Source: a virus. From it: a stretch of 20,583 bases of DNA. The DNA is taken from positions 1-20,583 of the IMG/VR virus record IMGVR_UViG_3300035698_028302; one strand, 5' to 3'. Below the pieces are notes generated by a model that worked only from the letters and a program-made list of their open reading frames with translations, made no database searches and had not been told where the DNA came from. The number at the start of each line of letters is the position of its first letter. Within the stretch, counting starts at the first letter, position 1. Below are positions 1 through 20,583 of this stretch, one piece after another. Position numbers and translations under genes: made by a program.

Positions 1-69
1 ATTAAAATTCTCATTAACTTTTGCTGGTTCTGCAGTGGTCCCGCTTGTAAAAGAGTTTGGAACTGTGAT
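1..69 (-). CDS. Tail fibre-like protein, N-terminal fragment (runs off window), apparent ATC start
   Basis: The last reading frame of the operon enters the window edge open for 23 codons. It reads ITVPNSFTSGTTAEPAKVNE and onward, which resembles the N-terminus of phage tail fibre/spike proteins ('PNSFTSGTTAxAxxVNxNF'). No ATG, GTG or TTG lies in frame between the upstream in-frame TAA and the window edge. A strong GGAGGG sits 7 bases before an ATC codon (67-69), so I take ATC as the likely start. The alternative is a G-to-C change in an original ATG. A virion adhesin role is inferred from the N-terminal similarity and from its place after the tail tip genes. Most of the protein lies outside the window. 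Confidence 0.55.
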   Translation of the reverse strand, partial: MTVPNSFTSGTTAEPAKVNENFN

Positions 70-76
70 TTTAATT

Positions 77-84
77 CCCTCCTT
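77..84 (-). promoter_or_regulatory. Ribosome binding site that sets the ATC start
   Basis: The minus strand reads AAGGAGGG, ending 7 bases before the ATC codon at 67-69. It is among the strongest Shine-Dalgarno matches in the window. It is the main reason for calling a coding start here despite the missing ATG. Confidence 0.6.
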
Positions 85-114
85 TTTTTAATTTATTTTC
101 TTTCATTTTTTATA

Positions 115-513
115 TTACAAAAATTTATCTTTTTGAACAAAACTTACTTGGACACTTGTCGTCTTTGTAATTGCAGTATAAACAGCATGACTAAACAATA
201 ATTCTGTGCCGTCGGTATTTGCTAATCCAAACTCTGTCAATGAGTTTGCATTTGCCTCAGTAGTTAAAACTAAACACCTAATTGTTGCTTGCATATTTGT
301 CTCATCTAAAGAGGGATAACTCGTAACAAATACTTTAGTATCTGTTCCGTTAATATTTACTGCGGTTTGAAGATCTGTATCTCCCACTGCCGGCGTGTCA
401 GTTCCGACCCCCACCTTGAAGACAGATGGCGACGAGTAGTCGGGAGAACTTTTGTACGTTCGATTCAGCATGATTTTCAATCCATTATTTGTGATTAAAT
501 TCCCCGTTCCCAA
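115..513 (-). CDS. Small tail-tip/fibre-associated structural protein (132 aa)
   Basis: This is a 132-residue protein of beta-rich composition, with the pattern 'VGVGTDTPAVGDTDLQ' at about 34-49 and 'FGLANTDGTELLFSHA' at about 95-110. That layout (VGxGxTxPxxxDTxL, then GLxxxDGxxLFxxxxxxxIxK) recalls small phage tail-fibre or receptor-binding accessory proteins. The start is a TTG, with GGGGGAG about 8 bases upstream; that site lies inside the last codons of the endonuclease gene before it. An internal ATG at residue 15 is possible but has no comparable ribosome site. The next gene begins 45 bases after its stop. A structural role at the tail tip is inferred from position and pattern; the family is not identified. 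Confidence 0.6.
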   Translation of the reverse strand: MGTGNLITNNGLKIMLNRTYKSSPDYSSPSVFKVGVGTDTPAVGDTDLQTAVNINGTDTKVFVTSYPSLDETNMQATIRCLVLTTEANANSLTEFGLANTDGTELLFSHAVYTAITKTTSVQVSFVQKDKFL

Positions 514-514
514 A

Positions 515-1252
515 TTAATTTCTCCCCCAATTTTTAATTAATTCTAAAGATTTATAACTATATTTAAACTTTTCAGAAAGGAACTTACAAAAGATTTTTT
601 CCCAATAATCTCTATTTGCATTTGTTCTTAAATGATGTCTTGAACATAAAGTTATCAAGTTTGGTGGCAAACTATTTTTTTTATCATAATCTATATGGTG
701 TACACAAAGAAATTTATTTATTTTTCCTTCAAGTTCAGAAAGAAGAATTGCTTTTTGCCAAAACATCAAATCCTTTACATCTTCTTTCTTTTTTTCCAAT
801 TCAATCCTGCACAAAATACATTCATTATTATCTCTATCTTTAATTTTCTTTTTTAATTTTTTATTAAATTCAGGCCCATAAGATTCGAAAGATTTTCCTC
901 CCCGCCAATTATTTGTTAATTCCCCAGTTTTTCCTAATTTACTTTCCCTCATTTTTTCTTTACTTTTTTCTGATATTTTATTAAATTTAAAGTAAGGAAT
1001 ATTTCCTTCCTTAAATATTGTTGGTCTTTCATAGTTTAATCTTTTATCTGTTTTTTTTGTCAATCCTTTGTTCCAAGGAATAAATCCTTTTTCAAAACTT
1101 GTCTTATTTGATTTCATAACTCCTTTTGTTCCTTTATTCCAAGGAGTATGGCCTTTTTTATTTTTATTTCCTAATCCTTTTCCCTTCCTATTTTTACTAA
1201 TATTTTTTTTCCATTCTTCAGGATTTTTTGCTCTCCAGTGTTTCTTTTCCAT
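515..1252 (-). CDS. Free-standing HNH homing endonuclease with NUMOD-like repeats
   Basis: This 245-aa, Lys-rich protein is a mobile DNA-cutting enzyme, not a virion part. The N-terminal half has repeated PWNKG motifs (about 37-41 and 59-63) and a KMRESKLGKTGE helix with NNWRGG (about 100-119), as in NUMOD3-type DNA-binding modules. The C-terminal HNH domain shows C145-x2-C148, then C183-V-H185-H186-I-D-Y-D, N198 and C203-x2-H206-H207, the usual metal-binding and catalytic arrangement. It sits between tail-tip genes and is preceded by a conserved 5' element (1263-1291) and AGAGGA about 10 bases before ATG. Its stop is 1 base before the TTG of the next gene, whose ribosome site lies in its last codons. 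The insertion therefore keeps downstream expression intact. All HNH residues are present, so it may be active. Confidence 0.9.
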   Translation of the reverse strand: MEKKHWRAKNPEEWKKNISKNRKGKGLGNKNKKGHTPWNKGTKGVMKSNKTSFEKGFIPWNKGLTKKTDKRLNYERPTIFKEGNIPYFKFNKISEKSKEKMRESKLGKTGELTNNWRGGKSFESYGPEFNKKLKKKIKDRDNNECILCRIELEKKKEDVKDLMFWQKAILLSELEGKINKFLCVHHIDYDKKNSLPPNLITLCSRHHLRTNANRDYWEKIFCKFLSEKFKYSYKSLELIKNWGRN

Positions 1253-1262
1253 GTTAATTTAT

Positions 1263-1291
1263 ATCCTCTTTATTATTTAAATATTGGTGTT
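1263..1291 (-). promoter_or_regulatory. Conserved 5' element, copy 1 (TATA-like box plus AAGAGGAT)
   Basis: The minus strand holds AACACCAATATTTAAATAAT followed by AAAGAGGAT, then 10 bases to the ATG of the HNH gene. The TTTAAATA box (1274-1281) is 21 bases from the ATG, exactly as in the copy at 19010-19038. The box contains the stop codon of the 69-aa gene. It may be an archaeal promoter. However, a TATA box so close to ATG would give an almost leaderless RNA, which conflicts with the Shine-Dalgarno in between. Confidence 0.45.
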
Positions 1292-1486
1292 TAATTGTTT
1301 CTCCCACACATTTTTTTTAAGACTATCAATAAGATTTTTTAACATATTATAAATTTCCATAATATCTTGCTGAACCCCTTCTAAACTTCCTCCATTTGGA
1401 CTTATATATGCAGGAGTTTTCAATTTAATTTTATCAAAATTTCCCAATATTTCTTTATTAATTTCTTCAGATGTTTTCTTTGTCAT
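1277..1486 (-). CDS. Small helical tail-region protein (69 aa), unknown function
   Basis: This 69-residue protein starts in a TAATG overlap with the hub gene stop, so it is translationally coupled to it. Two helical stretches, EEINKEILGNFDKIK near the start and QQDIMEIYNMLKNLIDSLKK at about 39-58, flank a short 'AYISPNGGSLEG' linker. The second helix has heptad-like hydrophobics and could form a coiled coil. Small helical proteins are common between hub and fibre genes in tailed phages, but I do not recognise the family. Its stop lies inside the conserved 5' element before the HNH gene. Confidence 0.7.
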   Translation of the reverse strand: MTKKTSEEINKEILGNFDKIKLKTPAYISPNGGSLEGVQQDIMEIYNMLKNLIDSLKKNVWEKQLNTNI

Positions 1487-3402
1487 TAGTGATAATCCTC
1501 AACTAAAATTTTACTTATTTCTCCTGTACTTGAATCGTTCTCAGTTGCTCTCCAGCGGAGATCGGTTCCTGTATTAACAAATATGTGGGCTGTTCCCGAA
1601 GTTACACTCTCAAAATTTGTTCCGTCTGCCGTTGCCTCATAATCAAAGCTTCCAGACTCTTCAGTAAATGTAAATTTTACTGCACTAATCGTACTATTGT
1701 TATAATCTATTGTTTTACTTTGAGCTATTTGTCCGGCTGTAAAAGTTATACTTCCGTCGTCGTCCCAAGTACAATCTGAATTATCTGTGTCTTCAAAATC
1801 AGAGTCAATAAAATCTTCTGTATAAGTATTTTGATATTGGGCCATAAAATTAGTAACTCCTGTCTCAAAAGTGTCTGTTCCATCTCCCCATTTATCTGAA
1901 CCCCAAACTCCATGATCTGCATTGCCCCAGATCATTCTATTATTTGAAACATCATAATTTTCTGTGATTGATTGAAAATATCTATTTTGTGGTTTTTTAA
2001 TGTTATCTCCAGAATCATCATGAATTATATCAATCAACTCAACCAAGATGTCCTGGTTCCTTACAAACTGTTCTTCGAGTCTTTTTAATCTTTCTTCGGT
2101 TGTTTGTTGCCAGTCTGCCAGTCTCCAAATTTTGTCACCTACTTCTAATTCCTCAAATGCACTTGGAAATTTATATTTTATTTTATTTACAATATAATCT
2201 CTCGAGAGATAATTCCCGCTGACTGTTGGAGTTTTCTCGTCGACTATTGAAACTGACTCCCCACGATTTGGTATATTCGCACTTTCACTTTTTACTTTTA
2301 TTTTTCCTGTAACAAAAGGAACGCTTCGTTTAGATAAAATACTTACAGCTCTACTTTCTGCATCAGCGACACTGGTTATATCATTGAACTCAATTGTTTT
2401 TTCAAAAATTCCATATAAATCTATGCTTGCATGATTGATCATGTGAATTGGCATTTGTGCCGACCAGGTATAATTCACAATCGCAAAATGGTCTGTTGTA
2501 AATGTAGTTCCTGTCTTAGGAATTACTTTTTTATTTTCTTTGTCAACATAATAAAAATGTCCTGAACTTGTATCTTTGCTTCCACCTATCTTTTGAGTTG
2601 TTGGAGGATCTGCTGCATCCATATAAATCTCGACTATGTCTGGTGTGTTTGTCAATAAAATAGAAGTAGTTTCATAACCTGCTGTAGTCCCGATTTTTCC
2701 CGTCTCTGTTAAATCAGTCGGAACGCTCGCGCCGTCAACCCTAAGATCATTGATCATGTTTGCCGTGTCTAAATCCCACTCAGGCATCTCGATTATTTCT
2801 GTTCCAACAGTCAAAGTAATTCCAGAGTCATTATATCCAAGAGGTTCAAAATAAACAACTCTGTCTGAATCGTTGTAATACAAGTCCCAATCAAGAGCTT
2901 TCTTTAATGTTTGGATCCTCTCCCAAATATCTGTATTAATGCACTTAAACTGATCTATTCTATTTCCATCTTCAGTACCTGAACTTTGAACCGTCCCTGT
3001 CATTCCACCGTAGGTTTCAATTAGATCTTCGACTATTTCACTTACTTCTCCGGCACTCGCATCAATCGAAGAATCGTATACATGGTTTACATTTTTTCTG
3101 ACTAAATTAATCATCTCATTTTTACAAAGCACTTTTAATATTGCTCCCTCTGGCTTTATGTCGTCTATAAAACCATAAAAATATCTTTTATCTGTGCTTG
3201 TAGTCCATCCCCCCCAGATCTCAACGGTTTGCCCGTTTGAGATATCAAGCAAAGTATTTACACTTCTCGGAAGGATTATCTCTACTTCAGAAATAGCATC
3301 ATCATCTTTTTCATATTCCCAACTAATTAATTTACTTGGATCTGGAGCTCCGTCTGTGTCTTTAACAGTCACGGAATTAATTATGACTTTTGTCATCTTC
3401 AT
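1486..3402 (-). CDS. Tail hub/tip (baseplate hub-like) protein with C-terminal beta domain
   Basis: This 638-aa protein, from ATG at 3402, is read as the central tail-tip hub. Its N-terminus (KVIINSVTVKDTDG, ISEVEIILP, QTVEIWGGW, YFYGFIDDIKPEG, LKVLCKNEMINLVRK) has the beta-barrel pattern of phage hub proteins of the gp27/gpD/gp44 group. WERIQTLKKALDWDLYYN and VVYFEP fit the second hub domain. After about residue 440 comes a helix rich in E, R and K (TTEERLKRLEEQFVRNQDIL). The last 110 residues form a beta-sandwich-like domain (YNNSTISAVKFTFTEESGSF), possibly carbohydrate binding. The frame extends upstream, but earlier starts lie inside the previous gene. The chosen ATG is just after that stop; AAGATG two codons on is an alternative. 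GAGGGGGA lies upstream at long spacing. Hub assignment is by motif pattern and order after the distal-tail gene. Confidence 0.75.
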   Translation of the reverse strand: MKMTKVIINSVTVKDTDGAPDPSKLISWEYEKDDDAISEVEIILPRSVNTLLDISNGQTVEIWGGWTTSTDKRYFYGFIDDIKPEGAILKVLCKNEMINLVRKNVNHVYDSSIDASAGEVSEIVEDLIETYGGMTGTVQSSGTEDGNRIDQFKCINTDIWERIQTLKKALDWDLYYNDSDRVVYFEPLGYNDSGITLTVGTEIIEMPEWDLDTANMINDLRVDGASVPTDLTETGKIGTTAGYETTSILLTNTPDIVEIYMDAADPPTTQKIGGSKDTSSGHFYYVDKENKKVIPKTGTTFTTDHFAIVNYTWSAQMPIHMINHASIDLYGIFEKTIEFNDITSVADAESRAVSILSKRSVPFVTGKIKVKSESANIPNRGESVSIVDEKTPTVSGNYLSRDYIVNKIKYKFPSAFEELEVGDKIWRLADWQQTTEERLKRLEEQFVRNQDILVELIDIIHDDSGDNIKKPQNRYFQSITENYDVSNNRMIWGNADHGVWGSDKWGDGTDTFETGVTNFMAQYQNTYTEDFIDSDFEDTDNSDCTWDDDGSITFTAGQIAQSKTIDYNNSTISAVKFTFTEESGSFDYEATADGTNFESVTSGTAHIFVNTGTDLRWRATENDSSTGEISKILVEDYH

Positions 3403-3403
3403 T

Positions 3404-3775
3404 TTAGAGTGCATCCCCCTCGAATAAAGTAAGATTATAATTAACTTTATTTTCATCTGCAGAATTTTTTGTGTGTGTAAAATCCTCAATTAAACAAGAT
3501 TGCACAGGACTATAAGCTGCCCAACTACTTACAAATTCCATTCCACTTTGCTTAGCATTCTGTTTGGCTTCTATTGCTTTAACAAAAGTCTTAAGTTGTG
3601 CAACAGTTCCAGTTTTATATCCAATTATATTTATTGTTCTGTTTGTTCCAAATAAATCCATCAAAAGAGTTTTCTCGCTGTCTGTAAATGGAAGTGCCTG
3701 AATAAATAAATTTGATGCTTTTGTATGCGTTTCTGAAGTTACTTCCCCCAAATCTACTCCTCCAATAGTTGTCAT
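3404..3775 (-). CDS. Distal tail-like protein (123 aa)
   Basis: This 123-residue protein begins in an ATGA overlap with the 42-aa gene upstream. It reads MTTIGGVDLGEVTSETHTKA at the start, LFGTNRTINIIGYKTGT at about 42-58, a helix with TFVKAIEAKQNAKQSGMEFV, and ends NKVNYNLTLFEGDAL. That order (strand, RTI.I.G..TGT strand, helix, strand, 'NK..Y.L.L.EG') matches small distal tail or tail-completion proteins of siphovirus-like phages that lie between tape measure and hub. It likely forms the ring joining the tail tube to the hub. The neighbouring tape measure and hub support this; sequence alone gives only moderate support. Confidence 0.65.
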   Translation of the reverse strand: MTTIGGVDLGEVTSETHTKASNLFIQALPFTDSEKTLLMDLFGTNRTINIIGYKTGTVAQLKTFVKAIEAKQNAKQSGMEFVSSWAAYSPVQSCLIEDFTHTKNSADENKVNYNLTLFEGDAL

Positions 3776-3900
3776 TGTTTAACCCCTTTTAATTTAGATA
3801 ATATCCTCTGTAACAATTGTATATTCACTGAATGAAAAGTTATTAACTTACTTAAATTTTTATTTATCTCTTTCAATTCTTTTAAAATTTCTTTTTCCAT
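3772..3900 (-). CDS. 42-aa helical peptide between tape measure and distal tail gene
   Basis: A small gene fills the gap after the tape measure gene. Its ATG at 3898-3900 is 5 bases after the tape measure stop. The product begins MEKEILKELKEINKNLSKLI and continues with an amphipathic LLQRILSKLKG segment, ending at a TGA that overlaps the next ATG as ATGA. The spacing of Leu/Ile fits a coiled coil, and it resembles the helical 69-aa peptide after the hub gene in style. Coupled start and stop and lack of any other content in the gap support it being real. Function is unknown; a tail-tip assembly cofactor is a guess. Confidence 0.65.
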   Translation of the reverse strand: MEKEILKELKEINKNLSKLITFHSVNIQLLQRILSKLKGVKQ

Positions 3901-3905
3901 TTTTA

Positions 3906-5018
3906 TTATCCAGACGATATACGCCCAGTCATTTGTCTTTGTAAAACTTGACTTACTTTATTTGCAATTTGATTTATGTCTCCATCATTTCTTACTGAAG
4001 GATTATTAATATTTATTACAACACTCCCCCCACCCAATTTTGATGGATCCTTAACTCCTATAATTGTGTCTTGTGGTGAAAATTTTTGGAGAGCCATTCC
4101 AGGTCTTGAAATAAAGTCTTGGGCTGTATCTTCTGTATCTTCCTTACCTCCACCAAATCCAAAAAAACCAGTAATCTTATCCCATATCCACTGACCAAGA
4201 TTTTTAAGAATGCTAATTCCAAAACTTATAGTAAATGTAATCTCTTCCCACAACCAAATTCCAAATTTTTTAAATTGTGGAAAGTATGCTACAAATATTG
4301 CAAATAATAATCCCAATAATGCAACAACCCAGCCTCCAATTAAGAATAATGCAACCGTTGCTGCGCCAACTAATACAACTCCCAATAATCCAGACCAAAA
4401 AGGTCCAATAGCATTAATAATTCCTTCTGCAATTTGTGGAATAAACAATATAAATACTCCTGCAAGTGCAATAGTTATTCCCGCTGCAATTGTTGCTCCT
4501 GCGATAAATGGCGTCGCTGCTGCTATTGCCACACCAACTGCAATGACTAACGCTCCAGTTATTGCTGTTGCGATATTTGGTGATCCAGTTATTCCCGCGG
4601 CTGCTTGAGATCCGGTAGGTGCAGCTGCAGCTCCAACAGCACCACTAATTCCTCCTCCCCTTTCAGACATTTTTTTTACAAAGTCTCCCAAAGACACTAA
4701 TGCGTTTTTTAAAACTGGAATTAATGGCCAAAATAATAAAATTAAAATAACATGCAATAATTTCATTACTGGATTTAATAACTTAAGAATACCTAAAACA
4801 CCAACAGCCACAGCAACTGAAGATTTTAATATTTTATTTAAAATTTTTCCTGAACCACGAGTTTCTCCTCCTATTTTTCTTTCACCTCCAATTCCAACAC
4901 TCTTCATTAATTGTTGAGTTTTTTTTGAAAAAGCCTCAGCTATCTTTTCTCCAATTTTCCTTTCATTAGTTCCCTTACCTTTTACAGTAATTGGGACTTC
5001 AATTTTAAAATCTGGCAT
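3906..5018 (-). CDS. Tape measure protein (short, 370 aa)
   Basis: This protein sets tail length and may form part of the DNA ejection path. It has 370 residues: a charged N-terminus (KGKGTNERKIGEKIAEAFSK), a long hydrophobic middle with several membrane-like segments between about residues 70 and 270 (LGILKLLNPVMKLLHVILIL; ALVIAVGVAIAAATPFIAGA; GLLGVVLVGAATVALFLIGG), a short amphipathic WLWEEITF / WIWDKITGFFGFGGG part, and a polar C-terminus. The tail end (RPGMALQKFSPQDTIIGVKD, then VVININNPSVRNDGDINQIA) is a pattern I associate with tape measure C-termini. At about 1.5 A per residue it predicts a tail near 55 nm. It starts 1 base after the end of the chaperone fusion frame, the classical gene order. 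Confidence 0.85.
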   Translation of the reverse strand: MPDFKIEVPITVKGKGTNERKIGEKIAEAFSKKTQQLMKSVGIGGERKIGGETRGSGKILNKILKSSVAVAVGVLGILKLLNPVMKLLHVILILLFWPLIPVLKNALVSLGDFVKKMSERGGGISGAVGAAAAPTGSQAAAGITGSPNIATAITGALVIAVGVAIAAATPFIAGATIAAGITIALAGVFILFIPQIAEGIINAIGPFWSGLLGVVLVGAATVALFLIGGWVVALLGLLFAIFVAYFPQFKKFGIWLWEEITFTISFGISILKNLGQWIWDKITGFFGFGGGKEDTEDTAQDFISRPGMALQKFSPQDTIIGVKDPSKLGGGSVVININNPSVRNDGDINQIANKVSQVLQRQMTGRISSG

Positions 5019-5019
5019 T

Positions 5020-5588
5020 TTATTTTTTTAATGATTGTGCCTCTTGCTTTTTAAATTCCTGCTCAAGATCAAGCATATAAATCATTCTATCATAAGATAG
5101 ATTATCTACTTGGTCTGGTATAAATCCGAAACTATGTGCAAAAAACCAATAAATAAATTCTTTTTCGCATTCTTGATTATCTAAATGATATCCCTTAAGA
5201 GTATCACGAATTAATCTTTTTTTTTATCTGTTGGTTCAGCAAACTCGATGTATTCCAAATACAAATAATCACTCACTTCTGCAGGTAGATTTTTGATTCC
5301 TACTAAATCATGTTCAAATGGTGCTTCAACAATTGAAGCAACTAAAATCTTTTCCTGAATTTCAGAGTCATCTATTTTTATATTTGGTTGCCCACCAAGT
5401 ATTTTAGTTTGTGTACAGTCACTTCTAATCTTATTCCTCTCTTTTGTTGAAAGTTTTTTTATCTTAACAATTTTGTCTTCTTTATTAACTTTCAATGGAA
5501 TATCTTTTGTTTCTGTGATTATACGATTCTTTGCATCTATTCCTAAGTTAGGCACTTGCCTGTTAACCTCTTGGTTTTCTTCTGTCAT
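5020..5588 (-). CDS. Tail assembly chaperone fusion (gpGT-like) made by -1 frameshift
   Basis: The chaperone frame ends EPTDKKKD-stop at 5211, but the -1 frame stays open. After AAA AAA AAA (5225-5217), a -1 slip re-reads base 5217. Translation then continues as RLIRDTLKGYHLDN for 65 more residues to TAA at 5020-5022, giving a fusion of 124+65 = 189 aa. The extension (FIYWFFAHSFGFIPDQVDNL, then SYDRMIYMLDLEQEFKKQEA) is the kind of short helical domain seen in the T part of lambda gpGT-type chaperones. It has no good start of its own and ends 1 base before the tape measure ATG. In known phages the shorter and fused forms together assemble the tail around the tape measure. Coordinates cover complement(5217-5588) joined to complement(5020-5217). 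Confidence 0.85.
5211..5588 (-). CDS. Tail assembly chaperone, unshifted form (gpG-like, 125 aa)
   Basis: This is the in-frame product, 125 aa, starting at ATG with AGGAGAG upstream. It opens with an acidic, disordered N-terminus (MTEENQEVNRQVPNL). A core follows: IPLKVNKEDKIVKIKKLSTK, then ILVASIVEAPFEH and LPAEVSDYLYLEYIEFAEP. The 'lKpLs' strand pattern and Glu-rich helical end fit tail assembly chaperones of siphovirus-like phages. It lies between tail tube and tape measure, the usual place. A hairpin and T-rich tract between the tail tube gene and this one (5614-5680) could lower its expression relative to the tube protein. Confidence 0.8.
   Translation of the reverse strand: MTEENQEVNRQVPNLGIDAKNRIITETKDIPLKVNKEDKIVKIKKLSTKERNKIRSDCTQTKILGGQPNIKIDDSEIQEKILVASIVEAPFEHDLVGIKNLPAEVSDYLYLEYIEFAEPTDKKKD
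5217..5223 (-). promoter_or_regulatory. Slippery heptamer A AAA AAA for -1 frameshift
   Basis: Nine A residues (minus strand, 5225-5217) contain A AAA AAA in the correct register (XXA AAA AAA), followed by GAT TAA. A -1 slip opens the 65-codon T-like frame that reaches the tape measure gene. Position near the 3' end of the chaperone gene is where phages place this signal. No stimulatory structure was established by eye. Confidence 0.8.
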
Positions 5589-5613
5589 TTTTCTCTCTCC
5601 TGATTTAATTATT

Positions 5614-5680
5614 TGTTCTGATAATCAGAACATCTTTTCTTACTTTGTTTCCAAACATGAAACATAAAAAAAATAAAAAG
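5614..5680 (-). terminator. Hairpin and T-rich intergenic region after the tail tube gene
   Basis: Directly after the tail tube stop the minus strand reads ACTTTTTATTTTTTTTATG, a T-rich tract that could act as an archaeal-type poly-U terminator. It is followed by a small hairpin (GTTTC/GAAAC, 5647-5663). Next is a perfect 8-bp inverted repeat TGTTCTGA-TTA-TCAGAACA (5614-5632) just upstream of the chaperone ribosome site. It may be a partial terminator, an RNA processing site, or a protein-binding dyad that makes tube protein far more abundant than chaperone. The exact role is not shown by the sequence. Confidence 0.5.
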
Positions 5681-6679
5681 TTAAATATTTGTAGCTGCTG
5701 CGGGTGCTGTCTCAATATCATTTGTATAAATAATATTTGTGCATGCTCTCGCCCATCCGGTTACGTCCTCTTTTACAACTTCATTAACATTCTGAGGCAA
5801 TGTTTCTTCATTCAAATGAACCCCTGTCAAATTAATGTCAAGTTCATCACTGTCGTCATTTGTGAAAGTTAATTCAAGAGTTGCGATCTCGGTTCCACTT
5901 CCTGCATCTGGCGCTGTTGCAGTATTTGTTCCATTCATAAAATAAGTCAATAGATCTGTATAGTCATTAAATGCTGCTGTACAAGAGAAATTATATTCTC
6001 TATTCTTAGCCACAATTGCCGTCGTGAATCTACTTCCAACACCGTACACAGCTTCTGCATTATTATTGATAGTCAACTCAAAAGATTGAACTGCTGCAAG
6101 AGTTGTTCCGTCTGGCATTTCTATACTTCCATGCGCGAATGTAAAAACAGGCTCCGTATCTGCCAAATCTGCCGTTGCTGTAGTTCCAAGAGCCTCATAT
6201 CTATAAATGCAATCAAGACTGAACTTAAGTACCTCATTTACTGCCGCGCTGATTGTGCATGAATTAATTGTACATCCAATTAAATTGCTTCCAAAGTCTG
6301 TTGTTCCCAATTCGAAACTCGTGTTTGTTGTAAAACTTGGCAAAATATTTGCTTCAGTATATGTATGAATATAAGCCCCTGGAGCCCCTGTATCTACGTT
6401 AGCCCCTAAAACTCCAAGTAGCCAGTACGCATTTGAAAGTGCCCCACTGATTGTCAAAGCTCCCCCGTAGTTTTTATTTACAGTTGCTGTTGCATTTCTT
6501 GCTCCAACACCAAAAACTCTCTCTGCATTGTTGCTTCGATTTACAGTTACTTCAACTCCCTGGCCAAATGGCATATAAGTCTCATCTGATATTGTATGAC
6601 TTGCTGCTGCTGTAGCCCATCCATCCATATCCTCGAAAGCATATAAACAAACTGAACCTCCTCCTCCTATATATCCCAT
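5681..6679 (-). CDS. Major tail tube protein with two fused tube domains (332 aa)
   Basis: The ATG has a strong ribosome site (AAGGAGGAATAAAAACCATG), as expected for an abundant virion protein. The sequence has two related halves. Residues 41-70 include GVEVTVNRSNNAERVFGVGA, and residues 198-229 include FELTINNNAEAVYGVGSRFT. Each is followed by a KNY/KNRE strand, and each half ends in a similar 'AAVNEVLKF' or 'QNVNEVVKED' stretch. This is the core of phage tail tube proteins, which polymerise into rings around the tape measure. A duplicated core suggests trimeric rings, as known for phage T5 pb6, in place of hexameric ones. Position between tail-terminator-like and chaperone genes fits. Confidence 0.85.
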   Translation of the reverse strand: MGYIGGGGSVCLYAFEDMDGWATAAASHTISDETYMPFGQGVEVTVNRSNNAERVFGVGARNATATVNKNYGGALTISGALSNAYWLLGVLGANVDTGAPGAYIHTYTEANILPSFTTNTSFELGTTDFGSNLIGCTINSCTISAAVNEVLKFSLDCIYRYEALGTTATADLADTEPVFTFAHGSIEMPDGTTLAAVQSFELTINNNAEAVYGVGSRFTTAIVAKNREYNFSCTAAFNDYTDLLTYFMNGTNTATAPDAGSGTEIATLELTFTNDDSDELDINLTGVHLNEETLPQNVNEVVKEDVTGWARACTNIIYTNDIETAPAAATNI

Positions 6680-6711
6680 GGTTTTTATTCCTCCTTTTTG
6701 ATTTTATAAAT

Positions 6712-7365
6712 TTAATTTACATTGAACATTGACATAAAATCTGTATTTCTATGCAAGATTTCGCTTGATCTTTCTGGCGTAACAATCAAGGGTCCTGTTC
6801 CTGTTGGTTTAATAAAGTCCGCATAAAAAAAAGATTTTGCTGCCGTGATAAACTTATCAATTACTGTGTCAAGATATCCATCTACTGTTTTATTTCCATC
6901 AGCATAAACAACCACTGTAAATAAAACATCTGAAATAAATTTAGATCCTCCGATTCCAAAGGCATCACTTGACGCACTCATAACCTCTACAGCGATTCTT
7001 GGATAAGAATCAATAGATAAGTCATCTCTTGGAAAATCTGCATGAATTTTATCACTTCCATAATCATAAGTAATTGTGTAAGCTCCTGTCTGCGCAGTTG
7101 TAAAAGTTATTTTTGTTTTTATTGTCGTGTCAAGAAAATCAGGATCATAAGTGTAATCTGTTCCATAAACTAAAGTATTTCCTCCTACCACAACAGATCT
7201 AATATTTTTAATATTTGTAACTACAATCAAATGGGTTTCGTCTGCATCAAAAGTACCTGTATCTGTGTCGGTTGTCACACCCCTCGTCGTGACAGAAAAA
7301 ATATCTTGATTTCTAATAAAATAAACTAATTCATCTTTAAAATTTTCAATTTGTAAACTTGCCAT
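6712..7365 (-). CDS. Tail terminator-like / neck protein with extra N-terminal beta domain (217 aa)
   Basis: The start is the ATG at 7363-7365 (MASLQIENFKDELVYFIRNQ), preceded by AAGAGGA at 6 bases; upstream in-frame TTG codons have no ribosome site. After a first helix comes an inserted beta region, residues about 25-105, with NIRSVVVGGNTLVYGTDYTY, KITFTTAQTGAYTITYDYG. The C-terminal part (PRIAVEVMSASSDAFGIGGS, ISDVLFTVVVYADGNKTVD, TVIDKFITAAKSFFY) fits tail terminator proteins that cap the finished tube and join it to the head. It is placed between the gp10-like gene and the tail tube gene, as expected. The beta insertion resembles those in the neighbouring neck proteins. Confidence 0.65.
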   Translation of the reverse strand: MASLQIENFKDELVYFIRNQDIFSVTTRGVTTDTDTGTFDADETHLIVVTNIKNIRSVVVGGNTLVYGTDYTYDPDFLDTTIKTKITFTTAQTGAYTITYDYGSDKIHADFPRDDLSIDSYPRIAVEVMSASSDAFGIGGSKFISDVLFTVVVYADGNKTVDGYLDTVIDKFITAAKSFFYADFIKPTGTGPLIVTPERSSEILHRNTDFMSMFNVN

Positions 7366-7399
7366 TTTTCCTCTTGGATTTTTATGCCTCTTGGCTTTT

Positions 7400-7473
7400 A
7401 TGTGCAAAGAATATTACTTAGAATATTGCCTCCCTGGTTTATCCTGCGCGCGAACTCCCCAGCAGTTGCACAT
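7400..7473 (-). ncRNA. GC-rich structured leader, possible cis-acting RNA
   Basis: An 8-bp perfect inverted repeat, ATGTGCAA (7466-7473) and TTGCACAT (7400-7407) on the minus strand, encloses 58 bases. Inside are CTGC...GCAG (4 bp) and an AATATT-CTAAGT-AATATT hairpin (6 bp). The enclosed part is conspicuously GC-rich against its surroundings (GGGGAGTTCGCGCGCAGG). If transcription begins about 20-25 bases after the TTTAAATA box, the outer stem would lie at the very 5' end of the RNA. It could be a cis-regulatory leader. No known riboswitch or tRNA is recognised. Confidence 0.35.
7414..7473 (-). CDS. Possible 19-codon leader peptide
   Basis: A short frame MCNCWGVRAQDKPGRQYSK starts 19 bases after the TTTAAATA box. 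It ends at TAA in the same frame as the downstream tail-terminator-like gene. Codons such as CGC GCG are unlike the AT-rich neighbours. It may be a leader peptide, a remnant of a longer N-terminus lost by a stop, or chance inside a structured RNA. There is only a weak GAGAT upstream. Confidence 0.25.
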   Translation of the reverse strand: MCNCWGVRAQDKPGRQYSK

Positions 7474-7480
7474 TGATTAG

Positions 7481-7510
7481 AAATCTCTTTTATATTTAAA
7501 CATTGATGTT
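7481..7510 (-). promoter_or_regulatory. Conserved 5' element, copy 2 (dyad TTAAACAT-CA-ATGTTTAA)
   Basis: The minus strand reads AACATCAATGTTTAAATATA followed by AAAGAGATTT, matching the elements at 1263-1291 and 19010-19038. Here the motif, with two preceding bases, forms a perfect 8-bp dyad with a 2-base centre, and it overlaps the stop codon of the intein-containing gene. The TTTAAATA box lies at 7493-7500. An archaeal promoter or operator for the tail genes is the likely role. Confidence 0.45.
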
Positions 7511-8777
7511 TAACTAACTACTTTGGATATTTCCTCAACAATTATATTTCTAAGTTTAGTATGAATTGTAGTTCGAATAAAAGGATTTGGCCGTGTTCCA
7601 GGATGCATCACTTTCTTCGCAAAGATCTCTTTTTTTCCTATCTTAAATTTCAATGACTTTTTATTTTTTGGAGTAATCAAATGTGGATTAGTATTGTGTG
7701 TTAAAATTCCATTAGCATAAAAAGAACTATTACCTTCTAAACTAAGATTATAAATTATTGACTTATTCATTTCAACTTTCTTTATACTCTCAATTTTTTC
7801 CATAAGAAACTCTTCAAATTGTTCTCTTGTATTTTTTCCATACCCATATTTATTGTGAAATCCAAGATGACATTTTTGACAAAGGGTAATTCCATTATCA
7901 ATATCCCCTGCTTGCTTTGGAAATTTATCTACTGAATTTAAATGATGTGCATTCAATCTTGCTTTTCTCCCCATATCCCCACAAATCTGACAAGTCCAAT
8001 TATCTCTTTTAAAAACATTTCTTGCAAATTCTTTGGATTGAGGAATTCCAATATATTTTCCCCTAAAATATCCCCCTTTCCACTGATGATTTTTCCCCCC
8101 AAGTTGATGTAATCCTTGCTTTTTTTTTGTTTCTTTAGATAAATTCCAATGCTTCCCTTTAGAATAATCATGACGAGAGTATTTATGATAACATTTCTGT
8201 GAACAATATTTTGCTCCATATTTTATTCTTGAGGGATTAACATAAAATTCTTTTCCACATCTACAGTTAAGTTTAATTTTTTCTTTTGTTCTTTCTTTAT
8301 TTCTTTTAGCTAAATCCTGTCTTTTTACCATATTTTTTTTATTACATCTCCTTTTTTCAAATCTCTCGCTTTCTTCCATCCATTACTTGTCCAAATTGGA
8401 TGATCTTCTGTGACCTCTAATTTTCTATTTTTTATTTTGATTATTATTTTTTTTATTGGATATCCTATTTCTAATCTTTCTTTTTGAATTATTTTTTTGT
8501 ATTCTTTTCCAGTCCAAATTAACTCTCCAATTTTCAAATCCTTTAATTTTTTCTTCCCTTCCTTTGTTTTAATAATAATACTATCTTTAAAAAAGCATCC
8601 AAATTCAACAAATTTTCCATAATCAACCATCCAAATAAGAAGGCCTTTCTCGGTTGATTTTACTTTAATAGAATTAGCTAATCTTCCTGAATCTACTGGT
8701 GCAGCCAAGAAGAGTTCATTTTGCATTCTTCTTGCAATACTTGGAAGTGCTGCGTCAAGTAATTTTTGGATATCCAT
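7510..8777 (-). CDS. HK97 gp10-type tail-completion protein interrupted by an out-of-frame intein
   Basis: The two outer parts together form a 120-residue protein of the HK97 gp10 family, which joins tail to head. The N-part is residues 1-60 (IARRMQNELFLAAPVDSGRL, then VDYGKFVEFG). The C-part has 60 residues (TNPHLITPKNKKSLKFKIGK, then IFAKKVMHPGTRPNPFIRTT). Rejoined, they restore the motif VEFG-TNPH that I recall as characteristic of the family. Between them is an intein with an HNH endonuclease domain. The first frame runs 8777-8325 (150 aa, stop TAA). The rest is in the -1 frame to 7510. A -1 slip at A8 (8340-8333) gives complement(8334-8777) joined to complement(7510-8334), 422 aa. Alternatively an ATG at 8329-8331, overlapping the first stop by 7 bases, starts a separate C-terminal polypeptide that could splice in trans. 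A sequencing or real indel is also possible. The start overlaps the previous stop (TAATG). Confidence 0.8.
7693..8597 (-). other. Intein with HNH homing endonuclease domain (about 302 aa after frame correction)
   Basis: The splice junctions are clear. Cys at 8595-8597 opens block A (CFFKDSIIIKTKEGKKKLKD). Block B is LEVTEDHPIWTSNGWKKARD with the T-x-x-H motif. The C-terminal blocks are IIYNLSLEGNSSFYANGILT and H-N (Asn at 7693-7695), followed by Thr as the +1 extein residue. Between them lies a Cys4 zinc-finger-like segment (CRCGKEF ... YCSQKC). A NUMOD3-like stretch follows (GKHWNLSKETKKKQGLHQLG). Last is an HNH domain: TCQIC, LNAHHLN, DIDNGITLCQKCH. All splicing and nuclease residues are present; only the frame is interrupted, at the A8 run after block B. 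The intein spans 905 bases, one short of a whole number of codons. Confidence 0.9.
8334..8340 (-). promoter_or_regulatory. Slippery heptamer A AAA AAA at the intein frame break
   Basis: The zero frame reads GTA ATA AAA AAA ATA TGG TAA. The heptamer A AAA AAA is in the correct register for -1 slippage, and a slip continues into NMVKRQDLAKRN of the nuclease-containing frame. It is the same heptamer as in the tail chaperone gene. Polymerase or sequencing slippage on A8 is an alternative. Confidence 0.5.
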
Positions 8778-9391
8778 TATATTCTATAAAGAAGTACAGT
8801 CAAGAACATAGAATCCCCTGCAAACATTCTTTCACTAATTGTGTCGATTCGGTACACAATTGAATTATGGGTTATCTTATCATATTTGTTAAGAGTTTGG
8901 GAATAAATTGCATACATTCTTGCATCTGCTCCTTCGCTAAGTCCAGATTTATTAAGAGAATATTTTGTGTCTGCATTTCCAAAGCAGACTACTATGTCTT
9001 CATCTGTTCCGTCGGTATAAGTTTTACTTCCATCTACATTGCCTGGGGTCATAGTGACAGGAGTTCTTGTTACGCTGATTCCAAAGTCTGTTAATGGGCC
9101 GTTCTCAAAGTCACTATTCCCACTTATTGTTGCTGCACCGACTCCCTCAAAATAATTAATAATAATATTTTGATCGTCGTAAACTGGAATCAAGAAAGTG
9201 ATTGTTGAACTTGCATCTAAATGTGAAATTGTAAAATCAGTATCTTTTATTAAAACCCTCGAAGAGAAAACCAATAGACCATTTGTTTGTGTTAATTGTG
9301 TATTAACTAAAGTTAAAACTCTACTTGTATCACCATCAGAACCAGTGCATTCACTTCCCGTTCTATTTTCAGTTTTTACTGCGATTGCCAT
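8777..9391 (-). CDS. Neck / head-closure-like protein (204 aa)
   Basis: Start and stop overlap neighbours by single bases (TAATG at both ends), so translation is coupled. Residues about 14-85 form a beta pattern (RVLTLVNTQLTQTNGLLVFS, DFTISHLDASSTITFLIPVY, NIIINYFEG). This resembles the insertion in the tail-terminator-like protein and part of the adaptor. The C-terminus (THNSIVYRIDTISERMFAGD, then MFLTVLLYRI) resembles small head-closure or stopper proteins, which end in an 'xxYRIxxVxxxxxxxxxxxLxL' beta hairpin. Position just before the gp10-like gene fits a neck component. The family assignment is tentative. Confidence 0.5.
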   Translation of the reverse strand: MAIAVKTENRTGSECTGSDGDTSRVLTLVNTQLTQTNGLLVFSSRVLIKDTDFTISHLDASSTITFLIPVYDDQNIIINYFEGVGAATISGNSDFENGPLTDFGISVTRTPVTMTPGNVDGSKTYTDGTDEDIVVCFGNADTKYSLNKSGLSEGADARMYAIYSQTLNKYDKITHNSIVYRIDTISERMFAGDSMFLTVLLYRI

Positions 9392-12300
9392 TAAATTTCA
9401 CCCCATCCATCTGAGCAATAATCCCATCTTGATTTATCTTCATTATAACATCTTGTTTGTTTTCCCCCACTTAATCCACCAGGACATTCTTGAATTATTC
9501 CCTTAATTAAACATTGATATTCTTTAACAAGTTCAACATTATTTAATGATTCAAGATGTTCAATTCTATTTTTTAAATTATCATTTTCTTGTTTTAGTTC
9601 ATAAAGAGCTTGTTCATGTTTAGCCAAAATATCTGAAATTGAAACCCCCTCTGATTCTTGTAATTCATAAGTAGATTCTTCTTTTCCAAAAAGTTTTCTA
9701 TTCTCCGTTGAAGTTTTTATTTTAACAATATTTGTTATAACATTTGGGCTCATTAGATTATGTCTTATTTTTCCATCTTTATCAATTAACTCCGACGCTG
9801 GTTTGATATAATCCCAAACACTTCCCCATTCAGATTTCCAAACTGATGTTCTTGTTATATAATCATCAGCAGAAACCGTTCCTTTAAACCATGCAAAATC
9901 TTCTGAAATTTGGGTATCTCCTATACTAAAATTAGAATTAGCATCTACATAAAAACCATCCTGATCTAAGAAAACTGTTGCCGTGCAATTTCCATAAGTT
10001 TGATCCTCACAAAAATCAAATTCAATTGTGTAATTCCATTTAGTAATCAAAAAAGAAGCATCACTCGTATCAATTACCCCAAAATCAAAAAAGGAATTAT
10101 CTGTTGAAGTTTCAATAACAGATATTGAAGGTGAATAAAAATCAGCAATAATTAAATTGCTTGTAGAGTTTGTACCAACTACTAATTTTTCAGATAAATT
10201 TGTTAAATAAATTGTATCTCCAAGACGGCTCCATTTATTGTCTCCCCCACCTGCAACACTAAATGTTTGCATTGTTAATCTCGAAGAGTTTGGAACTAAT
10301 TGTTCATTTGGTTCAATAGTTATTTGATCTTTTATTACCATTCTTATTTTATCCCCCACAGCTAATGATAAAGGTTTAGTAATTGCCATATAACCACTAA
10401 TTGTAGGATTTGTTTCTCTAAGATACTCTTGAGAAAATGCTCCATCTACCTCAACAAATCCTGAACCTGTGTCTCTTTGTAAAGCTAATCTCGGCGCACC
10501 TCTTGCCCCCCCTATTGTATTAACAATTTCAACACTTGCTTCAGCAGTTATAACATAAACTCCCTCTACAACAATCTCAACATTTTCTGGATTAACTGAC
10601 TCTGAATGGATATAATAATCTGAATCTTCTATTTCTTCTGAATCTAATTCAATAACTTGATCTAAATTTGTAATTGTCATTGAACTTGAGGCCTTACCAT
10701 GAAATATTGCATGAACAAAATCTAAGTCAGAACCCCCCCCACTATAAATTTGAATCTCAACTACTCCATTTGTTCTGTTTACTAAAGTCACTCCTGATCC
10801 TGTAAAATTAAGTTGCGTTGCTAAATTAATTACCTCTGTTCCATCCGAGATATTTATTCCTGAAATTCCTCCTCCACTTCCACATGCAATAAATTCTAAA
10901 CCAGTTTCACTTGAATTAACTGCTACACATTTTCCAGATTTTCCAACATAAGAACTTGGAGTATCTGAGATATTTAAGAATCCCTCAAACTCTCCATTTA
11001 TTACTGCTAAATAAGAATATTCAACCCACCAACTTACTTGACAATAACCCGCACCTCCCGCAGTTTTAGTATATGCTGTTAAAGTATCTCCATCAGAAAA
11101 ATCAAGATCACAAGTATTAGTCTCTGTATTCCCTGTCATTAAAACACTACAAGCAGCGTCTACACTATTAACTCTCATCGTAACATTTGTGCTAGTTCCT
11201 GCTGTCTGACAAGATAATCCTATCTTTTTAATCGTTCCATCATAAGCCATTGTTGGACCTTTCTGTGCATTTGCACCATTACCAAATGCCCACTCATAAG
11301 AATTATCATTCAATATTGAATTTTCCTCTGCCCACATTAATTCTCTGAAGGTTATTGTGCTTGTAACTTCTGCACCCCCGCTAATTAATTGATTTACAGT
11401 TTCATTCAACCATGTATTATTTAAGAACATAGTATTTGTGTCATTATATAGTTCTGGAGAACTACCTACTTTTCCAACTCCACTTCCTCCAAAAGATGAA
11501 GAACTTATACAAGAAGAATTACCAAGTAAAACTTCATCTCCATTACAAGCAGTTGAAGCATTTGTATCTGAGGTAGTTCCATTTAAATATTGGATTCCCC
11601 CCTCACCAGAAACATTCAAATATTCTAAGATTAAAGAGAATGAATTATTTAATGTTTTTTCGTTTGGCTCTGTAGTAATTATATCTTTTATGGTTATTCT
11701 AATTATATCTCCTGTACTTAAATCCTCATAAATTGTTTTAGATAAATGAGCACCAAGATTTTTTGTTTCACGAATATAGTCTCTGGAAACTGCACCATCA
11801 ATATCAGCAAATCCTGTTCCAGTATCTTTCTGAATTGTCATTATTGGCCCACCACGTGTTCCCCCTGTTGTATCTACAGAATAAATTGATCCCTCTGCTG
11901 ATATTTTATACAATCCATCTCTAAGCACTGTAACTTGCCCTTTATTAATTGATGTACTATGTGAATAATAATCTGTGTTCTCTCTTTTTTCTATTCCTAA
12001 AAATACTTCTGTTTGAACATTTGTAACCTTTTGTTCTTCATTATTATAAGCCTCAAATAATGCGTAAGTAAAATTAACCGGCGTTCCTGTAGCAGTTCCT
12101 CCAGAAATATTAATTAAAACTCCTGAACTCGAATTTATCATATCAACTCCACTTCCAACGATTGTGAGATTTGTTGCTAACTGAACTAATCCTGAATTAT
12201 TCAAAATATTAATTCCACTTTGATAATTTGTTAATTTTAAATCTATTGAATCATTTATCCATGAACCATTAACAGATAAAGATTTATTTTCTGTTCCACT

Positions 12301-14115
12301 GATTATTATCGAACCATCTGGAGAGAAAGCATCTTTTAAATAAGCAATTAATATTGCAAGTTTGCTTCCAACAAATCCTATTGTTGATTGATCTGGGTCT
12401 GCGCTAATTGTTGTTCCTGAAATCTCAATACCCTCTCCTCCAGTATAAGCAGTTCCTCCAGAGAAAATTACCCAACTATCACCTCCAGGAAAAGTATATC
12501 CAGCATTATTATCAAGATTAAGTAATGCCCACCCTGAACTCGGAGACTCGAATGTCCAATCTGTCCCATTGTATTCTGTAATATTATCTTCATATCCCGT
12601 CCAATTTCCAGCCCCAACAGAAGTAACAACATATCTATCTCCAAGAGTCGGAGCACCTGGTTCAGTATTTGTGAAGTTTAAAACTGGATCTTTCCAAGTT
12701 AATCCTGTCACTAGATCATCAACATATTTCTTTCTAACTGCTTGGTTGTCTGTTGTTGGATTTGCATTAGCAAGAACTGGAATCTGTAAAAATGTCTTTA
12801 CTCCATCTATTGATTCTGTTCCATTAATATGAACCACTGAATCATTTAGATTTGTTATTTGAGTGTCTGTATAAGTATTTGCTAACGCTGTTTGATTGTG
12901 TGCCCATGTAGCATAAGTTGAATTATAAGTTGAATTAAATCCAGCATCTAAACCTACATCTATTGAAGAAGAATTAAATTCTGTCATATTTATAGTTAAA
13001 TTTTTCTGAGTATCTGTACCTGAAACAATAATCATATCATCTTGGCTTTCAAGCGAATGAATAGGAATATTTAGTAAATCTAAAAGATTATTTCTTATAA
13101 CAAATGTAGAGACATTATAAGCAATTGTTAATAAATCTCCCTCAAATTTAAGCCCATCATTTGCTTTTATTTGAACACTAATATTTGTTCCATCTGAGAT
13201 TAAAATACCATTTCCTGAAGATAAACTTATGTTAGATGTTCCTGAATCAATGCAAGTCCCGTCAGAAAAACACATTTGATTAACATCATTCAAATTATTA
13301 TCATCCATTGAACCATCAGATTCTGAAACCCAATCCCCTTTCATAATTAAACTTGAAATATTAGCACCTTCAAAAACAACATAATCAGACTTATTTAATG
13401 TTTGGTCGAAAGGATTATAAATCTCCCAACTATTTTTACAATCTTCTGGAGAACCTAAACATAACTCAACTGTATGAACAGATGATAAATCAAAGAACTC
13501 ATGTCCTTCACCGTAAGCATCACCTGACATATTCAAAAGTACGACCTTCAACTCATTCAAAGTTAAATCTTCTCCAGATAACAATGTTTGAATATTTAAT
13601 GTTGTATTTACTGAATTTAATTTATCTGTTTCATTATACCTTTGGTCTGTTTTATTTAACTTTAAATCATCTAAAGCAGAATAATTTCCATCAATATCAA
13701 TTCTTAATTCGGCTTCACTTTCTGTTCTATTTCCTGAAATCATATCAACTATATTTTGCATTGTAAACATATTAGTAATTTTTAAGAATATTGAATCTAC
13801 CCAACTTGCTAAAGAATTATTATATACAACATCTTGAGAATCAACATAACTTTTGTTTGGATAAAGTTCATCTGTTAAAGTTTGATTAAAACTAAGGTTT
13901 CCTCCTACACCCCCTTCAATAATTGTTAACATCGAACCACATGTGCCTGTTGAATCATCGCATAAATAATCTCCATAAAAATATGCTCCATTTGTAATAT
14001 TATATCTATCTCTGAGATTAATGTTTGCACTTGGATCAAAGTCTGCACTAACAAAAAGGCAAGAAAACATTAATAAAAATAATATCATTAAAGTTGGCTT
14101 TAATTTAGATTTCAT
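9391..14115 (-). CDS. Giant secreted fibre-like surface protein (1574 aa)
   Basis: The start is the ATG in an ATGA overlap with the adaptor gene. It gives a clear Sec signal peptide: MKSKLK, then a hydrophobic core (LMILFLLMFSCLFVSA), then DFDPS. The mature protein is rich in N-x-S/T sequons (NLS, NKT, NGT, NSS, NWT). Around residues 455-540 it has a phage fibre-type unit (TDNQAVRKKYVDDLVTGLTW, APTLGDRYVV, NWTGYEDNITEYNGTDWTFE) like DUF2793-type tail-fibre domains. Two copies of a jelly-roll-like module lie at about 634-836 and 1082-1287. Near the C-terminus is a coiled coil (DILAKHEQALYELKQENDNL), then a four-Cys domain ending YCSDGWGEI. No C-terminal membrane anchor is seen. It is inferred to be an exported adhesin or glycosylated fibre. 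Its place inside the neck cluster is odd for a Sec-exported protein. Confidence 0.8.
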   Translation of the reverse strand: MKSKLKPTLMILFLLMFSCLFVSADFDPSANINLRDRYNITNGAYFYGDYLCDDSTGTCGSMLTIIEGGVGGNLSFNQTLTDELYPNKSYVDSQDVVYNNSLASWVDSIFLKITNMFTMQNIVDMISGNRTESEAELRIDIDGNYSALDDLKLNKTDQRYNETDKLNSVNTTLNIQTLLSGEDLTLNELKVVLLNMSGDAYGEGHEFFDLSSVHTVELCLGSPEDCKNSWEIYNPFDQTLNKSDYVVFEGANISSLIMKGDWVSESDGSMDDNNLNDVNQMCFSDGTCIDSGTSNISLSSGNGILISDGTNISVQIKANDGLKFEGDLLTIAYNVSTFVIRNNLLDLLNIPIHSLESQDDMIIVSGTDTQKNLTINMTEFNSSSIDVGLDAGFNSTYNSTYATWAHNQTALANTYTDTQITNLNDSVVHINGTESIDGVKTFLQIPVLANANPTTDNQAVRKKYVDDLVTGLTWKDPVLNFTNTEPGAPTLGDRYVVTSVGAGNWTGYEDNITEYNGTDWTFESPSSGWALLNLDNNAGYTFPGGDSWVIFSGGTAYTGGEGIEISGTTISADPDQSTIGFVGSKLAILIAYLKDAFSPDGSIIISGTENKSLSVNGSWINDSIDLKLTNYQSGINILNNSGLVQLATNLTIVGSGVDMINSSSGVLINISGGTATGTPVNFTYALFEAYNNEEQKVTNVQTEVFLGIEKRENTDYYSHSTSINKGQVTVLRDGLYKISAEGSIYSVDTTGGTRGGPIMTIQKDTGTGFADIDGAVSRDYIRETKNLGAHLSKTIYEDLSTGDIIRITIKDIITTEPNEKTLNNSFSLILEYLNVSGEGGIQYLNGTTSDTNASTACNGDEVLLGNSSCISSSSFGGSGVGKVGSSPELYNDTNTMFLNNTWLNETVNQLISGGAEVTSTITFRELMWAEENSILNDNSYEWAFGNGANAQKGPTMAYDGTIKKIGLSCQTAGTSTNVTMRVNSVDAACSVLMTGNTETNTCDLDFSDGDTLTAYTKTAGGAGYCQVSWWVEYSYLAVINGEFEGFLNISDTPSSYVGKSGKCVAVNSSETGLEFIACGSGGGISGINISDGTEVINLATQLNFTGSGVTLVNRTNGVVEIQIYSGGGSDLDFVHAIFHGKASSSMTITNLDQVIELDSEEIEDSDYYIHSESVNPENVEIVVEGVYVITAEASVEIVNTIGGARGAPRLALQRDTGSGFVEVDGAFSQEYLRETNPTISGYMAITKPLSLAVGDKIRMVIKDQITIEPNEQLVPNSSRLTMQTFSVAGGGDNKWSRLGDTIYLTNLSEKLVVGTNSTSNLIIADFYSPSISVIETSTDNSFFDFGVIDTSDASFLITKWNYTIEFDFCEDQTYGNCTATVFLDQDGFYVDANSNFSIGDTQISEDFAWFKGTVSADDYITRTSVWKSEWGSVWDYIKPASELIDKDGKIRHNLMSPNVITNIVKIKTSTENRKLFGKEESTYELQESEGVSISDILAKHEQALYELKQENDNLKNRIEHLESLNNVELVKEYQCLIKGIIQECPGGLSGGKQTRCYNEDKSRWDYCSDGWGEI
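10255..10870 (-). repeat. Jelly-roll module, copy 2, in the 1574-aa protein
   Basis: This encodes residues about 1082-1287: NISDGTEVINLATQLNFTGS, then DSDYYIHSESVNPENVEIVV, GGARGAPRLALQRDTGSGFV and EYLRETNPTISG. It aligns with copy 1 through shared landmarks: LAT-L-GSGV, DYY-HS-S-N, GG-RG-P-Q-DTG-GF-DGA-S, YIRET/YLRET, and GD-IR-IKD-I-T-EPNE. The fold looks like a C1q/TNF-type jelly roll. Confidence 0.8.
11606..12215 (-). repeat. Jelly-roll module, copy 1, in the 1574-aa protein
   Basis: This encodes residues about 634-836: INILNNSGLVQLATNLTIVG, NTDYYSHSTSINKGQVTVLR, GGTRGGPIMTIQKDTGTGFA, DGAVSRDYIRETKNLG and GDIIRITIKDIITTEPNEKT. It is clearly homologous to copy 2 but diverged, so the duplication is not recent. 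Confidence 0.8.
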
Positions 14116-14951
14116 CTTATACATGGCCTTGGCTTGATCATATCCATGAGTCTGTCTCTCTCTCGAATTAATTGGGTTGCTGTCTCTCTCCATTGGGTAT
14201 AAGGCTCCCCCTTTTGAACTTGAAACTCTGTTAAGTTATATCCTACTATGTCCGTCGCTGATTCTCCAACAATTCTTGCAACCAATGCAATTGATGCCAC
14301 AATATTCATAAGTTTTGTAAAATTTGCATTTATTTCTAATTTTACAACAGTGCTTCCTGACTCGTGCGCCAAAACTAATTGATCAACTACAATTGCTCCT
14401 GCTCCTGGTGTTGCATTAATTTGAGCAACTTCTTTGTTTCCATCCATTCCATAAATTTCAACCCAATCCTCGTCTGCAAAACCTGTAGTTGAATCCAATA
14501 CAATACTCACATCTGTCCCTGCAACTTCTGCTGCACTTGTCGTTGAACTCGTCGAACTTTCATTTAGCCAACCATAAAGATATTTAACAACTATGGCCTG
14601 ATGTTTATTTTTGAATACGCTATTTGTTAATGCTTGAGTTGTATCTAATTCTATTTTTCCACTTTCTTTATATACATGCAAATAAGCAGGATCTTCTGTG
14701 TCTCCATCAATTTTTAAGGCCCTAACAGCTAAGACAGGATTATAGTCTGTGAATATTCTTATTGTTCCGTTTCCGTCGAGAATATCAATTCTTTGTGTTG
14801 GAGTAAAAACTGTATTAAACCTTCTTGGAATTTGTGCTTCAACTTCTGTGATTGTGCTTCCTACATCAGCGTCGCTTATTTGCGTGATTGCTATTCCACA
14901 AGTTCTTCTTACACTTGCAACCGTAATATATGTTCCGTCTCCTGTAGCCAT
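14112..14951 (-). CDS. Head-tail adaptor (connector)-like protein (279 aa)
   Basis: ATG is preceded by AGGA at 8 bases. The N-terminus reads YITVASVRRTCGIAITQISD, followed by a helix with ITEVEAQIPRRFNTVF and a beta segment (RIDILDGNGTIRIFTDYNPV). This is the plan of phage head-tail adaptor proteins that dock on the portal. Residues about 130-205 are an inserted beta domain (DVSIVLDSTTGFADEDWVEI, GAIVVDQLVLAHESGSTVV). The C-terminal helices (NFTKLMNIVASIALVARIVG ... TQLIRERDRLMDMIK) fit the helical end of this family. The stop overlaps the ATG of the 1574-aa gene as ATGA. The adaptor role is inferred from fold pattern and place among neck genes. Confidence 0.65.
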   Translation of the reverse strand: MATGDGTYITVASVRRTCGIAITQISDADVGSTITEVEAQIPRRFNTVFTPTQRIDILDGNGTIRIFTDYNPVLAVRALKIDGDTEDPAYLHVYKESGKIELDTTQALTNSVFKNKHQAIVVKYLYGWLNESSTSSTTSAAEVAGTDVSIVLDSTTGFADEDWVEIYGMDGNKEVAQINATPGAGAIVVDQLVLAHESGSTVVKLEINANFTKLMNIVASIALVARIVGESATDIVGYNLTEFQVQKGEPYTQWRETATQLIRERDRLMDMIKPRPCIR

Positions 14952-14952
14952 T

Positions 14953-15147
14953 TTAAATTCCTATAAATTTTTTTAATCCAACAAAGATAGTTAAAATCAC
15001 CAACCAAATATATTGAATTTTTTTATGAAGTTTATAATCTCCAATTTTTTTCCTAATATGAATTAAATTATTATACATAAGAATATCTCTATCCATGCTA
15101 TTCATTTTTTTAAATTCAGGCAATCTTATATCAAGACCGTTTTCCAT
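14953..15147 (-). CDS. Small membrane protein (64 aa)
   Basis: This 64-aa protein has a polar helical first half (LPEFKKMNSMDRDILMYNNL, then IHIRKKIGDYKLHKK). One C-terminal membrane segment follows (IQYIWLVILTIFVGLKKFIG), with Lys residues on both sides. It begins 17 bases inside the end of the previous gene, with GGAGGAAAT before ATG. The shape resembles XhlA-type small phage proteins that have an amphipathic helix followed by one membrane span, but I see no clear match. It may relate to membrane association or lysis; that is only a suggestion. Confidence 0.65.
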   Translation of the reverse strand: MENGLDIRLPEFKKMNSMDRDILMYNNLIHIRKKIGDYKLHKKIQYIWLVILTIFVGLKKFIGI

Positions 15148-15538
15148 ATTTCCTCCTCAACTTTTTTTCAATATCATCACGAATTGGAATCTTTTCTTTG
15201 TTTTTAATTGCCTTAATTAAATCTTCTTTTGTAAATATTTCAATAATATCTTCTGCGGTTTTATATCCTATTCTTTTAATTTTTATTAACTCATTATAGA
15301 AATCTACTTTATCTTTTTTTTTACTAAATTGTTTTGTCTCTACCTTTTTTTTCCCGACTTTTCCCTCAGTAACTTCTGGTAACGATTCGTTACTTTTCGT
15401 TACTTTTTCAAATCCATATTTTAATCCAATTCCTTCAGGGAGATCAATAATTTCATTTGTTTTAACTCCAGTAAAACTATATCCAATAATTTCTTTAATT
15501 CTTACTTGAATAGGTTTTCCTTTATTTCTAAATTTCAT
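15131..15538 (-). CDS. 135-aa protein with C-terminal helix-hairpin-helix-like segment
   Basis: The chosen ATG overlaps the preceding stop as ATGA; an upstream in-frame start lies inside that gene. The N-terminal half is beta-like (KPIQVRIKEIIGYSFTGVKT, IIDLPEGIGLKYGFEKV). The middle is a Lys/Glu-rich linker. The C-terminal half contains NELIKIKRIGYKTAEDIIEI and FTKEDLIKAIKNKEKIPIRD, a pattern like helix-hairpin-helix units (IxxIGxKTAxxI). Similar small proteins occur near connector genes in phages, possibly as head-tail or decoration components. I do not assign a family. Confidence 0.6.
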   Translation of the reverse strand: MKFRNKGKPIQVRIKEIIGYSFTGVKTNEIIDLPEGIGLKYGFEKVTKSNESLPEVTEGKVGKKKVETKQFSKKKDKVDFYNELIKIKRIGYKTAEDIIEIFTKEDLIKAIKNKEKIPIRDDIEKKLRRKYGKRS

Positions 15539-15888
15539 TCTATCCTCGTGCATCCCTCTGGAGAACAAGACCATTTAATTCCTGCAGTTTGTGTATACAA
15601 AGGATATTCTTTTGGATCTGAAGGAGTTTCATCTTTTACTTCCTGCTCAACCTCAATTTTAACCCATCCTTCCTTGCAAACCTTATAAGTATCTCTTTCT
15701 AATTCTTCAGAATAATAAGTACACCTTGTTCCTAAACCAGAACTAATTTTTTCACAAAGTGCGACAATATCTCTTGACTCGCAATAATAAGCATCGTCGT
15801 CTTGAGAAATAAAATAAGTTGCTCCTCCGCCGATAAGCATAGCTAATGTAATAAATGCCCCGATTGTTAGTTTTGTTTTGTTTTCCAT
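15535..15888 (-). CDS. Membrane-anchored Cys-rich extracellular protein (117 aa)
   Basis: The N-terminal membrane segment (KLTIGAFITLAMLIGGGATY, about 6-25) is a signal anchor. It is followed by DDDAYYCESRDIVALCEK, GLGTRC, YKVCKEGWVKIE and a Pro/Glu-rich part, ending IKWSCSPEGCTRIE. The spacing C-x8-C-x10-TRC-x14-C-x2-GW-x-K-I is nearly the same as at the C-terminus of the 1574-aa protein. Both therefore probably carry the same disulfide-stabilised domain outside the membrane. It is coupled to the 922-aa gene by a TAATG overlap. Function unknown; a partner or anchor for the exported fibres is a reasonable guess. Confidence 0.7.
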   Translation of the reverse strand: MENKTKLTIGAFITLAMLIGGGATYFISQDDDAYYCESRDIVALCEKISSGLGTRCTYYSEELERDTYKVCKEGWVKIEVEQEVKDETPSDPKEYPLYTQTAGIKWSCSPEGCTRIE

Positions 15889-18656
15889 TATACCCTATGA
15901 ATATCTATTTGCGCGCTTGTTGGATGATCTCCGTAAGTTCCAGGGGTTTGCATACTTACAGTTGTTGAATTACTAATAAACTGTAATTTTATTTCATCTC
16001 CAGATGTCCATGAAGCCATTGTCCCTCTAAATATTGTTCCCACAGCGTTTTGTTTAGTTGTGTCTTTCTCAAATGTGCTTCCCTCTACTTCTGCACCATT
16101 CTTAATTAATCTAATTGCAACTATACTATCAGGATTTGCTTGGCTATCTATAAAGGAAAGTCCATAACTTATTTGATAAGTTCCTGTATCAACGATTGTA
16201 AAAGTATCGTTTGTATCGTCGCTATAAGTATGATTGATCCTTGCATTTTCAGAATCTTCATGAGTTTCAAAAGTCACATTCAACCAAACACCTTCTACAG
16301 CAGTAATTGAAACATCTGTATGAGTAGATAAATAACTTGGCAAATGAACATTTTCTCCAGTAATATTTGCAGTTGAATTTATTTCCCCTTCGACAAGTAA
16401 ACCTCCAGTAATTGTTATCCAACCATCAATGAGATTATCAATTATTTCTCCAAATCCCAAAGTGATCTTATCAAAAACAGATAAGTTTCCTTCAATATCT
16501 ACTTCCCCATTATTTAATGGATGAATATTTTCTACAGTTATGTTCTCAGCCTCTATGATCAGATTTCCAAGATAAGAAATTCCAGTTACATTTAAAGTAC
16601 CATCAATTACAACAGAATTATTAAAATTGCTTTCTCCTCCAATAAAAACATCATAAGTACCTCCTTCGTCATCTTGTCCAATATAAACTGTGCCATCTTC
16701 TCCAGGGTCTCCTGCACCAGATTCATCTCCACCTGACCCTGCAGGAACAAAAGTATGCCCACCTGCTCCTCCGTCAGTATCTCCATCAAAAGCATCAGAA
16801 CCATCTGCTCCTCCAATTAACAAATCTCCACCAAAATATCCTGTACCTGAACTTGATTCTCCACCTTCATGTCCTGTAATATAAAATGTTCCTGTTGCAT
16901 CAGTATCATCCTCGTCTGTTCCACTAATAAAGAAATCATGTGTAGGGTCATCCCCTAATGTAAGCCAAGCCACAATTTCATCATCATCTGATTCTCCACT
17001 TAATTCAAAGAGAGTAGATAATGTTCCGTTTACTATTGTTTTAATAATTAAATTTCCTACTTCTTCATTTACATCTGCATTATCTACAACTACTCTTATT
17101 TGACCATAATTTATTTGAGAAGCTCCCCCATCATAAAAATTAATTATTCCAAGATCATTATCAGCAGAAACAGAATCTCTTATTAAATTTAAAATACTCT
17201 CTCCATTGTTTGTTATATTAATTGAACTTGCATTAATATCTAAGACATTAATATTTGTTCCATTGATATTAGATTTAATACTTGAAGTTGCATTGTCCCA
17301 ATTATAAGCTCTAATTTCTCCTTGAATTTCTACATAATCATCAGTAGGATATGATTCATCTTCATCTGGATTAAGAACAATAAAATTTTCTGATTCTATA
17401 GATATATTTTCAGAACCATAAATAAACATTCCATCTTCATCATATTCAAAACAAAATTCTTCATTTGAATCTAAATCTGTTGTATCATTTAAAATACATA
17501 AACCTCCATAATTTAACAATCCCATAGAACTTCCATCATCACCATTAAACAACAAAGAACTTTCAAAATCTATTGTTGAATAATTACTTGAATAACCATC
17601 ATCACTATCATATAATTCCAAGTAACTAAGATTTAAAACCTTTCCACCAATTGATTGTATTAATTCTCCCCAAAGATTTATATCACTTGCATTAATATCT
17701 AAGACATTAATATTTGTTCCGTTAAGAATGTAATTTTGTAAGTCACTAATTTGAGATTCTGTTATTGTTGCCGCAGATAAATTAGAATCAAAATAACCCT
17801 GAAAGTCTGTTTCATTTGTCCAAGCATTTCCTAAAGTGGCAAAGTCAATAATCTGAGATGCAGGTATTGTAACGTTTGTCCAGTTCAACGCATAAATAAG
17901 GTTTATATTTGTTATGTTGTTTCCCCCCAAATCCAAATTTCCATTCCAAACCAACTCTCCAGCGACGAGTGTTCCTGTCACATTTAAAGTTCCATGAATT
18001 GTGGCTGAGCTCGCATTTAGATCTAACAGATCTACATTAGTTCCGTTTAAAATATAATTTTGCAAGTCTATTATTTGGCTTTCTGTTCCTGTGAAATTAG
18101 TCCAGTCTCTTGCAGAGATTGAATAAATAGAAAAATTATATCCTGTTCCATCAAGATTACTTTCTAAATTCGCAGCATAAAGATTAGTTGTATTTACTAC
18201 AATGAAATATCCTCCCTCTCCAGTAAAATTAAAACCTGTGCCATCTAAATTAGATTCTAAATTTGTTGCATATAAATTTATTACTTTTAAATTTGTAGTA
18301 TTTAGCCACCCTGAAACATTCAGATATGCTACATTATCTCCAGCGACGTCAACCCATAAATCTGCACAAGTCACTGAATCATTTAGTTGTGTGATCGCTG
18401 AACTTCCAGGACATGCAGAAGGATAATTTTGTAAACTATTCCAATCAATTGGTCCACCAATTCCTCCTGAAGCATTTATTTGAACAAAAATCCCTGTCGT
18501 TCCATTAAAAGTATTTGCAGAAATCCAATCCATATCATATAAACTATGCTGATCCCCAAGTTGATCATTAATCCATGGTTCTGTATATATTTCTGTTGCT
18601 GCACCAACTAATACTATAAAAAATAACGCCCACAACGCAATAAATATTTTTTTCAT
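15888..18656 (-). CDS. Secreted fibre-like surface protein (922 aa)
   Basis: The ATG at 18654-18656 has GAGGA 6 bases upstream and opens a Sec signal peptide (MKKIFIALWALFFIVLVGAA, then TEIYTEPW). Longer in-frame starts lie inside the preceding gene. The mature protein is dominated by N-x-S/T sequons (NGT, NAS, NVT, NLS) and short tandem repeats such as NLESNLDGTG (twice) and SDLQNYILNGTN-type units. A Gly/Asp-rich stretch at about 605-675 (DGSDAFDGDTDGGAGG) resembles a flexible stalk. The C-terminus, about 775-922, is a jelly-roll-like domain (FTIVDTGTYQISYGLSFIDS, GDEIKLQFISNSTTVSM). No anchor is visible. It is inferred to be an exported, glycosylated fibre or adhesin related in design to the 1574-aa protein. 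Confidence 0.8.
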   Translation of the reverse strand: MKKIFIALWALFFIVLVGAATEIYTEPWINDQLGDQHSLYDMDWISANTFNGTTGIFVQINASGGIGGPIDWNSLQNYPSACPGSSAITQLNDSVTCADLWVDVAGDNVAYLNVSGWLNTTNLKVINLYATNLESNLDGTGFNFTGEGGYFIVVNTTNLYAANLESNLDGTGYNFSIYSISARDWTNFTGTESQIIDLQNYILNGTNVDLLDLNASSATIHGTLNVTGTLVAGELVWNGNLDLGGNNITNINLIYALNWTNVTIPASQIIDFATLGNAWTNETDFQGYFDSNLSAATITESQISDLQNYILNGTNINVLDINASDINLWGELIQSIGGKVLNLSYLELYDSDDGYSSNYSTIDFESSLLFNGDDGSSMGLLNYGGLCILNDTTDLDSNEEFCFEYDEDGMFIYGSENISIESENFIVLNPDEDESYPTDDYVEIQGEIRAYNWDNATSSIKSNINGTNINVLDINASSINITNNGESILNLIRDSVSADNDLGIINFYDGGASQINYGQIRVVVDNADVNEEVGNLIIKTIVNGTLSTLFELSGESDDDEIVAWLTLGDDPTHDFFISGTDEDDTDATGTFYITGHEGGESSSGTGYFGGDLLIGGADGSDAFDGDTDGGAGGHTFVPAGSGGDESGAGDPGEDGTVYIGQDDEGGTYDVFIGGESNFNNSVVIDGTLNVTGISYLGNLIIEAENITVENIHPLNNGEVDIEGNLSVFDKITLGFGEIIDNLIDGWITITGGLLVEGEINSTANITGENVHLPSYLSTHTDVSITAVEGVWLNVTFETHEDSENARINHTYSDDTNDTFTIVDTGTYQISYGLSFIDSQANPDSIVAIRLIKNGAEVEGSTFEKDTTKQNAVGTIFRGTMASWTSGDEIKLQFISNSTTVSMQTPGTYGDHPTSAQIDIHRV
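17226..17261. repeat. 36-bp exact direct repeat, copy 1
   Basis: It is identical to 17685-17720 and encodes GTNINVLDINAS within the 922-aa protein. A more diverged protein-level copy (GTNVDLLDLNAS) lies near 18010-18045. Confidence 0.9.
17685..17720. repeat. 36-bp exact direct repeat, copy 2
   Basis: It is identical to 17226-17261 and lies 459 bases (153 codons) away in the same frame. Recombination between the copies would delete an in-frame block of the fibre-like protein. Confidence 0.9.
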
Positions 18657-18657
18657 T

Positions 18658-18999
18658 TTAATTCCTCGCAGCAACATAAGCCGTCGCTGTTGAATTTGAT
18701 TGTGTTGATGTTTTGCATCTCATATACGGATAAAATGTGTTATACCCATAATGATAAACAGCACTTCCATTTGTCGCAGTATAAGTTTTATCTTGAACAT
18801 CAAACCAAGTTGTTCCGTCGATACTTGCTTGAATTGTAAATGTCACAGCCCCTGTATTTGCTGCACTTGTTAAATACCAAGTAACTCTATTATACCATCT
18901 GCAATCAACCTTGTCTCCTGTTGTCGCGCTCGTAACCGCACTTAGATTTGTTGTTTCCTCTACAACTTTTCCTGCCCCCATCATTAACCTCTTTCCCAT
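18658..18999 (-). CDS. Small structural-type protein (113 aa), unknown function
   Basis: ATG is preceded by AAGGAGGAT, one of the best ribosome sites in the window, suggesting high expression. The protein is beta-rich: YNRVTWYLTSAANTGAVTFT, IQASIDGTTWFDVQDKTYTA and YPYMRCKTSTQSNSTATAYV. This resembles small beta-sandwich phage proteins (the pattern 'vtFtIqaSiDGttW.dv...t') that occur as decoration or fibre-associated proteins. It is the first gene after the terminator-like region and starts a new unit together with the 922-aa gene, 1 base downstream. The role as a virion component is inferred. Confidence 0.65.
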   Translation of the reverse strand: MGKRLMMGAGKVVEETTNLSAVTSATTGDKVDCRWYNRVTWYLTSAANTGAVTFTIQASIDGTTWFDVQDKTYTATNGSAVYHYGYNTFYPYMRCKTSTQSNSTATAYVAARN

Positions 19000-19009
19000 A
19001 TTATTTTTA

Positions 19010-19038
19010 ATCCTCCTTATTATTTAAATATTGATGTT
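19010..19038 (-). promoter_or_regulatory. Conserved 5' element, copy 3 (TATA-like box plus AAGGAGGAT)
   Basis: The minus strand reads AACATCAATATTTAAATAAT followed by AAGGAGGAT. With the bases up to and including ATGG it matches the element before the HNH gene at all but about 6 of 42 positions, with the same 21-base box-to-ATG distance. It follows a T-rich terminator-like tract, so it probably starts a new transcript. Confidence 0.5.
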
Positions 19039-19044
19039 CATTTA

Positions 19045-19107
19045 AAGTCCTAAGACTTCTTGTTTTTATTGAAATTAAAAAACAAGAAAAAAAATAAAAA
19101 TAAAAAA
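19045..19107 (-). terminator. T-rich tract with stem-loops after the 39-aa gene
   Basis: Just past the stop at 19109 the minus strand is almost pure T for about 30 bases. It then contains a perfect 11-bp inverted repeat (19057-19067 with 19078-19088, 10-base loop). An overlapping smaller stem, AAGTC-TTAG-GACTT (19045-19058), follows. The T tract fits archaeal poly-U termination; the stem after the tract is not the bacterial order (hairpin then T run). Confidence 0.55.
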
Positions 19108-19108
19108 T

Positions 19109-19228
19109 TTAGATTCCCTTCTGTTTCTTGTAAAGTTCTAAGTTGATTTCTAAAAGTTCCCACTCAGCAAATTGCTCTGGTGTTAAACCATGCGATTCTT
19201 TTTTTGGTTCAGATTTTTTCTTTGCCAT
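19109..19228 (-). CDS. Small charged peptide (39 aa)
   Basis: The frame starts MAKKKSEPKKESHGL one base after the beta-helix stop, and ends ELYKKQKGI before the T-rich terminator. It has a basic, Lys-rich N-terminus and an amphipathic helix (PEQFAEWELLEINLELYKKQ). The longer frame upstream lies within the beta-helix gene. Expression would depend on coupling, as no ribosome site is evident. Similar short phage peptides with a KKK head and one helix are common but of unknown function. Confidence 0.5.
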   Translation of the reverse strand: MAKKKSEPKKESHGLTPEQFAEWELLEINLELYKKQKGI

Positions 19229-19229
19229 T

Positions 19230-20249
19230 TTATGCTTGTGGATAACCATGAACTTGTCCGTAACCTGCAGCTCCATCTGAATTTGTTCCAACTACTGATT
19301 GTGAAGTTGTATCATCGCAATAATTACCCCACCAATCATCTGTTGTATCTCCAACACAATTTGTTTCAAATGCTGTTGCAACCATAAACCTATGTCCTCT
19401 AACTACATTATAAGAACCTTGAGCTGAACACGAGATTGTATTAATGATTGTTGTCAAACTTGCTCCTGCAAATTGATTGTTCTCAACTAAACAACTTCTT
19501 CCACTAAACACAAATCCATTTGTACACTTATCATCTACGAAATTATTTCTAATTATCATACGGTAAGTAACTTTTGCTGGTGTTTCTGTTTGTAGAACTG
19601 CTGTTGCAACTGATGTAAATATATTATTTTCAATAATTACATCTCCTGCTCCTTGAGTATGGATTCCTGCAAGCGCTGTTTCAGTTGTACTTCGAAAAAT
19701 ACAATTTCTTATTTGAGTTCCATTTGCAACCTTTGTACCATCTGCTGTCTGTGCCAAGTAAATTCCTGCTCCAGATGTTGCCCCATTTGGCCTAAATCTA
19801 ATATTTTCTACAACACAATCAATTGCATTGATAGTCAAGATTATTCCCTCTGCTGTTCCAACTGTCCACTTAACACCCTCTGGTCCATTACCCATTCCGA
19901 TAATTCTCAATCCTACTTGTGATGCTGCAATTGTTACACTTTCTGAATAATCATTTACGGGATTACTATCACTATCTGCATTAGCTGTTCCCTTAATCAA
20001 AATTGTATCATGATGTCCGCTTGCAGCTAAACTTGCTGCAACTGCTTCTGAAATTGTAATAAAGGCTTTATCCCAAGATTTTCCATTATCTGAAACTGAT
20101 CTTGCTGAATCAACATAATATGTTATTCCACCATTCATAATTCCGTTAACTCCTTTTGTAAAAGTCACATGCTGATCCCAATTGTATGGCCCATTTCGAT
20201 ATGGTGGACTTGCCGGGTTTCCTCCTGTTGCTTTTAATCCTTGTCCCAT
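19230..20249 (-). CDS. Right-handed beta-helix (pectate lyase-like fold) protein, 339 aa
   Basis: The start is taken at MGQGLKATGG because the longer frame runs inside the previous gene; no clear ribosome site precedes it. Residues about 43-70 (YYVDSARSVSDNGKSWDKAF, ITISEAVAAS) are the entry signature of phage and secreted parallel beta-helix proteins. HHDTILIKGTAN follows. The body then has rung-like repeats: CVVENIRFRPNG, TQIRNCIFRSTTETALAGIH, DVIIENNIFTS, MIIRNNFVDDKCTNGFVFSG and LVENNQFAG. This fold is typical of tail spikes or surface decorations that bind or cleave polysaccharide. No catalytic site can be named. It has no signal peptide, unlike the two giant proteins, and so fits a virion part better. 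Confidence 0.75.
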   Translation of the reverse strand: MGQGLKATGGNPASPPYRNGPYNWDQHVTFTKGVNGIMNGGITYYVDSARSVSDNGKSWDKAFITISEAVAASLAASGHHDTILIKGTANADSDSNPVNDYSESVTIAASQVGLRIIGMGNGPEGVKWTVGTAEGIILTINAIDCVVENIRFRPNGATSGAGIYLAQTADGTKVANGTQIRNCIFRSTTETALAGIHTQGAGDVIIENNIFTSVATAVLQTETPAKVTYRMIIRNNFVDDKCTNGFVFSGRSCLVENNQFAGASLTTIINTISCSAQGSYNVVRGHRFMVATAFETNCVGDTTDDWWGNYCDDTTSQSVVGTNSDGAAGYGQVHGYPQA

Positions 20250-20266
20250 TTTTTTATTGAGACAGA

Positions 20267-20583
20267 TTAGAAAGCAAAGATTACCAGTGTTCCTCCAGCT
20301 GTATTTGCTGCTGCACCTACACTTGTGAATGTTAAAACTCCTGATGCTACTGCTGTTGTTCCCAACTGTGTTCCTGCTGCTCCGCAAGGAACTGTTACAC
20401 TTCCTGCTGTTGTTTCAACAAAACCAAGAACTCCTGCACATTCATTTGCTCCGTAGTCTTTTAGATCTACAACCAATAAGTCTGTTCCCCAGACAAATGT
20501 TGCTGGAACTCTAACTTGAATCATTTTTACTCCCATTGCTGGAACTATGTCTTTTGTAACTACTCCTGCTGTTGTTCCGTCTG
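20267..20583 (-). CDS. Small structural-type protein, 5' end outside window
   Basis: The frame is open to the window edge: codons before the first ATG (20536) read DGTTAGVVTKDIVPA in frame. No ribosome site precedes that ATG, so the real start is probably upstream. At least 104 residues are present. The sequence (KMIQVRVPATFVWGTDLLVV, then GVLGFVETTAGSVTVP, ending TLVIFAF) is beta-rich and low in charge. It resembles small phage virion proteins that precede fibre or neck genes ('DGTxAGxxxxIDLxxYGxxxVxGVxGFV'). No family is assigned. Confidence 0.6.
   Translation of the reverse strand, partial: DGTTAGVVTKDIVPAMGVKMIQVRVPATFVWGTDLLVVDLKDYGANECAGVLGFVETTAGSVTVPCGAAGTQLGTTAVASGVLTFTSVGAAANTAGGTLVIFAF

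What the first reader, a model, noticed from the sequence alone, without database searches (positions are those of the whole stretch)
7510..8777. Out-of-frame intein in a gp10-type tail gene: frameshift-controlled, split, or damaged
The sequence shows intact intein splice blocks (Cys1, T-E-D-H, HN/Thr) and an intact HNH domain inside a gp10-type neck gene, at the VEFG/TNPH motif. The reading frame breaks at an A8 run right after block B. This is where natural split inteins often divide (known for the class). Three readings compete. One is a -1 slip on A AAA AAA making a single 422-aa precursor. Another is an ATG overlapping the first stop by 7 bases, giving two coupled polypeptides that splice in trans. 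The third is a homopolymer indel. Every functional residue on both sides is kept, which argues against long-standing decay. Inteins usually sit in enzymes of DNA metabolism, so a small structural gene is an unusual host, and splicing would gate virion assembly.
Basis: partly seen in the sequence, partly recalled or inferred. Interest (0 to 1): 0.92.

Follow-up and report, generated by a model that had tools for sequence, protein, structure and literature searches.

The report
Split intein with start-stop overlap
A small virus tail gene is interrupted by a mobile protein-splicing element whose coding frame breaks between its two halves, and distant relatives share the break, so it looks like a natural two-piece element carrying its own DNA-cutting enzyme and not a damaged gene.

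Summary
On the minus strand, ORF1 (8777-8325) holds the first 60 residues of a gp10-type neck protein plus a 90-residue N-intein. ORF2 (ATG at 8331, to 7510, -1 frame) holds an HNH endonuclease, a 36-residue C-intein and the rest of gp10.

The break is not a sequencing slip or simple decay. Three other lineages (L002; L033, seen in three metagenomes; L036) carry the same intein at the same site with the same break. All insert lengths are out of frame (905, 908, 875, 1048 nt). In 25 rows of relatives the site is empty, with no extra base.

What is shared is an ATG overlapping the ORF1 stop (7, 7, 7, 11 nt). The A8 run is not shared: L002 and L036 lack it, and L036's ORF2 lies in the +1 frame. 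The same viruses' tail-chaperone gene, a genuine-looking -1 frameshift, keeps A AAA AAA in 28 of 28 relatives.

Best reading: a mobile, naturally split intein. The HNH gene's own start codon, coupled to the ORF1 stop, replaced in-frame continuity, and gp10 is rejoined by trans-splicing. Partial -1 frameshifting in three lineages is not excluded. This is a new variant of split inteins and 'fractured genes'. No splicing was tested.

The parts
8598..8777 (-). gp10/neck-type N-extein, 60 aa, ending ..KFVEFG
   Evidence: HK97-gp10_like E 7.6e-6; phrog_5 tail completion or Neck1 E 1.8e-6; contiguous with the C-extein in 25 rows of relatives, gap 0
8328..8597 (-). IntN, 90 aa, from Cys1 (C61 of ORF1) through block B TEDH to ..KKIW
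   Evidence: Intein_splicing E 6.1e-5; invariant Cys1 and TEDH in four lineages; pairwise dN/dS 0.11-0.26
8333..8340 (-). A8 run, holding A AAA AAA in the ORF1 frame
   Evidence: also in L033, absent from L002 and L036
8325..8331 (-). ATGGTAA: start of ORF2 overlapping the stop of ORF1
   Evidence: the same string in L002 and L033, ATGGTTTTTAA in L036
7801..8331 (-). HNH endonuclease region of ORF2 (177 aa), with an N-terminal zinc-ribbon-like CxCGKxFxVxPSR..KYCSxxCY and HNH core at about 7852-7992
   Evidence: HNH E 1.4e-7; phrog_1271 E 4.6e-22 over ORF residues 10-189; invariant HH/N/H and Cys in four lineages
7693..7800 (-). IntC, 36 aa, ending ..FYANGILTHN
   Evidence: TIGR01443 intein_Cterm E 6.5e-7, over the cut-off in all four ORF2s
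7510..7692 (-). gp10 C-extein, 60 aa plus stop, starting at the +1 Thr (TNPH..)
   Evidence: contiguous homologues in relatives with the empty site

Best explanation
This is a mobile, naturally split class 1-type intein in a gp10/neck gene, with an HNH homing endonuclease on its C half. Ribosomes translate ORF1 (N-extein plus IntN) and stop at a TAA that overlaps the ATG of ORF2. Termination-coupled initiation there makes ORF2 (HNH, IntC, C-extein). IntN and IntC then associate and splice in trans to give a gp10 of about 120 aa, while the HNH protein carries the element to empty gp10 alleles by homing. Shown: the anatomy, the recurrence of the break, the shared ATG/stop overlap, purifying selection, the exact empty sites and the scattered distribution. 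Inferred: the coupling, trans-splicing and homing themselves.
For: The same two-ORF architecture occurs in L002, L033 (three metagenomes, identical sequence) and L036, at 58-76% protein identity to the window. Insert lengths are 905, 908, 875 and 1048 nt, none a multiple of 3, and 25 rows of relatives have the empty site with gap 0. An in-frame ATG overlaps the ORF1 stop in 4 of 4 lineages, in the -1 frame three times and the +1 frame once; codon shuffling gives P = 0.04-0.06 for each. ORF2-frame stops lie 1-5 codons upstream of the ATG in L002, L033 and L036, so ORF2 starts there. The L033 and L036 ORF2s begin with PWNK modules, as free-standing HNH proteins of these viruses do. Stop/start overlaps of 1 or 4 nt are the commonest close gene junctions in the group. 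T4 free-standing homing endonucleases overlap upstream genes in the same way, for example mobE UAAUGA and segF by 11 bp (PMC2988022). The split lies where most cis inteins carry the endonuclease, and halves of 90 and 36 aa fit the 100/40 of typical split inteins (PMC11923092). All splice-motif residues are kept; dN/dS is 0.11-0.26 for IntN and 0.14-0.46 for HNH. Presence needs 5 changes on the tail-tube tree, as scattered as shuffled labels. No Rfam intron match was found.
Against: No splicing, coupling or cleavage was measured. Three of four lineages also hold a -1 slippery heptamer inside the short overlap, and this virus group evidently frameshifts on A AAA AAA in its tail chaperone. No canonical Shine-Dalgarno spacing precedes the ORF2 ATG: the GGAG of the window lies 16 nt upstream. 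Structure models of the two halves were of low confidence. Only four intact lineages are known, so independence is limited, and the +1 case rests on one contig. Unspliced two-piece function of gp10 is not excluded.
Confidence: 0.66

Rival explanations
1. Programmed -1 frameshifting on the A-rich slip site makes one 422-aa-type precursor that splices in cis; the ATG adds free HNH-IntC at most (pure frameshift, or a dual-output design).
For: A AAA AAA in the window and L033 and T TTA AAA in L002, all 4-5 codons before the stop and in the right frame. The same viruses keep A AAA AAA in their tail chaperone in 28 of 28 relatives, always in the -1 relation, so the hosts can slip there.
Against: L036 has the +1 relation and no -1 heptamer, yet its C-extein and IntC stay constrained. 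No downstream RNA structure: z +1.1, +0.7, -1.3, +1.1. The ATG would not be needed. Slip heptamers are frequent in lysine-rich frames here: 7 in 246 codons of the other HNH gene.
Confidence: 0.2
2. Split gene without splicing: the two gp10 halves work as two polypeptides and the intein parts are remnants, as with NrdA of phage Aeh1 split by mobE.
For: A two-piece NrdA split by a homing endonuclease is functional without splicing (PMC2988022, PMC3653736).
Against: Both intein halves keep every splice-motif residue and low dN/dS over strongly diverged copies.
Confidence: 0.07
3. Decaying intein, or sequencing/assembly homopolymer error.
For: The break sits at an A8 run in the window.
Against: The break recurs in three other lineages with different sequences, including three separate metagenomes for L033. 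No other stop or frame break occurs in any copy, and constraint is retained.
Confidence: 0.04
4. An RNA intron carrying the HNH gene is removed from the message, restoring one intein frame.
For: Phage HNH genes often sit in group I introns (general knowledge).
Against: No Rfam match at E up to 1 in 7300-9000. The coding sequence runs without a gap from HNH into IntC, leaving no room for intron ends.
Confidence: 0.03

Closest known systems
'Fractured genes' with split inteins (gp41-1, NrdA-2, NrdJ-1, IMPDH-1; Dassa et al. 2009, doi 10.1093/nar/gkp095; paper not held, details from own knowledge)
   Same: Phage gene cut in two at the endonuclease site of an intein, with IntN and IntC on separate ORFs and a homing endonuclease gene at the break.
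   Different: There the endonuclease is a separate free-standing gene of a Vsr-like family between the halves. Here an HNH endonuclease is fused in frame to IntC and its start overlaps the stop of the IntN ORF. The host gene is a small neck/tail gene.
Bifunctional cis inteins with an inserted endonuclease
   Same: Order IntN, endonuclease, IntC at the canonical site.
   Different: No continuous reading frame in any of the four lineages.
ShiLan out-of-frame HNH element (PMC11855218)
   Same: HNH endonuclease out of frame with the interrupted phage gene.
   Different: ShiLan has no intein splicing domain and the host frame stays open; here intein halves are present and the host frame is closed.
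Aeh1 nrdA split by mobE; T4 mobE/segF translational overlaps (PMC2988022)
   Same: HNH homing endonuclease gene splits a phage gene (Aeh1), or a free-standing endonuclease starts on an overlap with the upstream stop (T4).
   Different: No intein; the split protein works in two pieces.

Membership tests
Naturally split intein | IntN and IntC encoded on two separate reading frames | tested here: met
   ORF1/ORF2 in the window, L002, L033, L036
[quoted passage not shown]
   90 and 36 aa against PMC11923092
Naturally split intein | Catalytic residues of both halves kept | tested here: met
   Cys1, TEDH, HN, +1 Thr invariant
Naturally split intein | Protein trans-splicing activity | not testable with these tools
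   needs expression
Fractured gene (Dassa 2009) | Endonuclease as its own free-standing ORF between the halves | tested here: not met
   HNH and IntC are one ORF in all four
Programmed -1 frameshift gene | Conserved slip site and constant -1 relation among relatives | tested here: not met
   L036 is +1 without a heptamer; L002 differs from A8; contrast 28 of 28 in the chaperone
Programmed -1 frameshift gene | Downstream stimulatory RNA structure | tested here: not met
   z -1.3 to +1.1; A-run slips do not always need one
Mobile homing element | Exact empty sites in close relatives and scattered distribution | tested here: met
   25 empty rows, gap 0; 5 changes on the tree, as in shuffles
Mobile homing element | Endonuclease cleaves the empty allele | not testable with these tools
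   needs purified protein

The most novel reading that the evidence does not exclude
A dual-output element: one overlap serves both as a reinitiation site (free HNH-IntC for homing and trans-splicing) and as a -1 slip site (full precursor for cis-splicing), so that ribosome choice sets the ratio of endonuclease to mature neck protein during virion assembly.
Probability: 0.17. Interest if true: 0.85.

Novelty: new variant of a known kind. Interest (0 to 1): 0.72.

Why it matters
It looks like a snapshot of how a cis intein becomes a split intein: an endonuclease gene brings its own start codon, the frame closes in front of it, and only trans-splicing saves the host gene. Because the frame relation differs between lineages while the start overlap stays, the order of events can be tested. 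It would add naturally split inteins from a virion structural gene, with a 90/36 split and a nuclease on IntC, to the set used for protein engineering.

Tried and rejected
Homopolymer artefact: rejected by the relatives. Conserved slip site: rejected by L036 and by contrast with the chaperone control. Stimulatory RNA structure: none. Intron: no Rfam match. AlphaFold of the two separate ORFs gave mean pLDDT 51.7 each, so no fold search was run. Solved-structure searches found only weak intein hits. Opposite charges of the halves: IntN +14 to +18, IntC 0 to -6, so too weak in the window. Host: unresolved; the nearest isolate tail tubes are of Haloarcula viruses at 33%, but a relative's terminase is nearest to Bacteroidota phages. 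Genome-collection scan with ORF2 found one distant HNH only.

Full report
What is there. On the minus strand, ORF1 (8777-8325, 150 aa) joins the first 60 residues of a gp10/neck-type protein to a 90-residue N-intein ending in KKIW. ORF2 starts at an ATG at 8331, seven bases before the end of the ORF1 stop (ATGGTAA), in the -1 frame, and runs to 7510 (273 aa): HNH endonuclease, 36-residue C-intein ending ANGILTHN, and the gp10 C-extein starting TNPH. Family searches support each part: HK97-gp10_like, HNH and intein_Cterm over their cut-offs, and Intein_splicing below its cut-off on each half.

Is the break real. Searches of IMG/VR with ORF1, ORF2 and the tail tube protein brought in many relatives. 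Three other lineages carry the same intein at the same VE[FY]G/T site: L002, L033 (identical in three metagenomes) and L036; a fourth, L076, is cut by its contig end. Every complete copy has two frames broken at the same place, and the insert lengths (905, 908, 875, 1048 nt) are all out of frame. In 25 rows of relatives (some rows are near-copies) the two exteins are contiguous with no extra base. A sequencing slip in the window or simple decay cannot explain this. In the L033 virus a terminase ORF of over 1,070 aa holds two intein matches in one open frame, so its assembly is not generally broken.

What is conserved at the break. The junctions read ATAAAAAAAATATGGTAA (window, L033), ATAAAAATTTTAAAATGGTAA (L002) and AGAAATGGTTTTTAA (L036). 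The A8 run is absent from L002 and L036. The frame relation is -1 in three and +1 in L036. The constant feature is an ATG in the ORF2 frame overlapping the ORF1 stop by 7, 7, 7 and 11 nt; codon shuffling gives a chance of 0.04-0.06 for each. In L002, L033 and L036 the ORF2 frame is closed 1-5 codons upstream of that ATG. ORF2 N-termini differ in length and, in L033 and L036, carry PWNK modules seen near the start of free-standing HNH proteins of these viruses. This fits an endonuclease gene that brought its own start.

Frameshift, with an internal control. The window's tail chaperone (5588-5211, then a -1 extension) is a typical frameshift gene, and 28 of 28 relatives keep A AAA AAA in the overlap, always with the -1 relation. 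So these viruses do appear to use such slips, which keeps the frameshift rival alive: the window and L033 have A AAA AAA and L002 has T TTA AAA in the gp10 overlap. Against it stand L036 (+1, no heptamer), the absence of downstream structure and the otherwise needless ATG. I put the split, translation-coupled reading at 0.66 and frameshift, alone or in addition, at 0.20.

Function. Cys1, TEDH, HN and +1 Thr, and the HNH histidines, are invariant. Pairwise dN/dS is 0.11-0.26 for IntN and 0.14-0.46 for HNH; IntC is too short for firm values. Both halves are thus maintained, which argues for splicing and not for a two-piece gp10. Presence of the element on the tail-tube tree needs five changes, no fewer than shuffled labels; the nearest relative of the window by tail tube (L038, 86%) has the empty site, and carriers resemble each other more in IntN than in the exteins. 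That is the pattern of a homing element. Trans-splicing, coupling and cleavage themselves were not tested.

Known background. Free-standing T4 endonuclease genes overlap the stop of the upstream gene (mobE UAAUGA; segF 11 bp) and are thought to be made by coupling or ribosome scanning (PMC2988022). Typical split inteins break at the endonuclease site into about 100 and 40 residues (PMC11923092). The nearest arrangement is the 'fractured genes' of Dassa et al. 2009 (not held; own knowledge), where the endonuclease is a separate gene. ShiLan (PMC11855218) is an out-of-frame HNH without splicing domains. The fusion of HNH to IntC with a start/stop overlap that changes frame between lineages was not found in the papers searched, which is no proof that it is unreported.

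Limits. Four intact lineages only; the host is unresolved; the record is a 20.6-kb fragment; structure models were poor.

Noticed in passing
window 5588-5211 and -1 extension to about 5020, minus strand: Tail assembly chaperone with a likely -1 frameshift on an A9 run (GAT AAA AAA AAA GAT TAA); A AAA AAA kept in 28 of 28 relatives examined.
   Followed up: yes
L081:11-1318 and 547-1188: In another phage, an intein with an open frame has an HNH-like ORF (HIHHIDGD..N.RIENL) nested in a different frame inside it, a third way of combining endonuclease and intein.
   Followed up: partly
L063:2834-3079, L074:2908-3129; window 515-1252: HNH-like coding stretches lie directly beside an empty gp10 in two relatives, and another HNH gene lies elsewhere in the window; a possible source for the endonuclease.
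   Followed up: no
L098:10392-13613: Terminase ORF of the L033 virus holds two in-frame intein matches.
   Followed up: no
L063, L064 gp10: gp10 of these relatives seems to lack about 29 residues just after the intein site (gap -87), so they have no standard target.
   Followed up: no
window 9391-14193 and 15888-18677: Very long secreted-looking proteins (1600 and 929 aa, signal-peptide-like N-termini, many N-x-S/T) in the tail region.
   Followed up: no

Follow-up and report, generated by a model that had tools for sequence, protein, structure and literature searches.

All Caudoviricetes tail fibres that we know of are made in the cytoplasm and lack a signal peptide. Fibres of tailed viruses are thought to be folded and attached there, beyond the reach of archaeal N-glycosylation. 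The spike glycoproteins of enveloped archaeal viruses are exported and sit on membrane-bearing virions, whereas the virus described here is head-tailed and has no known envelope. As for phage proteins found on host cells, PblA and PblB are not known to have signal peptides, and Lom is a small outer-membrane protein with no known fibre or partner. The woesearchaeotal hosts considered below are tiny symbiotic archaea.

Glycosylated viral surface proteins are documented as the spike glycoproteins of enveloped archaeal viruses (PMC10384203). In the tailed archaeal Halorubrum virus DL1, ORF24 has nine sequons and glycostaining suggests that some structural proteins are glycosylated (PMC10384203). 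ORF25 of the same virus has a DUF2793 region like that of fibre 2 described here but, unlike fibre 2, has no signal peptide and is encoded after the tape measure. Phage-encoded proteins at the host surface have been described (PMC2920869). PblA and PblB of phage SM1 and Lom of lambda are of this kind. Head-tailed proviruses of Woesearchaeales hosts have been reported, in a text that makes no mention of signal peptides, tail fibers or glycosylation (PMC11705971). None of the open-access papers searched describes exported fibres in tailed archaeal viruses, and the archaeal tailed-virus survey nowhere uses the term 'signal peptide' in its main text.

Two fibre genes within a block of structural genes

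The window, i.e., the whole stretch of DNA analysed here, is a 20,583-base IMG/VR virus record whose structural genes lie on the minus strand. They are transcribed in the order beta-helix protein, p113, fibre 1, 117-aa TRCY membrane protein, 147-aa gene and 64-aa gene, followed by the adaptor, fibre 2, the p204 neck connector, a gp10-like protein with an intein, more tail genes and the hub (Table 1). The coordinates and lengths given for the two fibres in a preliminary description of this DNA are correct, and their placement inside the neck gene block is partly so: only fibre 2 is within the actual neck block, and fibre 1 lies between the head-side p113 gene and the adaptor block.

Table 1. 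Fibre genes, partner genes and their parts in the window
Feature	Coordinates	Strand	Remark
p113, signal-less, beta-rich	18658..18999	-	
Fibre 1 (922 aa), with signal peptide, mature N-terminus of EPW type, a sequon-rich shaft that varies, and a C1q-like head	15888..18656	-	
Predicted signal peptide of fibre 1, residues 1-19	18600..18656	-	cut after VGA or after the next residue
C-terminal head of fibre 1, C1q/TNF-like (predicted)	15891..16352	-	
117-aa TRCY protein, membrane-anchored, Cys-rich	15535..15888	-	partner gene directly 3' of fibre 1
147-aa conserved signal-less gene	15131..15574	-	between TRCY and adaptor
279-aa protein in head-tail adaptor position	14112..14951	-	overlaps fibre 2 start
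Fibre 2 (1574 aa), with signal peptide, mature N-terminus of type A, DUF2793 region and coiled coil, and a TRCY module at the C-terminus	9391..14115	-	
Predicted signal peptide of fibre 2, residues 1-24	14044..14115	-	cleavage after VSA
Conserved mature N-terminus of fibre 2, type-A, DFDPSANINLRDRYNI	13996..14043	-	
TRCY Cys-rich module at the fibre 2 C-terminus	9403..9513	-	
p204, neck connector; its N-terminal GSDC domain spans about 9149-9373	8777..9391	-	proposed fibre 2 adaptor

Coupling of the fibres to adaptor and neck genes, also part of that description, is borne out at each junction: the fibre 2 ATG overlaps the adaptor stop codon in an ATGA, the fibre 1 ATG follows the stop of the 113-aa gene by 1 nt, and TAATG is common to the fibre 1/117-aa and fibre 2/p204 junctions. 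Such overlapping or touching starts and stops on both sides of the fibre genes indicate that the chosen start codons fit the sequence. In this respect, neither fibre gene resembles a lom-like moron, an autonomous gene uncoupled from its neighbours. In fibre-like domains, location in a structural block and exchangeable shafts and heads, the two proteins are akin to Caudoviricetes tail fibres and neck passage structures (BppL_N, DUF2793). Classical tail fibres have no signal peptide and are encoded 3' of the tape measure and hub, whereas the proteins here are exported (by prediction) and sequon-rich, with fibre 1 following p113 and fibre 2 placed between the adaptor and p204.

Export signals, sequons and predicted folds

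Signal peptides were called with a purpose-written scorer, not a trained predictor; it called 6 of 778 shuffled N-termini. Among all same-strand ORFs of at least 90 aa in the window, it calls only fibre 1, fibre 2 and the intervening 117-aa gene. Both fibres have a class I signal peptide according to the scorer and the homologues, with a conserved V-x-A cleavage motif, and the N-termini, cut at the predicted sites, read MKKIFIALWALFFIVLVGA followed by A... and MKSKLKPTLMILFLLMFSCLFVSA followed by DFDPS.... The dozens of N-x-S/T sites claimed alongside these signal peptides number 38 in fibre 1 (15.9 +/- 3.5 in shuffles, z 6.3) and 56 in fibre 2 (24.7 +/- 4.3, z 7.3), an excess of about 2.3 times expectation in both, while the reversed motif [ST]xN occurs at chance level (13 and 25, respectively). 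The shuffles and reversed motifs rule out the excess as a by-product of N/S/T-rich composition. For the remaining ORFs of the window, structural proteins included, sequon z values range from -1.4 to 2.3.

The same holds for pooled exported fibres of related viruses, with 548 sequons against 301 expected in the fibre-2 type and 141 against 63 in the fibre-1 type, and a preference for N-x-T. Control motifs in these pools are at or below expectation (reverse motifs 289 and 54, N..[ST] 261 and 52, for the fibre-2 and fibre-1 types), although NP[ST], a non-glycosylated motif, is also somewhat raised in fibre-2 types (16 vs 6.4). Cysteine makes up 1.2% of the fibre-2 type and 0.8% of the fibre-1 type. 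Signal-less fibres found at the same locus have 32 sequons vs 32.0 expected and 0.18% cysteine, and tail hubs have 11 sequons vs 13 expected. An STT3/AglB oligosaccharyltransferase is encoded in both archaeal metagenome-assembled genomes (MAGs) with related capsid genes (G001 and G002), whose link to the virus as hosts comes from binning. From sequence, we consider it very probable that the fibres are exported and N-glycosylated.

As to domains, fibre 2 matches DUF2793 (E 8.6e-10) and, below threshold, BppL_N. Fibre 1 has a sub-cut-off match to Pfam BclA_C (E 2.7e-8, 34.2 bits vs a curated cut-off of 38), supported by a single-chain model of its head as a C1q/TNF-like jelly roll (pLDDT 70, pTM 0.68). 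Foldseek relates this head model to BxpB (E 1.5e-7, query TM 0.5-0.6); its best structural matches are BxpB, ExsFA and C1q, with phage spike and short-tail-fibre domains ranking below them. The predicted fold is the one shared by the trimeric heads of BclA and BxpB/ExsFA, at about 10-18% sequence identity for most matches. Phage-fibre and jelly-roll domains had been proposed for the two proteins, which agrees with these results. Since C1q/TNF-like domains are known as trimers, the fibre 1 head would be expected to trimerise; we infer cleavage, glycosylation and trimers for the fibres. For the last 235 aa of fibre 2, the AlphaFold2 model was discarded (pLDDT 43), sequence searches against solved structures gave no match, and a scan of viral contigs with the fibre 2 C-terminus found no relative.

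Related viruses and their probable hosts

To collect relatives, the capsid protein of close relatives served as the query of a scan, which returned 77 viral loci and three MAG contigs, including one from a Woesearchaeota and one from an archaeon; a contig of a WOR-3 MAG that has a related capsid gene was left out of host assignment, as a binning error is possible. Another contig (C163 of G017), from the same archaeal order, carries a capsid gene together with a fibre-1 homologue, TRCY, the adaptor and an exported fibre 2, in the order of the window. The window is a fragment without terminase, portal or capsid genes; a terminase and a portal are present in L005, and a portal and an SU10-type capsid in L103. 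This virus group belongs to the archaeal tailed viruses, Caudoviricetes, and the related contigs in Woesearchaeota MAGs support the archaeal-virus reading made earlier from the letters alone.

About 30 homologous or equivalently placed fibres of related tailed viruses, some of them Woesearchaeota-binned, keep the signal peptide. Failure of signal-peptide predictions in homologues, the check put forward with the original claim, was looked for: homologues with an intact N-terminus retain theirs. Fibre 1 varies in length from 253 to 922 aa through loss or gain of shaft, and its C-terminal head is exchanged in some relatives. In some (L021, L070) the exported fibres are encoded at a different place, upstream of the protease and capsid genes. 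What follows the adaptor is a gene for an exported fibre or for a signal-less one that begins with a WDDTK domain and shows no sequon excess (three viruses: L032, L042 and L075), or the gene is absent. On the capsid tree, the fibre alternates between exported and signal-less among close relatives (exported in L033, signal-less in L042), and neither kind is present at this site in a deep clade.

Ahead of type-B exported fibres, WDDTK survives as a stub of 75-78 aa. An origin of exported fibres by splitting of cytoplasmic WDDTK fibres was rejected for now, as only the docking domain persists and the shafts share no similarity at E 1e-4. The mature N-terminal motif occurs in 3 of 287 genomes, twice on virus-like contigs and once marginally, and was on this count rejected as a general feature of host adhesins. 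A cellular-looking contig (L111:9026-17280) encodes adjoining exported proteins of 1185-1536 aa, likely Woesearchaeota surface glycoproteins, with 53 and 47 sequons vs 21.4 and 18.1.

A cassette of partner, fibre and membrane-anchored protein

The exported fibres are part of a cassette that consists of a small signal-less partner, the fibre, and often a membrane-anchored, Cys-rich TRCY protein. The partner of fibre 1 is p113, and an EPW-type exported fibre comes directly after every p113 homologue found (10 of 10). For fibre 2, the partner is the GSDC domain, fused here to p204. All 14 copies of this domain lie in loci with an exported fibre: it extends the neck connector at its N-terminus in the window and in L023, L034, L047, L122, L127 and L141, forms a fusion with the WDDTK docking stub of L030, L038, L049 and L054, and is free-standing in three copies. 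In L021 and L046, GSDC lies beside an exported fibre that sits elsewhere in the genome. The 11 testable loci with type-A mature N-termini all have GSDC, and the 5 with type-B ones all have a WDDTK-only stub; extensions of at least 30 aa are found on 10/10 connectors of fibre-bearing loci vs 1/24 others (Fisher p 2e-4 for N-terminal type and 8e-8 for connector extension, counts that ignore relatedness). Given such counts, the co-occurrence of partner domain and fibre could also be co-inheritance of neighbouring DNA. The pairing of an exported fibre with a signal-less cytoplasmic partner suggests an unusual way to put fibres on the virus or on the infected cell.

TRCY proteins lie 3' of many fibres, and the module is also found fused, to the end of fibre 2 in the window and, anchor included, to the N-terminal end of an L026 fibre; an alignment of 8 TRCY rows proved too diverse for use in a scan. 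A 550-aa protein (L025:17733-19385) has a second neck-connector domain at its C-terminus, and a short normal connector lies nearby. Giant signal-anchored proteins are encoded in the same structural blocks as the fibres (L034:3710-8947, L025:14036-17731, L070:4911-9005 and L004:10465-12559); they have a sequon excess (84 vs 28.5 in L034), and one has LamG domains.

Part of the cassette, the fibre-TRCY pair, also occurs outside tailed viruses. An 18-kb linear element from a Woesearchaeota-order genome (contig C37 of G133; L110, L105) encodes a type-B DNA polymerase (pPolB, PF03175, E 9e-72) and a HerA-like ATPase, has a 45-base terminal inverted repeat of 89% identity, and contains no recognisable portal or HK97-type capsid gene. 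Its genes include one for an exported fibre that has LamG and C1q-like domains, with one for a TRCY-like protein after it, and the element is probably a non-tailed, protein-primed virus with an exported fibre cassette. Part of the function of the cassette would thus be independent of a tail.

Possible destinations of the exported fibres

On the sequence evidence, we give an even chance to the reading that exported, N-glycosylated fibres mature outside the cytoplasm and join virions there via neck or head adaptors. In this scheme, the fibres of a tailed virus of Woesearchaeota-type archaea would be made late, with the head and neck proteins, exported by Sec and cleaved by signal peptidase I. 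N-glycosylation, and probably disulfide bonding, would take place outside the cytoplasmic membrane, and the fibres would mature at the cell surface, held there by the TRCY protein. Once the cell opens, they would join virions, with the conserved mature N-terminus exposed by cleavage binding a partner domain (p113 or GSDC) already on the neck or head. Surface holding and virion attachment are both deduced steps. That the partner is fused to two different proteins of the neck block, and matches the type of mature N-terminus, favours attachment to virions outside the cytoplasm; the fibre-TRCY pair of the non-tailed element weighs against it, as the role of the fibre may not depend on a neck.

That element counts in favour of another reading, possible but rather unlikely in our view, in which the exported glycosylated fibres are not virion parts and stay on the infected or provirus-carrying cell via TRCY, as adhesins or receptor-blocking surface proteins. 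It is consistent with the anchored TRCY proteins behind many fibres and the module fused to fibre 2 and to the L026 fibre, with the sharing of gene blocks with giant sequon-rich signal-anchored proteins that would not readily be virion parts, and with host chromosomal surface-type proteins being likewise exported and sequon-rich. Two relatives moreover encode signal-less tail-fibre-like proteins 3' of the hub, so that the exported fibres need not be the receptor-binding proteins. However, retention on the cell does not account well for a partner domain that is joined to neck proteins by two independent kinds of fusion and matches the N-terminus type, nor for the tight coupling of fibre genes to head and neck genes, and host genomes are nearly devoid of the mature N-terminal motif. 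Late-gene position and export would also fit a role of the fibres at the surface in opening or loosening the envelope or S-layer of the host for virus release, and large host-like glycoproteins could conceivably insert into a surface layer. We consider this improbable: domain searches found no enzymatic or lytic domain in the fibres, their C1q-like and fibre-like heads suggest binding, fibres are absent from this site in the deep clade, and sister viruses with signal-less fibres hint that release is unaffected when no exported fibre is made. Least credible of all, and very improbable, is that the hydrophobic N-termini are not used for export and the proteins are ordinary cytoplasmic fibres. 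Their position among structural genes and fibre-type domains known from phages would fit, and the signal peptides were called by a purpose-written scorer; yet the sequon excess appears only alongside a signal peptide and is missing from signal-less fibres of the same locus, V-x-A sites are conserved, and cysteines are enriched in the exported fibres.

Of the four options in the preliminary description, the analysis narrows the choice and does not decide it. Addition to virions outside the cell gains from the signal-less partner domains fused to neck proteins, and display as adhesins on the infected cell is favoured by the membrane-anchored partner and by the fibre-TRCY pair of the non-tailed element; superinfection-blocking decoys and structures for release receive no specific support in the sequence evidence. 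Display first and capture by the virion later could reconcile both destinations. More broadly, we tentatively propose, at less than an even chance, that head-tailed viruses of Woesearchaeota build their virion partly outside the cytoplasm, with adaptor domains of neck and head capturing Sec-exported, host-glycosylated trimeric fibres, and that the same cassette serves tailed and non-tailed viruses. Conserved exported, sequon-rich fibres would imply either a second assembly route for tailed virions or a remodelling of the surface of symbiotic archaea from a structural operon. The matched pairs of GSDC with type-A fibres and p113 with EPW fibres are concrete candidate binding partners, and the swap of exported and cytoplasmic fibres between sister viruses provides a natural experiment. 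Two sisters with closely similar capsids have, at the same place, an exported fibre with a docking stub (L033:6925-8768) and a cytoplasmic docking fibre (L042:8435-10318).

Inteins and a possible homing endonuclease

Between the hub and a tail-fibre-like gene of the window, a 245-aa ORF (515-1252, minus strand) resembles a free-standing homing endonuclease, with no match in Pfam. In the HK97-gp10-like neck gene (7510-8777, minus strand), the N-terminal and the HNH-bearing C-terminal parts of an intein lie in two different frames, and the intein is either naturally split or broken by a frameshift. An intein splicing domain is also present in a 657-aa protein encoded in terminase position, upstream of the portal, in a related virus (L103:8578-10551).
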